A stretch of 57,806 nucleotides of DNA from Magnetococcales bacterium (GTDB taxonomy: Bacteria; Pseudomonadota; Magnetococcia; Magnetococcales; UBA8363). The DNA is taken from positions 1 through 57,806 of the forward strand of contig JACSDG010000012.1 in the NCBI GenBank assembly GCA_015660855.1, read 5' to 3'. The translations under genes were made by a program, and so were the position numbers. The first letter of the stretch is position 1. Each line of letters starts with the position of its first letter. Of the stretch, positions 1 through 57,806 are shown piece after piece. Below the pieces are notes generated by a model. The model searched no databases and was not told the DNA's origin. It was given only the letters and a program-made list of their open reading frames with translations.

Positions 1-381
1 GTTGCCCCTGCATGCAAAACCCTTTTTGCTCAACGAGGCATCCCGATTCACAAAGTGAGTCGGCGGATGGAGGCGGATTTGCCAGGTGATCGACACATGG
101 AGATTGACCTGTTTGTTGTCAACACCGACACCGTGTCGCTGGTCGAGGTGAAAAGTAAATTAACGATAGAAGATGTGCGTGAACATATGGTACGCATGTC
201 GGAATTCAAGGAATTCTTCCCGGAATACGCTGACAAGAAGGCTATCGGTGCAGTCGCTGGCATGGTGGTTGAAGAAAATGTTATCCGTTTCGCCATCAGG
301 AATGGTTTATTCGTCATGGTGCAGGCTGGCGATTCGGTGCATTTGGCCAATGACGAGGCTTTCGTGCCGCGCACATGGTGA
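1..381 (+). CDS. PD-(D/E)XK nuclease-like domain protein, 5' partial
   Basis: The reading frame is open to the left edge of the window, so the N-terminus is missing; a GTG at 55 is only an internal candidate start. The visible 126 residues contain an acidic residue in 'EIDLFVVN' followed about 15 residues later by 'VEVKS', the D...ExK layout of PD-(D/E)XK nuclease-fold proteins. Small proteins of this kind with an 'E-[IV]-D-x-hydrophobic ... E-V-K' core are common as stand-alone predicted nucleases of unknown target. The C-terminus ends normally at a TGA. About 100 bp separate it from pepN and there is no sign of coupling. The fold assignment rests on the motif alone; the biological role is unknown. 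Confidence 0.6.
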   Translation, partial: VAPACKTLFAQRGIPIHKVSRRMEADLPGDRHMEIDLFVVNTDTVSLVEVKSKLTIEDVREHMVRMSEFKEFFPEYADKKAIGAVAGMVVEENVIRFAIRNGLFVMVQAGDSVHLANDEAFVPRTW

Positions 382-477
382 ACGGGGGATGGTGTCTTTG
401 TAGATTTTCCAAGGTGGCCGGTCGAAAAAACGATCCCACACTTTCCAACCAACTAAAAACCAACCCGGCGTGCTACC

Positions 478-3138
478 ATGACAGACAAACCCAAACAAAT
501 ACACCTTCTTCAGGATTACCTCCCCCCCCCATTCCTGGTAGAAAGCATTGATCTTCACTTCAAGCTGGATCCCGAATCCACCCAGGTTGATTCACGTCTG
601 GTCTTCGTGCGCAATCCCGATTTTTCCGAAGCTAACTCCCCCCATCTGCGTCTTGATGGAAGAAACCTGGAATTGCTGTCCCTGACCTTGGATGACAAAC
701 CCATCCCGCCCCATGGTTATGCCCGCGATGAAGAGGGACTTTCCATTTTTTCGGTTCCCGACCGGGGTACGCTGGCCATAAAAACCCGCATCTCTCCCCG
801 ACAAAACACCTCTCTGGAAGGGTTGTACTGTTCAGGGGATATTCTGTGTACCCAATGTGAACCCGAAGGGTTGCGCAAGATCACCTATTTTCCTGACCGA
901 CCCGATGTCATGTCGCGCTACCGGGTCACCCTGGAAGCCGATGCGGGACGTTATGACACCCTCTTGTCCAATGGCAACATGGAAAGTTCGACCCAAACCC
1001 CCGAAGGAAAACGCATCGTCACCTGGGTGGATCCCTTTAAAAAACCTTCCTATCTATTTGCTTTGGTGGCGGGAAATCTGCATCGCGCCGAAGGAAAATT
1101 TACCACATGCTCCGGGCGGCAGATTGATCTGCATCTCTACGTGGAACCGGAAAACCATGATAAATGCCAACATGCGTTAATGGCATTAGCGAAAGCCATG
1201 ATCTGGGATGAATCGCGCTTTGGTCGTGAGTATGACCTGGACCTGTACATGATCGTTGCCGTCAACGATTTCAATATGGGGGCCATGGAAAACAAGGGAC
1301 TCAACCTGTTCAACGCCAAATATGTCCTGGCCCTGCCGGAAACGGCCACCGATACCGATTATCAGCAGATTGAGAGCGTCATTGCCCACGAATATTTTCA
1401 CAATTGGACAGGCAATCGGATCACCTGCCGCGATTGGTTTCAGTTGAGTCTCAAGGAAGGGCTGACGGTGTTTCGTGATCAGGAATTTACCGCCCAGATG
1501 GTGACCACCACCGCCATTCAACGCATTGATGCCGTCCGGGCTTTGCGCAGTCTACAGTTCCCGGAGGATGCCGGTCCCACCGCCCATCCGGTCCGTCCCG
1601 ATTCCTACATGGAAATCAATAACTTTTACACAATGACGGTGTATAACAAAGGGGCCGAGGTGGTACGCATGCTGGCCACCCTTTCAGGCCCCGAAGATTT
1701 TCGTCGGGGGATGGATCTGTATTTTGAACGCCATGATGGTCAGGCGGTGACGGTTGAGGATTTTATCCAGGTCATGGCGGAGGCCAGCGGTCGGGATTTT
1801 AAACAATTTTCGCTATGGTATCATCAGGCGGGGACCCCTGTTGTCGAATGTGTTTCCCATTATGATGCGGCAGCGCAAACGTGTACGTTAACGTTGAACC
1901 AACATTGCCCGCCGACCCCCAAACAACCGGTCAAGGCTCCCTTTCACATTCCGGTGACGGTCGCCCTGTTGGACGGCGAGGGTCGGGAGTGGCCGTTGCG
2001 TCTGGAGCACGAGCCGGGATTGGCACCCAAGACGCGATTGTTGGAACTCGTCCAGGAGCGACACACGTTTCAATTTACCCACATTTCTTCCCGGCCAACG
2101 CCGTCGTTGCTGCGACATTTTTCGGCACCGGTACGTTTAAAAACATCGTTGACCGATGCCGATCTGGCCTTTTTATGGTGCCATGATTCGGACGGTTTCA
2201 ATCGATGGGAGGGGGGGCAGGCACTGGCTACGCAACTGTTGCTCGTGGGGGTTGGTGCCTGGCAAAAAGGAGAAAATGGGGCGGTTGCGGAAATTTTTGT
2301 TCGGGCTTTTAAAAAAAATCTGGAGGATCCGAACCTTTTGCCCATGGATAAAGCCATGCTGCTCACCCTCCCGGATGAAAAAACAGTACTTGACCAGATG
2401 GAAGAGGGAGAACCGGAAGGGATTTATGTGGTACGTCGGCGTTTCAAGCAACACTTGGCACAGACCCTGGCCCAACATTTTCAGCAGATTTACCATCGAC
2501 TGCGTACCGAGGATTCTTCCTACCGCCATACCCCTGAAGCGGTGGGGCGGCGGGCGTTGAAAAATTTGTGTCTGGATTATTTGCTGACGGGGGATTGTGA
2601 TCATTTTGCCGACCTGGCCATACGGCACTATGAAACATCGGACAACATGACCGACCGTTTGCAGGCGTTGGTGCGTCTGACCCACGAAAACCACAGGGCT
2701 GCTGTAGGACTGCTTGATGATTTTTACAGGCGTTGGCATCACGATCCACTGGTCATGGACAAATGGTTTTCCATTCAGGCCACCGTCCCCGCTGTCCAGA
2801 CACTGGCACGGGTGGAGGCGTTGATGCACCACCCTTTGTTCAGCATGAAAAATCCCAACAAGGTACGCGCACTCATCGGCGCGTTTTGTCACAACAATCC
2901 GGTGGGATTTCATGACGTATCGGGTGCGGGGTACCGTTTTTTGGCCAACCAGATTGCCCGATTAAACGCCATCAACCCGCAGATTGCCGCCCGTTTGCTG
3001 ACAGCGATGGTCTCCTGGCGTCGTTTTGAAAGCCGGAGACGCCACCACATGCGGCAGGCTGTGGAAACCGTCGCTTGCCTTCCCAACTTGGCCAGGGATC
3101 TCCATGAGCTGGCGGAAAAATCCATACGGGAACCATAA
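478..3138 (+). CDS. pepN: Aminopeptidase N (M1 family zinc metallopeptidase)
   Basis: The protein has 886 residues, close to the roughly 870 of enterobacterial PepN. It removes N-terminal amino acids from peptides in the cytoplasm. The exopeptidase motif GAMEN lies at residues 268-272. The zinc site HEYFH is at 304-308, with the third ligand Glu327 in 'LKEGLTVF', giving the expected HExxH-x18-E spacing. Full length through the C-terminal helical domain (ending near 'ARDLHELAEKS') indicates an intact enzyme. The ATG at 478 gives the family's usual N-terminus, although no strong Shine-Dalgarno site precedes it. It appears to be a single-gene unit, followed by a large palindromic repeat. Identification is secure. 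Confidence 0.96.
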   Translation: MTDKPKQIHLLQDYLPPPFLVESIDLHFKLDPESTQVDSRLVFVRNPDFSEANSPHLRLDGRNLELLSLTLDDKPIPPHGYARDEEGLSIFSVPDRGTLAIKTRISPRQNTSLEGLYCSGDILCTQCEPEGLRKITYFPDRPDVMSRYRVTLEADAGRYDTLLSNGNMESSTQTPEGKRIVTWVDPFKKPSYLFALVAGNLHRAEGKFTTCSGRQIDLHLYVEPENHDKCQHALMALAKAMIWDESRFGREYDLDLYMIVAVNDFNMGAMENKGLNLFNAKYVLALPETATDTDYQQIESVIAHEYFHNWTGNRITCRDWFQLSLKEGLTVFRDQEFTAQMVTTTAIQRIDAVRALRSLQFPEDAGPTAHPVRPDSYMEINNFYTMTVYNKGAEVVRMLATLSGPEDFRRGMDLYFERHDGQAVTVEDFIQVMAEASGRDFKQFSLWYHQAGTPVVECVSHYDAAAQTCTLTLNQHCPPTPKQPVKAPFHIPVTVALLDGEGREWPLRLEHEPGLAPKTRLLELVQERHTFQFTHISSRPTPSLLRHFSAPVRLKTSLTDADLAFLWCHDSDGFNRWEGGQALATQLLLVGVGAWQKGENGAVAEIFVRAFKKNLEDPNLLPMDKAMLLTLPDEKTVLDQMEEGEPEGIYVVRRRFKQHLAQTLAQHFQQIYHRLRTEDSSYRHTPEAVGRRALKNLCLDYLLTGDCDHFADLAIRHYETSDNMTDRLQALVRLTHENHRAAVGLLDDFYRRWHHDPLVMDKWFSIQATVPAVQTLARVEALMHHPLFSMKNPNKVRALIGAFCHNNPVGFHDVSGAGYRFLANQIARLNAINPQIAARLLTAMVSWRRFESRRRHHMRQAVETVACLPNLARDLHELAEKSIREP

Positions 3139-3186
3139 ATTTTTGGCAACTGTTCCGGGGTAACCATTCAGTTCCCCCCCTTTTTC

Positions 3187-3480
3187 TTTAGGTTGGTTGA
3201 AACTATTGCGGGGGTCCGGGGGGGATCATCCCCCCCGGCGGGGTTTGGGGCAGCGCCCCAAGGTTTTGTTTTTGAATTTAAACAAAAAGCTTCATTGCCT
3301 ATGGGGGTGCAAAAAAACAAAATCAAAACCCTGGGGCTGCGCCCCTAGACCCCCCTTGGGGGGCAGGAAAATCAAAATCAAAGTCAAAAGAAAAACCTTG
3401 GAGGCTCTGCCTCCAAACCTCCGCCGGGGGGAGAACCTCCCCCCGGACCCCCGCAATAGTTTCAACCTAAAAAAAGAGGG
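3187..3480. repeat. GC-rich palindromic element with nested hairpins
   Basis: Two inverted arms of about 80 bp (about 3190-3272 and 3394-3468) share the outer sequence AGGTTGAAACTATTGCGGGG, followed by the TCC(G)n tract. Each arm contains two hairpins: 3218-3236 (G7A-TCA-TC7) and TTGGGGC-AGC-GCCCCAA near 3246-3262 on the left; 3426-3444 and TTGGAGGC-type near 3398-3415 on the right. The stems differ between arms by paired changes (for example GA/TC versus AG/CT), so base pairing is kept. The centre holds a further G/C palindrome (about 3331-3365). Single-arm relatives lie at 15,026-15,100 and 28,150-28,260. It resembles a REP/BIME- or MITE-type dispersed repeat. It sits between pepN and ycjF, which converge here, and may act as a bidirectional terminator. 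Confidence 0.8.
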
Positions 3481-3514
3481 GGGAGACTGAACGGTTACGT
3501 TCAAGGGGGGGATG

Positions 3515-4606
3515 TTACGGGGGGGTGGTCTCCCCTCCCGAATCGGTTCGGCCCACAGAAATTTTAATGGTTTTGAACAGTTCCAGGCGCAAACGGTCCA
3601 TGGACGGTTCTCCCCCGGAGTGAAAAGGGACCGCTCGGCAACGATTCATGGCGGCCAAACCGACCCGTGCGGTAAACAAGGCGTTGGCAATCCCTTTTCC
3701 CACCTGGGCCAGGACGATGGAAGCGGTATGTCCCCCTACCGCCTCGGCCACCTTGTCGGCCATCAGATCCGCCGTGCCCGCCATGAACAAACCCACCATG
3801 ACCTCTCTGGCCAAAAACAAACTGGCCGACCCGCCGGGTTTGAGTCCGTAGCAGGTGGCAATGGTACGAATCATTCGCAAGTTTTGCCAAAGAAAAACCA
3901 AACTATCCAGCCAGACGAAAGGGCTGATGGTCGAAGCTATGGCGGTGGTGCTGCCATGTTGAACAATCATCCGGTAGCAACGTCGATCCAAGGTGGCGTA
4001 AACCGTCCTGGACAACAATTCCAACACTTCCCGATCATCGTGATGATCCTGGATCAAATCGTAAAATTCCCGCCAAGCCTTTTGTACCTCGTCTTCCTGG
4101 GTCATCTCCCGACGCAATTGCAAGGCCAGATGCAGCCCCTGGCCATGCGTCCTCTTGGCCCACAACCGTTGGATTGCCGCCTGCACCCCATCAAACCGAC
4201 GCAAACGAACAAACCCTCTCCCCTCGTTCAGAAGAAGCACCCCGGCGGCAATCAAGGTGGTGAGCACCAACACCGCAAACACCGTTCCCAAAGCCCAATG
4301 CAATTGAAACTGTCGCAACAAAAAGCCCAACGTTTCCTCCAACCAGACACCCACCAGCCAAGTCACTGCGCCGAAAACCAGCCAGGTCAAGGATTTTTCT
4401 TGGAACCGACGGCCCCACAATTTCCCTTTTTGTGGTTGAACAAAAGTTAATCCTGATGTCTGGGAAGGGTTCGCTGCGGCATGGAACGGGCGAGGAAGGG
4501 AAGGCAGTTCAACAGGGGCAAGGGGACGGGGAGATTCTTTGTCCTTTAAATTTAAAGGTGCGGCTGGAAGCTCCACGGGAGCCAGCCAGGGTTCAAAGGA
4601 GTTCAT
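3515..4606 (-). CDS. ycjF: YcjF-type inner membrane protein (DUF697 / TIGR01620 family)
   Basis: This 363-residue protein has a proline-rich N-terminus, two adjacent hydrophobic segments (around residues 78-100 'SLTWLVFGAVTWLVGVWLEE' and 108-130 'ALGTVFAVLVLTTLIAAGVL') and a C-terminal DUF697 domain rich in Ala/Gly ('MVGLFMAGTADLMADKVAEA'). That is the layout of E. coli YcjF. The ATG overlaps the stop of the ycjX-like gene by four bases (ATGA), so the two are translationally coupled as in the conserved ycjX-ycjF pair. In enterobacteria the pair belongs to the phage-shock regulon; no PspF or sigma-54 site was recognised here. The molecular function of the family is unknown. Confidence 0.85.
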   Translation of the reverse strand: MNSFEPWLAPVELPAAPLNLKDKESPRPLAPVELPSLPRPFHAAANPSQTSGLTFVQPQKGKLWGRRFQEKSLTWLVFGAVTWLVGVWLEETLGFLLRQFQLHWALGTVFAVLVLTTLIAAGVLLLNEGRGFVRLRRFDGVQAAIQRLWAKRTHGQGLHLALQLRREMTQEDEVQKAWREFYDLIQDHHDDREVLELLSRTVYATLDRRCYRMIVQHGSTTAIASTISPFVWLDSLVFLWQNLRMIRTIATCYGLKPGGSASLFLAREVMVGLFMAGTADLMADKVAEAVGGHTASIVLAQVGKGIANALFTARVGLAAMNRCRAVPFHSGGEPSMDRLRLELFKTIKISVGRTDSGGETTPP

Positions 4607-6039
4607 GTCAATTTGTCTCCCAGGAGAAAATCGAGCACCAGATCCAAACGCAGATGAGGCAGGCGATCATCGGCAAGGTCCGGACGGATGCGTGGTTCAA
4701 ATTCCAAAAAGTTGAAGCGTTCCGATTGCCAAGTTTCGGCTTTGGGAATTTTTTCGGGGATTTCCCCACCAAACAGCAAAACGTCTTCCTGACGCCCCTT
4801 GGGGCGGCCAAGGACAAAGGATAGCCGTCGCCCTTCATGTTCCTTGACCACCGTTTCGGTGGAGACGACCGAGGAAATGGCCATGGTTTCCACGGCGACT
4901 CCGTAGAAAGAGGCCTCGTTGACCGGATCCATGACCATGCGCTTGAGGAGGCGTTCAAGGTTGCTGTGTTGATTGGCGGCGACGTGGTCGGATTTGGTGG
5001 CGGCGAACAGCAACCGGTCGATGCGCGGTTGAAACAGGCGTGAAACGAGGGAAGACCGGCCATAATCAAAATTTTTCAGGATGCTCTTCAATGACCGGCT
5101 CATGTCGTCAAAATGGTTGGGTCCGCGATTTAATCCCTTGAGGACATCCACCAGGACAATCTGTCGGTCAAAATTGGAAAAATGTTGCTGATAGAAGCGG
5201 CGGACCACCAGATCCTTGTAGGATTCAAACCGTTCCGCCATGACCTGTCCCAACGATCCCGGCCTTGCGGATTCGGTGTTGAGTCGGATGGGGCAAAAAG
5301 TCAAAAGCGGGGCATCCCTCAGGTCACCAGGAATCAAAAACCGCCCCGGCTGTAAATAACTCAGACCCACGGGTTGTGCCTTGCAGGCCAGCAAAAAGTC
5401 GGTAAACAACCGGCTGGCCTGCCGCAAAATTCCCTCTTCGGCATTTTGCTTCGGATCCAGGCCGGCAAGATATTCGAGCCAGGGCTGGGCCAGGGCAAGC
5501 CTGGGTTCCATGGTGCACAGGGTAAAAACTTCGTTGGACCATTGGAAAAAATTTTGCCCCAGGAGCGGCAGATCCAGCAACCATTCGCCCGGATAGTCGA
5601 TAATGTCCAGATAAACCGTACTGCTTGCGCGCAGACGGCTGTGCAGCAAACCTGTAGGGCGAAAACGGATGGCCAGTCGAATTTCGCTCAATCCGTCGGT
5701 GGCCCTGGGCCATTGGGATGGGTTTTGCGTCAGGGTTTGGATAAACTGATCGTATCTGAAGGCGGCAATATCCATGTTGGGTTGCAAAACAATTTTGGCC
5801 CCCTGAAACCGACCTTCCGCAACCACCTGGAAAAAGGGCAATCCCCCCAAACGCGCCCCCAGCAACAGTTGATGGATCAGCGAAGTGATAAATATCGTTT
5901 TTCCCGCCTGATTGAGACCTGTGACGGCAAGGCGAATTCTGCGATCCATGGCCAGATAGAGCAGGTTTTCCACATTTTTTCTGGCCTCGGTCACCAGGGT
6001 TCCCAAGGTCATGTTTTTTATTTCGGGCGCGAGCCACAT
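4603..6039 (-). CDS. ycjX: YcjX-family P-loop ATP/GTPase (DUF463)
   Basis: The protein has 478 residues, near the usual family length of about 465-490. The Walker A motif 'GLNQAGKT' is at residues 41-48, in the position typical of the family. 'VYLDIIDYPGEWLLDLPLL' is the characteristic family segment with a Walker B-like Asp and PGE. 'ATKSDHV' looks like a base-specificity motif. It is a stress-associated P-loop protein that works with the membrane protein YcjF, whose gene follows with a four-base overlap. The first ATG at 6039 is used; an alternative in-frame Met lies nine residues in. The gene is divergent from the cNMP-binding gene at 6231, so about 190 bp (6040-6230) hold the promoters for both directions. 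Confidence 0.9.
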   Translation of the reverse strand: MWLAPEIKNMTLGTLVTEARKNVENLLYLAMDRRIRLAVTGLNQAGKTIFITSLIHQLLLGARLGGLPFFQVVAEGRFQGAKIVLQPNMDIAAFRYDQFIQTLTQNPSQWPRATDGLSEIRLAIRFRPTGLLHSRLRASSTVYLDIIDYPGEWLLDLPLLGQNFFQWSNEVFTLCTMEPRLALAQPWLEYLAGLDPKQNAEEGILRQASRLFTDFLLACKAQPVGLSYLQPGRFLIPGDLRDAPLLTFCPIRLNTESARPGSLGQVMAERFESYKDLVVRRFYQQHFSNFDRQIVLVDVLKGLNRGPNHFDDMSRSLKSILKNFDYGRSSLVSRLFQPRIDRLLFAATKSDHVAANQHSNLERLLKRMVMDPVNEASFYGVAVETMAISSVVSTETVVKEHEGRRLSFVLGRPKGRQEDVLLFGGEIPEKIPKAETWQSERFNFLEFEPRIRPDLADDRLPHLRLDLVLDFLLGDKLT

Positions 6040-6230
6040 AATCCGTTTCCATCCTGGAGTTGACGGTCATGCCGCCTTGAAGCAATAACCGCTGAAGGGT
6101 TTCTCATCAAGGGTATCTGGGAAGTTTTTCCATTCACTTCAAGGCAATTAATCGCTAGGATACTCGCATTGTCAGCGACATGGCCAGACGGAATGTCCGA
6201 TGGTTCTCTTCAAGTATTGGGAGTTTTTGT

Positions 6231-6662
6231 ATGGACCGCAAGACCCTGCTGAAAAAGGTTGACGAAGTCGATTTTTTTAATGAGTTTTCCAGCGAAGAAC
6301 GGGCTTGGTTTTGCGACAATAAAATGTTTTGCTCCTATGAGGATGGCAAAAAAATCATCGTCGAGGGGGCGCAGGACAGAACCTTCTACGTAGTGATCGA
6401 TGGCACGGTGACGGTCACCAAAAACTCCGTTCCGAATGAGGTTTTGGCCCATCTGGGACCCGGGGCGGTTTTCGGTGAAATTGCCCATTTTGCCCGCCAG
6501 CAGCGTGCCACCAATGTCCTGGCCCAGGGAAAGGTACTCGTTTTTCGTCTGGAACACGATCTTTTTAAAAAGCTTCCCGCTGATGTCAAACTGAAAATAA
6601 ACCATCAGGCCATGGCTGTCCTGATGCACCGCCTGGAAAGCAAGAAAAATGAACGAAAGTAG
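6231..6662 (+). CDS. Stand-alone cyclic-nucleotide-binding domain protein
   Basis: About 143 residues make up essentially one cNMP-binding (CAP-ED) beta-barrel. The glycine turns ('VVIDGTVTV', 'GPGAVFGEIAHF') and a phosphate-binding cassette 'FGEIAHFARQQRATNV' with its Arg are present, so ligand binding is plausible. No helix-turn-helix or enzymatic domain follows, so it is neither a CRP-type regulator nor an enzyme; it could act as a small adaptor or sensor. An upstream in-frame ATG exists at 6180, but the ATG at 6231 has a Shine-Dalgarno GGGAG seven bases upstream and begins directly with the domain. It lies next to two other genes with cNMP-binding domains (7988 and 10408), suggesting a shared signal. 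Confidence 0.8.
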   Translation: MDRKTLLKKVDEVDFFNEFSSEERAWFCDNKMFCSYEDGKKIIVEGAQDRTFYVVIDGTVTVTKNSVPNEVLAHLGPGAVFGEIAHFARQQRATNVLAQGKVLVFRLEHDLFKKLPADVKLKINHQAMAVLMHRLESKKNERK

Positions 6663-6682
6663 ACACCTGCGTAATTATTCGT

Positions 6683-6718
6683 AACCTTATGTCAAGGAAA
6701 GACATCAACAGGTTCTTT
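6683..6718. terminator. Possible terminator between convergent genes
   Basis: An imperfect hairpin (AACCT-T-ATGTC / GACAT-CAAC-AGGTT) is followed by CTTTTA on the plus strand. It lies in the 55-bp gap between the stop of the cNMP-binding gene and the stop of the convergent TAXI gene. The stem is interrupted by a bulge, so support is modest. Confidence 0.35.
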
Positions 6719-7689
6719 TAGTAACTGAGGCAATGGGACCGCAAAAATTTTTTACCCTCAGCCTCGACGGCATCAAAATCCACTTGCTTCCACTGCCGCT
6801 GCCCATGGGTGCGCAGCCAGTTTACGTTTTTCCTCAAAACATCTGAAAACCGGGTCAGCCTCTGGCAAATGTCCATGTCCTGGGAATAGTCATAGGATGC
6901 CAGAAGAATTTTGACGGAAACTGTTTTGACGGGTTCTTTTTGCCAAGCGTACGTACCGACCGGGATTTCGGTTGGCACATAAACGGGATCGGCCTGGGTC
7001 AGAATGATGGGGACAAGATGAAAGTCCGCGCTTTGCGGTGCGTTCAGCGTCACGATGGGATCACTGGAAACCGAAGCCACGGCATCAACCTCACCCGAGA
7101 GCAATTTTTCCAACGCTTCGCTCCCCGACGCAGCAACCAGATCGAAGGGAATTTTTTCCTTCAGGGACAGGTTGCCCATGGTCAGAAATGTGCCGGATTT
7201 ATGCGAGTCTACGGCTATTTTACCCTCTTTCAGGTCGGCCAGGGAGTTTAGTTTCTTGCGCGCGACGATCTGCACCCATTCGTCAAACAACGGGTAGTAG
7301 GTTCTGACTTTAACCAAATATTTGCGAATATCACTCCCTGGACGGTCGCTTTGATTGAGACGTTGAGAAATCCAGGAAGGAACGTCTGCTTGGACAAAGG
7401 CTATGTTGATACGGTCGTCGTTGACAATCGACATTAGATTGTCCAATGATCCCAATGAAGATTTTACGACGACATCAAACCCATGCAACTGGCCGAATTT
7501 TTGCAAGTCTTCGCCAAGACGGTAATGGATACCATCCTTGTCACCGGTGACAAGGACAACCTGTCCGTTGCGCAACGCTACGCTTTCCTTGGCAGCGAAA
7601 GAAGGCGGCGTCGGGACGACGAGCAGCAGCACCCACAGCCACAGAAAGCGTATGGCAGGATGTGAATTTACGGCGAAGAGGTTGACCAA
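6718..7689 (-). CDS. TAXI-family periplasmic solute-binding protein
   Basis: This 323-residue protein has a signal peptide (hydrophobic residues 13-31, likely cleaved after 'PSFAA'). 'VVLVTGDKDGIHYRLGEDLQ' matches the start of TAXI/NMT1-like receptors, where the usual signature is TGGxxGxYYxxG; here the GG is replaced by DK. Further family segments are 'INIAFVQADVP' and 'GKIAVDSHKSGTFLTMGNL'. TAXI receptors normally deliver ligand to a TRAP transporter, but no TRAP membrane subunit lies nearby, so it may instead feed a sensor or an orphan system. A 58-codon gene ends 13 bp upstream on the same strand, so the two are probably co-transcribed and divergent from the cNMP-kinase gene. Ligand unknown. 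Confidence 0.8.
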   Translation of the reverse strand: MVNLFAVNSHPAIRFLWLWVLLLVVPTPPSFAAKESVALRNGQVVLVTGDKDGIHYRLGEDLQKFGQLHGFDVVVKSSLGSLDNLMSIVNDDRINIAFVQADVPSWISQRLNQSDRPGSDIRKYLVKVRTYYPLFDEWVQIVARKKLNSLADLKEGKIAVDSHKSGTFLTMGNLSLKEKIPFDLVAASGSEALEKLLSGEVDAVASVSSDPIVTLNAPQSADFHLVPIILTQADPVYVPTEIPVGTYAWQKEPVKTVSVKILLASYDYSQDMDICQRLTRFSDVLRKNVNWLRTHGQRQWKQVDFDAVEAEGKKFLRSHCLSY

Positions 7690-7702
7690 TCTGAGACCGA
7701 TC

Positions 7703-7879
7703 CTACGCGGGGGTTGCTTTTGGCTTTTCCGTCGCGGACCATTGGGCCGTAATCTCTGCGATAAACTCCTCGGGCATGATCATGGTGGCGTCTGTCTCTT
7801 CGAGCATGTTCAAGGTGGCGTCCTCCTCTTGCGGCCTGACAGAGTCCGCCTGTTTGGTGTGACTGCCGGATTTTTCCAT
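7703..7879 (-). CDS. Small acidic peptide (58 aa) with two D-A-T motifs
   Basis: A short reading frame begins with ATG at 7879, preceded by GGGGGA five bases upstream, and ends with TAG at 7703-7705, 13 bp before the TAXI gene on the same strand. The peptide is rich in Glu/Asp/Thr and has no hydrophobic or signal segment. It contains two similar blocks, 'EEDATLNM' (Thr22) and 'ETDATMIMPEE' (Thr32). The FHA protein encoded at 13,681 has 'KEDATMMV' at its N-terminus (Thr10), so the motif is shared within the cluster. Such acidic-Thr-hydrophobic segments resemble phospho-acceptor sites read by FHA domains. The inference is that it is a kinase substrate or FHA ligand; it could also be an exported peptide. 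It is not obviously homologous to a named family. Confidence 0.55.
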   Translation of the reverse strand: MEKSGSHTKQADSVRPQEEDATLNMLEETDATMIMPEEFIAEITAQWSATEKPKATPA

Positions 7880-7987
7880 AACTGTCCCCCGTTTGCGTTT
7901 TAATTTTCAACGATGCTCTGGGTACGAACGGCCACTTTGGCGACCGCGAGGCCACTGAATAATTTTAACTGGAAGGTTGCATTTTTT

Positions 7988-9403
7988 GTGACAGAGTCCC
8001 CCTCCTCGGAACCCCTTCTCTCGGAGATGCTAAAGGTTCATCTCCCGTTTGTCACCGGTTTTCTGAAGACTTCGGATGGTTTTTGCAATCTGGAGGCGGA
8101 AGATCTTGATAAAATCGCAGGTATTTGTACGATCGTATCGTTTACGCCGGAACAGTATCTGATGCGCCGGGGAGAAATGGGCGATATCATGTATGTCCTG
8201 ACCGAAGGCCAAGTCCGGGTGGTCATTCCCGACGACTCCGGGGGAGATCCATCGACACTGCTTCTGGGAACGGGCGATATTGTGGGTGAAATGGCCCTGT
8301 TGACCGACGGAAAACGCCGGGCCGATGTCATCGCCTGTACCGATGTTTCCGCCCTGGCCATGCACAAAAAGCATGTGTTTCGCTTGTTGTACCGACATCC
8401 TCCCCTGGCCAGTTTTCTGACGCGTATCCTTGTCAAGCGGATCCAGTCGATCGACGGTTTCAGGCAAATTGGCAAATACCGCCTGTTGGGTGAATTGGGT
8501 TTGGGTTGCACGGCGCGGGTTTATGAGGGTATTCATGTGCACCTTGAACGGCCGGTAGCCATTAAAATGCTCAACCACGCCCTCATGTACGATGATCTGT
8601 TCCGGGAGCGTTTTCAATCCGAGGCCCGCATCATCGCCAAGTTGCAACACCCCAACGTCATCCAGGTTTACGATACCGAACATTCCCATGGCACCCTCTT
8701 TATCGTTATGGAAAAGTTGCTGGGCCGCGATCTGAAAAAACAGCTCCAACAAATCTCCAGATTTTCTCCCGAAAAGGTTGTTCCCATTCTGCGACAGGTT
8801 TGCGAAGCGTTGTTATACGCCCATCAAGAAGGTATTTTACATCGGGATGTCAAACTTGCCAATTGTTTTATGACGGAGGACGGCCAGATCAAACTGATGG
8901 ATTTCGGTCTATCCCGACCTCTTGGCACCCAGGAGAGGATGTCTGTCGAGGGGTCTCCGGATTATTTGGCCCCGGAGGTCATTCGGGGAAAAACCCCGGA
9001 CGAACGGTCAGACATCTACGCCTTGGGTATCATGGCCTTCGCATTGTTGACGGGAATCCTACCCTTTAATGCCAAGAACGTTCGGGAGGTTCTGGTCAAC
9101 CAGATCCAGAAGCCGATTCCCGACATCAGGGAGTTTGTTCCCGCGATTCCGGGAAACCTGATAGATTTTATTCAGGGAACGTTGGTCAAGGATCCGGATC
9201 AACGTCTCAGTGATTGGCCCACCATTTTTTCACTGCTGAATCTGCGCAAGAGGAGTAAGGTGGGGCCTGGAGCAACCCGCGCCACCGGCCATCAATCCAT
9301 CGTATTGACCTGCCCAGAAACATCCGTTCCTGCCCTGCAAGAAGCCCTGCGGGAGTTGTCAACCAAAATCGAAGGGTTGACATGGTCGGATCCAAGGAGT
9401 TGA
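7988..9403 (+). CDS. cNMP-binding domain fused to Ser/Thr protein kinase
   Basis: The N-terminal part (about residues 20-150) is a cyclic-nucleotide-binding domain with phosphate cassette 'GEMALLTDGKRRADV'. A Hanks-type kinase follows from about residue 160: glycine-rich loop 'LGELGLGCTARVYEG', Lys in 'VAIKML', catalytic 'HRDVKLAN' (Asp287), 'DFGLSR' (Asp305) and 'SPDYLAPEV'. All catalytic residues are present. There is no transmembrane segment, so this is a soluble kinase that may be gated by a cyclic nucleotide. I prefer the GTG at 7988, which has GGAAGG upstream; an ATG at 7913 would add 25 residues without a ribosome site. It is followed closely by the HlyD/ABC exporter pair and an FHA protein, its likely partners. 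Numbering is from GTG 7988. Confidence 0.88.
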   Translation: MTESPSSEPLLSEMLKVHLPFVTGFLKTSDGFCNLEAEDLDKIAGICTIVSFTPEQYLMRRGEMGDIMYVLTEGQVRVVIPDDSGGDPSTLLLGTGDIVGEMALLTDGKRRADVIACTDVSALAMHKKHVFRLLYRHPPLASFLTRILVKRIQSIDGFRQIGKYRLLGELGLGCTARVYEGIHVHLERPVAIKMLNHALMYDDLFRERFQSEARIIAKLQHPNVIQVYDTEHSHGTLFIVMEKLLGRDLKKQLQQISRFSPEKVVPILRQVCEALLYAHQEGILHRDVKLANCFMTEDGQIKLMDFGLSRPLGTQERMSVEGSPDYLAPEVIRGKTPDERSDIYALGIMAFALLTGILPFNAKNVREVLVNQIQKPIPDIREFVPAIPGNLIDFIQGTLVKDPDQRLSDWPTIFSLLNLRKRSKVGPGATRATGHQSIVLTCPETSVPALQEALRELSTKIEGLTWSDPRS

Positions 9404-9468
9404 ATCACCCTGATAAAGTCGAAAGGGTGTAATGTTCCAACAAGCAGTGATGAGGAAAGAAGGGGACA

Positions 9469-10347
9469 ATGACCGACAAACAACAAGCAGTCCGAGTTGA
9501 TCACGCTTATCCGGCTCCGGGCAGGCATCCCATCAAAGCGGCCCGGATGCTCTGTTCGGCCCCGTCGTGGGTATTGTCCGGTCCCATCTATCTGGTGGCC
9601 TTGGTCACTCTTGTCGGTCTGGTATTTTCTTTCTGGGCCATCAGGGAGGAACTGGTTGTCGTGCCCCTGATACTGGAACGGGAGTCCACCACGACGGAAG
9701 CCGTCAAAGAGGGAATCGTTTCCAGAATACACATCGAAGAGGGGAAACGCGTTGGCCTTTTGGACAAATTGCTGGATGTCCAGGCCCAGTCCAGCATGCA
9801 AAATTCTGGAGACAAAGCTGTCCAGGCCAAGCCCGACGATGCGGATGAAACCAAAACCATGTTTGGCAGCGGCGTGACCGAAACAGGAATGATGACAGGC
9901 TACAAAAGTACCCATGCAGGCATGGTGACCATGGTTCACGTCAAACTTGGCGGCAATGTTTCACCCGGAATGCCTTTGGTTACGGTCGTCAAGGACGGTG
10001 CCGGTCTGGTGGGGCGCGTCCTGGTGCAAAGCAAGGATATTGGCCGGATCAAACCAGGGCAGGTCGTGCATTTAAAATATTTTGCCTATCCGGACCGGGA
10101 ATATGGCATCCCTGAAGGTACCGTCTCCGATATTTCCACCAAGCCTGATGGACGACTCGGCCAGGAATCTTCCTACAGGGTGCTCGTCACGCTGAAAGAT
10201 GCAGCCGTTGCCAAGCCGGGGGAGAAACCACAGACCCTGGAAACGGGCCTGGAAGGGGTGGCCGAAATCAAAACCGGGGACAAAAGATGGATCGAATTGC
10301 TTTTCTCTCCGGTGGCCAGATTTTTCTCCCAACATGAAAAAAAATAA
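9469..10347 (+). CDS. HlyD-like membrane-fusion (adaptor) protein
   Basis: This 292-residue protein has a single N-terminal membrane anchor (residues about 37-58, 'GPIYLVALVTLVGLVFSFWA'). Two half-lipoyl-like segments follow ('EGIVSRIHIEEGKRVGLLDK' and 'GMVTMVHVKLGGNVSPGMPL') and then a beta-barrel-like part ('GQVVHLKYFAYPDREYGIPE') typical of HlyD/EmrA adaptors. It is much shorter than the usual 400 or more residues because the long coiled-coil hairpin between the lipoyl halves is replaced by a short acidic linker. It should therefore reach less far towards an outer-membrane channel. AAGGGG stands just before the ATG. It precedes the exporter ATPase gene by 60 bp, so the two form a type I-like secretion unit; no TolC homologue is in the window. 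Confidence 0.82.
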   Translation: MTDKQQAVRVDHAYPAPGRHPIKAARMLCSAPSWVLSGPIYLVALVTLVGLVFSFWAIREELVVVPLILERESTTTEAVKEGIVSRIHIEEGKRVGLLDKLLDVQAQSSMQNSGDKAVQAKPDDADETKTMFGSGVTETGMMTGYKSTHAGMVTMVHVKLGGNVSPGMPLVTVVKDGAGLVGRVLVQSKDIGRIKPGQVVHLKYFAYPDREYGIPEGTVSDISTKPDGRLGQESSYRVLVTLKDAAVAKPGEKPQTLETGLEGVAEIKTGDKRWIELLFSPVARFFSQHEKK

Positions 10348-10407
10348 AAAATTTTTCATGATTAAAGTATAGACAAACAGGGTACATCGATACCAGGAGT
10401 CTGATGC

Positions 10408-13400
10408 GTGAAAGCTGCTCAGGAAACCGTTCACCACGTCCTCGACACCCATATCATGTTCAGTCAACTGTCTGACCATGACAAGGAATTTTTACAGACA
10501 CAGTTTGAGCTACGCACGTTCGCCGCAGGCACGATCATTGCCGAACAGGACCAGCCCATGGAAAGTTTTATTTATCTCCAGGATGGCAAGGTTCGATTGA
10601 AGCATACCACTGAAGGCAAACGGGTCAGTTTGGGTGTGCTTGAGCGCAAGGCCAGCCTTGGGGAAACGGCCTTGATCCAGGAGGATCATTGGCACCATCA
10701 GGTAGTAGCTGAAGAATTGACTACAGCCCTGGTGTTGCCGGCGATCGGTGTCCGGCGAATGTTGTCGGGCAACGCGGACATGGCCCAATTATTCAAAAAA
10801 GAGATTGGTTATTTGCTTCTGGCCCAGAGTCTGCGGGACATTTTGGGTGATTTCCCCTGTCGAGCCACGGACTTTGTTGAAATTTTGCACCAGATAGGCG
10901 TGAAGAACATTGCTGCCGGGCATGTTATTTTTGAACAGGGGCAGGCGGATCCGCGCCTGTACCATGTGGAAAAAGGGGAGGTTGTTCTTGTTCGCAGGAC
11001 GGTGCAGGGTTTGGACGTGGTATTGGACCATGTTTATCCCGGTGCCCTGATAGGCGAAGGGGCTGCCCTGTCGGATCGGAACGCGGAAGGTGTCCAGCCC
11101 CACACGGCCAAGGCGGTTGGGGATGTGACCGTCCTGGTCATTCGCCATGCGGAAGTGGAAAAAATTCTCGCCATCAATCCGTCTTTGCGTGAACAGTTGT
11201 GGCAGCGCATCGACTTTTTGCAGGGCAAGGAGCGACAGGAAATCGATTATCGGCTGCATGCGGAAGGCGTCGATCAACGCATCCGCTTGTCCGGCGTCAC
11301 GGAAGCGGAGTTCAAAGCTCAGCAGGGGGAGATAAAAACATTTTCTTGGGTTCGACAGCGCACCGATTCGGACGGTGTGGCCGCTTGTCTGACCATGATC
11401 TGCAACCATTATGGCAAGGGGTTCAAACTGGGGCAGATTGCAGAACTCGGTAATCTGTCTGCGGCGGGCGTGACCCCAGATGCCGTGATTGCGGGGGCGG
11501 AACGTTTGGGGTTTGACGCCAGGGCCTATGCCCTGCGTTTTGATGACATCCCTGGGATGAAGCTTCCTGGTGTCGTCGGTTGGGAAGGGCACAAGTATAT
11601 CGTTTTGTATCGGGTAACCGACAAGGATGTCTATCTGGTTGACCCGGCCGGGGGGCCCATGCAGTTGAGCCGGCAGGAGTTTGAGACCGGGTGGACACAA
11701 GCCGAGGTGCCTGGAGTGATTTCCGAGCCGGACCGGGGAATTTTTATTGCCTTGAACCCAACTGCCAGGTTTGAGCCTGCCGCTCCCCCCCTGAGTTCGA
11801 TTTCCCATTTCATCCGTTATTGCCTGCCCTATAAAAAATTTTTTACTGATGCCCTGACGGCTTCGTTTTTATTCAGCTTGCTTGGCTTGGCGTTTCCTGT
11901 ATTTACGCAGATGATCGTGGATACGGTGGTGGTTCACAAGGATGCCAGCTTTTTAAACCTGATGTTTGCCGGCATGATTTTGATAGTGCTCTTCAAAACG
12001 ATCACCTCGGTATCGCAAAAATGGCTGCTGGCCCACACCGCCGCCCGCGTCAATGTGCGGATGATGTCGGAATTTTATCGCCATCTCCTGAGCCTGCCCA
12101 TTGGTTTTTTCTCGACGCGAAACAGGGGTGAAATTTTTGCCGGGCTTCAGGAAAACCAAAAAGTGAGCCGCCTGGTGGTTGGGGAAGCCCTGATCGGCGT
12201 CTTTAACTTTTTGATGTTGTTTCTCTATTTTTTCATGATGTTGGGTTACAGTGTATCCCTAACTTTGGTTGCCATGTTGTTCCTGGTCTTCCATGTTGGG
12301 ATCACCTTGTATTTTACCCCACGTTTGCGGGCGATTTCCCAGAAGATGTATCTGGCGGACGCCAACTGCCAATCCGACCTGATGGAATCCTTGAACGCCA
12401 TCGAATCCATCAAGGCGACCGCCAACGAATACATGGCGCGGGTCCGCTGGGAGGATGCCCTGACCGATCATGTCAACCTGGGTTTCGAGCGGCAAAAGTT
12501 GGCCCTGATTTCCGATCACCTTGGCCAATGGTTGGCGTTGAGTGCCACGGTGGTTCTCCTTTGGCTGGGTGCCACCCATGTCGTTGATGGCAAAATGACC
12601 GTTGGGGAATTGATGGGGTTTCAAGTGCTGCTGGGAGTGATCCTGGGATCGGTCCTTCACCTCACTGCCCTTTGGAATCGCTCGCAGGATGTGCGTGTCG
12701 CCCTTGCGCGGATCGCCGACGTTTTAAACATCAAGCCGGAACAGGAACCGGTGACCTCCGCCGAAAACATGCCGGCCACACTGCCGAACAGCCTGGAAGG
12801 GCGGATTGTGTTCGACAAGGTTGATTTTAGCCATACCTCCACCTCCGGCAAGGAGTCTTTTGTCCTGAAAGGGTTTGAGTTGACCATTGAACCTGGTCAG
12901 CATGTCGCCCTGGTTGGTGCGGCGGGGTGTGGCAAGAGCACCATCGCCAAAATGATCCTGGGATTCAACATGCCACTCCCCTCCGGTGGCACCTGCACCA
13001 TCGATGGCAGGGATATTCGTGAACTGGATCTGTCTGTCCTGCGCCGCAACATGGGTGCGGTTTTGCAGGATGGTTTTTTGTTTCGTGGCACGGTGGCGGA
13101 AAACATCGCCCTGGGGGATCCCGAACCCAACCTAGCGCAGGTGAGAGAAGCAGCCCGCTTGGCGGGTGCCGATGATTTTATCCAAAAAATGGCCATGGGT
13201 TTTCAAACGCTCATCGGTGAAAAGGGGGTTGGTATTTCTGGAAGTCAACGGCAACGCATTTGTATTGCCCGGGCCGTTTATCGCCGCCCGCGCATCCTGT
13301 TGTTGGATGAGGCGACCAGTGCTTTGGACAGCCAGACCGAAGCCCTGGTGCAAGAAAACATGGCTCGGTTTCTCCGGGGACGAACTTCCATTACCATGAC

Positions 13401-13608
13401 CAGCCGCTTAACGACCATTATCAACTCCGACCTTATTTGTTTCATCAAGGATGGGCGAGTGGCCGAAAGGGGGACCCATCAGGAATTGATCGATCCCGAC
13501 CATTTGCATGAAAAAGGTTATCAAGGTCTTTATTATCGTTTCGCGGCATTGCCATTGGGTTTGCCCCCCCTCAACCTATCCACCTCCGGTCGGCAAGGGG
13601 GAGGGTGA
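10408..13608 (+). CDS. ABC exporter with two cNMP-like domains and a degenerate C39 domain
   Basis: The 1066-residue protein has two cNMP-binding-like domains (about 20-130 and 150-270), a C39 peptidase-like domain (about 305-430), a six-helix ABC membrane domain (about 465-740) and an ATPase domain (about 785-1045). In the C39-like part the catalytic Cys of D-C-G-x-A-C-L is replaced (SDGVAACL), while the His (GHKYIVL) and Asp (VDPA) remain, so it should not cleave leaders and may only bind substrate, as in HlyB. The ATPase has Walker A GAAGCGKS (837-844) and Walker B LLLDEATS, but the signature is ISGSQ and the H-loop His is Ser (TSRLTT). Neither cNMP cassette keeps the usual Arg. GTG at 10408 follows AGGAG by eight bases. 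The cargo is unknown. Confidence 0.9.
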   Translation: MKAAQETVHHVLDTHIMFSQLSDHDKEFLQTQFELRTFAAGTIIAEQDQPMESFIYLQDGKVRLKHTTEGKRVSLGVLERKASLGETALIQEDHWHHQVVAEELTTALVLPAIGVRRMLSGNADMAQLFKKEIGYLLLAQSLRDILGDFPCRATDFVEILHQIGVKNIAAGHVIFEQGQADPRLYHVEKGEVVLVRRTVQGLDVVLDHVYPGALIGEGAALSDRNAEGVQPHTAKAVGDVTVLVIRHAEVEKILAINPSLREQLWQRIDFLQGKERQEIDYRLHAEGVDQRIRLSGVTEAEFKAQQGEIKTFSWVRQRTDSDGVAACLTMICNHYGKGFKLGQIAELGNLSAAGVTPDAVIAGAERLGFDARAYALRFDDIPGMKLPGVVGWEGHKYIVLYRVTDKDVYLVDPAGGPMQLSRQEFETGWTQAEVPGVISEPDRGIFIALNPTARFEPAAPPLSSISHFIRYCLPYKKFFTDALTASFLFSLLGLAFPVFTQMIVDTVVVHKDASFLNLMFAGMILIVLFKTITSVSQKWLLAHTAARVNVRMMSEFYRHLLSLPIGFFSTRNRGEIFAGLQENQKVSRLVVGEALIGVFNFLMLFLYFFMMLGYSVSLTLVAMLFLVFHVGITLYFTPRLRAISQKMYLADANCQSDLMESLNAIESIKATANEYMARVRWEDALTDHVNLGFERQKLALISDHLGQWLALSATVVLLWLGATHVVDGKMTVGELMGFQVLLGVILGSVLHLTALWNRSQDVRVALARIADVLNIKPEQEPVTSAENMPATLPNSLEGRIVFDKVDFSHTSTSGKESFVLKGFELTIEPGQHVALVGAAGCGKSTIAKMILGFNMPLPSGGTCTIDGRDIRELDLSVLRRNMGAVLQDGFLFRGTVAENIALGDPEPNLAQVREAARLAGADDFIQKMAMGFQTLIGEKGVGISGSQRQRICIARAVYRRPRILLLDEATSALDSQTEALVQENMARFLRGRTSITMTSRLTTIINSDLICFIKDGRVAERGTHQELIDPDHLHEKGYQGLYYRFAALPLGLPPLNLSTSGRQGGG

Positions 13609-13680
13609 ACATTGGGTTTGGTAAGTAAGGTTGGGTCGTAGTCACGAAGAGTAGAACACATTTTTTCCAAGGTGAATTTC

Positions 13681-14997
13681 ATGACACAGGGCAAAAAAGA
13701 GGACGCGACGATGATGGTGGGTTGTGATACCCACACGGTCGGGGAAGTGGAAGATGGCATGTTGGATGTCCCTAAAGCCAGGTTGATTTGTCTGGACGAT
13801 TCGCTGCTGGATCCAAAGCAGAAAGGTTTGGAAATTATTTTAAATAGCGGGATCCATACCGTAGGGCGGAAGTCTGACAATACCGACCCCATTTTTTATC
13901 AGGGGATTTCTGGCAAACATGCCCGCATTTATCCCTCCAAGGGGCAGTGGGTTATTGAGGATCTTGGGTCTACGAATGGCATTTGGATCAAGGGGATTCG
14001 GGAAAAACAGGCCATTTTGGTTCCTGGTGATTTTGTCAAGATTGGTTCCATTCCCTTCCAGTATGTGCTTGAAGATCCGACACAAATCCTCCCTTTGGGT
14101 ACCACCATAGATATTGATGATGCAGGCGGTGGCACCATGTATTTGGCGAATGATGAAAAAAAGGCCGACAGAATTGTTGAATTGTTGACCGAGCCCCATG
14201 ACGGAGAAAAAGTTGAAAAACATCCGCACGAAAAAGCGACTCATGCAGGGATGCCTGTCCGTGATATTCCCGCAGGAAAGAAAGCTGCGCAACGAAAGTC
14301 CAGCATATCCATCTTTGGTTTGATTTCACTGATTGTGGTTATTGCCGTCGGCGGATATTGGGTTTTTACCCTACTTGGGGGACCAGGGGGCAACGACGCA
14401 TTCCTGCAACATGAAAAATCCATGCAAAAGGTGATGGACACCTTTGAGGTGGTCAAGGGGGAACCGTCCACCGAGGAATTAGAAAAACAATCGCTGGAAG
14501 TTGAAAAACTGATACAAGCGGTGTCTGCGGACGCAAGTAAATATCCGAATAACCAATCATTAAAGGAGTTACTGGCAAGGCTGCGGTTTTTGCATCTGGA
14601 GCGGCAGTTGCTGTTGTTCGCCAAAGGGGGGAAGGTACAACAGGCGGAACCTGCGATTGCGAGTTTGCTCACCATGGTTGCGACCGATCCAGCCCAATCC
14701 GGGGAACAACCGGGATGGACCGGGGATATGCGCAGTTTGTTGGATCTTGCAAAGGATGTGGTTGCAGCCAAAATGTTTCGCCAGAAATATCCGCAGCCTG
14801 CCAAAGAGGCCTCGGTTCGTCCCAGTCGGGGGGACATGGCGTCTTTGATGGAGGTCAGTCGACGCATTGATGAAAAGAAAAAAGACAACAATATCAAAAT
14901 GCTGTTAAGTTTACGCTTTCCTCTGTTCGGGCGTTTGGTCGCCGAGGTGGATAGTGACGATTTGCCCACTGTCATGCATTGGAAGGATTTTTTATAG
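13681..14997 (+). CDS. FHA-domain transmembrane protein
   Basis: The FHA domain spans about residues 55-130, with all landmark residues ('HTVGRKSDN', 'ISGKHARI', 'DLGSTNG'). It should bind phosphothreonine. One transmembrane helix lies near residues 206-228 ('IFGLISLIVVIAVGGYWVF'), followed by a largely helical region of about 200 residues. The N-terminus carries 'KEDATMMV' (Thr10), a likely phosphorylation site similar to the motifs in the 58-residue peptide at 7703-7879. The ATG at 13681 has AAGGTG six bases upstream; a GTG at 13672 is less likely. The gene follows the exporter and the cNMP kinase, so it probably reports or scaffolds kinase output at the membrane. The function of the C-terminal region is unknown. 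Confidence 0.85.
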   Translation: MTQGKKEDATMMVGCDTHTVGEVEDGMLDVPKARLICLDDSLLDPKQKGLEIILNSGIHTVGRKSDNTDPIFYQGISGKHARIYPSKGQWVIEDLGSTNGIWIKGIREKQAILVPGDFVKIGSIPFQYVLEDPTQILPLGTTIDIDDAGGGTMYLANDEKKADRIVELLTEPHDGEKVEKHPHEKATHAGMPVRDIPAGKKAAQRKSSISIFGLISLIVVIAVGGYWVFTLLGGPGGNDAFLQHEKSMQKVMDTFEVVKGEPSTEELEKQSLEVEKLIQAVSADASKYPNNQSLKELLARLRFLHLERQLLLFAKGGKVQQAEPAIASLLTMVATDPAQSGEQPGWTGDMRSLLDLAKDVVAAKMFRQKYPQPAKEASVRPSRGDMASLMEVSRRIDEKKKDNNIKMLLSLRFPLFGRLVAEVDSDDLPTVMHWKDFL

Positions 14998-15025
14998 TCG
15001 CGGCCTGTTTTTTGATAACTATTGT

Positions 15026-15100
15026 GCCTATGGGGGGTTTGGGGGCGAGAGCACCCAAGGTTTTGGTTTTTGCCCGCAGGGTATTATGTTCAAAGCGCAA
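15026..15100. repeat. Partial copy of the GC-rich palindromic element
   Basis: The segment contains CCTATGGGGGGTTTGGGGGC, GAGAGCACCCAAGG and a T-rich stretch, ending in GCCCGCAGGGTATTATGTTC. This matches one arm of the element at 3187-3480 and, up to the same 3' border, the copy at 28,150-28,260. It ends immediately before the SNF2 gene and contains potential but probably spurious upstream starts for it. Confidence 0.7.
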
Positions 15101-15112
15101 GGCGGGTGTGTT

Positions 15113-17494
15113 ATGAGTCGGTTCAAACTGCCAATGATGGATTCTGACGATGACGGACAACCGAAGACAGGGGGGATTGTTGCTCCAACAAACGAGGTGA
15201 ATTCTGAGCAACCTGACGACAAGGAAAACAGCGTACACTCCGTGCTGCTTGCCCTTTCGGCTGCCTTGGAGTCCGGTATGGAGCATTCCCTCCGGATGGC
15301 GGAGAATGCGTTGCAGTCCTTTCCCACCAATCCTGACCTGCTGAGCTTGGCTTCATTGGCGGCCTTGCTGGAAGGGAAACCCGATGTTTGCATGCGTTAC
15401 CAAAGACGCTTGGAAAGACAGTTTATCCCCAACCAGAGAGACGAACTCATGCGGGCTGTCGCGGCGGCGCAGAAAAAACAATGGGCCATAGCCGTTCAGT
15501 TGGCAAGACGGGGAGGATTGTTCAGCCTGCCTCCGGCGGTGTATTACCCAGGTCTTTCTCGGATTACCCAATGGGTATCGGATTGGATGAGGATTTTGCG
15601 CACGGCAGCGGTTCAGGAAGGAAAGGCCAAGGCAACGCCCCCTCCCCCCAAAAAAAAGAAACCGGCTGTCGGCAAGACGGTTCGCAAAGTCCCTGCCGTC
15701 GCAGCTCAACCTTCCGCGCCGCAACCCCCGAGTTGGGTACCGGAGGTTTCCGGGTTGTCACGACCTGACGCGGATATTCCCATCCAGTTTGTTTGGCCGG
15801 AGGCAGGCGATATAACGCTGCCTTCGAGCATCGGTGGCAGGGAGGAGGTAGCTTGGTTTCACCTGCGGGGGGAATTGACACACTTGAGCTTGCTGCAAGG
15901 TTTTGATGAGCTTCTTTGCCTGACTTATCTACAACATGTGGATACCTATTGGTACCAGGTGGAGACGGTGCGCAAGGTGCTCCGGCAATTTCGCGGGCGT
16001 GTATTGTTGGCGGATGAGGTGGGTCTGGGAAAGACCATCGAGGCGGGGATGGTACTCAAGGAATATCTCCTTCGGGGGATGGTTGACCGGGTTCTCATCC
16101 TGACTCCGGCCTCCCTGGTGGGGCAATGGCAGGAAGAGATGGAAAGCAAGTTTGGGCTTTCCTTCGATACCAGTTACGATGCCCTCCTGCGTGAGGATCC
16201 GCAGGCATTTTGGCAACGGAAAAGGATTATAGCCTCCATTGCGGCAGCCCGTCGTGACCCCCATTTTTCCATCCTGGCAGAGCAAAATTATGATTTGATC
16301 ATTGTCGATGAAGCCCACCATTTAAAAAACCGCAACACACTGAACTGGAAGCTGGTCGATGCCCTGAAAAAACGCTTTCTGATCCTGTTATCCGCAACCC
16401 CGGTCCAAAACAGCCTGGTGGAGCTCTATAACCTGCTGACCCTTTTGAAACCCGGTATTTTTAAAACGGAAAAAGAATTCCGCAACGCCTACATGACGCC
16501 ACGTCAGCCGCGAATACCCGCCAACCGACAGCAATTGCGGGATCTGATGCGGGAGGTCATGATTCGCAACACCCGCTCCCTGGTGGACGTGCGCCTGCCA
16601 CCGCGCCATGCCGTGACCATTCGCCTGAAGGCTGAAGCCGAAGAACGTGCCTGTTACGACACATTGACCCATCTGATCGGTGCGGTGCACACACAGGAGG
16701 AAAACCAACAGCGTCTGGCATTGCACCACCTTTTGACCGCCGCCGGATCTTCGCCTGCCGCCGGGGCCTCTGTCGTGGAACGTTTTGCGGCCAAACGTCA
16801 GGGGGATGAACCATGGCGGCAACTGCATTCCCGGTATGTCAACCTGTCCGGTGGCATCAAGGAAAAGGCTTTATTGGATCTGTTGCAGCGCAACCCTGCC
16901 GAAAAAAAAATGGTGTTTATTCATCATCGGGAAAGCATGGAGAGACTGGATCAGGTGTTACGGGAGATGGGAACTGGTTTTGTCCGTTTTGACGGCAGCA
17001 TGAGCGGTCCGGCCAAGGATGCCGCCATTGCCTGTTTTCGGGATCAGGTTGCGGTGCTTTTATGCAGCGAATCGGGCGGCGAGGGACGCAATATCCAGTT
17101 TTGCAACACCATGATCAATTTTGACTTGCCGTGGAACCCCATGGTCATCGAGCAGCGGATCGGTCGCATTCACCGCATCGGTCAGACACGGGAGGTCTTC
17201 ATCTTCAACCTGGTGGTCCAGGATACGGTGGAAGATCATGTGCTCAAAATACTGGATGAAAAAATCAACATGTTTGAACTTGTGGTCGGGGAGGTGGATG
17301 CCATTTTGGGAGAAATGGACGACCAACGGGATTTTTCCGAAATGGTTTTTTCCGCCTGGGTGGAGACTACGGAACAACAAAGAACTTCCGCTTTCGTTGA
17401 ACTGGGTGAACGGATGGTGGCTGCCAAAGTTCGGTATGAAGACGTCAAAGCCCTGGACTCACATCTTTTTGGAACTGAATTTGAAACCGGATGA
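15113..17494 (+). CDS. SNF2/RapA-type DEAD/H helicase
   Basis: The protein has 793 residues. After a poorly conserved N-terminal region of about 240 residues with a Lys/Pro linker (about 165-200), a two-lobe SNF2 ATPase follows: Walker A 'DEVGLGKT' (301-308), 'VDEAHHL' (398-404), 'LSATPVQNSL', then the C-terminal lobe with 'MVFIHHRESMERL', 'SGGEGRNIQFCNTMINFDLP' and 'QRIGRIHRIGQ'. It should be a double-stranded-DNA or nucleoprotein translocase. Upstream in-frame starts at 14954 and 15086 lie in the previous gene or in a repeat, so ATG 15113 (AAGGCGG upstream) is chosen. Its stop overlaps the start of the next gene (ATGA), so the two proteins are made together. No nuclease or methylase is present, and it does not match DISARM. 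Confidence 0.9.
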   Translation: MSRFKLPMMDSDDDGQPKTGGIVAPTNEVNSEQPDDKENSVHSVLLALSAALESGMEHSLRMAENALQSFPTNPDLLSLASLAALLEGKPDVCMRYQRRLERQFIPNQRDELMRAVAAAQKKQWAIAVQLARRGGLFSLPPAVYYPGLSRITQWVSDWMRILRTAAVQEGKAKATPPPPKKKKPAVGKTVRKVPAVAAQPSAPQPPSWVPEVSGLSRPDADIPIQFVWPEAGDITLPSSIGGREEVAWFHLRGELTHLSLLQGFDELLCLTYLQHVDTYWYQVETVRKVLRQFRGRVLLADEVGLGKTIEAGMVLKEYLLRGMVDRVLILTPASLVGQWQEEMESKFGLSFDTSYDALLREDPQAFWQRKRIIASIAAARRDPHFSILAEQNYDLIIVDEAHHLKNRNTLNWKLVDALKKRFLILLSATPVQNSLVELYNLLTLLKPGIFKTEKEFRNAYMTPRQPRIPANRQQLRDLMREVMIRNTRSLVDVRLPPRHAVTIRLKAEAEERACYDTLTHLIGAVHTQEENQQRLALHHLLTAAGSSPAAGASVVERFAAKRQGDEPWRQLHSRYVNLSGGIKEKALLDLLQRNPAEKKMVFIHHRESMERLDQVLREMGTGFVRFDGSMSGPAKDAAIACFRDQVAVLLCSESGGEGRNIQFCNTMINFDLPWNPMVIEQRIGRIHRIGQTREVFIFNLVVQDTVEDHVLKILDEKINMFELVVGEVDAILGEMDDQRDFSEMVFSAWVETTEQQRTSAFVELGERMVAAKVRYEDVKALDSHLFGTEFETG

Positions 17495-18627
17495 GTGAGC
17501 GATTACGCAATTTTGTTGCCGATCTTCTGGAGCATTCGGGGGCGGTCATCGAGCGCATTGAACCCGACGGACTGGAGGTGCTTTCTCCCGCCGACGTGCG
17601 TGCCGCCCTGTCGCTGCCGGAACTGGCTAGGCTTGGATTTTCACCCGAGTTGCCTTCGGGTGCCCAACGGGTTGGTTTGGAATCGGACTGGCTGGAGCGT
17701 TTCCATGGGCTGATGGGGGAACATGGAAACTGGGCGCGTTTATCCTGGGAATCCGGTCAGTCTTTATTTTCCAATCCCGAAAAAATATTGGAGCATGGTC
17801 TGGTCCTGAACAATGCAGTTTTTCGTTTGGAATCGGTTCAACCGGCCTGGACCCGTTATTTGCTCCTGGTGTTTCGTTTTACCGCCATGTCCGAAGAAAA
17901 ACGCGAGGGGGTGATTCGCGTCGGTTTCAACATGGCCAATGGGGCCACACTGGATGGTTTTCTGGATTCTTTGTGGTCCGAACTGTTGCTGGATGAACCG
18001 TGGCGTCGAGATGCAAGTGGTATTTCTGCGGATGTGGTGCTACCGGAAGTGTGGGAGGTTGAAAAAGTTTTCCAGGTGGTTCGACGCGCGTTACCGTTGC
18101 GCGTTGCAGAACGGTTGGAACGGTTCATTCAAGGGCTGAAGCGGCGGCAGAATGGCGATATAGACCGGTTGCACGGTTATTTTTCCGACATGCAGAAGGA
18201 AATTGTGGAGCGCATGGCCAAAGAGGCGAAAGGGGAGGCCGCCGACGCGGAAAAATTCACTCAGCGTTTGGCCTCCATAGAACGTGAATATCACAGCAAG
18301 GTCAACGATCTGCGTCAAAAATATGCTTTGCGTGTGGATACACGTTTTGTTCAGGGGATGATCCTTGAAATGCCGGTTTACCGTTTGCACCTGCTCATCA
18401 AAAGGAAGAAGGGTGAACGTCATTTTCATCTGGACTGGAATCCGGTGGTTCGCAAGTTGGAGACCCCCCCGTGCGAATACAGTTTTACCTGGACCACGGC
18501 GCGCGTCGTCTGTGACGAGGCCTTGCATCTGGTCAGTGCCGAGGCCCACGCGGGATGTCGGGCTTGCGGCAAATCTTTCTGTCGTGCCTGCCATGGGGAA
18601 AAATGCCCGAAGTGCGGTCAGGCCTGA
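17491..18627 (+). CDS. Unknown protein with C-terminal zinc ribbon, coupled to SNF2 helicase
   Basis: The 378-residue protein is not recognised as a named family. Its start overlaps the helicase stop (ATGA), which argues for equimolar production and physical partnership. The C-terminus has paired cysteines, 'CRACGKSFCRACHGEKCPKC', a treble-clef or zinc-ribbon-like module. The central part has a charged, probably coiled-coil segment ('RRQNGDIDRLHGYFSDMQKE' to 'VNDLRQKYALRVDTRF'), followed by a beta-rich region ('VYRLHLLIKRKKGERHFHLD'). A role as specificity or loading factor for the SNF2 motor is an inference from coupling. It is intact, with no frameshift seen. Confidence 0.75.
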   Translation: MSERLRNFVADLLEHSGAVIERIEPDGLEVLSPADVRAALSLPELARLGFSPELPSGAQRVGLESDWLERFHGLMGEHGNWARLSWESGQSLFSNPEKILEHGLVLNNAVFRLESVQPAWTRYLLLVFRFTAMSEEKREGVIRVGFNMANGATLDGFLDSLWSELLLDEPWRRDASGISADVVLPEVWEVEKVFQVVRRALPLRVAERLERFIQGLKRRQNGDIDRLHGYFSDMQKEIVERMAKEAKGEAADAEKFTQRLASIEREYHSKVNDLRQKYALRVDTRFVQGMILEMPVYRLHLLIKRKKGERHFHLDWNPVVRKLETPPCEYSFTWTTARVVCDEALHLVSAEAHAGCRACGKSFCRACHGEKCPKCGQA

Positions 18628-18796
18628 AGCGTGATCGGCCCGTCTTTTGCGTTTTCTCTCGAAGATAAAGGTCTGACTTGCGTCTTGATGTGGTTTGTTG
18701 TATGAAAGGCGTCATGAGTTTGCCTGGGAAACGAGGCCGAATGCGGTTCGTTTCTTAAGGAGTGTTCCGCCATAATTTTTCAATCATAGGTTCTTC

Positions 18797-19642
18797 ATGC
18801 CGCAGCAGTGCCAAGAATGTTCTTTGGAAATTCCCGTCTATGTGGGAAGTTGCCCCCATTGCGCACGCCCGTCCTTGTTTCCTAACGTGACGGATGCAGG
18901 CCAGCCAGAAAAGCGACAGGCTTTGGCTGGTCGCTATCAACAGGCGTGTTCTGAGGCGAGTTCTCGTGGAGCCGGAGGGGAGGTGCATGCTTTTGCAGAA
19001 CAAGTGGAGCAAAACGCCAAGGTGTGCATTGCCCGCTATGCGTGGGAGGTGAAGCGGCTTGTCGCCAGCGAGCATCATGTGTATGGATCTTTTTATCAGG
19101 AAGTGGATGCGGGTCTTCGCTTGCCTGAAGAGAACTCTTGGGATTCTTTGCGAAAAGTGGCCGATCAAATTGTTCTCCCCCACTACCAAAAGGAAATTCG
19201 TTTTGGTTGTCTTTCCCTAAACAACGCGGGTCCGGGCAAATATGGGGAAGCGTTCCTGGCGCTCGAAAAAAAAATGATTGAACACCGGACGACATTGTTT
19301 GAAACCAATTCGGCCCGCTATATCGGGGATAATCCGGGGTTGAAGGAACTGCCTCCGGGTATGCAGGCGGTGTGGGAGGATCGCGCCAGACTGGCGGTTG
19401 CCAAACTGGCGGTGTATATTGGTGTAGGTACGACTGCGGGCGATTTTCCCGCCATTCTGCTCAAGGATGCCCCGCACGATGGCGATGAATATATTGAAGC
19501 TCATGTTTATGGTTCCATCACCATTCGGACCGTGGGTCAGGTGACCTTTTCTTCCGTTGTTAAAAAGGAGCACACGAGGGTTTTTTTTAGAAATATTAAA
19601 CGAAAATTGAAAATAATGAACATCGTCATGGAGCAGCGTTGA
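18797..19642 (+). CDS. Unknown protein with N-terminal zinc ribbon
   Basis: This 281-residue protein starts with 'CQECSLEIPVYVGSCPHC', a four-Cys zinc ribbon. The middle region is helical and charged, and the C-terminal part is beta-rich ('AVYIGVGTTAGDFPAILLKD', 'VYGSITIRTVGQVTFSSV'). No enzyme motif was recognised. AGG lies six bases before the ATG. It is separated from the preceding zinc-ribbon gene by 169 bp, but its stop overlaps the ATG of the TPR gene (TGATG at 19640-19644), so the latter two are coupled. Together with the SNF2 gene it forms a four-gene set of unknown function. Confidence 0.7.
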   Translation: MPQQCQECSLEIPVYVGSCPHCARPSLFPNVTDAGQPEKRQALAGRYQQACSEASSRGAGGEVHAFAEQVEQNAKVCIARYAWEVKRLVASEHHVYGSFYQEVDAGLRLPEENSWDSLRKVADQIVLPHYQKEIRFGCLSLNNAGPGKYGEAFLALEKKMIEHRTTLFETNSARYIGDNPGLKELPPGMQAVWEDRARLAVAKLAVYIGVGTTAGDFPAILLKDAPHDGDEYIEAHVYGSITIRTVGQVTFSSVVKKEHTRVFFRNIKRKLKIMNIVMEQR

Positions 19643-20997
19643 TGCGTGCCGTTGTGTTGGGATTGGCAGAGAGGGCGATTCTTGAAGACGGGGGGCGTTT
19701 TTTCTCCTTTTGCCCGGAGGTGGACGCTGCTCCCGTCCCCTGTGATTCCTGGGAGGTTTCCCGGTTGCTGACTGTGAGCGGTCGGCGGCGGTATTTGGAT
19801 CAGGCCAAGTTGGACGATGTCAAACGTTGTTTGCAGGAGTTGGTCCGACAAGAAATGGCTTTGGATCTGTTTTTGATGTTGTTTGATGGCGATTGTGACG
19901 CGGATTTGCGGCGGGAAGCCGCAGGGGAATTGAACTCGTTGTTGGCAGATGCGACCACGCGCGTTGGCCTGGAGGGGGTAATGTACGCCCTGCCCATGCC
20001 GGAATCCGCCGATTTGGTCGCAGCCCGCAACGTTTGCAACGATCACGTCCCCCATGTCCAGGAGTTTCTGAAACTTTTGTTAAATGCACAGGGCCTCGTT
20101 CGCAGTGCCCGTGCTGCCTGGGATAAAACTTGTGAGCAACATTTTGATAGCTCGGAGGGACGCAGCCGCGCCTTGGCCCTGGCTCACGAGCATGCTTTTT
20201 TTCCTCGTGTGGTGCGCGCCATGGCGAATGACGGTCTGTGGCAAGGGACTTTGTTCGACTTGCATAAGAGGCTGCCCAGTCTGCGCGGACTTATCAACCA
20301 ATGGACGCATTCCCTGAAACCCGCCGCAGTCGCACCCATAACCCGGCCCATGCCGGACATGGGGTCAGGAGAAGGCAGGAAGCGCCCCTCCAAACACCCA
20401 CAGAATTTGGCCAGCACCGCAAATCCACTCAAACATGTCGAACAGCTCAAGGATGATTTTAAGCGGGTAATCGCTTTGCGCGATTTTACCGAGGCTGAGA
20501 ACGTCTTGGACCAGTTGCTGCGATTCCATGAAGAGGGGGGACATTCTGGAAAGCGCAAAAAAAGCGGTAGAGCTTTTGCCGCCAAATCCCTCTGCGATTT
20601 GGCCATGTTTTGCAAAAAACAGGGGCTTTACGATTGGCAATTGCGGCTGGCGGAAATGGCTGTGGGTTACAACTCTGAGGATCCACAAACTTGGTCACAC
20701 AAGGGTGGGGCCCTGGCGGAAAACAACAAATTGGAAGAAGCACTCAAAGTTTTTGACGACGCTTTCCTGAAATTTCCGGGAGATGTTGTGGCAAAAACCG
20801 GCCGAGCCGAAGTATTGAAATCGCTCAACCGATTGGAAGACTCGTTGTTGGCCTATGACGAAGTGATCGAGAAATTTCCGGTCAATGTTGTGGCAAAAAA
20901 CGGCCGAGCCGAAGTATTGAAATCGCTCAACCGATTGGAAGACTCGTTGTTGGCCTATGACGAAGTGATCGAGAAATTTCCGGGAGATAAGTATTGA
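19642..20997 (+). CDS. TPR-repeat protein, N-terminal part (frameshifted)
   Basis: The N-terminal 220 residues are unrecognised. From about residue 270 the protein consists of tetratricopeptide-type helices, ending with two nearly identical 34-residue units ('GRAEVLKSLNRLEDSLLAYD'). The frame stops at TGA 20995-20997, just after a third repeat unit that has lost 25 bp. The next frame continues with the same repeat and further TPR-like sequence, so this and the following entry are the two halves of one former gene of about 660 codons. The ATG at 19642 overlaps the stop of the upstream gene. TPR proteins act as protein-binding scaffolds; here the partners may be the two zinc-ribbon proteins and the SNF2 motor. 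The truncated product would keep its first TPRs. Confidence 0.75.
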   Translation: MRAVVLGLAERAILEDGGRFFSFCPEVDAAPVPCDSWEVSRLLTVSGRRRYLDQAKLDDVKRCLQELVRQEMALDLFLMLFDGDCDADLRREAAGELNSLLADATTRVGLEGVMYALPMPESADLVAARNVCNDHVPHVQEFLKLLLNAQGLVRSARAAWDKTCEQHFDSSEGRSRALALAHEHAFFPRVVRAMANDGLWQGTLFDLHKRLPSLRGLINQWTHSLKPAAVAPITRPMPDMGSGEGRKRPSKHPQNLASTANPLKHVEQLKDDFKRVIALRDFTEAENVLDQLLRFHEEGGHSGKRKKSGRAFAAKSLCDLAMFCKKQGLYDWQLRLAEMAVGYNSEDPQTWSHKGGALAENNKLEEALKVFDDAFLKFPGDVVAKTGRAEVLKSLNRLEDSLLAYDEVIEKFPVNVVAKNGRAEVLKSLNRLEDSLLAYDEVIEKFPGDKY

Positions 20998-21036
20998 AAT
21001 CGCTCAACCGATTGGAAGACTCGTTGTTGGCCTATG
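20785..21036. repeat. 102-bp tandem repeat in TPR gene (2.5 copies)
   Basis: Units are 20785-20886, 20887-20988 and a partial unit 20989-21036. The first two differ at only a few positions. The third lacks the first 25 bases (GTTGTGGCAAAAACCGGCCG plus AGCCG), shifting the reading frame. One unit equals one 34-residue TPR. Near-identity suggests recent duplication or gene conversion. Confidence 0.9.
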
Positions 21037-21596
21037 GTGTTGTGCTCAGGCAGGCACCATGGAACCAGGTTGCTCGGAATGGTAAAGCCTCTGTATTGAT
21101 TCTCCTGGAAAAACCGGATGAGGCTATGACGATGCTATCGCACCATGAACGGCCCAGGACGAATGATGACTGGATAGCGCAACACATGGTGGGAATGGTC
21201 CATGTTCGTGCTGGTCGATTGGCCGAGGCACAAGCCATTTTCCAAGACGGGCTTGAAAATGGTCCGCCACTCGACAGGGATTATTTTCGTCTTGGTTTGG
21301 CGACGGTTTGTCTGCGTCAAAAGAGTTTTCGGGAGGTTCTCAATCTAATGCCTCTTGTCCGTATGCCCAAGTTGGTGGGTGCATCCCGGGTGTTGACTCT
21401 GCATGCCCAATGCGCTCTAGGCCAGAAAGACGCTGCCAGGGAAACCCACCGGCTCTTCCATGGGACCATGTCCGGCTTGTGCATGGGATTGCCGGACGCC
21501 ATTGTGAGTTATTTCGAGGGTCGATCTCCTGCCAATCAGGAGATATTATTGCAACAGATTTATCGGCAGGAGGTCGATTGTCAGCTTGCGGCATGA
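20994..21596 (+). pseudogene. TPR-repeat protein, C-terminal part (out of frame with upstream half)
   Basis: The 200-codon frame opens inside the third, shortened tandem repeat ('KSLNRLEDSLLAYG') and continues with TPR-like helices ('AQHMVGMVHVRAGRLAEAQA', 'RLGLATVCLRQKSFREVL'). The only start near its beginning is TTG at 20994, which overlaps the upstream stop (TTGA), so low-level coupled translation is possible. It most likely represents the C-terminus of the upstream TPR gene, separated by a 25-bp loss. It ends two bases before the convergent rlmM stop. If the repeat number changes by recombination the full-length protein could be restored. Confidence 0.7.
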
Positions 21597-21597
21597 G

Positions 21598-22671
21598 TCA
21601 TTTCCCCAACTTTAAAAACCCCGTCACCTCTTCACGATCATGGTATAATTGGCGGAAATGCAACTGAAAAGTTTGTCCGTTGCGGCGGAGTTTTGCAGAG
21701 ATTCTGTCACGACACAGTACCACTTCTTCCTGGCGTTTTTTCATGGGCAGTTTAAGGTTGAAAATGGCGTTGCGGCACCAACCTTTTTCGGCCCAGTGGG
21801 TGATCAGATCGGCAACCCTGCGGGGTTTGTCAAGGATGTCACATAACAGCCAGTCGGGGGGAAATGGGGGGCGGAAACGAAAGCCATCTTCCCGCACATG
21901 ACGTACCAGGGGGGAGGCGGTGACGTGGTCGGCCAGGGCACCCCGGTCCACGGCGGTGACTTTTATCCCGCGCTGGACCATGGCCCAGGTCCATCCCCCA
22001 GGAGCTGCCCCCAAATCCACCGCCGTCTGTCCGGGGACAACCAACCTGTTGGAGGATCCCGGGTGGCTGAACCAGTTCAATGCCTCTTCAAGTTTCAGGG
22101 CGGAGCGGCTGGGGGCGTTGGCAGGGAGGCGCAGTCGCGGCACGCCCATGGGCCAGCGGGAGCTGTTGCAGGGCAGGGAATACCCTGTCATCGCCCTCAC
22201 CCCCGATAAAAATACCACTTCCCCACGGACTCCCCCTGCCACCGGATCCCAAACCCCGTCTTCTCGCAAAAGCTTTTCCAAACGTTCGTGCAAGGTTCGG
22301 CACAGTGGGGCCAAAACACGGCTTTCATCGTTGTCGGGCCATCCCAGCCATAAATCGGAAAAAGCTCCGATCCTTTCGGCCAAAGTTTGCAGCCGCAAGC
22401 GCAACGGGCTGATGCGGTCTCCAGGGGTCAAAGGGGCGGAGCCATCATCTACGGCGACAATGTGCCGGGCAAAAACCAATCGAGAAAATGAAAGTCTTTC
22501 GATCAGAATGCCCGTGTCTTTACGCGCATCCGGTTTGAGCAGGACATGACCAGGAAACGCCTCCCCTTGAGCACTTATGCCGGTCTTGCCCACGGCTGTT
22601 TCCAGCTCCAACAGACATTCCTGTTCAAAACCGGAACGACAAAAAACCAGCAATTGCGTTGGTGTTTCCAT
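21598..22671 (-). CDS. rlmM: 23S rRNA 2'-O-ribose cytidine methyltransferase RlmM
   Basis: The 357-residue protein matches the RlmM (YgdE) length and layout. An N-terminal THUMP-like region (residues 1-170) precedes a Rossmann methyltransferase domain with the SAM motif 'DLGAAPGGWTWAMVQRG' and catalytic-type segments 'DWLLCDILDKP' and 'NLKLPMKKR'; the Asp and Lys fit the K-D-K-E 2'-O-methyltransferase tetrad. In E. coli it modifies C2498 of 23S rRNA. It is the last gene of a minus-strand run, with only 18 bp to the upstream acyltransferase gene, so it may share the polysaccharide transcript. It converges with the TPR gene end at a distance of one base. Confidence 0.93.
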   Translation of the reverse strand: METPTQLLVFCRSGFEQECLLELETAVGKTGISAQGEAFPGHVLLKPDARKDTGILIERLSFSRLVFARHIVAVDDGSAPLTPGDRISPLRLRLQTLAERIGAFSDLWLGWPDNDESRVLAPLCRTLHERLEKLLREDGVWDPVAGGVRGEVVFLSGVRAMTGYSLPCNSSRWPMGVPRLRLPANAPSRSALKLEEALNWFSHPGSSNRLVVPGQTAVDLGAAPGGWTWAMVQRGIKVTAVDRGALADHVTASPLVRHVREDGFRFRPPFPPDWLLCDILDKPRRVADLITHWAEKGWCRNAIFNLKLPMKKRQEEVVLCRDRISAKLRRNGQTFQLHFRQLYHDREEVTGFLKLGK

Positions 22672-22689
22672 GAGTTACCCTTCTTGGGG

Positions 22690-23097
22690 TCAGCAAAAAT
22701 AGGGAAAGTGACTGAGGACGTAGTCAAGTTTGGATTTTCTGACCCCGATTTTTTTGGCGGGTATCCCGGCAACGACAGCCATGGGTTCCACATCGCGGGT
22801 CACCACGGCATTGCTCGCCACCACCGCCCCCTGGCCGATGGTGACCCCCGGAAGTACCGTCACACGGGAGGCGAGCCAGACATGATCTTCAATGATAATA
22901 TTGGCCCCCCGCACATGGTGCTGATCGCTGTGGGGATCGTGCTCCAAAGTGTACAGGCAGCACTCACGGGCAATATCGACATTATCGCCAATTTCAATGC
23001 GTCCTACCCGACCATCCAACAAGACGTTGGTGCCGACGACCGAATGTTTGCCGATGCGAATTTTCCCCCGATCCAAACCGGTGTACAAAAATTCCAC
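22690..23097 (-). CDS. Hexapeptide-repeat acyltransferase, N-terminus out of frame
   Basis: The 135 residues contain left-handed beta-helix repeats ('KIRIGKHSVVGTNVLL', 'RIEIGDNVDIARECCLYTLE'), the catalytic His in 'LEHDPHSD', and a C-terminal 'VTRDVEPMAVVAGIPAKKIG' typical of WcaF/LacA-like O-acetyltransferases. The only start is GTG at 23097. The residues that normally precede this domain ('RLFIYNKVINRLPF') are instead encoded at the end of the upstream glycosyltransferase frame, one base out of register. Either the gene starts internally and is slightly short, or a frameshift near 23,100-23,130 has separated its N-terminus. The role is probably acetylation of a surface polysaccharide sugar. 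Confidence 0.75.
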   Translation of the reverse strand: MEFLYTGLDRGKIRIGKHSVVGTNVLLDGRVGRIEIGDNVDIARECCLYTLEHDPHSDQHHVRGANIIIEDHVWLASRVTVLPGVTIGQGAVVASNAVVTRDVEPMAVVAGIPAKKIGVRKSKLDYVLSHFPYFC

Positions 23098-24191
23098 TCC
23101 CGGCAGAATATTGCTTCCTTCAAAATGGCAAAAGGGAGACGATTGATCACTTTATTATAAATAAACAAGCGCAATCCCAGGAGCAGATAAATCCATTCCA
23201 TGAGCCATCCATCGGGGGTGGATTTTTTCTCACTCCCCTTGCGGTGGATTCCCAGAAGTTCGAGTATCTTCCAAAAAAAGAATCCCCCCACATACCCGGC
23301 ATACAGTCTGAGCAGGTTGAGCCAACCCCGGGGGGAACGGCCAAAACGCCAAACCCACAATACCTGGGTGCGCAGGTTAAACCAGGATTTATTGTCGATG
23401 AAGGAACGCAGAAAAAGATCCAGCCGATTTTTGTGCGGCAATCCCGAACTTGAAGTATCGTTCCAAATTTTAAGATCGGGAAGGACGGTAATGGTAAACC
23501 CCGCCTGTTTGGCCCGCAGGCAATAATCGGCATCCCCCGCGTACTGGGGAAACCAACGGTCATCCCAAAAGCCGATGCGGGTGACCACCTGGCGATGGAG
23601 CACGGTTCCCATACCGCCGACCCAGTCCACCTGCCGGGGTTGGGAAAAAGCCTCCGAATCTTTTTGTCCGGTTCCGATCAGTTGGCTGCGGGTGGTTATG
23701 GGATCAAACAGGCAGCCCATGGAAAAAAGGGTGTCGGGGGGATCGAGAAAATACAGTTTGGACCCGATTAGGCCGTGGGGATCCTGATGGGGCAGATGCG
23801 CGAAAAGGCGGTCAAAATAATCATCCTGGCATTTGATGTCGTTGTTCCACAACACCAACCAGTCGGTTTGCAGACTGTTGAGGGCATAACGCGCCCCCAT
23901 GTTGATGGCACCGCTCCACCACAGATTGCCGGGGCCTTCTAACAGATGAATGTGGGGATGCTGCTTGCGGATGAATTCGCCACTGCCATCGGTGGATCCG
24001 TCGTCGATAACAATCACCTCGGCGATGATGTTGGGGTGGCTCTTGGCCAGTTTTAAACTTTGCTCCAGCCATGACAGCGTTTTTTGGGTGTAGGACAAAC
24101 CATTGTGGATGGGGATGAGTATCGCCACCCGGAGGCCGGATGTGTCGGGGAGCGGTTGGAGGGGGACACCCGTGTTGTCAGAATTCGCCAT
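23004..24191 (-). CDS. GT2 family glycosyltransferase with fused acyltransferase N-terminus
   Basis: This GT-A glycosyltransferase of 395 codons begins its catalytic domain near residue 20 ('RVAILIPIHNGLSYTQKTLS'), with 'VIVIDDGSTDGS', 'NLWWSGAINMGARYAL' and the metal-binding 'LWNNDIKC'. 'WVGGMGTVLHRQVV' and 'DADYCLRAKQAGF' fit rhamnosyltransferase-type GT2 enzymes. After about residue 300 the sequence becomes hydrophobic ('WLMEWIYLLLGLRLFIYNKV') and resembles the start of a WcaF-type acyltransferase; the last 30 residues read through the acyltransferase gene in a different frame and are probably not native. It overlaps the upstream methyltransferase-like gene by 14 bp. It should assemble a surface glycan from nucleotide sugars in the cytoplasm. 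Confidence 0.82.
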   Translation of the reverse strand: MANSDNTGVPLQPLPDTSGLRVAILIPIHNGLSYTQKTLSWLEQSLKLAKSHPNIIAEVIVIDDGSTDGSGEFIRKQHPHIHLLEGPGNLWWSGAINMGARYALNSLQTDWLVLWNNDIKCQDDYFDRLFAHLPHQDPHGLIGSKLYFLDPPDTLFSMGCLFDPITTRSQLIGTGQKDSEAFSQPRQVDWVGGMGTVLHRQVVTRIGFWDDRWFPQYAGDADYCLRAKQAGFTITVLPDLKIWNDTSSSGLPHKNRLDLFLRSFIDNKSWFNLRTQVLWVWRFGRSPRGWLNLLRLYAGYVGGFFFWKILELLGIHRKGSEKKSTPDGWLMEWIYLLLGLRLFIYNKVINRLPFAILKEAIFCREWNFCTPVWIGGKFASANIRSSAPTSCWMVG

Positions 24192-24912
24192 GGGATCCTT
24201 GTTTCCTTAATTTGAGGTAACAAAGCCAGGTGTAGGATCCCGCCTCGTCAAGATAGACTTGTAAATGTTCCCGCAGACAGGCGGCATCCCGGGCGTTGGG
24301 GGCAATGACAGGGTATGCGAGAAACAGACGCTCCTTGATTTTGGACAGCTCTCGTCCCATCAACCCTTTGATCCCTTTGGGGCGGCCAAAGTTTCTTTTA
24401 AATCCGCTGTGTGCCAACACCTGCTTTAAACTATAGCAGTCACCCTGCCCAGGGATATAGTTATCCTCAAACACCAGATGGGAAAAACCGAACCAATGGG
24501 CAGTTTTAACCCGTTCGTAGGCGTTTTGGTGGTCGTCGAAAAACAACAGGGTTTGCTCGCGCGGGAGGCCGGTCCAGTCCAACTGGGAAAAATCCTTGTT
24601 GAAATAATAGGCCCTGGGGGAGCGATAGCGGAGTCGGTCCAGGTTGATGTCGATGCAATGAATTTGGGCGTCGGGGCAGGCGTGTTCAAAGAACCAGGTT
24701 CCCTGGCCGTACCAAACGCCACTTTCAATGATGGCTTTGGGTTTAAGTTTTTTAAGGATAAACCAGATGGCAAACATATGGGGGGCACCCATGCCCCCCA
24801 TGTTTTCGCGGATGGGGCGTTGTTGGTAGAGTTCGGCAAACTCAGGCAACGCTTCCACCAACTCGGTCCTTGTCCATGGCACGGAACCGATGGTAGTGAC
24901 AGTGGGCATCAT
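24178..24912 (-). CDS. Class I SAM-dependent methyltransferase-like protein
   Basis: The protein has 244 residues from ATG 24912, which has GGAG five bases upstream; an upstream open stretch to 25116 runs inside the flippase gene and is rejected. The core 'AIIESGVWYGQGTWFFEHAC' followed by 'IHCIDINLDRLRY' is a glycine-poor SAM-binding motif I and acidic motif II, as in Methyltransf_24 or cephalosporin-hydroxylase-like proteins. 'LLFFDDHQNAYERV' and 'HLVFEDNYIPGQGDCYSLKQ' fit that group. It lies between flippase and GT2 genes and overlaps the latter by 14 bp, so it probably modifies a glycan or its precursor. The exact substrate is unknown. Confidence 0.7.
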   Translation of the reverse strand: MMPTVTTIGSVPWTRTELVEALPEFAELYQQRPIRENMGGMGAPHMFAIWFILKKLKPKAIIESGVWYGQGTWFFEHACPDAQIHCIDINLDRLRYRSPRAYYFNKDFSQLDWTGLPREQTLLFFDDHQNAYERVKTAHWFGFSHLVFEDNYIPGQGDCYSLKQVLAHSGFKRNFGRPKGIKGLMGRELSKIKERLFLAYPVIAPNARDAACLREHLQVYLDEAGSYTWLCYLKLRKQGSHGEF

Positions 24913-24952
24913 GAGTACTCCAGTGGATGGAAGAAAGAATACATAACCGTTC

Positions 24953-26290
24953 TCAATGAAAAAGGAGAGGGACTGAACGGCTGCGTTGCAACAGGTAGAC
25001 GCTCGACATGACATAGCCGCAGGAGACCGAAGCGCAAACCATGGAGAGATCCAGGGTTCCATAAGTTTGCCATGCGGCCAGAATGATGACGGCATTGGCA
25101 ACGGCCTGGATGGCATGGGCGATAAAACAGGAATCAGCCCGGTTCAAGGCCATAAGGGTATAGTAGGCCGGGGCACCCAAAAGGTTGCACCACACGCCCA
25201 CCAGGAGGATACCGAAAGTTCCTGGCAGTTGGGGGGAGTATTCTTGTTGCAACCAAAGTTGGAACAAATTTTCCGAAAACCACCACAACAATAAGAGTCC
25301 CGGGACGAGGGCAAAAACAAGTTTGTACAGACGGTTTTGGATGTGGTGAATTCTTTGGGTTTCCCCTCCAGTGCCTGCCAGTCGGCTCAGTTCCGGAAGC
25401 AATGGGCGCATGGCCTCGGCAGCCAGGGAACGAACCTGATTGGCCACCCGGTAAACAATATCGTACACCGGGATTTCGGAGACGCCAATGGTGCGGGCGA
25501 TCATCATGCGGTTGAAAGGGTCCAGGAGCATGGAGACGAGTGCCCCGCCAAACATCATGGAACTAAAGTTAAGCATGGCGCGGAATCGGGTTTTGTCAAG
25601 GTTGGCGCGGCTCAGGATGCGCAGGCTGGAGAGGTGCCGGATTGTCAGAATTGCGGCCAGGTGTTGGCCGCAGTGGGACAGGAGGGAGGCCACAAGCAGG
25701 CTTTCCAGTTGCCAATCCAGGTAAAACAGGGCGATGGAGACAGCCACCGTCGCGACGCGTCCTCCGGTTTCGATATAATTGGCCAAGTCCATGCGGCCAA
25801 GTCCTCCGACAATGGCTTTGAGGGCTTGGACGATCAACACATAGACCGACAGCAGCCCAATCCATGGCAGCAACCATTGGGCCGTGGTGGCAAGTTCATC
25901 GGGAAAGTTAAACAATTGGATGATGGGTTGTTGCATGGTCAGTATCACGACCAGAATGATCGTTCCCGAGACCGTCAACAGAAGCAGAGCCATGAGGACA
26001 TATTGACCCATGGCCGCCATGTCTTTGCTGCCTTGGGCTTCGGCCACCAGCTTGACGATGGTGGTACGGATCCCCAGATCACCCAACTGGGCAAAAACCA
26101 GGACCACCCCCAAAGACAGCCAGACCCCGTATTGTTCATATCCGAGAAAATGCAGATAGACGGGATAGGCCAAGGCCAAGACGAGGATATTGAGTCCGTT
26201 GGTAATGACGCTGGAGACCATGTTGACGCGCAGACGTGATGCGAACAGGCGTCGCCACCAATGGAGGGGATCTTTCAGAAGATTGAACAT
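24953..26290 (-). CDS. Polysaccharide flippase (Wzx/MOP superfamily)
   Basis: The 445-residue protein has about 12 to 14 predicted membrane helices (for example 'LNILVLALAYPVYLHFLGYE', 'ILLVGVWCNLLGAPAYYTLM'), a conserved-looking N-terminal 'GYEQYGVWLSLGVVLVFAQL' and a central 'DPFNRMMIARTIGVSEIPVY', typical of Wzx/RfbX-type lipid-linked oligosaccharide flippases. It should move polyprenyl-linked repeat units across the inner membrane. It is the first gene of the polysaccharide run, separated by 40 bp from the methyltransferase-like gene. The 115 bp upstream (26291-26406) are AT-rich and probably hold the promoter. Confidence 0.85.
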   Translation of the reverse strand: MFNLLKDPLHWWRRLFASRLRVNMVSSVITNGLNILVLALAYPVYLHFLGYEQYGVWLSLGVVLVFAQLGDLGIRTTIVKLVAEAQGSKDMAAMGQYVLMALLLLTVSGTIILVVILTMQQPIIQLFNFPDELATTAQWLLPWIGLLSVYVLIVQALKAIVGGLGRMDLANYIETGGRVATVAVSIALFYLDWQLESLLVASLLSHCGQHLAAILTIRHLSSLRILSRANLDKTRFRAMLNFSSMMFGGALVSMLLDPFNRMMIARTIGVSEIPVYDIVYRVANQVRSLAAEAMRPLLPELSRLAGTGGETQRIHHIQNRLYKLVFALVPGLLLLWWFSENLFQLWLQQEYSPQLPGTFGILLVGVWCNLLGAPAYYTLMALNRADSCFIAHAIQAVANAVIILAAWQTYGTLDLSMVCASVSCGYVMSSVYLLQRSRSVPLLFH

Positions 26291-26406
26291 GATGCCCTCA
26301 AATCTTGCCAGGAAGGATAATCCCCACCTTAACCCACGTAATAATTTTTGCTATACGTGAAGTTGGTTCCAGGGCGTGTTAACATTCAATAATTTGTTGA
26401 CACCCC

Positions 26407-28104
26407 CTAGACTTTCTTCGCTGTCATCCCGGGGTGCCACTGCAACACCCGATTTCTCCCCTGCCGTTTTGCCTCGTACAAGGCGTTGTCCGCCAACTTG
26501 AGAAACGCCTCCCACCCTTCACAGACTGCACCAGGAAAGGTGACGACTCCAATGCTACAGGTGACATGAATTCCCCCCTGAATGTCGGTATCCTGCAACC
26601 GCTGCCGAAAACGATCCGCCGCCATGAAGGCACCTGCTTCATCGGTATCGGTCAGGATGATGCAAAATTCCTCTCCTCCATATCGGCAAGAGTGATCCAC
26701 TGTCCGAAAATGGTTTTTGACTACCCGACCGATCACTTCCAACACTTTGTCACCCAGGTCGTGACCATAAGTGTCGTTAAACTTTTTAAAATGATCCACA
26801 TCAAAGAAAAGTACCGATAGAAACAAACTGTAGCGACGTGCCCGACCATATTCCTTTTCCAACAACTCTTCCATTCGGCGTCGATTGTAGAGACTCGTCA
26901 GCTTGTCGGTGTAGGACATGGTTCGCAACGCATCCTCCAAGCGTTTTTCCTCGGTGATATCCCGAATCAGAATGGAACTGCCAATCGGTTGCCCCTGAGC
27001 GTTGCGAATAGTGGCCGCATAAAAATTCAATACGCGGCTTTTATAGACCAGTGTGTCCGGGACGCCCGCCCCAGAGCGTTCGATGAAACTCTGGATGTAG
27101 GCGGGGTCGTCCACCACAGCAAAGAATCCACTCGCCACGATTTCTTCAGATGTTTTTTCCAGGATACGTTCGGCGGCTGGATTGACCAGCACCACCTCTC
27201 CCGCCGCATTGGTAACGATGATGGCCTCACGCGCCGAGCGAATGATCGTGGTCAGTTTGTTTTGTTCCTCGTTCAGCCGGGAATAGCCGCGTACAATTTC
27301 CAGCGTCATTGCGTTGAAGCTTTCCGCCATGCGAGCCAGTTCCAACAGCCCCATGACCGGAATCTGCTGTGAAAAATCGCCTTGCGCCACCCCTTCCATG
27401 GCGGTGGTGACCCGTTTGATATGTCGTACCAAAGACCAGCGGATCAACACCCCCACCATCAGAAGACTGCCTAAGATACTGCCCACCAGAATGATCATAG
27501 CCTGGGACCGGCTGTTCTGGATCGCCTCTCGCACCGACGACAAGGGGGTCGTCAGTTTTAATACACCGCGCACCGGTTCCTGCTGACCGTGACAACGATG
27601 ACACGGCTTTTCGGCAAGGATGGGCAGCAGGAATGTCAGTTTTTCCTCGCCATTTTCCTGGTGGTAATAGACAGCCTGGAGTCGTTCCTTTACGACTTGT
27701 TCCAGATGGTGATCATCCTTGGCCAACACCCGGATTTCCCGGACGGTTTCCCGGTCCTGAAATTCTTCATCTCCCAACCTTTTGTTTACCGACTCGATTG
27801 TTTTGTTGTCCTGGAAGGCTTCATTGCCATCGATTCGCATGATGCGAAAATCTTCCATTTCCGGTACCTTACGCAAACCTTCGGCGTAAGCCTGAGCAAT
27901 GTCCGCGTACCCCCGCAGCATGACCGCCTGCAAACCTTGGGAAATCGCCCCGGCAGTACGTTTCATGCTTGCTTCATGATGTTTGAGAATATTTTTTTCC
28001 TGATTGTCGGTGTAGAAGGCAACCATGCCTGCCACGTTCAGAAGGATAACCATTCCGACAAGAACGAGTATTCTGCCACCGATGGTTGAGAAAAAATGTG
28101 TCAT
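26407..28104 (-). CDS. Diguanylate cyclase with heme-binding periplasmic sensor, HAMP and PAS
   Basis: Order of domains: transmembrane helix ('ILVLVGMVILLNVAGMVAFY'), periplasmic Tll0287/DUF3365-like sensor with c-type heme motif CxxCH ('PCHRCHG'), second helix ('AMIILVGSILGSLLMVGVLI'), HAMP, PAS ('IIRSAREAIIVTNAAGEVVL') and a C-terminal GGDEF domain. The active-site motif is GGEEF, with an inhibitory RxxD site five residues upstream ('RTVDHSCRYGGEEF'), so the enzyme should make c-di-GMP with product feedback. The sensor probably responds to redox state or a heme ligand. ATG 28104 begins just before the first helix; the upstream in-frame ATG at 28164 belongs to a dispersed repeat border and is less likely. 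Downstream lies the polysaccharide set, a plausible output. Confidence 0.9.
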   Translation of the reverse strand: MTHFFSTIGGRILVLVGMVILLNVAGMVAFYTDNQEKNILKHHEASMKRTAGAISQGLQAVMLRGYADIAQAYAEGLRKVPEMEDFRIMRIDGNEAFQDNKTIESVNKRLGDEEFQDRETVREIRVLAKDDHHLEQVVKERLQAVYYHQENGEEKLTFLLPILAEKPCHRCHGQQEPVRGVLKLTTPLSSVREAIQNSRSQAMIILVGSILGSLLMVGVLIRWSLVRHIKRVTTAMEGVAQGDFSQQIPVMGLLELARMAESFNAMTLEIVRGYSRLNEEQNKLTTIIRSAREAIIVTNAAGEVVLVNPAAERILEKTSEEIVASGFFAVVDDPAYIQSFIERSGAGVPDTLVYKSRVLNFYAATIRNAQGQPIGSSILIRDITEEKRLEDALRTMSYTDKLTSLYNRRRMEELLEKEYGRARRYSLFLSVLFFDVDHFKKFNDTYGHDLGDKVLEVIGRVVKNHFRTVDHSCRYGGEEFCIILTDTDEAGAFMAADRFRQRLQDTDIQGGIHVTCSIGVVTFPGAVCEGWEAFLKLADNALYEAKRQGRNRVLQWHPGMTAKKV

Positions 28105-28149
28105 GGCACCGGAAATTCCTTTGAGAACCCATCGTGGATAACGATTCTC

Positions 28150-28260
28150 CCCACGGTCGAACATAATGCCCTGCGGGCAAAAATAAAAACCTTGCGTGCC
28201 CTCGCCCCCAAATCCCCACCGGGGGGAGAATCATCCTCCTGGACTCCCGCATTTTTTTTC
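28150..28260. repeat. Partial copy of the GC-rich palindromic element
   Basis: Read on the minus strand, GCGGGAGTCCAGGAGGATGA, then TTCTCCCCCCGGTGGGGATT, GGGGGCGAGGGCACGCAAGG and GCCCGCAGGGCATTATGTTC follow the same order as one arm of the element at 3187-3480 and the copy at 15,026-15,100. The last block creates an ATG (28164) in frame with the diguanylate cyclase. Confidence 0.75.
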
Positions 28261-28321
28261 TAAACTCTGTTTTTCCGATACATCGATACGTGGACCACCC
28301 CGCCCGTCCGATGATCGGGGA

Positions 28322-29245
28322 TTACTTTCCCGGTTGCACAGCAAATCTGATGCCAATGGGTTTGGAGACGAATTTTTGCAACCGATATCCAACATAAAAA
28401 ACGGCAATTTGAATAATATTTTCTCCTCCCGGCACAAAGACGACATCCTCGGGATCCCCGGTGGTTAACCGACGGCTCATCTCCAGGGTCCATATGCCAT
28501 TTTTCCAAACTCCGACGGCAGTTACGTCGGCACGGCTGCCGGATGGAATTCCCGACTTGGCAATGCCCGGGACCACTGGGGTGGTTATCGAATCGGGCTG
28601 GGGTACCGATTGCCAACCGGGAGATCCTTCATCCAACGTTTTCAAAAAATAGACGATCCCTTTGTTTCCCTCAAATTCTCGTGAGGGTTTATCGAAGGGT
28701 TTATCGGAAAAGGCATGTGATATGTCGTCCGCGATTCCCGCCAGATTGCTGCGCCCCGCACTCCAATGCCAGACATCGGTATGGTAGGGTTTGTTGGTCA
28801 GCATGCACCGGTTGAAGGAGTCACCCATCTGAAAACGTACCACGAACATGTCATCCGCCATGTTGGCGCGAACATAGCTTTCATGGGCCAGCTTCCATGG
28901 CTTGTAAAGGACATTCTGGCTTGGATCCTGCCACTGGGCTGCCATATGCAACCGATCTCCCTGCTGGCCCATCCAAACGCGAACCTCCCTGTCTTTTTCC
29001 TTAGGCGGGCCGTCTCCCTTGTCACTGCCATCCTGCTGCCAATCCGAATCGGCCAACGGCAATAGCCAACCATTTCCCTGCGCCCCCCAATCGTCCAATT
29101 TTCCATCGATCGTGACAGGGTTTTCCAGAACGGGGACATCGAACGTTTCGTAGGATGTCCCCGCCCAAGCAGGTGTGGACCACGCGCAAATCAGCGTTCC
29201 GACGACGCCGACAATCTGCCATCTGCGGTTGTCAGGGGGCGTCAT
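28322..29245 (-). CDS. Periplasmic ethylbenzene-dehydrogenase-like (EB_dh) heme-binding protein
   Basis: This 307-residue protein has a signal peptide (cleaved near 'TPAWA', residue 29). The mature part resembles the gamma subunit of ethylbenzene/DMSO-family dehydrogenases (DOMON-like b-heme fold): 'NPVTIDGKLDDW', 'MFVVRFQMGDSF', 'DVWHWSAGRSNLAGIADD' and 'WTLEMSRRLTTGDPEDVVFV'. No catalytic molybdenum subunit is nearby, so it may be an electron carrier or a binding protein rather than an enzyme subunit. Its start overlaps the upstream Cache gene stop by 14 bp, indicating an operon. The nearby heme-sensing diguanylate cyclase makes a redox theme likely. Confidence 0.82.
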   Translation of the reverse strand: MTPPDNRRWQIVGVVGTLICAWSTPAWAGTSYETFDVPVLENPVTIDGKLDDWGAQGNGWLLPLADSDWQQDGSDKGDGPPKEKDREVRVWMGQQGDRLHMAAQWQDPSQNVLYKPWKLAHESYVRANMADDMFVVRFQMGDSFNRCMLTNKPYHTDVWHWSAGRSNLAGIADDISHAFSDKPFDKPSREFEGNKGIVYFLKTLDEGSPGWQSVPQPDSITTPVVPGIAKSGIPSGSRADVTAVGVWKNGIWTLEMSRRLTTGDPEDVVFVPGGENIIQIAVFYVGYRLQKFVSKPIGIRFAVQPGK

Positions 29246-30287
29246 GTTTCATCCTTTCCCAAAATCCAGGACCAGCCACAGGATCCAGGTGAGCCAACGA
29301 CCAGGATGTTTCAGGGATGGGCTGAAAGATCAGAACGTAGGGGCGATCTCCAATATTGAAATGTTGAACCCCGGATTTTCCAGAGCGCATTTTTTCTACC
29401 GCATCCAGAAACTGGGGTGCCTGACTGATCGAGGAAACGTGAGGCAGATAATCGGCCAGCTGTTCGAGCTGCATAAAATTCGTGCCTTCTTCCTTTTCCT
29501 TTTCAGACTGGACTTCAAATAATTCGGTTCGTATTTCCTGATGATTGTCGGCAATCAGTAAACCATCCTGGTCGATGATGAAAAATTGGCCTTCTTCCTC
29601 TGTGTCGTGTTTCCACTGTATGTTGGCGGTCATATATCCATAATCTTTAGTGGAAATGACTTTGCTATAAACATTCAATGGGATTTCAAAGTGGAAGAAG
29701 GCAGGTATTTCGCCATTTTCGAGTAGCACCGGTGACGAGTAGGCTACGACCCAATAGCGGGAATCGGGCGACATGTAGGGCTGGCTGACATGGATTTCGC
29801 CTCCTTTGCGTGCAAACGATGCGGCAAAAAAGGGTGAATCGGATTCGGTGTTGGAAAAAAAGTGGGTATCCTCCACTTGGCCCCGCACCGTTCGCATGTG
29901 TTCCTGGCCTGTACGGTCAATCAGGCACACCTCTCCGATGACAAACCGCTCGTGCAGCAGGGCAGACCACTGTTCCATTTGTCGACGCAGCTTTTTCTGT
30001 GCCTCCGAAAACTGAACGACACCTATGGCGTCCACAGTATTGTATTTGGATTCGGGCAGTGAAAAATATTCCCTGAAAAACCCAAGATCCATGGTGTAAT
30101 GCAGGGTGCTTTTGACTTCCTGATGAAACATCTTGATTCTGAACAGCATGACGTTCATTTGGAATTGCGCCTGATCTTCCGCTTTTTGCGGGTTTTCCTG
30201 GGGCTGGGCAGACATTTCCATCGGGACGATCAACCATCCCATGATGACTCCCATGCACAGCAACGTTCGAGCATCCAGTATGTTCAT
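29232..30287 (-). CDS. Periplasmic Cache-domain protein without output domain
   Basis: The 351-residue protein has an N-terminal signal or anchor segment (residues 8-27). The remainder resembles a double Cache sensor: 'LIDRTGQEHMRTVRG', 'VSQPYMSPDSRYWVVAYSSP', 'IPAFFHFEIPLNVYSKVIST', 'FFIIDQDGLLIADNHQEI' and a final 'ILIFQPIPETSWSLAHLDP'-like segment. Such domains normally sit on chemoreceptors or histidine kinases, but here no second helix, HAMP or signalling module follows. It may be a stand-alone periplasmic ligand receptor that hands its signal to another membrane protein. It is translationally coupled to the EB_dh gene. Ligand unknown. Confidence 0.75.
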   Translation of the reverse strand: MNILDARTLLCMGVIMGWLIVPMEMSAQPQENPQKAEDQAQFQMNVMLFRIKMFHQEVKSTLHYTMDLGFFREYFSLPESKYNTVDAIGVVQFSEAQKKLRRQMEQWSALLHERFVIGEVCLIDRTGQEHMRTVRGQVEDTHFFSNTESDSPFFAASFARKGGEIHVSQPYMSPDSRYWVVAYSSPVLLENGEIPAFFHFEIPLNVYSKVISTKDYGYMTANIQWKHDTEEEGQFFIIDQDGLLIADNHQEIRTELFEVQSEKEKEEGTNFMQLEQLADYLPHVSSISQAPQFLDAVEKMRSGKSGVQHFNIGDRPYVLIFQPIPETSWSLAHLDPVAGPGFWERMKHDAP

Positions 30288-30353
30288 TGTTCGCGGATCC
30301 TCCGGTGGTGGAAAGGGTTGTTCATGGTATGGGCCGGGGAAGCTGCTGCGCTA

Positions 30354-30902
30354 TCAACCGTGATTAGTATCTGGGTTTGATTTGTTTTCCGTCAAGATGT
30401 TTATTTCCGGGACGGATGGGATTCGCGGGGGTTGATCCTGAGATGTCATGGGATTATCAGCCATTTGTTGGGAGAGATACGTCAACACGTCGGCGGAACT
30501 CATTTTTAAAAACAGGGTGGTGATGACGTTGAAGAGGAAAAGTTGGGCCAGGACTCCGAGTATGGCGGAGGTGTAGGTTCCGACAATGAATCCGAGGCCC
30601 ACGATGACGCTTACATGGGACATGATCAGCAAAGCCGCGCCCCAGGTCACCAACCAGGAACCCATCCCCCAAACAACAACCCAGGCGACCAACAAACCGG
30701 CCAGGGCGATGATGCGTCGGGTGGTTTGGCCAGATTTCCAAATAACTCCAACGGTGATGAATGGCGAAAAAATGAGCAGTGCCAGCAATCGGATGGGGAA
30801 CATCCATACGGAACCGACAATGCGTCGGGTTTCAAGGTGGCCTTTGTGAATATCGGACGAAACGGCCTGATAAAGTTCCTGCAACACGGGAAGCTCTTTC
30901 AT
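30354..30902 (-). CDS. Multi-pass membrane protein of unknown function
   Basis: From ATG 30902 the protein has 182 residues with four or five hydrophobic helices ('VWMFPIRLLALLIFSPFITV', 'IIALAGLLVAWVVVWGMGSW', 'LVTWGAALLIMSHVSVIVGL', 'FIVGTYTSAILGVLAQLFLF') and a charged Pro/Asn-rich tail. An earlier in-frame start at 30977 would add 25 residues without a better ribosome site. It is somewhat Yip1-like in hydrophobic pattern, but no motif confirms this. It lies between the deacetylase and the Cache gene on the same strand. Confidence 0.6.
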   Translation of the reverse strand: MKELPVLQELYQAVSSDIHKGHLETRRIVGSVWMFPIRLLALLIFSPFITVGVIWKSGQTTRRIIALAGLLVAWVVVWGMGSWLVTWGAALLIMSHVSVIVGLGFIVGTYTSAILGVLAQLFLFNVITTLFLKMSSADVLTYLSQQMADNPMTSQDQPPRIPSVPEINILTENKSNPDTNHG

Positions 30903-31076
30903 GATTCGGGGCGAAAGTGCATCGATACAACATTCGGGGCCGATCGATCTGCCGGATCCCTGTCTAACAGCGACCAAGCATTATGTGCGCTTCAAGAAAA
31001 AAAATCAAAGTCAAAGCCGCATTGAATTGATTCCAATCGATACTGCCCCCTGCCCCGTCGGTCCAATCATGTGCGA

Positions 31077-32090
31077 TCACATGAACGGAAGAGGCGTTGA
31101 ACCGTCGATCTTCTGAGTTACAGGCACCACCATGGGAATGGGTGCTTTGGGCCTCCCCCGTCTGTGAAGGACGGGAGGGCCGTGCCTGGAAGAAGTGGGA
31201 CGACTGCCAACGGTGGACACCGATGCGGTAACCGCAGAACCAACCGACATTTTTTTGGAAGCCTCCCCCACTTTGGCCACGTCGGCAGCAAAATTCGGGG
31301 GACAATGGCGCTTACTCATCCGACAATGAACGGTCTGGATCGTCCGACGCCATTCTGTCAAGGAGACAAAACGATATTCCCGAGCCTTGGCAGCCTCAAT
31401 GATTTCTGGCAAAGCCTGAAGCGTAGCTGCGTGATTGCTGTGAAAAAGCAACACGGCCCCCGGATGAAATGTACGAATGACCCTCTTGGCAATGGTTTCG
31501 GGACCAATACCAGTCCAATCTTTGGGATCAACAGTCCAAAGAATGGTTTCCATTCCCTGTTCTTTGGCAGTTTTGACCACACGGGAATTAAACAGGCCAT
31601 AGGGGGGACGAAACCACACCACAGGAACCCCAAGGGTATTCAAGGAGGCCTTGCCCAAGCGAAAATCTTCCTTCAGATCGGTCTGAGATATCCAACTGAG
31701 TTTTTGATGGCGATAGGAATGATAACCAATTTCATGCCCTGCCCCCATAACTTTTTTTACAACTCCGGGGGAAGCATCGACTTTGTTGCCGATAAAAAAG
31801 AAGGTTGCCTCTATTCCCTGCTTTGTGAGCAGGTTGGCTATTTCCAAATCCCGTTCCTCCGGACCATCATCGAAGGTGAGTGCCATGATGCGTTCTTCCG
31901 GAAGGGAAAGCCAGTCCCACGGAACTTCAACCTCCCCCCCAGGAGAAAGATAGTTGGAGCTGGTCGGCATGTAGGAGTATTTGGCGACGCGTACATGTTC
32001 GCCGGACGAACTACCCTGTGCCAGGGAAGAAGCTAGGGCGCACCAAAGGAGGACAAACAAGCCCAGCGACCGAACAGATAAAGTTTTCAT
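31077..32090 (-). CDS. Polysaccharide deacetylase (NodB homology domain)
   Basis: The 337-residue protein has a signal peptide (residues 1-25). The NodB domain spans about 65-265: motif 1 'TFDDGP', motif 2 metal site 'HEIGYHSYRHQ', motif 3 'WFRPPYGLFN', motif 4 'TVDPKDW' and motif 5 'VLLFHSNHA'. All catalytic residues for a carbohydrate-esterase family 4 zinc-dependent N- or O-deacetylase are present. The C-terminal 70 residues are low-complexity, Pro/Ser/Arg-rich and not part of the domain. It acts in the periplasm on peptidoglycan or an exported glycan. It appears to be the first gene of a minus-strand run. Confidence 0.92.
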   Translation of the reverse strand: MKTLSVRSLGLFVLLWCALASSLAQGSSSGEHVRVAKYSYMPTSSNYLSPGGEVEVPWDWLSLPEERIMALTFDDGPEERDLEIANLLTKQGIEATFFFIGNKVDASPGVVKKVMGAGHEIGYHSYRHQKLSWISQTDLKEDFRLGKASLNTLGVPVVWFRPPYGLFNSRVVKTAKEQGMETILWTVDPKDWTGIGPETIAKRVIRTFHPGAVLLFHSNHAATLQALPEIIEAAKAREYRFVSLTEWRRTIQTVHCRMSKRHCPPNFAADVAKVGEASKKMSVGSAVTASVSTVGSRPTSSRHGPPVLHRRGRPKAPIPMVVPVTQKIDGSTPLPFM

Positions 32091-32478
32091 ACTTCAGGAT
32101 GTTCCACATCAACAAAAAAATGAATACTCGCGCCCAGATCCCGTTAATCTGGATTATTACGATAATTTAATAACTTTTAAGTTATCACATTCGGTAATAA
32201 TTCGCCCCATTTCCAAGCCGCCACCCACACCCCGGATGCTACCATTTTTTCCTCAATCTGCGATAGTCTCCCGAAGAAAAATAAAAATGGAAAATCTGGC
32301 CATTTTCATCCGATTTTTGTGGACAAAACCGTATTCGCATGAACGAGATTTTTTGTTAATGTCAGTGTGAATAATTTTTAATATATATCAATATTTTATG
32401 ACATGCGGCCCCCGGCCGATACCCGCCAGAAAAAATCACAATTCCACGTCGAAATTTTCTCCACCCCCAAGACAGCTA
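32091..32478. other. AT-rich intergenic region without genes
   Basis: About 390 bp upstream of the deacetylase gene and of the tRNA promoter. It is markedly more AT-rich than its neighbours (for example 32,150-32,200 and 32,350-32,400). It should contain the deacetylase promoter on the minus strand, but no convincing -35/-10 pair was found. No open reading frame is credible here. Confidence 0.6.
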
Positions 32479-32508
32479 TTGACAAATTCCACCGGATCTG
32501 GCTATACA
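32479..32508 (+). promoter_or_regulatory. Sigma-70 promoter of tRNA-Arg
   Basis: A perfect -35 TTGACA (32479-32484) and a -10 TATACA (32503-32508) are separated by 18 bp. The tRNA begins 13 bp after the -10 box. Confidence 0.8.
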
Positions 32509-32521
32509 TTGGCCTCTTCAA

Positions 32522-32599
32522 GCGCCCGTAGCTCAGCCCGGATAGAGCAACTGGCTACGAACCAGTAGGCCGGAGGTTCAAATCCTTCCGGGCGCGCCA
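32522..32599 (+). tRNA. tRNA-Arg (anticodon ACG)
   Basis: The acceptor stem is GCGCCCG/CGGGCGC (32522-32528 with 32589-32595), the discriminator base is G and CCA is encoded (32597-32599). The anticodon stem ACTGG/CCAGT encloses loop CTACGAA with anticodon ACG. The D-arm (GCTC...GAGC) and T-arm (TTCAAAT) are normal. This tRNA reads CGU/CGC/CGA after A34-to-I editing. Confidence 0.95.
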
Positions 32600-33005
32600 A
32601 TAAAATCAAACACTTACGGCCACTCTCAAGGTGGCCGTTTTTGTTCTAGTACCCACATAGTACCCACCAGGAAAAAATTCACTCTTTCGCCAATTCCCTT
32701 GGCATGCTCGTTGTAAGCGGACACTTAAGATGAGAATTCCGGACATTTCAGTTTATAGCTGAAAAGCCGGCATTTTCACCCCTCGTCATGCAGGCAAACA
32801 CGGCCAGATCCAGACTCTTTTCCATCAGCATTTTCGGCCTGACCTTGGGTCGGTTTCTGACTGGGATTCTCCTCGTTTTTTCCGGTCATCGAAACGCTAC
32901 ATAGCACTAGGGTGTGAGTCTGTTTTGAGTATGCAAACACCCCCCCCGTCATTAAAATTGAAAAACTGGGCTGTCGCGATAACCCTATTGGCACGGTGGA
33001 CGTTT
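32600..33005. other. Gap between tRNA and prophage fibre gene; probable prophage right end
   Basis: The 400 bp contain the tRNA terminator, two copies of TAGTACCCAC (near 32647-32666), CGGACA twice near 32718-32746, and an imperfect inverted repeat GGGTGT...ACACCC near 32909-32940. The Mu-type right end, which should end in CA and be flanked by a 5-bp target duplication, must lie in or near this gap, but I could not fix it without the left end. A 131-codon minus frame at 32776-33171 has no coding character. Confidence 0.5.
32617..32645 (+). terminator. Rho-independent terminator after tRNA-Arg
   Basis: The stem CGGCCAC/GTGGCCG (32617-32623 with 32631-32637) with a seven-base loop is followed by TTTTTGTT. 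Confidence 0.85.
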
Positions 33006-34127
33006 TTACTGGCAGACCTTCAAAGCGTCCACCCTCGCCTTTAACGCACCTACTTCCGCCTCCAAAGCCACCCGTTTCCCCACCTCCACCTGAAGGCAGA
33101 ATGACGCAAGGAGGGGGATCATCGACACCTTCACGGCTTCGGTATAGGTGCCAAGGAAGATCCTCTTCCAAGGTCGGTTTGCCTCAGTCTGATTGGGGCC
33201 AGGAGTCCAATCAGGATCGCGGAGTTCCTCAAAATCCGGGATCAGCTCGACTAGACCAGGGAACTGATCCTTTAGCTCGGTGGAAAGCACGCCAAATTGT
33301 TTTAGCGTGTCCCCGATGTAGTTAAAGTTGACAAACCTTATCCTCAGGAACCGGTCAAAAACATCTGCGGGGACATCAACGACGTTTTCCTTCAATTTTG
33401 GATCCGAAAAAGAGGCGATGACGTTGTTCCTGCTGACAATGGTCCCGTCCACGCGAATGGCGGTTTGGACTAGGCCGGAAGACGCGGAATCCGAATGGAA
33501 AGATGCGATGTAGTCTGTCGCGGTTGTCCCTGATCGAAGCACCTTCATCGCAAGAGTGTCGCCGTTGGAGACATCAAATTTTGCACTAGGGGCGACTATC
33601 CCGAGTCCAACTTTCCCGTCGGTTGTCACGTCGATAAAGACAGGGTTGTAGCCAATTTGATTGGCCCAAACCTGAAGATCAGACACGCCACACATATAGT
33701 TTGCTGCCGGGTTGGATGTGTAGGACGTAAAGACGAGTTGTATTTTTGTCGATGCAGGAGCATCCGCAAGGGTCACCGTCTGCCATCCAGCAGCCAATGC
33801 CGTTATTTTTGCAGCACCCCCGGTTGTAACCTCCGATCCCTCTGAAGCCGTGACAATGTTTACCTGCACCCAGCTCGTTCCATTCCACCTTCTCACGACA
33901 TAATCAATGATGCCACAATTGGCTTGGTAGACCCCCTGATAAAACCTGATCTTCGTGAACACGCGAGCGGATGGAAAGCTGTACCCTACAGAGACTTCGC
34001 CACCCGGAGTGGGGTATGCTGGGAGCATGCCATGAGTGCCCACCCCCCAAGCGACACTCCCATCTCTCAGTACCGTCAGTGACGGTGGATTATAAGCTCC
34101 TCCGCCTGAATACCAGTTCGACGCCAC
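33006..34127 (-). CDS. Tail fibre with C-terminal S74-type chaperone domain
   Basis: The 373-residue protein is the last gene of the prophage late operon. The N-terminal part has a beta-sandwich, discoidin-like region (about residues 40-155, 'TKIRFYQGVYQANCGIIDYV' to 'CGVSDLQVWAN'). A repeat-poor shaft follows ('DGKVGLGIVAPSAKFDVSNG'). The C-terminus begins with 'SDPKLKENV', the Ser/Lys signature of the intramolecular chaperone (peptidase S74, as in endosialidase and T5 fibres), and ends in a coiled coil ('LEAEVGALKARVDALK'). These domains trimerise the fibre and then self-cleave. The start overlaps the preceding fibre gene by 38 bp. It is the probable receptor-binding protein; the receptor is unknown. 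Confidence 0.82.
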   Translation of the reverse strand: MASNWYSGGGAYNPPSLTVLRDGSVAWGVGTHGMLPAYPTPGGEVSVGYSFPSARVFTKIRFYQGVYQANCGIIDYVVRRWNGTSWVQVNIVTASEGSEVTTGGAAKITALAAGWQTVTLADAPASTKIQLVFTSYTSNPAANYMCGVSDLQVWANQIGYNPVFIDVTTDGKVGLGIVAPSAKFDVSNGDTLAMKVLRSGTTATDYIASFHSDSASSGLVQTAIRVDGTIVSRNNVIASFSDPKLKENVVDVPADVFDRFLRIRFVNFNYIGDTLKQFGVLSTELKDQFPGLVELIPDFEELRDPDWTPGPNQTEANRPWKRIFLGTYTEAVKVSMIPLLASFCLQVEVGKRVALEAEVGALKARVDALKVCQ

Positions 34128-34932
34128 TGGTTCCGGAGTCGATTGTCTTGAAAGTCAGGATATATTTTGCTCCCAGGCTTGCAAAATCAGGGCTGGTGCC
34201 CGTCGCCCAGACAAACCCGGTCGGCAGAATAATGCTTTTCGCGGCACTTGCATGCTGGGTCACATGCCATGTCGCAGTGATCGCAGCCCCCGGAACATTT
34301 GAGACGGTGATCGACGTGATATTCTCGATGAGGGATGTCGTAAACGCGGTGCCAGAAGCCAAGCTCAGAACAACGGCACCAGCCGAGCTTGTGATCGGAA
34401 CAACCGTCTCAATCCCTGTACCGGCAGTCCCGGTATCACCTTTTATCGCTAAAATCCCCCAATAAGTTGCGTTCGGAGGTGCCTGGTTGGTATTCCCAGT
34501 GATGCAAAAATAACTTGACCCAAGCCGAGTAACACCGTCTCCAGTGATATAAGCCGCACCAGAATTCCATTCACCACGATGGACAATAGGCTGGCCTGGT
34601 TGTCCATCTTGCCCGCGTCGGTCCCAAATGGCACTACCCGTCGTCGAATCGACGCAGATGTAAGAGATGTTCGCGACTAAATCGATCCATACCGACCCAA
34701 CATCATATCCGGCACTTAAATCCGAGGTTGCCGTAGGCGCAGAAGACGCAGAAAGATTGCTCTTCTTGGTGGCAAGATCGCCAAGGGACAAATAGGTTGC
34801 GCCGCCGGTCAATACCCTGGTATGGTCGCCAGCGGCTGGGGCTGGAACGATTCCTGGCGTGCCAGCAGCACCAGCCGTTGCCGCACCCATGAGGGGAATG
34901 GTGGCCACAGGAAGGCTGTCAGAATTGATCAT
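34090..34932 (-). CDS. Tail fibre-like protein with carbohydrate-binding motif
   Basis: From ATG 34932 the protein has 280 residues. Low-complexity Ala/Gly/Thr sequence at the N-terminus is followed by a segment 'GEWNSGAAYITGDGVTRLGS' and 'YFCITGNTNQAPP', the aromatic and glycine pattern of small chitin-binding (CBM5/12-like) modules found in phage fibres. The C-terminal half is beta-rich ('AIKGDTGTAGTGIETVVPI'). The frame is open further upstream to 35112, but that part overlaps another gene in an unlikely composition. Together with the S74 fibre it probably forms the adhesin at the tail tip. Confidence 0.7.
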   Translation of the reverse strand: MINSDSLPVATIPLMGAATAGAAGTPGIVPAPAAGDHTRVLTGGATYLSLGDLATKKSNLSASSAPTATSDLSAGYDVGSVWIDLVANISYICVDSTTGSAIWDRRGQDGQPGQPIVHRGEWNSGAAYITGDGVTRLGSSYFCITGNTNQAPPNATYWGILAIKGDTGTAGTGIETVVPITSSAGAVVLSLASGTAFTTSLIENITSITVSNVPGAAITATWHVTQHASAAKSIILPTGFVWATGTSPDFASLGAKYILTFKTIDSGTSGVELVFRRRSL

Positions 34933-34951
34933 TTCTCGTGGCGAACCATTT

Positions 34952-35188
34952 TCAAGGACTAATGGCTGCGGGGTTCGCCTCGATCTTGTGGGCCGATGAA
35001 TTGATCTTGATCGTATCGTTATCAACTTTTTGCGACAGGAGGCCAGAGCCTGTATCTCCCGCATCACAGAGGACGAGACCAAGCATGTCGTCGATGTCGT
35101 CAAGGTTGGCATTCATGCCTTCGGCCCAATTGATGTCGCCTGGGTCGTGTTTTTTGAGACTGCGTCGATCCGTGTAGGTCACTGCCAT
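34952..35188 (-). CDS. Small phage tail-associated protein
   Basis: The 78-residue acidic protein starts 'MAVTYTDRRSLKKHDPGDIN' and contains 'WAEGMNANLDDIDDMLG'. It resembles the N-terminal attachment segment of phage fibre proteins, in which 'W...NaNw..id..l' is common; it may be the particle-binding head of the following fibre. It overlaps the upstream gene by 10 bp and is separated from the fibre ATG by 19 bp. Confidence 0.6.
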   Translation of the reverse strand: MAVTYTDRRSLKKHDPGDINWAEGMNANLDDIDDMLGLVLCDAGDTGSGLLSQKVDNDTIKINSSAHKIEANPAAISP

Positions 35189-35706
35189 TTTCCTGCCTCC
35201 TTCATCTCTTGAGTTAGATCATCCACAGACACCATCAGCTGCCTGGGATGATCCATGGACGTGCCGATCATACCCCACGCATCTAATGCCCCCGGCATGA
35301 TCTTCTTTATGTCGCAATACCATGCCCCTTTCGACACATACCCATCTCCAGGCAGGATGATCAAATCCCACAGCCGGAAGTGCTTGCTGGCTCGCTCAAC
35401 AACCGCTTTTGAAACTCGCCCGCCAGATGCCCTCACCATCGCAGTCCAGATCAACGGGACTCCAAACACCGATAATCTTTGGTGCTTCTCAAGGAGACCT
35501 TCATGTTTGTCCATGACGGCAAGGATTTTCGCCTCGAACTCCCCCGGCCTTTTGAGCGCGTGAATCTCATCAAATCCCGCCAGAGGCGATGGATCGTCCG
35601 AAAAATAATGTCCATCGAAAAAAGCGGGCAGCCGCCGGCGTAGCTTGTGGGCGTCTGCCCCGCACCAAAAATCGGTGGCAATGCGTGCATGGTCTCTAAT
35701 ACCCAT
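35179..35706 (-). CDS. Phage protein of unknown function in tail module
   Basis: From ATG 35706 the protein has 175 residues and overlaps the tail-hub gene end by 11 bp. No membrane segment or recognised motif is present. It is rich in Trp/Arg/His and contains 'FDEIHALKRPGEFEAKILAV', which suggests a small globular enzyme or DNA-binding protein rather than a structural repeat protein. Position suggests a tail or fibre assembly role, but a moron gene is equally possible. Confidence 0.55.
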   Translation of the reverse strand: MGIRDHARIATDFWCGADAHKLRRRLPAFFDGHYFSDDPSPLAGFDEIHALKRPGEFEAKILAVMDKHEGLLEKHQRLSVFGVPLIWTAMVRASGGRVSKAVVERASKHFRLWDLIILPGDGYVSKGAWYCDIKKIMPGALDAWGMIGTSMDHPRQLMVSVDDLTQEMKEAGKWQ

Positions 35707-38029
35707 AAGGCTGCATCCCATACTGTCCGTGACCATAGCCCAGGTAATCCCCGTCATAGTTGCCGCTGACATACAAAGTAAGCGATGGGGCGGTGCCGGT
35801 GTTGTTGGAGTTGATATGCAAAGTTACGGCCCGGATATGGATCAGACCGTAGCGCATCGGCCAGGTAAATGTGAACGGGCCATTGACGACCGCAGCGACA
35901 GATGTCCAGTTGGCTCCGTCGTGACTCCATTGAATGGATGCCGTGTCATACCTCTGCGTAGGCTTGACCCAGTCCACTGTGATTTCTGTCCCGCCACTTG
36001 AAGGGAACACTGTATTGACGATCTGGAAATTCACTACCGCAGCAGGACCAGCCGGTGGCCCTGGCCATCCCTGTACCGCCTCCAATTCAGCAATTTGATT
36101 GTACCATGGGCTGTAGGACGGTTCGTCATAGACGCTTGCATTGTACTGGGCGCATTCGATTTGATAGATAAACGATTCAACTTCTTCGATGGAAAGTACA
36201 CGCCACTGTCTGGCACCGACGATGGAATTGGTTGTACTTTCAATCTCGATGACGCTTCCGACGGGTATCACCCGCGCCGTCTCCATGCCAACCGTGAAAC
36301 GGCACCAGTAGGGGCAATCCTGAATAGTCCGCAAAATGAAGTGCGCCAGTCGATAGGCCTGAGTTTGGTTGGTGACGCCAGTAAGATCGACAGTCTGAAT
36401 CTGGAGGCCATCTCTGGCGATGGCATTCAGATCTTCGGCATATACCCGCTCAATGGTATAGCCGTAGAACGGCTCGACATACTGGCCTTCGATACGATTG
36501 GGACGTGACGACGATTGGATTCCGGCCCGCAGGCTTCCAGGAACGATCTCGATCTCCCCGACCTTGTAGGTTGCCGGTTCAATATCGTCGGGCTTAAGGT
36601 AGATCTTTCCATCCCGCACCAGCGTTATGATCCGTCCGGCAGTGCAAATTTCACGCAACACTTGGTCTGAGTCGTAAAACGATGCGTAGGTGCGATTGAA
36701 GCCAAGTCCTTTTTGTTCACACCAGTATGACGTCGCAAACTGTGAAGTCCCATCGACAATCCCGCCGGGCAGTCCGAGACCGACGACAGGATCGGTCAGA
36801 AAAATCAGCAGGGCGTCAGCGGGATTGCCCCCCATACCGGATACGCCGCCGGCATGTACCAATCCGCTGATGACGGGATTGTTTGAGCCAAGGGAGGCAT
36901 CTTTGACCAGGTGGACATGGACAAAAGCGGCGTTGATCCTTGGATTCTCCGAATAAGGGACGTCGGTGATGTCAAATTTATAAATCCCAGCCTGCCCCCC
37001 CAAATCTCCCCCGGATAGATTCAGCACCTCCAGTTTGAGGGACCACCGCGACAGCGTGTTGGAAATTTCAAACACATGCGATCGCAGGACGTTCCCCGGC
37101 GAATCCACGGTAGAACTGCCCTTGCCTCCGCCGCCGTTATGAACGCGGATATTGTTGGCGATATAGGTCGAATATTCAGCCACTATCAAGTTGTAGGTGT
37201 GAATTTCAGGCCCGGTTCTTTTAATCTGGGTGGATGACACTCGGCATTCGCCTTGCTCCCGATCAAACACAATATCGCCCGCTCTTATAGCGTCGGCTTG
37301 GATGAATCCTTTATCTTTCACCAGGATGTAATGGGTGTCGGTAACCACCAGAAAGTTTGGTCCTGCGTGCAGGTAGACCAGACTTTCCTGCTTGAAGTGG
37401 CGTGATACATCCTCCACCAAGGCATGGTGGAGGTGACCTTCATCATCATAGGCGATGACTGCGTCTCCCGGACAAATCGATTCGATTGCCACATCCCCAC
37501 ATGGCGTGGACACCATGGTACCCAGGGGAAAACAGGAGACAGTCTGTGATGTGGAGAAGGTCTCAGTGAAAGTATCGGATGATCTGATCTGGTTTGGGTC
37601 GTCAATATTGACCAACACCCACCGCCAGCTTTGGGTCGATCCTTCCTTTGGCCAGGTGTGGTACGAATAGCAGGTAACCGTTCCGCCACCATAGAGCGTG
37701 ACAGGCACTGGGGCTGCAACATCGCCAACGGCATTGGTCAACTGGAAAATATTCCACGTCCCGCTGTTGTTCAGAGAAATCTGCGCTTGCCCACCTTGCG
37801 GGTAGAACACATACCATGCAGAGTCGGAATTTTGGTTGCCTCCGGTGCGGGTGTAGTAGTTTGTAAGATCCTCAATGCGGTATTTGTCGATGTAAAGCTG
37901 ATCCAGGGTGATCCCTACTTCGCCGAGAACGACGAGATAATGGGCTTTTTCATAATTGCCACCATAAATCCGGGCATGAACAACCATCCCGTTGGAGCGA
38001 CTCTGCCCGTAAGTGATCGGTACGGGCAT
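35696..38029 (-). CDS. Tail hub/tip protein (gpJ-like) containing a Hint domain
   Basis: From ATG 38029, one base after the preceding stop, the protein has 777 residues. Residues 1-165 and 299-777 belong to a siphovirus central tail protein: 'MPVPITYGQSRSNGMVVHAR' at the start, 'FDITDVPYSENPRINAAFVH', 'REICTAGRIITLVRDGKIYL' and 'VIPVGSVIEIESTTNSIVGA' fit the TipJ/Phage-tail_3 type hub, followed by fibronectin-like sequence ('IQWSHDGANWTSVAAVVNGP') and a Gly/Tyr-rich tail. Residues 166-298 are an inserted Hint domain (separate entry). The hub connects the tail tube to fibres and contacts the host envelope. The frame is intact across the insertion, so excision or cleavage would happen at the protein level. 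Confidence 0.85.
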   Translation of the reverse strand: MPVPITYGQSRSNGMVVHARIYGGNYEKAHYLVVLGEVGITLDQLYIDKYRIEDLTNYYTRTGGNQNSDSAWYVFYPQGGQAQISLNNSGTWNIFQLTNAVGDVAAPVPVTLYGGGTVTCYSYHTWPKEGSTQSWRWVLVNIDDPNQIRSSDTFTETFSTSQTVSCFPLGTMVSTPCGDVAIESICPGDAVIAYDDEGHLHHALVEDVSRHFKQESLVYLHAGPNFLVVTDTHYILVKDKGFIQADAIRAGDIVFDREQGECRVSSTQIKRTGPEIHTYNLIVAEYSTYIANNIRVHNGGGGKGSSTVDSPGNVLRSHVFEISNTLSRWSLKLEVLNLSGGDLGGQAGIYKFDITDVPYSENPRINAAFVHVHLVKDASLGSNNPVISGLVHAGGVSGMGGNPADALLIFLTDPVVGLGLPGGIVDGTSQFATSYWCEQKGLGFNRTYASFYDSDQVLREICTAGRIITLVRDGKIYLKPDDIEPATYKVGEIEIVPGSLRAGIQSSSRPNRIEGQYVEPFYGYTIERVYAEDLNAIARDGLQIQTVDLTGVTNQTQAYRLAHFILRTIQDCPYWCRFTVGMETARVIPVGSVIEIESTTNSIVGARQWRVLSIEEVESFIYQIECAQYNASVYDEPSYSPWYNQIAELEAVQGWPGPPAGPAAVVNFQIVNTVFPSSGGTEITVDWVKPTQRYDTASIQWSHDGANWTSVAAVVNGPFTFTWPMRYGLIHIRAVTLHINSNNTGTAPSLTLYVSGNYDGDYLGYGHGQYGMQPYGY
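37136..37534 (-). other. Hint / bacterial intein-like (BIL) domain inside the tail hub
   Basis: The 133-residue insert starts with Cys166 ('CFPLGTMVSTPCGDVAIESI', block A), has block B 'TDTHYILV' with Thr230 and His233, and ends with 'YNLIVAEYSTYIANNIRVHN' (block F and the terminal His297-Asn298). The residue after Asn is Gly (GGGGK), not Cys, Ser or Thr, so canonical protein splicing is not expected; this is the hallmark of BIL domains, which cleave at one or both ends and splice only inefficiently. There is no homing endonuclease between blocks B and F. The short length matches BIL domains. Confidence 0.85.
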
Positions 38030-38030
38030 T

Positions 38031-39842
38031 TCAGTCGACGATCCTGGGAGGAGCGAAAGGGGACGCCGTAAACCAGGTATCTGGGGTGCCGTCGGGACCG
38101 ATGAAAGACCCGGTTTTGCGATCAAAGACCCAGGCCCGTTCCCAGACACCATTGACGTATACTTGCGATATCCGATGATTCGGCATGGACTGGCCGCTGT
38201 AAATCACCGCCGTATGCGGGACGTACGTTTTTATTCTTTGAAGCTGGTTTGTAAGATTGCCGTTGACCGTCAGCAGTGGCGAAGAAGACTGGGCCACGAC
38301 CGACCCGTTGACGAAAAAACAAGATCCCGGTGCCCCCTCGAAACACGGGAACCATCGGATGGCCTGACCATCCCAGGTAGGCACGCAGTGACGTAAAGTT
38401 TCTTTCCGGATCCTCCAGTACATGACGGAACCTTCTTTGCCGCCATCAACCTGATAGAGATAGCGAAAATTATGGTCTGTTTCGCTGGTCCCCTGATAGA
38501 CGAACAGAGAGTTCCCATAGAAATAAATTTGCACTCTCAAGTTGGAAAAATGCAGGTAGACAGAGGTCTGGTCGCCTTGTAACGCCGTATGCCAGCCTGG
38601 TTGATCGGGATCCAGCTCCATATAGACGAAGATGGGGATGGATTCGGTCTGTGGGAAATCTGCCGCCAGCGTTACCTGGATATAAACATGTGCCCTGTCA
38701 TCCCACATTTTTGCCGCCACGATACGGAGGTAATGTGGGACATAGCCGTTTTCCCATACATGCGCCCCTGACTCCACACCAACCTGGCCCCATGGACAAT
38801 CTTTGGGAGGGCGCTCCACGTCGAACCAATAATCCGGCGCGACATCGGGGGCCACTCGGCTTGCGGCGGGATTAGCATCGTCATAGCGGACAGATCCGCC
38901 GGAGAACCTTCGGGAGATGGTACTGTTTGCAGGATTGAACTGCGGTGTTTCGAGAGGGGCACCGAGATAGTAACGATGCACCAGCAGTTCCTGAAGCTCC
39001 TGATTGTCAGGGGAAATGTAGTTGAAAGACCGGATGCCCGAGGCGCGAAAGGCAGCGTAGCAGGCCAGTTGCCGCTCGTTCTGCCAGGGGGAAAGAGGGT
39101 CGCCATAGGAATGGCCATACATGACGGTGGAATAGGGACCGGAATGGGCGTATTTCCAGATATAAAGATAGGAACGAATGCCGGCCGTCCAATCCACCCC
39201 GCCAAACTCCCCGGTTTCGGCCAGGCTTTCGGCGTAGCGGTAGAAAAATGGAGAATAGGCCCATTGTGGTCGAAACGGGCTGCCTTGCCAGTGCCCAACA
39301 AAGGATTCCAGGAGAAAGATTTCCCCTTCTCGCGCAAAAAAGGAAGCACCGTTGACGATGGATCGCCCCCCTTTGGAACGCACGTAATCGCATAACGGTT
39401 TCAGGCCAGCCTCTCGCATCACCTGAGCCGCCGCAACGCCATAGTTGGCGTCCCAATACCCGACATCGCACTCGTCGAAAAAGATACCGTTGCAACCAAA
39501 ATCAAACACGTCATCGATAAATACCTTGGTCGCATTGATGTAGTCGGCGACAGCGGAGGGGTTGTATTCCGGTACCTGGAAACCATCGACGACGGCGGCT
39601 TTGCGAAAGTCCGAGCCGAAAGGGATGTATATCAGGACGGGGGTATTGATTGTGGCGCGATTGAAATTCCAAAGCGTTGACTGGTCGAGAACGATCAAAG
39701 CCCATGACGAAAAATCATGTACCTTGAGATAGGCCGGGTCACCGTAGTAAAGCCCGTATTGCTCCCAATCGTCGATCACGGTTCCACGCGCAACCGTGCC
39801 GTTGTTCATGCGTGCGTTATAGGTTTTGGCTATGGAGAGATC
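38031..39842 (-). CDS. Predicted virion glycoside hydrolase (TIM barrel, GH114-like) with beta-rich tail
   Basis: From ATG 39842, which overlaps the stop of the LamG gene (TGATG), the protein has 603 residues. Residues about 1-290 look like a TIM barrel: 'WEQYGLYYGDPAYLKVHDFS', 'SWALIVLDQSTLWNF', 'VLIYIPFGSDF', 'DFGCNGIFFDECDVGYWD' and 'RSIVNGASFFAREGEIFLLE'. The acidic cluster at the end of the fourth strand resembles catalytic residues of GH114/TM1410-type polysaccharide hydrolases. The C-terminal half is beta-rich and may bind sugar ('WDDRAHVYIQVTLAADFP'). It is positioned among tail genes, so it may be a tail-borne depolymerase acting on host surface glycan. No family search was possible. 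Confidence 0.65.
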   Translation of the reverse strand, partial: DLSIAKTYNARMNNGTVARGTVIDDWEQYGLYYGDPAYLKVHDFSSWALIVLDQSTLWNFNRATINTPVLIYIPFGSDFRKAAVVDGFQVPEYNPSAVADYINATKVFIDDVFDFGCNGIFFDECDVGYWDANYGVAAAQVMREAGLKPLCDYVRSKGGRSIVNGASFFAREGEIFLLESFVGHWQGSPFRPQWAYSPFFYRYAESLAETGEFGGVDWTAGIRSYLYIWKYAHSGPYSTVMYGHSYGDPLSPWQNERQLACYAAFRASGIRSFNYISPDNQELQELLVHRYYLGAPLETPQFNPANSTISRRFSGGSVRYDDANPAASRVAPDVAPDYWFDVERPPKDCPWGQVGVESGAHVWENGYVPHYLRIVAAKMWDDRAHVYIQVTLAADFPQTESIPIFVYMELDPDQPGWHTALQGDQTSVYLHFSNLRVQIYFYGNSLFVYQGTSETDHNFRYLYQVDGGKEGSVMYWRIRKETLRHCVPTWDGQAIRWFPCFEGAPGSCFFVNGSVVAQSSSPLLTVNGNLTNQLQRIKTYVPHTAVIYSGQSMPNHRISQVYVNGVWERAWVFDRKTGSFIGPDGTPDTWFTASPFAPPRIVD

Positions 39843-39844
39843 CA

Positions 39845-40576
39845 TCAGACAGGCCGTACTTGCAGGGAGATAAAGGTCGGTCGTGAGCAAAATCGAAGAA
39901 CTTCTGTCGGGAGATGGAGTTCCAGCAGTTCCACGACTTCGCCCTGGTTGCGTTTGATCCACCGCTTCAAGTCAACGCGATGCGCGGAGAGATCCACAAC
40001 AGCGTCCCGAATCATTATCTCACCGATGTATCCGGCAAACTGCATGTTGTAGAAAAGCGTGCGCCGTCCGATCAGGATGGTGGTGGAGTTGTCATTCCAC
40101 AAACCGCTCGGATGACAAATCCCTTTTACGCTGCCATGGACAAAAATTTTGGTATCGATAGGGCCGAGCGCGCCCTGGATAAATACCCACTGTTGCGTGG
40201 GCAAGGGGTCGCTTGAGATCGCATCCCACCAGGTGCCGCCCGAATACACGGAAAAACAGGGCTTGCCGGAAGCATCCGGGAACCAGAGTCGAAAAGACCC
40301 CTCCCGATTGATCACGACTCCGGGGCTGTCATCCTCACGGTAGATCCATGCCCCGACAGACAACCCCTGGGTGATATTAAGGTTGAACGTTCCATTTACG
40401 GACGCCGAGCTGTTGGCATTGATCGGAAAATGCAGCACCTTTCCCCGGGCTGCAAAGTTGTAGAACTCTGCGGATCCCCCCAGCGTGGCATCATGTCCGT
40501 TGCCCGTTTTATCGGTGCAAACTCCGGCGGCCTCTTCGGCTGCGGTCATGTCCCTATACCACGCGATATCGGTCAC
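39845..40576 (-). CDS. LamG-like (concanavalin-type) tail protein
   Basis: From GTG 40576, which overlaps the previous stop (GTGA) and has GGAG about eight bases upstream, the protein has 243 residues. 'DKTGNGHDATLGGSAEF', 'LSVGAWIYREDDSPGVVINR', 'WVFIQGALGPIDTKIFVHGS' and 'GYIGEIMIRDAVVDLSAH' are the strand pattern of a LamG/laminin-G jelly roll that binds carbohydrate. It sits between a minor tail protein and the predicted glycoside hydrolase, so it probably positions the tail on host polysaccharide. The C-terminal 30 residues are not part of the fold. Confidence 0.72.
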   Translation of the reverse strand: MTDIAWYRDMTAAEEAAGVCTDKTGNGHDATLGGSAEFYNFAARGKVLHFPINANSSASVNGTFNLNITQGLSVGAWIYREDDSPGVVINREGSFRLWFPDASGKPCFSVYSGGTWWDAISSDPLPTQQWVFIQGALGPIDTKIFVHGSVKGICHPSGLWNDNSTTILIGRRTLFYNMQFAGYIGEIMIRDAVVDLSAHRVDLKRWIKRNQGEVVELLELHLPTEVLRFCSRPTFISLQVRPV

Positions 40577-40941
40577 GTAATGATCTCCGATGGATGCATT
40601 TCCTTGACGAAAAAGCTGATCTGGCCCAAATCGGGGCCACGCCAAAAGATGTCGAACTCACCGTCGAACCGGACGAAAAATTCCGTTTGACGCCAGATGA
40701 ACTTGAACGGCAGCATTTGACCTTGACGGCCCTCCCAGAACGGGGGAAACAGACCGACGACGCCCGCCCTGATCCAAGGCGTCTTCAGCGTCCAGCGGCG
40801 GCGTCTTGGTCCGGCATAAGAAATGCGCTGCTCGTGTTCCCCGCTAAAATCCACGATTTTGATTGGATCGGACCGGTTTTCCTGCGCCGTTTCGATGGGG
40901 ATGTTGGGGAGGCTAGGCAGGTCTGGAGGATAGTAAGCCAT
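40573..40941 (-). CDS. Minor tail protein
   Basis: The 122-residue protein has 'RRRRWTLKTPWIRAGVVGLF' and 'MLPFKFIWRQTEFFVRFDGE', the pattern of lambda gpM-like or DUF2460-like minor tail proteins ('...PFxF...ydgey.vrf...p.f'). It starts on the last base of the tape-measure stop and overlaps the LamG gene by four bases. In siphoviruses such proteins join the tail tip to the tape measure. Confidence 0.65.
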   Translation of the reverse strand: MAYYPPDLPSLPNIPIETAQENRSDPIKIVDFSGEHEQRISYAGPRRRRWTLKTPWIRAGVVGLFPPFWEGRQGQMLPFKFIWRQTEFFVRFDGEFDIFWRGPDLGQISFFVKEMHPSEIIT

Positions 40942-41804
40942 CAGACTCGCCTTACCACAAGATTGCGTTCATCCAAGGCGTTCAAAACCATGTTGACCAC
41001 GACATCTTTGCGTTCGGCAATGGTGTCGGCCACCAATTTTTTTATCTGATCGGGGTTTGTGACGTTGACGATTTGGATTTCCACGTTTCCACCCCCCCCG
41101 GATTGGCTGCGACCTGCCGCGTAAGATTCCGTTTCTCGCCTGGACAAGACTCTCTCGCCACGCTGCGCGATGATCGGGACTTCGTCCGGCCCGACCAGAC
41201 CACCCGAGTGAAACCTGGGTGCCCCCGAAAAAACGGAAGCGGGCACCAACCTGTGGGTCGATGCTGCACCAACGACGCCACCGTCATGCATGATGGCAGC
41301 ACTCGCCGCCATGCCTGCCATACCTCCTCCCGCGCCTGCCATGCCTGCCCCCATGGCCCCACCCAGAGCTTGCGCCAGTGCCCCGGTGACAGCCTGACGC
41401 ACGGCAATGCGCGCAAGGTCGGCCAGTATGGAGTTCACCAGGCTTCTCCAACTCGCTTTCCCTGTGGTGACAAACTGCACCAGGGTATCCTCCATGCCCC
41501 GGAAAGCGTTGGTGGTGGCGATATCCCAATTTCGGGTTGAATCCGTGACCTCTGCGGAATATGTTTTGAGTGCCTGCTGCATCCCTGCGGACCACTCCTT
41601 TCCGGATTGCGTCATGCGGTCATGGGAGTTTTTGGTTGATGCGGCCAGTTTTTCCATGGCCTGTTTTTCGTCGTACAAAGCCCCTGCCAACCGTTCCACT
41701 TCCGAGCGTTGCTGGCTGGTGGCCGTGGCCGATAACCGTCGGGTGGCTTCGGACACCTGTCGCTGCCGATCGGTCATGCTCAACTCGTCCTGTTCGATCC
41801 TCAA
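40941..41804 (-). pseudogene. Tape-measure protein, C-terminal fragment
   Basis: The 287 codons match only the C-terminus of a lambda-type tape-measure protein: coiled coil ('TDRQRQVSEATRRLSATATS'), 'MEDTLVQFVTTGKASWRSLV', Ala/Gly-rich membrane-like stretch, 'FHSGGLVGPDEVPIIAQRGE' and 'VLSRRETESY'. The matching frame extends upstream past 41804 ('DPSRRREQEAASREAVANQR') with no start codon and runs into the 3' part of the tail-tube gene in another frame. A normal tape measure has 700-1500 residues and begins after chaperone genes, which are absent. The TTG at 41804 is not a credible start. The lesion is a deletion with a junction near 41,880. Confidence 0.75.
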
Positions 41805-42448
41805 GCTTTCAATGATTCTTTGGTTGGCGACTGCCTCGCGGCTGGCAGCTTCCTGTTCCCGGCGTCTGCTTGGATCCTGAGCGTTCCGGCCGGGGCGCGA
41901 TCCAGGATATCCACGGCGGCATAGTTGATCAGGTCCTGGTGGATGACTTTGACGGCCATGTCGATATCCAGGGCATACGCCACCGCCGAATAGTTATGGA
42001 CATCCAGAGTTGGCGTATTGGTGTTGCTGACAGGCACTGGTGTTTGGAAACTGGAAAAATTGGGAACCGGGTCGGCCACGCTCGCCGGATCGGCCCACAG
42101 CCCCAGAAACTTGAATTCCAGACCGGGTGCTTTTTTGGTGTCAATCGACACCTTTACCGACCCGCGACACCCGGTCAGGGCATGCTTTTGGCCGTCCATA
42201 TGGAAATAGAGGGTCAAGGATTTTTCCCCGCTCGAAACCGGCTTGTAGCTGCAATTGACTCCGGTACTCACGGTTTCGCTGAATCCGCACCCTTGGAGCA
42301 GAACCCCCCAAGCCGGTACACTTCCCGCTGCGCCGGCACCTGCAAACTCCACCTCCACACCGATCTCGACATGCGTGCCGATATGGATTTCCGGCTCATT
42401 GCCCAGGGCAGGCTTGATAATCCCACGCTTGATGGTGTCCCCAGCCAT
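41801..42448 (-). pseudogene. Tail-tube protein lacking both ends
   Basis: The central part is a siphovirus tail-tube domain: 'HVEIGVEVEFAGAGAAGSVP', 'AWGVLLQGCGFSETV', 'SSGEKSLTLYFHMDGQKHAL' and 'ANFSSFQTPVPV'-like sequence, ending in 'DILDRAPAGTLRIQ'. Tube-like residues ('NAILARALTITP') continue upstream of the first ATG with no start codon and reach a stop, so the first 30 or so residues are missing. About 90 residues normally found after 'GTLRIQ' are replaced by frame-shifted tape-measure sequence ('NRKLPAARQSPTKESLKA'). Both boundaries look like deletion junctions. A product could be made from ATG 42448 but is unlikely to polymerise. Confidence 0.7.
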
Positions 42449-42724
42449 AGGGGTGATCGTTAAAGCGCGGGCCAGAATGGCGTTAGCCCAAGTTTAACAT
42501 AGTCTTTTTTATTTACTTTATATTCAACAGCTTACACTGTCATTTTTTTTCTAGTGGCACTACAAACCTGCCAATCTTTGATTTTCCAGGGTCAACCGAT
42601 CATTTTCTTCACCCCTCCTGGACTCATATCAATACCGAGAGTCTGGTAGATGATGGTCTGCCGGTGTTCTGCTTTGGTTGCTTTCCTGACAGTGACAACA
42701 CCGTGTATTTCATCGCTTTAACCT
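42449..42724. other. AT-rich gap replacing head-tail connector genes
   Basis: This 276-bp stretch lies where Mu-like siphophages carry connector and tail-terminator genes. About 42,490-42,560 is strongly AT-rich, unlike the phage. Nearer the capsid gene, a 41-codon minus frame without start ('VRKATKAEHRQTIIYQTLGI' and 'DMSPGGVKKMIG') looks protein-like and becomes attached to an ATG ('MKYTV') if one base is removed, so it may be a decayed small gene. No intact gene is credible. Confidence 0.55.
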
Positions 42725-43663
42725 TTACTGCACGGCGTTTTCGATGAAATATCCCAGATCCGGGGCGGCCACGACCTCTTCCACGCTTTCGCCAACACGA
42801 ACACGCACACCGCCTTCCAGGCCGATGTCTCTGTCTTCGATGGCACCCGCCACACGCGCGCCGCATTGGGCAGTGAAACCCCAGGTGGCACGACCACTGT
42901 TGGCGTTGGCCAGACGATCACGATAAAGCAGGGAGATATGTTTGCCCCAGACGCGCGACATGCTGGCCGTCTGACCTTTACGGGCAGAGTTCATATAGGC
43001 CTCACCAACAAAAACCTCCTCCAGTTCATACAGTTCCTTTACGAACTGCATGGTGGCCACACCCTTATCCCCGCTCGTGCCGTGCATCGCCTGGAGGATG
43101 GCCGGGTGACGGATAAGTCGGGACCATGCCGGACGACCGACGACCATGATATTGGCCCGCATCACCATGGCATCGAGGGCACCGTAGATCACACCGATAG
43201 GGTCAGATGTGGGGTCGGAAAACTGACTGGAACCCGACAAGATAATCTTGTTGCCGGCAACATAGTTGGCCGTGTTGAACACCTTCGCGGCCACCCGCCT
43301 TTCACGGTCCAGCCCGATCGTATCAGTCAGGGTCATAACCGCATGGGCGCGGGGATCGTAACCTTGAGGGGCCTGTTTGATGTCGGCGAGAGGAATAGGG
43401 TCATCCAGACCGTAATCTCTAGTGACGCCGGACAGCTCGGACATGCCAAATTCGACCTGGTTGGGTCGCGACGTCCTGCCAACAGTCGTTTCCGGGATAT
43501 TGAAGCTGTCGCTCAGGTTGAACACTCGGTATTTAAACGTTTTCACCCCCAGAGGCGGGGTGCGGGGCATGACATCGTCCGCGATGAAGCGGCCGTTTTT
43601 ATAAGCGATGGTGACAGCCGTCAATTGCGGGTCAACCGGAAAGGGAAGTAAAGCTACGGCCAT
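42725..43663 (-). CDS. Major capsid protein
   Basis: The 312-residue protein has 'YKNGRFIADDVMPRTPPLGV', 'TFKYRVFNLSDSFNIPETTV', 'GYDPRAHAVMTLTDTIGLDR', 'IMVVGRPAWSRLIRHPAI' and a Val/Glu-rich end ('VRVGESVEEVVAAPDLGYF'), the pattern of HK97-fold major head proteins of Mu-like siphophages. The length is normal and no lesion is seen. AAGGA stands about eight bases before the ATG. It is preceded by the decoration protein and the protease/scaffold gene, the standard order. Confidence 0.82.
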   Translation of the reverse strand: MAVALLPFPVDPQLTAVTIAYKNGRFIADDVMPRTPPLGVKTFKYRVFNLSDSFNIPETTVGRTSRPNQVEFGMSELSGVTRDYGLDDPIPLADIKQAPQGYDPRAHAVMTLTDTIGLDRERRVAAKVFNTANYVAGNKIILSGSSQFSDPTSDPIGVIYGALDAMVMRANIMVVGRPAWSRLIRHPAILQAMHGTSGDKGVATMQFVKELYELEEVFVGEAYMNSARKGQTASMSRVWGKHISLLYRDRLANANSGRATWGFTAQCGARVAGAIEDRDIGLEGGVRVRVGESVEEVVAAPDLGYFIENAVQ

Positions 43664-43668
43664 GCGCG

Positions 43669-44040
43669 TTATCCTTGAGTCTGAGACGGGTTGATGAGGA
43701 CCGTACCGATGTCGCCGGAAACGCCGGAAACCATGGCCACTCCAATGGCACGGTTGTTAGCGCCGGCGGCAGGGGCGGCAGCCACCGCTTTGCCATTGGC
43801 ATCGCTGGTCAGGAGTGCACCGCGAGTGACGGCACCGCCGAATTCCACCTCAGCGATCCCAGACAGACACACATCCACCCGGTTACCAGCTGCGGCACCG
43901 AGATTATTAGCGACCCCCAGAAGGGCGTCGGTTGCAGCCGCCGCCTGGATGACAGTGCCATCGGCACTGTCAAATTTTACGACGCGCCAGGGATTGACCG
44001 TCGCGCCGGCGGTAAACGCCTTGGTCAGGATCGGGTTCAT
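43669..44040 (-). CDS. Capsid decoration/DUF2190-like protein
   Basis: The 123-residue Ala/Gly/Val-rich protein has 'VVKFDSADGTVIQAAAATDA', 'LLGVANNLGAAAGNRVDVCL', 'GIAEVEFGGAVTRGALLTSD' and 'GDIGTVLINPSQ', the typical repeats of DUF2190/head-decoration proteins encoded between protease and major capsid genes. Its start overlaps the protease/scaffold stop by four bases (ATGA), so it is translated together with the scaffold. It probably stabilises the mature capsid. Confidence 0.78.
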   Translation of the reverse strand: MNPILTKAFTAGATVNPWRVVKFDSADGTVIQAAAATDALLGVANNLGAAAGNRVDVCLSGIAEVEFGGAVTRGALLTSDANGKAVAAAPAAGANNRAIGVAMVSGVSGDIGTVLINPSQTQG

Positions 44041-44591
44041 TGGGCACCTCCCTGGCTAAGGAGAGTGACAGCGTCGGCAATGGAGACGACGTTGCCGATC
44101 TTGCGCTGCGCTTCACAGTAGGCCAGCGCCTGGTCCGCAATAGCTTTGGGATCGGTGGCGGGAGTCTTTACAGCACCACCAGCAACCTCGGAAAAATTCA
44201 CTCGTTTATCCAATTTCTGGACAAACTCCCGGAACATGTCGGCGGCACTTCTGGAAACCGTTCTGGCGGACGCCCCTTCTCCCTCGGAGAAACTGATGGT
44301 TTCATTGCCCGCTTCCAAAAAGTTCAGAATGGCCGCCACCGCAGCGGTTTCCCGGGGAAGGAGACGGCCTTCCTTGGTATGTTGCTCGGCAAAACTGGCG
44401 GATCGACGCTTGCGATCTTCCCCCTCCTTGTCCTTGAGTGCCTTTTCACGCTGGGCCAGTTGTTCTTCCCTGGCTTTCATGGTTTTCGCCTGTTCGGCAA
44501 ACTGGGCCTCTTGTGTTCTCAAAGCGGCTTCACGCGCCAACTGTGTGGCATCAGGTTGCGACGTTGGCGGCTGCTTGGTTTGTTCGCTCAT
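44037..44591 (-). CDS. Nested scaffold start within protease gene (Mu gpZ-like)
   Basis: An in-frame ATG at 44591 (Met164 of the protease) has GAAGGA seven bases upstream and starts exactly at the beginning of the linker and coiled-coil scaffold ('MSEQTKQPPTSQPDATQLAR'). In Mu, gene Z is a separate scaffold made from an internal start in gene I, so 184 residues of free scaffold are expected here. The product is inferred from the internal ribosome site. Confidence 0.6.
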   Translation of the reverse strand: MSEQTKQPPTSQPDATQLAREAALRTQEAQFAEQAKTMKAREEQLAQREKALKDKEGEDRKRRSASFAEQHTKEGRLLPRETAAVAAILNFLEAGNETISFSEGEGASARTVSRSAADMFREFVQKLDKRVNFSEVAGGAVKTPATDPKAIADQALAYCEAQRKIGNVVSIADAVTLLSQGGAQ

Positions 44592-45080
44592 GCTTTTTCC
44601 TTCGCTGGGGTTTGTTTCGGTAAATTCGATGGTCACGATCTCAGCGTCTTCGCTGAACGCTACAGGTCGCAGACCTTTGACCGCAGGCGGTTGCGCCCCC
44701 AGAAATCCAACATGGCGCAGATACCAGGATCCCGGCTTCGGGTTGCCTGCTCCGCCGGGGGTATAAAAACTTGCCGACACCTTTTTATAGTTTCCAGCCC
44801 GTACCGCCTCGACGAACGCAGGGTTCATCTGGTCCAGGCTCGCCTCCAAGCGGTTGTCTTGGACACGCAACCCCTTCACCCAGCCAAAGGCAGGGTCATC
44901 GGTCGCAGGATGCCCGATGACTACGGGAGCCTCGTGCAAACCGGGATTGTAGCCCTGGGCAATTTGGTCCAGGTCGGCGGCGGAAAAATCCAACTCTTTA
45001 CCGTTCATCGCCGTATGGCGACCGGTGCGGAAAATTTGGATGCTCAAGGTGTTGACTGGTGTGTTCATGCCCGACATCAT
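44037..45080 (-). CDS. Phage prohead protease/scaffold (Mu gpI-like)
   Basis: The 347-residue protein has an N-terminal protease domain ('MNTPVNTLSIQIFRTGRHTA', 'PVVIGHPATDDPAFGWVKGL', 'KVSASFYTPGGAGNPKPGSW', 'YLRHVGFLGAQPPAVKGLRP') as in Mu gpI. After a linker, a long coiled coil ('LAREAALRTQEAQFAEQAKT', 'MKAREEQLAQREKALKDKE') forms the scaffold part. It should process the scaffold and capsid interior during head assembly. Gene order (GpG before it, decoration and capsid after it) is conserved. Confidence 0.85.
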   Translation of the reverse strand: MMSGMNTPVNTLSIQIFRTGRHTAMNGKELDFSAADLDQIAQGYNPGLHEAPVVIGHPATDDPAFGWVKGLRVQDNRLEASLDQMNPAFVEAVRAGNYKKVSASFYTPGGAGNPKPGSWYLRHVGFLGAQPPAVKGLRPVAFSEDAEIVTIEFTETNPSEGKSMSEQTKQPPTSQPDATQLAREAALRTQEAQFAEQAKTMKAREEQLAQREKALKDKEGEDRKRRSASFAEQHTKEGRLLPRETAAVAAILNFLEAGNETISFSEGEGASARTVSRSAADMFREFVQKLDKRVNFSEVAGGAVKTPATDPKAIADQALAYCEAQRKIGNVVSIADAVTLLSQGGAQ

Positions 45081-45294
45081 GACGGACGGTGGTCGTGGAT
45101 AAAAGTCTGATCTGGCCGGGGCCAGGAGTCCGAACGCAGGCGGTTGGAATGGGATGAACGAAATGAAAAAGACAGGGGGATGGTAAATCGAATTCTTAAA
45201 CGTTTAACTCGTCGTCTGTTGCGTTGTGGCGACAAACCCAGCCTTGGGTAAGGGGTGACCAGGAAACAGGCTGAAAAGGGCCTTTTTTTTCAGG

Positions 45295-45777
45295 TCAGGC
45301 TTTGCCATCCATAAGATGGTCACAAATGACATCGATGGCATACATCGCGTCCGCATCAGAAAACCCCAGGTAGGGCCGGGCAGGGATGAAAACCCGGTGG
45401 GCAGTCGGACCTGCCTCGCCCCCCAGCTGATGGATCGCGCCATAGACAGCGTCGGTGCCAACCCGCAACACGTCGTCACCGACTTGATAGGCGATAAAAT
45501 CACGCAGGCGACGACCGTCGGTCAGTATCTTTCCATCGCCCCTGGTTTTTCCAGAAAACTCGGAGATGCGTTTTTTTGTGGCCTCGGACAGGGGTGCCCA
45601 AGCCTGGCCTTCAGGATCCTTCTCGGCATCGAAGCGTTCCTGGGTGGATTCAAGCATGTGCTCGCCAATCTCTTTCAAGACCGGGCCGAGACTGCGGCCA
45701 CGCTCCTGGAGATCCCGCAGCGCATCCTTTACCACTTCAAATCCTTGCAGTTCGATTTTGATTTGAGACCCGGACAT
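45295..45777 (-). CDS. Virion morphogenesis protein (Mu gpG-like)
   Basis: From ATG 45777 (AAGGA upstream) the protein has 160 residues: 'IKIELQGFEVVKDALRDLQE', 'IGEHMLESTQERFDAEKDPE', 'GQAWAPLSEATKKRI', 'ILTDGRRLRDFIAYQVGDD' and 'VGTDAVYGAIHQLGG'. This is the signature of the phage virion morphogenesis / tail completion family (Mu gpG). An upstream open stretch to 46080 lies within the MuF gene and is rejected. It is followed by 214 bp (45081-45294) with no gene before the protease. Confidence 0.88.
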   Translation of the reverse strand: MSGSQIKIELQGFEVVKDALRDLQERGRSLGPVLKEIGEHMLESTQERFDAEKDPEGQAWAPLSEATKKRISEFSGKTRGDGKILTDGRRLRDFIAYQVGDDVLRVGTDAVYGAIHQLGGEAGPTAHRVFIPARPYLGFSDADAMYAIDVICDHLMDGKA

Positions 45778-45866
45778 TTGGTGGTATCCTTCTCGTGGGC
45801 TTATCGAGCCGGGCCGCATCCCTTTGACTCGACGAGGCCGCCGGCCCTGTGCGGAGGGTGATGGCT

Positions 45867-47846
45867 TTACTCTTCCCTGGCAAAAATCAAACTCCCTGAC
45901 CTTTTTGGCAAGACCTTCCCCGGACGGTCCATGGGAAAGGCGGTCAGACTTTCCAAAAAGCCCTTCCTGGCCTGCAACACCACAAGAAACGCCTTGCCGC
46001 TGCCATCCTTGATCCCCCGAATCATGACAGGGCGCAATTCCACTTTGCCCGTCACTTTGTGCTTCAGGAATTGCAGCCACACTTCATGCGGATTTTTGAT
46101 GGTTTCGAGTAGAAATGGCAAAAATGGAGCGCGATCGGGCTGGAGGTGATTGCCAAGCTCCTTGGCGTTAATCTTGATGGGATAGACAAAGTCCCCAGCA
46201 TCAAAAGGGATGACCGCTTCATCGCCTCCGATCAAATCCTTGATAGCTTGGATCGTTTCGCCTTTTGATGTGGCCGGGGGCAAGCGTTTTAAATCGATCT
46301 CATCCAGAGGGATTTCCCTGGGCAGTCCATGGCTTTTCCAGTCGCCGGGAATCAAAGGTTCCCAGGCCGCCCCGCTTTTCGCCGCATCCGTCATAATTTT
46401 TGCTGCCACTTGGTCACCATGGGCAGCCACCCCCACATTATAATCCCAACCTGGATCAGCGGCGTTCATCTCCGGAGCGACATCCGGACCTGCGCGTCCC
46501 ATCCGTTTAAGATCCCGCTCGGCCAGGGTGATCACTCGGCACTTGCAACCAAAGCCGTTGGGTGGATAGTTCGCACGCCACCAGGGATCACTCGCCAGAA
46601 GGATCATGCCATCTCTGGCTTTGTGCCCTGGACGTGGGTGGCCTGAGCCGGAGTGTTTGTATTGCCAGTAGGGACGACGTTTTAACAGTTCCGGATCGGT
46701 CATTTGCTGATAGCGACCCGCAGCATGGGCGGTGCGCATGTTGGTTTCCATGATCAGCCGACTGCGCCATTTGCGCGTTCCGTTGTATTCCCAATCATAG
46801 TCCGTCACCGCCCGGTCAAAAAACTTGCGAAACTCCCGGAGGGTGATGCCGTCGGCAATGGCCGCATCCACCCCACTGCGCAGATCGGCCAGCAGCCCGT
46901 CACGCAGGGCACCCGCAGAAACAAACGCCTTGGCGTGCATTTCCCCTTTAAGGTCGTCCCATTTTTCCGTTGGCAGGTTGACCTTGTCCTGGAAGAACTT
47001 GATCGCCTCCTCGAAAGGCAGGCTGCCCCATACCGCCTTGGGATCTGCAAAATCGGCTGGCTCCCTGTCTTCGTCCAACACCTCGCTACGCCCCACCAGG
47101 TGGGCCACCAGGCAAGCCTGTTGGACAAGGTCGGTAAGCGATGAGATTTTCATTTTTTTGATGAGACCGGGCAGGCGGTCGTTAAAATCGGCAAGCGTTG
47201 CCGTCTGGTCCAGCACGGCAACGGCGGGGGCCAGCATTTCTTCCAGCAGGGGATTCATGCGGGCGATAGCCTGCTCGATCATCGGTGCAACCGGGTCGTC
47301 GTCTTCGTCAGCGGCAGCCTCGGCAAACTCCCTGGCTTCCTTGGCAGGTCGGATTTTATTTCCCGCTTCGACGGGGACCGACGCCGCCTCCCAACCATCG
47401 CCATAGGTCGCCCGGATGTATTCCAAAGTGGGTCGAAAGCCCATGTCGAAAACAATTTTGTCGCGACCAGCCCGCGCGGTCAACCCTTCCGGCTCTTCCA
47501 CCTCCCGCCATACCCTGGGCGGGACAGCGTTGGGAAAATTCCACTCCGTCAACCATCGCCCCACCGATTGACTGAAGGAATGACAGATCAAATCGGCATC
47601 ACTCTGAACCACTTCATTGCGGACCGATTTTTGTACATCCCCCTTATACTGTCCGCCAGCGGCATCGGTGGTCATGGTCTGCGACAACACCACCTTGGAG
47701 ATGGCATCATTCATCCGGTCGGTCAGATCGGAAAAACTGGCATAACCGCTGCCGCCTTTGCCGCCAGGACCGAGAAGCTCCACCAGCATTCCGTCCGGGA
47801 TGACAATCGCCCCCTGCGCATGCGCCGACTGGATGGCTTCATGCAA
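45867..47846 (-). CDS. Portal C-terminus fused to MuF head protein with C-terminal nuclease-like domain
   Basis: In this 659-codon frame, residues 1-270 are the last part of a DUF935 (Mu gp29) portal ('GAIVIPDGMLVELLGPGGKG', 'SKVVLSQTMTTDAAGGQYKG'); about 280-440 are the MuF/SPP1 gp7 head-morphogenesis domain ('LPFEEAIKFFQDKVNLPTEK', 'LIMETNMRTAHAAGRYQQMT', 'PWWRANYPPNGFGCKCRV'); about 555-659 resemble a PBECR-type (phage Barnase-EndoU-ColicinE5/D-RelE-like) nuclease ('PFLPFLLETIKNPHEVWLQF', 'KAFLVVLQARKGFLESLTAF'). The portal N-terminal part is missing: the frame begins at a TTG inside terminase sequence. Portal-MuF fusion occurs in some phages; the missing 5' end is a deletion. Confidence 0.8.
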   Translation of the reverse strand: MHEAIQSAHAQGAIVIPDGMLVELLGPGGKGGSGYASFSDLTDRMNDAISKVVLSQTMTTDAAGGQYKGDVQKSVRNEVVQSDADLICHSFSQSVGRWLTEWNFPNAVPPRVWREVEEPEGLTARAGRDKIVFDMGFRPTLEYIRATYGDGWEAASVPVEAGNKIRPAKEAREFAEAAADEDDDPVAPMIEQAIARMNPLLEEMLAPAVAVLDQTATLADFNDRLPGLIKKMKISSLTDLVQQACLVAHLVGRSEVLDEDREPADFADPKAVWGSLPFEEAIKFFQDKVNLPTEKWDDLKGEMHAKAFVSAGALRDGLLADLRSGVDAAIADGITLREFRKFFDRAVTDYDWEYNGTRKWRSRLIMETNMRTAHAAGRYQQMTDPELLKRRPYWQYKHSGSGHPRPGHKARDGMILLASDPWWRANYPPNGFGCKCRVITLAERDLKRMGRAGPDVAPEMNAADPGWDYNVGVAAHGDQVAAKIMTDAAKSGAAWEPLIPGDWKSHGLPREIPLDEIDLKRLPPATSKGETIQAIKDLIGGDEAVIPFDAGDFVYPIKINAKELGNHLQPDRAPFLPFLLETIKNPHEVWLQFLKHKVTGKVELRPVMIRGIKDGSGKAFLVVLQARKGFLESLTAFPMDRPGKVLPKRSGSLIFAREE

Positions 47847-48400
47847 CTTTTCTTGCCGGCACGAATCTCTTCGAGTAGTTCATTGAATGCGTTGTGGTTG
47901 CCGTTGTGGGTGGAGATGATACGGACCCGACCGCCCCAGATGGTCAGAGCCATGGCCGCCTTGATCAGTCCCCCCAGGTCATCGTGAAACGCCGCCTCGT
48001 CGATTACCACCACCCCCTGCTTGCCGCGCAAGTTGGAAGGTCTCGAAGACAGAGCGGTGACGCGATAGCCCGATTGGAAACGAATCACGTAGGTCAAAAT
48101 CTCCCGATCGCCGTCCTCATCCTTAAAGACTTCCTCTTCAACCTTGACTGCAACCTTGTGGTAAATCTTGGCCCAACCGGCGGCGTCCCGAACAAACTCC
48201 TGCGCCATATCCTTGTTGTAGCCCACATACCAGACATCCATCCCTCCGGCATCTTTGGAGGAGGCAGCGGTCAGTGCCGCATCGGCCGCTTCGCACCAGG
48301 AAAGACCGACACGGCGCGACTTTTCGCACACCTTGACCTTGGAGCGATCCGCCATCCAGGCTTTTTGATACGGCAAAAACAGACTTTGCGCCTCGTTCAT
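47723..48400 (-). pseudogene. Large terminase subunit (Mu gp28-like), nuclease half deleted
   Basis: The first 180 residues are a terminase ATPase: 'VCEKSRRVGLSWCEAADAAL' (Walker A-like), 'GVVVIDEAAFHDD' (Walker B) and 'IISTHNGNHNAFNELLEEI' (coupling motif). A normal protein continues for about 350 residues with an RNase H-like nuclease. Here, after 'EEIRAGKK' near 47,860, the sequence is joined to the portal gene in another frame and the terminase frame goes on as 45 nonsense residues to 47723. The junction removes roughly 1.5-2 kb (terminase nuclease plus portal N-terminus). Packaging should therefore be impossible. The start overlaps the small terminase stop by four bases. Confidence 0.82.
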
Positions 48401-48924
48401 GATTTCGTCATAGCCTCTCTGATGGCTGTGGCAACATCGATGGACAACCCTTGCGATTGGATGATTTTTTCCATCTTTTCGCCCGTTTCTTTTAATGTTT
48501 GGGCGCGTATCTTTTCAGCGGTGTCCACCATGGAGCGGCGGGCCTGTGACAGGTCGCGCACCGCTCCAGCCAGAGTAGCGATCTCCTTGACCTTAAGCTC
48601 CTGTCCATCCTCCAACGCCTGTCGGGAGACGTGCATTGCCAAATTTTCAAGGAGTTCCGTCGTCAGTTTGGCGGCATTTCCTTCCGGCTCGTCCTGGAAG
48701 CTTTTCGCCCACGTCGCCGCCATCTCGCGCGACAGGCGCAACCGCCGCATCTGTTGGTCAAAGTCCTGCTTGTACCGGCCAATGGCCGATTTGGAAGGCG
48801 GGCTTACCCCAAGCTGCTGGAGGCACGCATGGATTTCGTGGATGGGCGTCCCATGCTCCAACAGGCGATGAATCTCCGTTTTGATCTCTGGCGGCAGGCG
48901 TTTGATGGTGGATGGGCGACTCAT
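48397..48924 (-). CDS. Small terminase-like protein (DUF3486, Mu gp27)
   Basis: The 175-residue protein starts 'MSRPSTIKRLPPEIKTEIHR' and has an N-terminal helix-turn-helix ('LGVSPPSKSAIGRYKQDFDQ') followed by long helices, as in DUF3486 proteins of Mu-like phages. It is thought to recognise the pac end of the phage DNA and deliver it to the large terminase, whose gene follows with a four-base overlap. It is intact here although its partner is broken. Confidence 0.85.
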   Translation of the reverse strand: MSRPSTIKRLPPEIKTEIHRLLEHGTPIHEIHACLQQLGVSPPSKSAIGRYKQDFDQQMRRLRLSREMAATWAKSFQDEPEGNAAKLTTELLENLAMHVSRQALEDGQELKVKEIATLAGAVRDLSQARRSMVDTAEKIRAQTLKETGEKMEKIIQSQGLSIDVATAIREAMTKS

Positions 48925-49214
48925 GGGAAGGGTGGCTGTGTGGCGACGCCAGGGTACCGGGTGACCCCATCAGCGCAATCCAAACCCCGGAGAGTGATTT
49001 TGGCAATGGCGAGGCCGCCCGGCCAGTCCACTGTAATCAAACCTTGCTCGTCCAGCCAGACGATCTCCCCTTTCAAAACTTCCCAACTCGTCGGACAACC
49101 CATCTGGAACAGATGACCATGGATGATCGCCTCGTTGGCGGTGTATTGCGGGGCTTTGGAGAGTAGCTGAAGAATCAACCCCCGACGCTCTTCCTGGATC
49201 ACTTTGGCACTCAT
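48921..49214 (-). CDS. Phage winged-helix protein (VpaChn25_0724-like)
   Basis: The 97-residue protein has 'RRGLILQLLSKAPQYTANEA', 'IIHGHLFQMGCPTSWEVLKG', 'EIVWLDEQGLITVDWP' and 'IAKITLRGLDCADG', the compact winged-helix pattern of an ArsR-like family found just before DUF3486 in Mu-like phages. It is coupled at both ends (four-base overlap downstream and three-base gap upstream). It is probably a late-gene DNA-binding protein; target unknown. Confidence 0.75.
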   Translation of the reverse strand: MSAKVIQEERRGLILQLLSKAPQYTANEAIIHGHLFQMGCPTSWEVLKGEIVWLDEQGLITVDWPGGLAIAKITLRGLDCADGVTRYPGVATQPPFP

Positions 49215-49217
49215 TGC

Positions 49218-49583
49218 TCAACCCTCCTCCGCCAGGTGTGCCCGATACAGCATGTCCAGCTGCCTCTCCACCCTCGTGACCGATTCCTTCACCCCTTCAA
49301 ACCGGGCTATGATCGTCTCGATGTTGCCAGACACCAGATTGACCTTGCAGGTCAATTCCTGAAAATCCTTGCCTCCCGGAATCGCCTGCAACCGGGCCTC
49401 GATCATGTCGATCTTTTGTCCGTGATCGCACAATCGCTCGGTCAACTCTTCCTGGAGTATCTTGATCTCGTCTTTGGTGGCGAACATTTTACGCATCGAC
49501 CAGGCGAGCCACAAAAAAACGCCTTGAATCACCGCCCCCAGGATCGGCCACCATTTTAAAAAAAGTTCGGCATTCATGATCAT
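49218..49583 (-). CDS. DUF2730-like phage membrane protein
   Basis: From ATG 49583, which overlaps the holin stop (ATGA), the protein has 121 residues: one N-terminal membrane helix ('WWPILGAVIQGVFLWLAWSM') and a long coiled coil ('EIKILQEELTERLCDHGQKI', 'VNLVSGNIETIIARFEGVKE'). This is the layout of DUF2730 proteins found between lysis and packaging genes of Mu-like phages. A spanin- or lysis-related role is possible but unproven. A longer upstream open stretch to 49778 overlaps the holin and is rejected. Confidence 0.72.
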   Translation of the reverse strand: MIMNAELFLKWWPILGAVIQGVFLWLAWSMRKMFATKDEIKILQEELTERLCDHGQKIDMIEARLQAIPGGKDFQELTCKVNLVSGNIETIIARFEGVKESVTRVERQLDMLYRAHLAEEG

Positions 49584-49792
49584 GCCCCTTTGGCTTTGAA
49601 GCGAATAGGGCGTTCCGCTTTGGCGCGCCCATAAACCACCATGCCCGCACCCGCCAGATCGACGATTGCCCCGGCAATATCCCCCAGACTTCCAGGATCG
49701 ATCTCCAACCCCAACGATGGAGCAATCCGGGAAACTATTAAAAGGACGGCACCCCAGATGGTACGGCTTTGATACCAATGTTTTTCATTCAT
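49580..49792 (-). CDS. Holin-like small membrane protein
   Basis: From ATG 49792 the protein has 70 residues with two hydrophobic segments ('TIWGAVLLIVSRIAPSLGLE' and 'LGDIAGAIVDLAGAGMVVYG') and a basic C-terminus ('YGRAKAERPIRFKAKGA'). It follows the lysozyme gene by five bases and overlaps the DUF2730 gene. The pattern fits a class II holin that releases the lysozyme; not confirmed by family match. Confidence 0.7.
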   Translation of the reverse strand: MNEKHWYQSRTIWGAVLLIVSRIAPSLGLEIDPGSLGDIAGAIVDLAGAGMVVYGRAKAERPIRFKAKGA

Positions 49793-49797
49793 GTCCT

Positions 49798-50322
49798 TTA
49801 CTCCAGCAGATCCATGGCAGCTTGATGCACCGCGAAACATCGGCGATACCAGCCGAACAAAAATTTACTTGAGGCGGGGTTTTTGGTGACGATGCTGGCG
49901 TAATGACTTGCCCGACGCGCCATGAAATCCCTGACGAGGGCGTCAACCTTGTGTTTTTCGATGACCTTCAGCGTCCCTGGACCAATAACGCCGTCAGCCT
50001 CAATCCCAAGACATTCCTGGAGCATCTTGGAGGCTTTGGGCACCCCCTGATTGACGGCGGCATCGAACACCACCATTGCCAGCGGGGGCGGCAATTCATC
50101 CCCCCGTATCTTCCGCCAATAGTCGCGTTCGTAGATGCTTGCCGCCTGGTCTTCGGTCAGCCGGGCAATATCCAGATGCGGATATTGCCTTTTGCAGATG
50201 CCAAAGTTGGTTTCACCACCAGGATCGTTGGGATCGTTGGTGTATCCACCCTCGTGCATCAGCACCTGGTCAAGGCAAATTGCAAAAGTTTGTTGGGGAG
50301 TGTTTTTCATGCCGGTCATCAT
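49798..50322 (-). CDS. Endolysin, GH108 N-acetylmuramidase with PG-binding region
   Basis: The 174-residue protein has the GH108 catalytic motif 'HEGGYTNDPNDPGGETNFGI' (Glu as general acid) near residues 23-42, 'RDYWRKIRGDELPPPLAMVV' and 'DAAVNQG', then a PG_binding_3-type C-terminus ('LGIEADGVIGPGTLKVIEK'). It cleaves the peptidoglycan glycan chain at lysis. No signal sequence is present, so it depends on the holin. It is the first gene after Mor and is a likely start of the Mor-activated transcript. Confidence 0.93.
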   Translation of the reverse strand: MMTGMKNTPQQTFAICLDQVLMHEGGYTNDPNDPGGETNFGICKRQYPHLDIARLTEDQAASIYERDYWRKIRGDELPPPLAMVVFDAAVNQGVPKASKMLQECLGIEADGVIGPGTLKVIEKHKVDALVRDFMARRASHYASIVTKNPASSKFLFGWYRRCFAVHQAAMDLLE

Positions 50323-50378
50323 TGCTGATAACCTTGCGACAAGACAGTATCATCTGGCCTGGGCCAGGGAGGCGGATA

Positions 50379-50819
50379 TCAATCGTCGAACAGGGAGAGC
50401 TGTTTGTTTTCCTTCGGGGAGTGCCCAGGAGATGTCTGGGTTTTTTTCATGATGCGCCAAAACCATCGGTCGCAGATTGCGTATTCTTTGACGAGCGACC
50501 GATAGCTTTCGCCTTGCTCGTAACGTGCGATCATCTCCCGGTTGCGCACACAGCGCACCGCGACATCCACCTTGGGGATATAGACCCGCTCGCCACCCCA
50601 CCGTTCCGCCAGCGACCGGGCCGCCTCAAAACCGATAAGGTTGGATACGTCATGTTGCGGACCGATGGATCGGGGCAGGGCAAGATAAGTCCCGCCGTGG
50701 TTTTGCACCAGCCTTAACGTGGCCGCCGTGCCAATAACCTCGATCAACTGGATGGCCGACTTGGGCAGCCAGCAACGCTCCAGATCCTCCACCGACAAAA
50801 ATGCGCGACTGGCAGTCAT
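50379..50819 (-). CDS. Mor-family middle-operon transcription activator
   Basis: From ATG 50819, which overlaps the Gp16 stop (ATGA), the protein has 146 residues. The C-terminal helix-turn-helix 'REMIARYEQGESYRSLVKEY' plus 'AICDRWFWRIMKK' is the Mor/C type, and the centre has the beta-strand dimerisation segment ('GGTYLALPRSIGPQHDVSNL'). In Mu, Mor switches on the middle promoter with the host RNA polymerase; here it should activate the lysis-late genes that follow. It is intact. Confidence 0.82.
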   Translation of the reverse strand: MTASRAFLSVEDLERCWLPKSAIQLIEVIGTAATLRLVQNHGGTYLALPRSIGPQHDVSNLIGFEAARSLAERWGGERVYIPKVDVAVRCVRNREMIARYEQGESYRSLVKEYAICDRWFWRIMKKTQTSPGHSPKENKQLSLFDD

Positions 50820-51289
50820 TCCACAAATCCCTTCACCCTTTCGCGTTTGCACTGTAAGACCAACGCCGTCACCACTTTGTGCAGCTGCTGGTGGTCCAGG
50901 TGCTCCACAAAGATTTCCACGTTGTCCTGCCCCCGGAAAAACATGTTTTTTGCCACCCCATCGGCATAACGCAAAAAGGTTTTCCCTTCACCCAACTGCC
51001 CCAACAGGTCGCAAAGTTTGATGATTTTGTTGATCATCGGTTTCCGGTCTGCGGCGGGGTGGGGCCGCCCCTGCCAGATGCCGCTGGACGGGGATCCGGA
51101 TTTGTTCTTGCGGAATTCCACCCCCATCAAAACGCAATGGCTCAGGAAATCCCGCACATCGGCGTCACTCATGCCTTTGGACGACGTTACGCCATAGCGA
51201 CCCTGGAGTATCTCCCGGTAGGCGTCGTCATCCAGTCCCAGTTCTTTCTTGGCAATGTGAATCTTGGCAAGGTCAGTTCTTGTTGGCAT
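50816..51289 (-). CDS. Mu Gp16-like regulatory protein (DUF1018)
   Basis: The 157-residue protein has 'LAKIHIAKKELGLDDDAYRE', 'ILQGRYGVTSSKGMSDADVR' and 'MINKIIKLCDLLGQL', the DUF1018/Gp16 pattern present in the early region of nearly all Mu-like phages. Its function is unknown; it may be a regulator because of its position directly before Mor, with a four-base overlap. It overlaps the upstream gene by 17 bp. Confidence 0.88.
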   Translation of the reverse strand: MPTRTDLAKIHIAKKELGLDDDAYREILQGRYGVTSSKGMSDADVRDFLSHCVLMGVEFRKNKSGSPSSGIWQGRPHPAADRKPMINKIIKLCDLLGQLGEGKTFLRYADGVAKNMFFRGQDNVEIFVEHLDHQQLHKVVTALVLQCKRERVKGFVE

Positions 51290-51815
51290 TTTTGAAAAAC
51301 TCGGATTTTGCTCTTATTTCCGCAGCCATTTCAGGAGTGACCGCTTGACTCCAATCGAATCCTTTTTCCTGGTCTTGCGTTTCAACGGTGCGGCTGGCCC
51401 GCTCCTGTTCCACTCTTTTTTCCTTGTCTGCATCCGCCTTGTCCGCCAGCTCGTAGGCGATGGTGATCAGGTATCCGTGACCCTTGAGGGGTCTTTTGAC
51501 TTTATCCAGTTGCGCCAGCATGGTTTCCATGGCCTTTGCCCACATCTCCGGCGTACAAGGCCTCGCTACCTTGTGGCTGTAAACCACCGTCCCCTTAGTC
51601 ATCAGGACGTTGAGTTCCGCCACTACTTTTTGCACCTGCTCCCAGGCAAGCCCGTGGTCGGAAGCAGGGCGAAAAAGAGCCAGATAGCCGGGGACATGGC
51701 GCACCACCACCCCCGGCAGTCGGCTTATGGCGGCCAGTGTATTCCTGGCCGCCACGTTTCCAGACCAAGCCTCCAGGCTGGCAGTCGCCTGACAACAGGG
51801 GCACATCAGCAACAT
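51273..51815 (-). CDS. Early-region phage protein of unknown function
   Basis: The 180-residue protein starts with a zinc-ribbon-like 'MLLMCPCCQATASLEAWSGN' and continues with mixed alpha/beta sequence ('GYLALFRPASDHGLAWEQVQ', 'KVVAELNVLM') and an acidic, charged end. It resembles an uncharacterised protein commonly encoded just before Gp16 in Mu-like phages. Overlaps on both sides show that it belongs to the early operon. Confidence 0.65.
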   Translation of the reverse strand: MLLMCPCCQATASLEAWSGNVAARNTLAAISRLPGVVVRHVPGYLALFRPASDHGLAWEQVQKVVAELNVLMTKGTVVYSHKVARPCTPEMWAKAMETMLAQLDKVKRPLKGHGYLITIAYELADKADADKEKRVEQERASRTVETQDQEKGFDWSQAVTPEMAAEIRAKSEFFKNANKN

Positions 51816-52429
51816 TTGTCAGATTCCGCAGGCCGGATCGCATTTTCTTTGTTGACGTGACAAACATCAAAATCGATCACCCACACCATCGGATTTGTTG
51901 CCCATCCATGACCTTGCTTGGCGTGCATGGCATCCCACAAATCGGCATACCGCTTGATTGCCAAGTGACTTTTGCCAAGCTGTCTTTCTTCGCTAGGCCA
52001 TACCCCTTCCCGGATACAGTCGCCGCCAGAAATCTCCTGGAGCTGCTCCCGTCTGACGCTGGTAATCGTCAAGTCGATGCGCGACGCCCACCGGGGCATA
52101 TGAATGGGCGGTCGCCAACGAAGGGAATGCTCACGTGCAAATCCTTCCGGATGCCGCCACGTCGGATCATCAGCGCGATACAGGCACCAATCACTTTCTA
52201 CGAAGTACCCATCGGCACGGTAGATAGCGTGTTGCTCCCGAACCCACAGACGGTCTCCATCCGATCCGTACGGGTGCTTGCCAGAGTTCTTCCTGGCTAT
52301 CCTTCTGGTTTGTGATTTTCTTCCAGCCAGAATGGCACTGACCATGGGTCCGGAAAACAGGATAGGTCGCTCGCGCAGTTTTTGTTTGTGATAAGAGTCA
52401 AGCATGTTCAAAAAAACTCCGTCGAGCAA
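51806..52429 (-). CDS. ASCH-like phage protein
   Basis: The 207-residue protein has 'RPILFSGPMVSAILAGRKSQ' + 'TRRI' near the start, 'GDRLWVREQHAIYRADGYFV' and 'RIDLTITSVRREQLQEIS', the pattern of phage ASCH (PUA-like) proteins that are thought to bind RNA or modified bases. It is common as a moron in temperate phages. An alternative start (ATG at 52405) is possible. It overlaps the next gene by 10 bp and is preceded by a short G/C palindrome at about 52,449-52,469. Confidence 0.75.
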   Translation of the reverse strand: MLDGVFLNMLDSYHKQKLRERPILFSGPMVSAILAGRKSQTRRIARKNSGKHPYGSDGDRLWVREQHAIYRADGYFVESDWCLYRADDPTWRHPEGFAREHSLRWRPPIHMPRWASRIDLTITSVRREQLQEISGGDCIREGVWPSEERQLGKSHLAIKRYADLWDAMHAKQGHGWATNPMVWVIDFDVCHVNKENAIRPAESDKCC

Positions 52430-52474
52430 AATTTATAAAAGAATTCCTTTGGGGGGGCTACGCCCCCACTTTCC

Positions 52475-52747
52475 CTACGCCATCCCCAAGGCCTGCCTGT
52501 ACAAGTGCAGTATGGCTTCCTGCTCATCCACTTCCCTAGGATCCTGCTTTCGGATCCTGATGACATCACGCATGATTTTTGGTTCGAACCCTTGAGACTT
52601 GGCCTCTGCATAAACATCCCTGACGCTGGCAGAGATTTCCGCTTTCTCTTCCTCAAGCCGCTCGATTCGGTCGATAAATGCTAACAATTGATCCGCAGCG
52701 ATCATCTCACCCTGCTCTTGCGTCTGTTCCTGCATTTGTTTTTGCAC
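52475..52747 (-). CDS. GapR-like nucleoid protein (DUF2312)
   Basis: The 90-residue protein has 'LLAFIDRIERLEEEKAEISA', 'SVRDVYAEAKSQGFEPKIMR', 'DVIRIRKQDPREVDEQEAIL' and 'HLYRQALG', nearly the full GapR/DUF2312 consensus. Host GapR binds overtwisted AT-rich DNA ahead of replication forks. A copy inside the early operon of a Mu-like phage suggests a role in phage DNA replication-transposition or transcription. The first 15 residues (Gln/Glu-rich) are an extension. Confidence 0.85.
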   Translation of the reverse strand: MQKQMQEQTQEQGEMIAADQLLAFIDRIERLEEEKAEISASVRDVYAEAKSQGFEPKIMRDVIRIRKQDPREVDEQEAILHLYRQALGMA

Positions 52748-52770
52748 TTCCTCTTCTCCCTTGATAATCG

Positions 52771-52974
52771 TCAGCCTGTATAATTATTGCGTTTGCACGC
52801 ATCACTGTACGCAATCTTCCACTCGCCCCCCATTTTCTTAGCTTTCCGCCACAGCCTTTCCAGATTCTCCCGACCTTCATTCCACACCCGATGATCGTCG
52901 GACATGTTGTAATGCCAATCCGCCCGCTCCAATTCAGAACGGAAGCGGTCCAGATCTTCATCTTGATTTTTCAT
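52771..52974 (-). CDS. Small phage protein, early region
   Basis: From ATG 52974, which overlaps the upstream stop (ATGA), the peptide has 67 residues rich in Trp, Arg and Glu ('LERADWHYNMSDDHRVWNEG', 'RENLERLWRKAKKMGGEW'). The function is not recognised. The coupled start and coding-like composition support it as a real gene. Confidence 0.6.
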   Translation of the reverse strand: MKNQDEDLDRFRSELERADWHYNMSDDHRVWNEGRENLERLWRKAKKMGGEWKIAYSDACKRNNYTG

Positions 52975-53198
52975 AGATGAAATTGCTCCAAACGCATAAG
53001 TCCCAGGCAAGCAGGACACCGCGCCGCCTTAGAGTCTGTCAATTCGGGTGCCATATCACATCGAAGGACCCCGTCTTCCTCGTAAAACCAGGCCTTACAG
53101 ACAGCTTCCATGAGTACATAAGGCACTACCTGATCGCATTCAGGATCCGGGCAGGTAAGTTTTATGCGGCTCTGCCCCTTTTTCAGAGATTCACGCAC
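52971..53198 (-). CDS. Small zinc-ribbon-like phage protein
   Basis: From GTG 53198 the peptide has 75 residues with two Cys pairs, 'CPDPECDQVVPY' and 'RCPACLGLMRL', consistent with a zinc ribbon. The GTG is the first start after the upstream stop region and overlaps it; an ORF to 53261 would overlap the preceding gene heavily. It may be a DNA-binding or regulatory peptide. Confidence 0.6.
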   Translation of the reverse strand: MRESLKKGQSRIKLTCPDPECDQVVPYVLMEAVCKAWFYEEDGVLRCDMAPELTDSKAARCPACLGLMRLEQFHL

Positions 53199-53424
53199 AT
53201 GCCGCTCCTTGCAGTTCCACGACCCGGCACAACACCCCATCCAACCCACGCAAAAAGTCATAATCCCTGGCCTTTACGCCATCCGCCACTTCCTGGACCA
53301 TGGCGGCAGCCAACATGTCGGCAGGAACCTTCTGCAACAAACCGGCGGCGATCTCACCACGCTTTTCCGCCAGCGACGTCATGGCCAACTCCACATCCCT
53401 TGCCGTCATTCGTTCATAATTCAT
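53191..53424 (-). CDS. Small phage protein, early region
   Basis: The 77-residue Ala-rich helical peptide ('MTARDVELAMTSLAEKRGEI', 'LLQKVPADMLAAAMVQEVAD') overlaps both neighbours by about 8-11 bp, as is typical of this operon. No domain is recognised. Confidence 0.58.
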   Translation of the reverse strand: MNYERMTARDVELAMTSLAEKRGEIAAGLLQKVPADMLAAAMVQEVADGVKARDYDFLRGLDGVLCRVVELQGAACA

Positions 53425-53758
53425 CGTCTGATCTCCATGCCCTTGTTTTTTTTAGCCGCTCAGGATTCTCTACGATTTCCTTCACCCACCGGCGCACCCG
53501 ATCAGGGTCTAAATCCAGTGCCGCGCAGACCCATAAAAAGGACGCTTCCATTTCTTTTTGTGATCGGAACCATCGGAGGGCACTTTTGTGCGCCTTGCGC
53601 TGCCTGTTGGATTCATGATTTCTTTTAAACTCGCTTCCATCGTTGGCCGCATCCCTGACGGCTACCCACAATACGTTGGCCCACAACAACTTTTCCGAAC
53701 TGAATTCCAAAGACCCAATCTGCGTCCCGATCTCACCGTCTGTATTCATCCTTGCCAT
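53414..53758 (-). CDS. Phage protein with helix-rich C-terminus, early region
   Basis: From ATG 53758 the protein has 114 residues. 'FSSEKLLWANVLWVAVRDAA' and 'SALRWFRSQKEMEASFLWVC' followed by 'DLDPDRVRRWVKEIV' resemble uncharacterised Mu-like phage early proteins with a small helix-turn-helix-like end. The open stretch to 53938 overlaps the neighbouring genes and is rejected. Confidence 0.6.
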   Translation of the reverse strand: MARMNTDGEIGTQIGSLEFSSEKLLWANVLWVAVRDAANDGSEFKRNHESNRQRKAHKSALRWFRSQKEMEASFLWVCAALDLDPDRVRRWVKEIVENPERLKKTRAWRSDDEL

Positions 53759-53763
53759 CTGGG

Positions 53764-53952
53764 TCAGCGATGAAGGTTCTTGTATTCCGCCCGCTCCATC
53801 ATCACCCTGCCCATGTGTTCCCCGTTGGCAAACGCGCACCCCACGCACCCTCGCAGCCATCCCAATCCCCCCGCCAGCAGCAGCAATGGAATCAATACCA
53901 AACGCCCAATGAAAGAACCGACCAGACCCGCAACCCACACGATGTCATCCAT
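53764..53952 (-). CDS. Small single-pass membrane protein, early region
   Basis: From ATG 53952, overlapping the Gam stop, the peptide has 62 residues with one long hydrophobic segment ('IVWVAGLVGSFIGRLVLIPL', then 'LLLAGGLGWLRGCVGCAF'). Function unknown; a superinfection or host-takeover role is possible from position only. Confidence 0.55.
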   Translation of the reverse strand: MDDIVWVAGLVGSFIGRLVLIPLLLLAGGLGWLRGCVGCAFANGEHMGRVMMERAEYKNLHR

Positions 53953-54463
53953 GTTGCACCGCCTCCGCCTTGATTTCGTACCAAAACGTGTCCTTTTCCT
54001 CACGGACGGCATACACCAAAGCCAGCCTTTCATCGGTCCAGTCACGCATGGCGTCTTTGTTGATTTTTTCCGTCACTTTGACAGCTTCCAGAATCCGGTG
54101 CACCTTCAGGGCTTCCAGGACATCTGCCAGCTTCTTGCCTGCGGCCGCCTTGATCTCGTTGGACTTCCGAAATCCGATAAACCCAAAAACCAATTCGATG
54201 GTGCGCTTTTCAGTAAAATGTTCGCTTTTCTGCGACGCGCCAAAGGTCGCCAACGCTTCAGACAGTGCCTTGATACGGTCCCTGGAGGGTGCCGTTATTT
54301 CCAAAGCCCCCTCCTTGATTTTATCGATGGCACAATTCGCTTCCATCTCTGCGGCGTCGATCTGACGTTGCAGCCCGCCAATCTCAGCCAGGACAGTGTT
54401 GGCGTGCTCCAAATTTTGGATGACGATTGCCACTTTCGGCTTGATTCTTTTTCCTGTTGCCAC
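53945..54463 (-). CDS. gam: Host-nuclease inhibitor Gam
   Basis: The 172-residue protein matches Mu Gam in length and sequence pattern: 'IGGLQRQIDAAEMEANCAID', 'TEKRTIELVFGFIGFRKSNE', 'IKAAAGKKLADVLEALKVHR' and 'AVREEKDTFWYEIKAE'. It binds DNA ends, like a Ku protomer, and protects transposing or infecting phage DNA from RecBCD-type exonucleases. It lies in the early operon as in Mu and is intact. Confidence 0.92.
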   Translation of the reverse strand: MATGKRIKPKVAIVIQNLEHANTVLAEIGGLQRQIDAAEMEANCAIDKIKEGALEITAPSRDRIKALSEALATFGASQKSEHFTEKRTIELVFGFIGFRKSNEIKAAAGKKLADVLEALKVHRILEAVKVTEKINKDAMRDWTDERLALVYAVREEKDTFWYEIKAEAVQHG

Positions 54464-54474
54464 CTCACATCTCC

Positions 54475-54699
54475 TTATGCTTTCGGCCTGTACGGGCCTT
54501 CGTTGTCCACCGTAATCACCCCACTTTTAACCATTCCTTCAAGTCGCGTGGATAACTGCATCCAGCTTGGCCCAGGGTCCAGCATTCCAATGATCACGCG
54601 ACGGCTGATGCCAGGCGTGGTACGCACAAGGCCAAGGATCGCCCGCCGCCCCCGGTATTCCCTTAAAAATCGTCTCAATGCTTCGGCGAGTTTTTTCAT
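54475..54699 (-). CDS. Small winged-helix-like phage protein
   Basis: From ATG 54699, overlapping the upstream stop (ATGA), the peptide has 74 residues ('MKKLAEALRRFLREYRGRRA', 'ILGLVRTTPGISRRVIIGML', 'MVKSGVITVDNEGPYRPKA'), with the look of a small winged-helix domain. It lies 12 bp before Gam. It is probably a DNA-binding early regulator. Confidence 0.6.
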   Translation of the reverse strand: MKKLAEALRRFLREYRGRRAILGLVRTTPGISRRVIIGMLDPGPSWMQLSTRLEGMVKSGVITVDNEGPYRPKA

Positions 54700-55475
54700 G
54701 GTTTTGCCTCCGTCATAAAGCGTTGGCGCACCGCCTGTTCCATCAGATCCTTCCGCCCCTTGTAGACCCCTTTCAGCACCTGACAGACGACTCCTTTGCT
54801 GTAGCTGATCCGGGCAGCCGCATGTCCCTGGGTTTCGGCATCGCAGGCCGCAGCCAAGGCCAACACCCAATCCGCCAGAGGGGCATGAATCCGACGTACC
54901 ATTTTTACGTTGGGACCAGGGACTGGATGCTCCAGACCGGTATTAGGATCGTGCACAGATTTGTCTCGTCGAACCTGTGGCGGCTTTGGGCCGGTCCATT
55001 TAAGCAGGGTATGACGGGCCACCTTTCCCGGATGACTCGCCTCCACCAGCACCAGGATTCCCACGCGGGCCAGATAACCGATGTAGCTTTTGGCATCGCT
55101 CAACGGCACGTCGGTCACAAATGCAAGTTCATGGGCTGAAAAATTGCGCATCCCTTCCATGGCCAGCCACATTTTTTCCCGGTTGGACATGGGTACGGGA
55201 TGTCCGTTCTTGCGTAACTGCGGATGCTCGATGCCGTTGTCACGCGCCAACCGGTAGCGCACCCCCTCCCGGACCAGATAACCGCCCCGGACCAAGCGGG
55301 TCACATAGTCGCGCACCGTCTCTCTTTTTACCGTGGTTCGATCGGCCAGATCGCTGAATCGCCACTCACCCCCGATTTCCCGGATCATCGCCCAAACCCT
55401 GTCCTCGGCCGGCATGGCCATCCGATCAATGGCCCGCAGACGCTTGACCGCCACTGCGGACAACGCCCGGCTCAT
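54696..55475 (-). CDS. Winged-helix DNA-binding phage protein
   Basis: From ATG 55475, which overlaps the MuB stop and has GGAGGG just upstream, the protein has 259 residues. It contains two winged-helix-like segments ('EWRFSDLADRTTVKRETVRD' with 'YVTRLVRGGYLV', and 'FSAHELAFVTDVPLSDAKSY' with 'IGYLARVGILVLV'). Such proteins follow MuB in several Mu-like phages and are probably transcriptional or replication regulators. The longer open stretch to 55610 lies inside MuB. Confidence 0.72.
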   Translation of the reverse strand: MSRALSAVAVKRLRAIDRMAMPAEDRVWAMIREIGGEWRFSDLADRTTVKRETVRDYVTRLVRGGYLVREGVRYRLARDNGIEHPQLRKNGHPVPMSNREKMWLAMEGMRNFSAHELAFVTDVPLSDAKSYIGYLARVGILVLVEASHPGKVARHTLLKWTGPKPPQVRRDKSVHDPNTGLEHPVPGPNVKMVRRIHAPLADWVLALAAACDAETQGHAAARISYSKGVVCQVLKGVYKGRKDLMEQAVRQRFMTEAKP

Positions 55476-56218
55476 CCCACCCTCCGGATTGCTTTTTTGG
55501 GTTCTACCGGCTTTTCTTCGCGAAACAAATCCAAGCCGATCTCTTTCAAACCCATAGCCAGTGCTTTTTCCCGAACATTCTCCAGATCGATGACGATCCG
55601 GCGGGTACAACCCGCATGGGTGCGGTGGATCTCTTCCAACAGGTCATCCCCAACCATGACCCCCCTGGCGTAAAAATCCCGCAACACCCTGGTGTCATCC
55701 ATGTCCAAAGGGTTGGCCTCCACCCACCGCAATATCCGGTTGTCGATGCGCTCAAAATGCTTTTTCAACTCCAGCGGCAACGCTGGCTCGCCAATCAACA
55801 CAATCGTCCCCTGATCCCGACTTTTTTTGTAAACATCGAGGATCAGTTCCAAAAATCCTTTCTTGGCAGGATGATGGGCGTCGTCGATGATCAATGGCCG
55901 CCTGGACGCGGCCAACTGCTCGCCGATTTGCGTTTTAAGCTCCCGCACAGTCTTCGTTGGCGTCAAACCCATCCGCTCGGCGATGTCCAGCAGCAGCTCC
56001 TTGCGGGTGCAGGTGGAGTCCGCCTCGATGTGGTAAGCACGAAACTGCACGGTCAAAAACAACGCCGCCGTGGTCTTGCCAAACCCCGAATGGCCATGGA
56101 AACAAACCAGCCCCGGCAGATGCGATGGACGATTCAAGGCGTGCTCAACCGCCTCGGTGATGGCCGCTACGTTTTTTAGTAGCGCGGCACTATTGACAAG
56201 AGTTGTTCTTTTGGACAT
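55472..56218 (-). CDS. MuB-like transposition target-selection ATPase
   Basis: The 248-residue AAA+ protein has Walker A 'GHSGFGKTT', Walker B 'RPLIIDDAHHP' and the sensor region 'QGTIVLIGEPALPLELKKHF'. It matches MuB/TniB-type ATPases that choose target DNA and activate the DDE transposase. ATG 56218 is preceded by AAGGAG at a good distance. It is about 60 bp downstream of the transposase gene, the standard order. Intact. Confidence 0.9.
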   Translation of the reverse strand: MSKRTTLVNSAALLKNVAAITEAVEHALNRPSHLPGLVCFHGHSGFGKTTAALFLTVQFRAYHIEADSTCTRKELLLDIAERMGLTPTKTVRELKTQIGEQLAASRRPLIIDDAHHPAKKGFLELILDVYKKSRDQGTIVLIGEPALPLELKKHFERIDNRILRWVEANPLDMDDTRVLRDFYARGVMVGDDLLEEIHRTHAGCTRRIVIDLENVREKALAMGLKEIGLDLFREEKPVEPKKAIRRVG

Positions 56219-56250
56219 AATCGCTCCTTGATATTTTGTCTGTTTGCCAA

Positions 56251-56278
56251 GCCCCGGTGCTCACAACATCGGGGTTTT
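56251..56278 (+). terminator. Hairpin with T-run between transposase and MuB
   Basis: The stem CCCCGGTG/CATCGGGG (56251-56258 with 56266-56273) is followed by TTTTT on the plus strand. It has terminator form for plus-strand transcription only, so it may block antisense transcription rather than end the transposase mRNA. Confidence 0.4.
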
Positions 56279-56279
56279 T

Positions 56280-57689
56280 CTATTGGTTTGCCGCCATCTT
56301 GTATTGCGCCATCCGCTTTTGACTGCGGTACTCTGCCGACTGGGTGTACAGCTCCAGCCATTCATAATCCCGATTCAAAATCTCCTCCCCGGCCTCGATC
56401 GAGGCCTCAATGGCCGCCGCCCTTTGGTAGCGGTCGGACGCCGTTTGCATGGAGACCACTTTTTTGGGTTCGGTCAGACGCTTTGCCACCTCCGCCAATC
56501 GGGCTTTTTCCTCTTCGCTGCGCTCTGGAATGGGTTTGTTTTGCAATACTGGCCCTGTCACCAGGCGCGTCGCCCCCGGCTCCAGGGTTCCGCCCGGGCT
56601 GGCGTAATTCGGGATCATCGCCGCCACTTCTTCCGGCTTCAGGGTAATTGCCGCTGCCGCCATTTCCTTGCTGGCCTTCCTGAACTTGTTCTTGTCCCGT
56701 CCGTGCTCCTGGGCTGCCTGCACATCGTCAAATCCAACATCTTCGATACAGGCCACCTCACCGATGAACACATTGTCCAACCGGTACACGCTCAACGGTT
56801 TTTTCAATGCCTGGGGATCAAAGCGAACGATCAACTTTTGCCCGCGATAACCGCGCAGGACAGCATCCCAATACCGATTGCCCATCAGGCTGATCTCGCC
56901 ATTCTTGCGACTGGCCGTCACCCCTTCCGCCGCCATCAACCACAGGCGACGTTGGGTTGCAGATGCCCGGCGTACCGTGCTGACGGCGTAAGATTCCGCA
57001 AACGTTTCATCAAAGGATCGCCCATCGCAGGTTTCGGTACGCCGCCCTGGACGGGCGTTGTGTTCGTTGATCTCCGAGGTCACAATTTCCAGAAACACAT
57101 CAAGGTCAACGGCTTTGGAACCATAATTTTCCGGCTTGTTTTCCGGCGAATTTCCGGTCCAGGCACCAGCAAAGGCAGGGTGCTTGGCAATGTTGTCGAA
57201 GAAATCCCGGAAAGCCCTTTCGATGGGCTTGGATTGGCCCGAATACGGTGTAGTCCAATGCACCGCCACCCCCATGGTTTTGAGCACCCCGGTAGGGTCA
57301 TCCTCTTTGATTTTGAACCGAAACCGGGTGGTCACACCCCCCGTCATCCACTTGCTGGCGAAGGCGCGCCCGTTGTCCATGTACATTGCCTCGGGGATGC
57401 CCCAGTTCTCCACCACATCGCCAAACGCCAGCCGGAACGCCTCCCGGTTCTCGCTCTTATCGATCCTCCAGGCTAAAAATTTTCCGCTGAACACATCGCG
57501 TATCGCCACCATACAAGGCCGCTGGACATCACCATTGGGCCACCGTACCCAGTCGTCCCACCGATGGCCGTCCACATCGCAGGCCGCCATGGTCGCCAGA
57601 TGCAACTTGCTACGCCGTTGTGCCGGATACAGGTTATCGAGTTCTTCCGCACCATCCCGGCACAGCACCTGCGCTTCAACGGGGATCAC
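56280..57689 (-). CDS. MuA-like DDE transposase, catalytic and C-terminal part; 5' end disrupted
   Basis: The 469 codons cover the DDE core and C-terminus of a Mu transposase: 'LHLATMAACDVDGHRWDDWV' with the first Asp, 'GIPEAMYMDNGRAFASKWMT' with the second Asp, 'GQSKPIERAFRDFFDNI' with the Glu, then 'MGNRYWDAVLRGYRGQKLIV'. MuA and relatives have about 200 more N-terminal residues that bind the phage ends. Here the frame is closed by TGA about 30 bp upstream of GTG 57689. MuA-like residues ('NLSSGEKLEHRVKGKLP') continue in a different frame (about 57,690-57,745), which also ends in a stop, so the gene is frameshifted or decayed near 57,690. The remainder lies outside the window. Confidence 0.8.
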   Translation of the reverse strand: MIPVEAQVLCRDGAEELDNLYPAQRRSKLHLATMAACDVDGHRWDDWVRWPNGDVQRPCMVAIRDVFSGKFLAWRIDKSENREAFRLAFGDVVENWGIPEAMYMDNGRAFASKWMTGGVTTRFRFKIKEDDPTGVLKTMGVAVHWTTPYSGQSKPIERAFRDFFDNIAKHPAFAGAWTGNSPENKPENYGSKAVDLDVFLEIVTSEINEHNARPGRRTETCDGRSFDETFAESYAVSTVRRASATQRRLWLMAAEGVTASRKNGEISLMGNRYWDAVLRGYRGQKLIVRFDPQALKKPLSVYRLDNVFIGEVACIEDVGFDDVQAAQEHGRDKNKFRKASKEMAAAAITLKPEEVAAMIPNYASPGGTLEPGATRLVTGPVLQNKPIPERSEEEKARLAEVAKRLTEPKKVVSMQTASDRYQRAAAIEASIEAGEEILNRDYEWLELYTQSAEYRSQKRMAQYKMAANQ

Positions 57690-57806
57690 CCGGGCAATTT
57701 TCCTTTTACTCGATGTTCAAGTTTTTCCCCGCTTGACAGGTTTTTCACCCATTAAACAGCCGTTGCTTGGTATTTCAGAGACGGCGTCGGTTCTTGGCGT
57801 CCCAAC

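Follow-up and report, generated by a model that had tools for sequence, protein, structure and literature searches.

A candidate kinase-FHA phosphothreonine switch and a motif-bearing small protein encoded beside the kinase in a Magnetococcales genome

The window analysed here, a stretch of 57,806 nucleotides, is one contig of the 4.5 Mb genome of a Magnetococcales bacterium. A Hanks-type kinase with a cNMP-binding domain and an ABC exporter lie between a small gene and the gene of an FHA protein, in the order given by the initial annotation. The D-A-T motif that it described as shared is likewise present at all three places: EEDATLNM and ETDATMIM in the small gene and KEDATMMV at the start of the FHA protein. 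The small gene is divergent from the kinase, on the opposite strand, a point absent from that annotation. The features are as follows.

6180-6662, plus strand: stand-alone cNMP-binding protein, adjoining the module, membership uncertain
6718-7689, minus strand: TAXI-type periplasmic solute-binding protein (NMT1_3), co-occurring with the kinase
7703-7879, minus strand: small gene, an open reading frame of 58 codons starting with ATG; acidic product (pI 4.4) with two DAT motifs
7784-7786, minus strand: codon of Thr32 (ETDATMIM), invariant in all three orthologues
7814-7816, minus strand: codon of Thr22 (EEDATLNM), a site found in the window genome only
8027-9403, plus strand: cNMP-binding domain and Hanks Ser/Thr kinase, catalytic residues intact
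9469-10347, plus strand: HlyD-like adaptor without the coiled-coil hairpin of about 150 residues of its relatives
10408-13608, plus strand: ABC exporter with two N-terminal cNMP-binding domains and a C39-like domain
13681-14997, plus strand: FHA protein, in which a tail and a linker, both predicted to be disordered, flank the FHA domain; a single membrane helix and a helical C-terminal domain follow
13708-13710, plus strand: codon of Thr10 (KEDATMMV), invariant in the FHA family
13858-14046, plus strand: FHA domain with conserved GR, S..H and S-T/S-N-G pocket residues
14134-14136, plus strand: codon of Thr152 (GGGTMYLAND), a second Thr motif right after the FHA domain

The listed open reading frame of the kinase starts at position 7913, which is probably too early; 8027 is the likelier start and matches the start position of relatives. 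The kinase, predicted to be soluble, matches Pkinase of Pfam with an E-value of 6e-56, and its VAIK Lys, HRD, DFG and related kinase residues are invariant in four orthologues. Its CNB domain matches PF00027 (E-value 8.8e-18), with the phosphate-binding-cassette residues G125, E126, R135 and A137 invariant in the four orthologues. Having the Gly-Glu and Arg of the cassette, it qualifies by sequence as a predicted cyclic-nucleotide-binding regulator. Orthologues of the kinase occur in just three other genomes of the order, G037, G044 and G028, at 42-66% identity; the one in G044 lies at a contig end, and the region upstream of it is unreadable. Ten Hanks kinases pass the cut-off in the window genome, where 11 matches to class III cyclases and a single PP2C phosphatase were also found.

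The FHA protein likely starts with the ATG at 13681, giving MTQGKKEDATMMV with Thr10. Nine members of its family, the window protein included, were found in eight genomes of the order and aligned over their length. The N-terminal Thr is invariant in all nine, while the rest of the tail is poorly conserved: the tails read KEDATMMV, DDDATLMV, GDGATIMV, GNEATIVM, KEDQTVMM, EEEMTMME, EENETLLI, AEDLTIMD and EEELTMMG. In a distant tenth member, which belongs to a different family of the phylum, the tail reads TEDKTIVA. A simple rule, namely a Thr followed by two of V/I/L/M and preceded by at least two acidic residues in five positions, describes 10 of the 10 tails, with a shuffle probability of 0.003-0.08 for each. 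In the window protein, position -2 is acidic and +2 and +3 are hydrophobic, in agreement with the DgcB-type motif, and +1 is hydrophobic instead of Ser. Three relatives, in G009, G012 and G016, have no hydrophobic residue at +3.

The Thr152 motif was missed by the initial annotation. A comparable site, of the type Thr-[MILV]-hydrophobic, stands shortly after the FHA domain in all ten proteins. The rule is looser here and the shuffle probability is 0.03-0.38 each, so that the case for this second site depends on its co-location with the domain.

The residues of the phosphothreonine pocket (GR, S..H, N) are invariant in all nine aligned members. Using the nine-sequence alignment, AlphaFold predicts a confident FHA domain, a helical C-terminal domain and a probable membrane helix at residues 210-231. 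The pLDDT falls below 50 at residues 1-26 and 137-212, and both Thr sites lie inside these segments. The top fold matches in Foldseek are GarA and OdhI, with FHA-tail complexes of Bdellovibrio DgcB also among the matches listed. In a profile search of the PDB the leading matches are EmbR and the ABC exporter Rv1747, GarA and OdhI being close behind. These top structural and profile matches are proteins whose FHA domains read phosphothreonine. Our literature search found no paper combining Magnetococcales with FHA domains.

The ATG of the small gene has GGGGGA just 5' of it. A direct search with the small protein gave no orthologue at a convincing E-value; the orthologues were located through synteny with the kinase. 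In both G037 and G028 a small frame stands divergent from the orthologous kinase, reading MTSNRKST...EEGTDATLVMPKDIMDEI... in G037 and MPDNSSVEK...VDTDQTMVLRIDLDDDLF... in G028, which brings the known orthologues to three with that of the window. In the alignment their identity to the window protein is 31% and 21%, respectively, and Met1, T29, D30 and T32 are the sole residues invariant across the three. The G037 and G028 proteins carry one site each and the window protein two. The initial annotation had proposed to look for the small gene and its Thr residues in relatives; with the frame kept beside the kinase in these genomes, and T29, D30 and T32 of its motif invariant, the frame is conserved, contrary to the first outcome that was to refute the proposal. 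A profile built from the three proteins has no further convincing match across 48 genomes; the one ranked next (E-value 0.0035) is a DAT-repeat stretch of an FHA-GspE protein of G037.

A single motif in one short protein is unremarkable, with a shuffle P of 0.05-0.09 each. What takes the motif beyond chance is its recurrence, in the small frame of two further genomes and in all ten tails of the FHA family. The frame could instead be untranslated, or a leader of the TAXI gene, its likeness to the FHA tails being coincidental: it is short, acidic and low in overall identity, and in two genomes the TAXI gene follows it closely. This we regard as highly improbable, given the plausible Shine-Dalgarno sequences and a motif that is invariant despite synonymous differences between the window and G037 in the T, D and T codons. 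Moreover, in G028 the TAXI gene is inverted and the small gene still stays beside the kinase.

The TAXI gene itself follows the small gene, and orthologues of TAXI and kinase co-occur; no transporter subunits were seen beside the TAXI gene. TAXI relatives in Desulfacinum, Desulfobacterales and Ca. Venteria were considered as members of the same module and set aside, a scan of public genomes showing no kinase or small gene near them.

How common the motif is beside FHA domains was measured across the order. Since the rule was derived from eleven proteins seen first, evidence for enrichment is limited to the 64 other FHA proteins of the order, which were held out. Within 80 residues of the FHA domain these contain 24 acidic-x-Thr-hydrophobic sites, against a shuffle mean of 3.5 and a maximum of 11 in 2000 shuffles; the rate near the domain is about 7-fold over background. 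The Ser version of the rule occurs once near FHA domains, below background. Related proteins inflate the unweighted excess, and equal weight for the 14 held-out families leaves a smaller one (3.33 versus 0.78, not reached in 1000 shuffles). The excess is carried by three small families.

Two broader descriptions of the motif were discarded. In the two largest clusters held out, the majority of FHA proteins lack it, so it is no universal FHA feature. As a general kinase feature it fares no better: a site matching the rule occurs in one of seven kinase frames scanned in the window genome.

An FHA-GspE protein of the window genome holds the motif in fourfold repetition, as PEDEATVVR or close variants of it; its counterpart in G037 has nine DAT sites. 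The gene of this FHA-GspE ATPase immediately follows that of another Hanks kinase, at a locus resembling those for type II secretion or pili (L185, G000:C29, positions 9365-13641). A cyclase-FHA protein of the window genome carries EEEELTIMGG between its two domains. The gene of this fusion adjoins a PP2C gene, the only one found in the genome (L184, G000:C129, positions 3203-5055).

Of 12 FHA loci taken from outside the order, five encode a pair of FHA domains with a DKTM-type site between them, in most cases DKTMII; EKTMVI occurs in a sixth. The linker site KTM[IVL][IL] (mostly DKTMII) is found at L161, L165, L166, L168, L169 and L171, most of which have two FHA domains, and is another candidate for a self-binding switch.

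From the sequences and predicted structures we consider it reasonably probable that the locus encodes a kinase-FHA phosphothreonine switch, in which the tail of the FHA protein binds in cis to its own domain, the microprotein acts as a ligand in trans and the kinase is under cyclic-nucleotide control. An intact kinase, a membrane-anchored FHA protein with a preserved pocket and Thr motifs, and a divergent microprotein sharing the motif all point to this reading. A cyclic nucleotide, and perhaps also a periplasmic ligand sensed by the TAXI protein, would switch the kinase on. The kinase would then phosphorylate the Thr in the FHA tail, and the phosphorylated tail would fold back on, or bridge to, an FHA domain. 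The microprotein would also be phosphorylated by the kinase and, in this form, compete for or cross-link the same FHA pocket in trans. The binding of the FHA protein at the inner membrane would change as a result, its partner most likely being the neighbouring transport machinery. All steps from phosphorylation onward, cyclic-nucleotide gating included, are ones that we infer. The initial annotation had suggested that the three Thr sites are kinase targets bound by the FHA domain, linking a cyclic nucleotide signal to secretion. The phosphosites that it proposed gain from the conservation, the predicted disorder, the intact pocket and kinase, and the order-wide enrichment; the coupling to secretion through the exporter is less well supported.

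The role of the microprotein is put forward more tentatively. It may be a dedicated, encoded FHA ligand, a competitor or cross-linker under control of the kinase that resets or clusters the switch. The motif, present in these bacteria next to the FHA domains of transport, pilus and cyclase proteins, would then have its stand-alone form in the microprotein. Its partner could be another FHA protein of the genome instead. Another and, in our view, unlikely arrangement has a switch in cis only: the tail Thr binds its own domain, like that of GarA or DgcB, and the same kinase has the microprotein as an unrelated substrate or decoy, whose motif is dictated by the kinase and not by the FHA domain. 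Kinase consensus and FHA consensus are indeed inseparable by sequence alone, and the FHA family commonly has the motif where the microprotein is missing. However, FHA domains of several families have an excess of the motif beside them, for which the preference of a single kinase is an unlikely source. The microprotein sites also have a hydrophobic residue at +3, a position read by FHA domains (PMC6733907). Points against the cis-and-trans switch are the hydrophobic residue at +1, the three relatives that lack one at +3, the small number of known orthologues of the small gene (three) and the motif-bearing FHA proteins in genomes that have no orthologue of the window kinase, where other kinases must serve.

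If the proposed cis-and-trans switch is correct, FHA switches gain a free, bivalent inhibitor or linker encoded beside the kinase. The signature acidic-x-Thr-hydrophobic near an FHA domain, with Thr and not Ser, would predict kinase targets in Gram-negative bacteria. Testable links would follow in Magnetococcales between cyclic nucleotides, Hanks kinases and parts of type I and type II secretion or pili.

Each step of the proposed switch has a precedent, in GarA/OdhI, DgcB, Rv2623-Rv1747, PpkA-TssL-Fha and PknG-GarA. In GarA and OdhI of actinobacteria, served by PknG or PknB, the phosphoacceptor Thr lies in an unstructured N-terminal tail and is bound by the protein's own FHA domain (PMC5448819). 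The window protein has its conserved Thr in an N-terminal tail predicted to be disordered as well; unlike them, it is membrane-anchored, with a helical C-terminal domain and a second Thr motif, and the system gives no sign of 2-oxoglutarate dehydrogenase control. The Gram-negative precedent is DgcB of Bdellovibrio, an FHA-GGDEF protein whose FHA domain binds a tail Thr with Glu at -2, Ser at +1 and hydrophobic residues at +2/+3 (PMC6733907). The acidic -2 and hydrophobic +2/+3 positions are common to both motifs, whereas the Ser preferred at +1 in GarA, OdhI and DgcB (PMC6733907) is a hydrophobic residue in the window motif. The output of DgcB is c-di-GMP synthesis, and the part of PMC6733907 consulted describes neither a linked kinase gene nor a microprotein.

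In M. tuberculosis, the transporter Rv1747 is down-regulated through its FHA domain, to which a phosphothreonine motif of Rv2623 binds in trans (PMC5549992, PMC3908365). As with Rv1747, PknF and Rv2623, a kinase, an FHA domain and an ABC exporter form one unit in the window. The FHA domains of Rv1747 are fused to the exporter, whereas in the window the FHA protein is a membrane protein of its own, and the proposed partner in trans has 58 residues and is not a universal stress protein. Phosphorylation-driven condensates of Rv1747 (PMC9312465) are a precedent for another, quite unlikely reading, in which a bivalent microprotein and an FHA protein with two sites join at the membrane into multivalent assemblies that depend on phosphorylation, instead of a one-to-one on/off switch. 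The numbers of motifs would suit it, with two in the microprotein, two per FHA protein and nine in the FHA-GspE protein of G037; the single site of the G037 and G028 microproteins argues against it.

In type VI secretion, the membrane component TssL is phosphorylated at an N-terminal Thr in a PpkA-dependent manner, and Fha reads phospho-TssL and activates secretion (PMC3953482). The proposed switch similarly combines a Hanks kinase, an N-terminal Thr and an FHA reader; here, however, the FHA protein itself bears the motif and the membrane helix, and no T6SS genes are recognised at the locus, none being among the Pfam matches for ten genes at 4.6-18.6 kb. Finally, the solute-binding protein GlnH controls the PknG-GarA switch in the GlnH-GlnX-PknG-GarA system (PMC6069109). 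The window likewise has a gene for a periplasmic solute-binding protein linked to a kinase, but the TAXI family differs from GlnH and no membrane relay resembling GlnX was seen at the locus.

Within about 8 kb there are four cNMP-binding modules: two in the exporter, one in the kinase and one in the protein at 6180-6662. The exporter matches PF03412, PF00664 and PF00005 of Pfam, as a HlyB-type exporter with a C39-like domain does; its best NCBIfam match, TIGR01846, is below the cut-off of that model. In the C39-like domain the position of the catalytic Cys is a Gly (TDSDGVAAC). The coiled-coil hairpin of type I adaptors docks to a TolC-like channel. Three relatives of the HlyD-like adaptor (48-56% identity) have this hairpin and the window protein retains a short loop, without the hairpin reaching a TolC-like channel that characterizes a type I adaptor. 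Given this adaptor, the exporter may be degenerate or repurposed. Control of secretion by a cyclic nucleotide through the window exporter seems plausible and is the weakest step of the proposal. The sequence DETKTMFG in the loop of the adaptor resembles the motif and was not counted, as its place beyond the membrane helix should put it in the periplasm.

In G037 and on the short contig of G044, the kinase and FHA genes stand side by side, the exporter is missing, and a secretin-like gene comes next; the pair there sits by a predicted type II secretion/pilus locus. In other genomes the FHA gene follows an ABC gene and the window-type kinase is absent. These pairings, with a secretin-like gene or with an ABC gene, tie the FHA protein to transport machinery in general. 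In several genomes (loci L047, L052 and L054) the ABC and FHA genes are followed by large genes resembling a TolC-type channel and two further proteins of 650-690 residues, and together they look like a larger conserved export locus. Downstream in the window, a SNF2-type helicase gene and a partner (14954-18627) both match DrmD models in pieces, and are possibly a split DISARM-like or BREX-like helicase.

Follow-up and report, generated by a model that had tools for sequence, protein, structure and literature searches.

A Hint domain without a +1 nucleophile in a prophage tail hub, and a related group of Hints in gpJ-type proteins of uncultured viruses

The window, a stretch of 57,806 nucleotides from a Magnetococcales genome assembly (contig JACSDG010000012.1), carries ordinary bacterial genes at 0.5-26 kb and prophage genes for terminase, portal, protease, capsid, tube and tape measure at 41-49 kb. 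In the same prophage, the minus strand at 35696..38152 encodes a gpJ-type tail hub in one continuous open frame of 818 codons that runs across the Hint region described below. Residues are numbered here from ATG 38152, which gives a protein of 818 aa; the more likely start of the hub is ATG 38029, immediately 3' of the stop of the upstream gene. The upstream protein (643 aa, 38031-39962) had no family match except one weak domain match, and is about 63% conserved in relatives, where it has 950-964 aa.

The identification of the host as a phage tail hub, already made in the original prediction, was supported by several profiles. The central tail fiber family phrog_31 matched hub residues 443-763 (6e-27), PF13550 matched residues 497-656 above its cut-off, and the TipJ-related family NF040662 matched at 8.9e-12 (44 bits, under its 140-bit cut-off). 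The PDB chains of lambda gpJ (8iyk/9e7m) were matched at about 1e-5. Both homology regions lie in the C-extein (35699..37135, minus strand). The N-extein, read from ATG 38029 (residues 42-206; 37535..38029, minus strand), lacks about 67 native residues that the Hint-free orthologues have. No relative of the whole hub was found in the viral contigs, either by single-protein search or with the hub alignment, and a close relative was likewise missing from the phage collection; 28 records matched there, all within the Hint among the matches listed. A Hint-free orthologue matched 10 records of the same collection at 23-26% identity. The structure model of the hub had a mean pLDDT of 48.7 and was confident mainly across the Hint.

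The Hint domain (37136..37534, minus strand) is complete at 133 residues, from Cys207 to Asn339, which were given as Cys166 and Asn298 in the original prediction, numbered from the in-frame ATG 38029. It is a mini-Hint without an endonuclease. The best Pfam family was PT-HINT (PF07591; 2.2e-9, residues 213-339, 38.2 bits, cut-off 27.7), followed by Hint_2 at 7.3e-6, slightly under its cut-off; this was the single PT-HINT match in the 4.5-Mb genome assembly. With phmmer the best PDB match was the bacterial intein-like (BIL) domain 2lwy (1.6e-11, Hint residues 2-133), and the AlphaFold2 model (pLDDT about 88-98) was matched by Foldseek to the same Clostridium thermocellum structure with a TM score of 0.90 at 1.5 A. 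The domain is A-type BIL-like, with blocks A, B and F and a terminal His-Asn.

The predicted block A nucleophile, Cys207, is encoded at 37532..37534, block B (TDTH, T271-H274) at 37331..37342, and the C-terminal catalytic pair His338-Asn339 at 37136..37141, all on the minus strand. One departure was found, namely Ser328 (37169..37171, minus strand) in place of the block-F His (HTY) of most relatives. The residue after the terminal Asn is Gly340 in the translation, as had been predicted, and the residue before the Hint is Ser206 instead of the usual Gly.

Two Hint-free orthologues of the hub, both from Magnetococcales assemblies, were found in a scan of public genomes (L013 and L014). They were 54.6 and 56.0% identical to the window hub over residues 1-206, and 62.7% over the remainder. 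At the site, TSQTVS[Hint]GGGGKGSSTVDSPGNVLRSH in the window is aligned with EEVEVS-GNYAKVPGSKLRSH in the orthologues, so that VS[Hint]GGGGK stands against VSGNYAK in both, a clean insertion. The proposed comparison with Hint-free hubs therefore places the insertion point at VS|G, and both orthologues are continuous across it, as at the empty site of an intein. The DNA across the insertion measures 503 bp in the window and 86 bp in L314. A model of the Hint-free hub puts the site in the turn that links strands 232-236 and 239-243 (local pLDDT about 56-67), a tentative placement because this model is poor (mean pLDDT 42.7).

In comparison with two related prophages, that of the window carries five internal deletions between 38042 and 48400. 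About 1.2 kb is missing at the junction 38042..38048 (minus strand), which cost the upstream gene its end and the hub its start, the first ~67 residues. A second gap of about 0.35 kb lies near 39.85 kb, and a third of about 2.7 kb, at 41778..41867 (minus strand), removed the last part of the tail tube and the greater part of the tape measure. The fourth, of about 1.0 kb, falls between capsid and tube. The fifth, of about 1.7 kb, cuts the terminase large subunit at about residue 189 of 525, so that it abuts a portal protein that begins near residue 242, without its first ~241 residues (47723..48400, minus strand). A fault of the assembly could have produced these junctions, although with five of them decay is the simpler reading. 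The prophage is probably defective, given its five deletions and a hub that is missing ~67 residues of its native N-terminus, and the Hint copy of the window may therefore no longer be under selection. The suggestion that the hub looks functional on both sides of the Hint was thus borne out in part: the flanks form one chain in the Hint-free orthologues, but the native N-terminus is deleted and four more deletions lie within the prophage.

This damage, with the hub N-terminus lost, is what would be expected if the Hint were an inactive relic, folded but dead, in a decaying prophage. The same reading would account for the Ser in place of the block-F His and for Thr at position 273, where Asn was found in 58 of 79 viral relatives among the matches listed. 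Against it, Cys1, the block B Thr and His, and the His-Asn pair are all intact, the frame is open over 818 codons, and the block-F position also varies among the viral relatives, with Pro, Lys, Gln and Asn visible among the matches listed. A relic is regarded as improbable.

The relatives in question come from uncultured viruses. A search of IMG/VR with the pattern His-Asn-GGGG-K-G, which fixes His-Asn and a Gly at +1, gave 49 contigs, of which 42 were read as Hints and 7 as non-Hint. Two further patterns were used on viral sequences, one fixing Gly at -1 and the other fixing His-Asn but neither flank. All patterns together gave at least 255 viral loci, with 222 domain matches in 176 of the 255; 159 near full-length Hints (139 loci) were kept, and 115 of these, among the matches listed, remained once identical domains were removed. 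Of 24 Hints kept in one selection, 20 entered set A1 together with that of the window. Contigs of uncultured viruses thus contain about a hundred or more Hints related to that of the window, which mostly sit in the Gly-rich N-terminal part of gpJ; no earlier description of this group was found in the openly licensed literature.

At +1, the 115 viral Hints among the matches listed had Gly (63), Lys (42), Arg (4) or one each of Leu, Phe, Thr, Met, Ser and Ile. Gly or Lys was accordingly present in 105 of 115, and Cys, Ser or Thr in two; Gly stood at -1 in 83. For the 69 Hints among the matches listed that came newly from the pattern fixing neither flank, the +1 residue was Lys in 37, Gly in 25, Arg in three, and Leu, Phe, Thr or Met in one each, with no Cys or Ser. 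The original prediction had hinged on the block residues being conserved among homologues. In 79 viral Hints less than 85% alike, among the matches listed, Cys1 and the block B His were found in all 79, the block B Thr in 76 and the final Asn in 78, a count partly built in by the search patterns.

Downstream of the viral Hints, among the matches listed, the regions matched phrog_31 gpJ in 42 of 69 cases, the gpJ FNIII-A domain in 38 and the tail assembly protein phrog_32 in seven. The host classes of the 115 Hints were assigned from crude motifs, which left 55 unclassified; by such a motif 12 Hints among the matches listed lay in Gly-rich gpI-like proteins, and the 47 classed as J N-terminal started at a median of residue 28. 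Two to four Hints per viral ORF occurred in tandem at eight loci (L045, L053, L059, L190, L095, L193, L125 and L156), several being spaced by GGGGKGG or by one Lys alone. In five contigs (L015, L019, L060, L166 and L169) a gpI-like protein and a separate large ORF each had one Hint, the flanks being mostly non-Gly in the large ORF. A cellular genome (G169, locus L072) encoded a putatively GTA-like hub in which a Hint is flanked by GGGGKG and GGGGGGGKSGSYTYQAAVAIGLCEGPV.

Three Hint queries against 50,697 phage records (best 60 of 78 matches, 18 of 18 and 18 of 18) found mostly helicases, portal, terminase, other enzymes and hypothetical proteins. The annotation gpJ was absent among the matches listed for these queries, some records being unannotated, and two records (H91 and H96) were annotated as 'RNA ligase and tail fiber protein attachment catalyst'.

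Presence and absence of the Hint were also compared within viral gpJ families. Among the loci found with the gpJ of L096, 19 of 21 carried the Hint and two did not. The Hint-bearing form VPYIVGSKG[Hint]KGGGGGKGG..PNTLYSTD corresponds to VPKIIGAGGGKGGGG..PNSLFSTD in Hint-free L361 and to VPEIRGAGGGKGGG..PNSLFSTD in Hint-free L363, both of which are continuous at VGSKG[Hint]KGGGG (or close variants) of the Hint-bearing relatives. Similarly, DVEGAG[Hint]GGGDKSGG in a viral gpJ stands against WIEGAGGGGKGGGG in a Hint-free Halomonas phage. In the loci found with L123 the Hint was present in three of 22 and none was seen in 19, including L340, whose 5' end is truncated. A GKGGGG N-terminus is kept by several of these 19; many are without the Gly-rich tail, indicating that the tail is dispensable in some phages. 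All six named phages used as Hint-free references had a short Gly/Lys motif at the site.

The dN/dS ratio of the Hint was 0.015-0.42 in all pairs listed (Hint dS 0.05-1.5; 22 Hint-bearing loci, in the J families tested), as computed among viral relatives, a different lineage from the window hub. In some pairs the dS values of Hint and gpJ extein were far apart (0.20 vs 0.83 in L344/L345; 1.20 vs 0.38 in L348/L354), and the disagreement runs in opposite directions in L344/L345/L355 and in L348/L354. A mismatch of this kind is expected if Hints move among gpJ genes, and it suggests that Hints have been exchanged between them.

In the tree, the window Hint fell in a clade of 12 with a local support of 0.909 and long branches. 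Nine of its 11 clade-mates were gpJ N-terminal by motif, and the other two (L062 and L218) were read likewise from their flanks. The GGGGKGSSTVDS tail that follows the window Hint (37100..37135, minus strand), where the Hint-free orthologues have GNYAKV, resembles GGGGKGSYTPVDS and GGGGKGSKTPVNS of Hint-carrying gpJ N-termini and apparently arrived with the Hint. The window Hint therefore looks like an offshoot of the gpJ-associated group, not a lone oddity. The family at the Gly-rich gpJ N-terminus appears to be the source of the cassette, which brought the GGGGKGS tail along. Its site in the window is a poorly conserved hub loop, that of the viral relatives a recurrent Gly-rich gpJ motif. 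Judged by its distance from a shared NPA motif, the window Hint is about 170 residues further into the hub than the viral gpJ site, which is an estimate owing to the weak profile alignment of the Hint-free and window hubs to viral gpJ (46.5% probability). A move from the N-terminal site together with the tail would be the simplest history, the donor being deduced from these resemblances.

The original prediction held that classical splicing is not possible. This stands for standard trans-esterification, which is blocked by Gly at +1, but A-type BILs can splice without a +1 nucleophile according to PMC4031507. In the route described there, Cys1 forms a thioester, Asn cyclises, and the freed amino group attacks the N-terminal thioester; splicing in this way is open to type A BILs that have His-Asn, although cleavage products dominate. 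Applied to the window, Cys207 would accept the Ser206 acyl group in an N-S shift assisted by T271 and H274 of block B, and Asn339 with His338 would cyclise, releasing Gly340. The unhindered Gly340 amine could then attack the thioester and join Ser206 to Gly340, giving a mature hub with ...TVS-GGGGKGSS..., like the ...EVS-GNYAK... of the Hint-free orthologues. Gly at +1 would be a favourable amine, and separate N- and C-cleavage an expected side reaction.

We put the chances at about even that the window Hint is an A-type BIL which splices itself out with cleavage as a side reaction, a putative activity. In its favour are the intact C1, TxxH and HN within a confident Hint fold near a BIL, the continuity of the Hint-free orthologues and of Hint-free viral gpJ across the site, the low Hint dN/dS among viral relatives, the published precedent and the placement in the gpJ-associated clade; the Ser at -1 instead of Gly and the Ser for the block-F His are points against. 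Splicing is possible and cleavage likely as well, and we infer an active copy in which ligation dominates over cleavage.

If the Hint only cleaved, it would cut at Asn339-Gly340 and/or before Cys207 and leave the ends unjoined, either as a nicked hub that is non-covalently held or, in gpJ with an N-terminal Hint, as a protein with its leader trimmed off. BILs without a +1 nucleophile give mostly cleaved products, as stated in PMC7664689 and PMC4031507. The gpJ Hint usually follows a short leader, as its median start shows, so that a gpJ of normal length would remain, and the leader is absent from many Hint-free gpJ. On the other hand, both flanks in the window are hub parts that form one chain in the orthologues, and Hint-bearing gpJ and its Hint-free relatives have similar leaders, an unexpected similarity for a segment that is thrown away. 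The resemblance of the N-extein to Hint-free relatives favours its being kept, and cleavage alone is judged rather unlikely.

If a neighbouring tail-tip subunit captured the Cys207 thioester with a Lys or its N-terminal Gly, the two subunits would instead be joined covalently. Such cross-linking or transamidation is brought to mind by 6y75 and 6tmm among the Foldseek matches, BIL-type Hints from ciliate polyubiquitin loci that presumably have a conjugation role, and by the Gly/Lys-rich flanks usual in the viral group. No candidate acceptor was identified, and the -1 residue in the window is Ser, which leaves this reading highly improbable.

A wider and more tentative proposal concerns the group. 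Uncultured phages may hold a distinct nucleophile-free self-splicing lineage, specific to the tail-tip proteins gpJ and gpI-like and fixed at a Gly-rich motif, that splices via a free Gly or Lys amine and perhaps times tail-tip assembly, the window copy having moved to an internal hub turn. If an essential virion protein recurrently hosts BILs that all lack the +1 nucleophile but keep the active site otherwise, nucleophile-free splicing would become directly testable in a natural setting, and natural pairs with and without the Hint exist for comparison. Such a group would also raise the question of whether phages control tail assembly through such splicing.

The chemistry and the domain family are already known; no paper on gpJ- or gpI-associated Hints was found in the openly licensed literature. 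BILs are usually treated as elements of variable or secreted proteins. The pretoxin HINT family (PF07591) is the best Pfam match, but here the host is a tail hub in which gpJ homology resumes after the Hint and no C-terminal toxin domain follows; a polymorphic toxin with PT-HINT was ruled out by the hub sequence that follows the Hint. The hub resembles lambda-type gpJ in its C-terminal half (phrog_31, PF13550 and the lambda PDB chains), but is a remote relative that carries a Hint and has its native N-terminus deleted. Class 1 mini-inteins share the fold, the block A, B and F residues and a recurrent insertion point with empty-site alleles, but a standard class 1 intein was ruled out by the lack of a +1 nucleophile, the Cys, Ser or Thr being replaced by Gly in the window and by Gly or Lys in most viral relatives. 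The closest likeness is to the A-type BIL of Clostridium thermocellum (2lwy), which has the same fold, about 133 aa, Cys1, TxxH, a terminal His-Asn and no +1 nucleophile. Whereas PMC2814812 and PMC5874633 describe BILs in non-conserved regions of variable proteins, the host of the group reported here is a core protein of the virion, and the site is often a Gly-rich gpJ motif that recurs.
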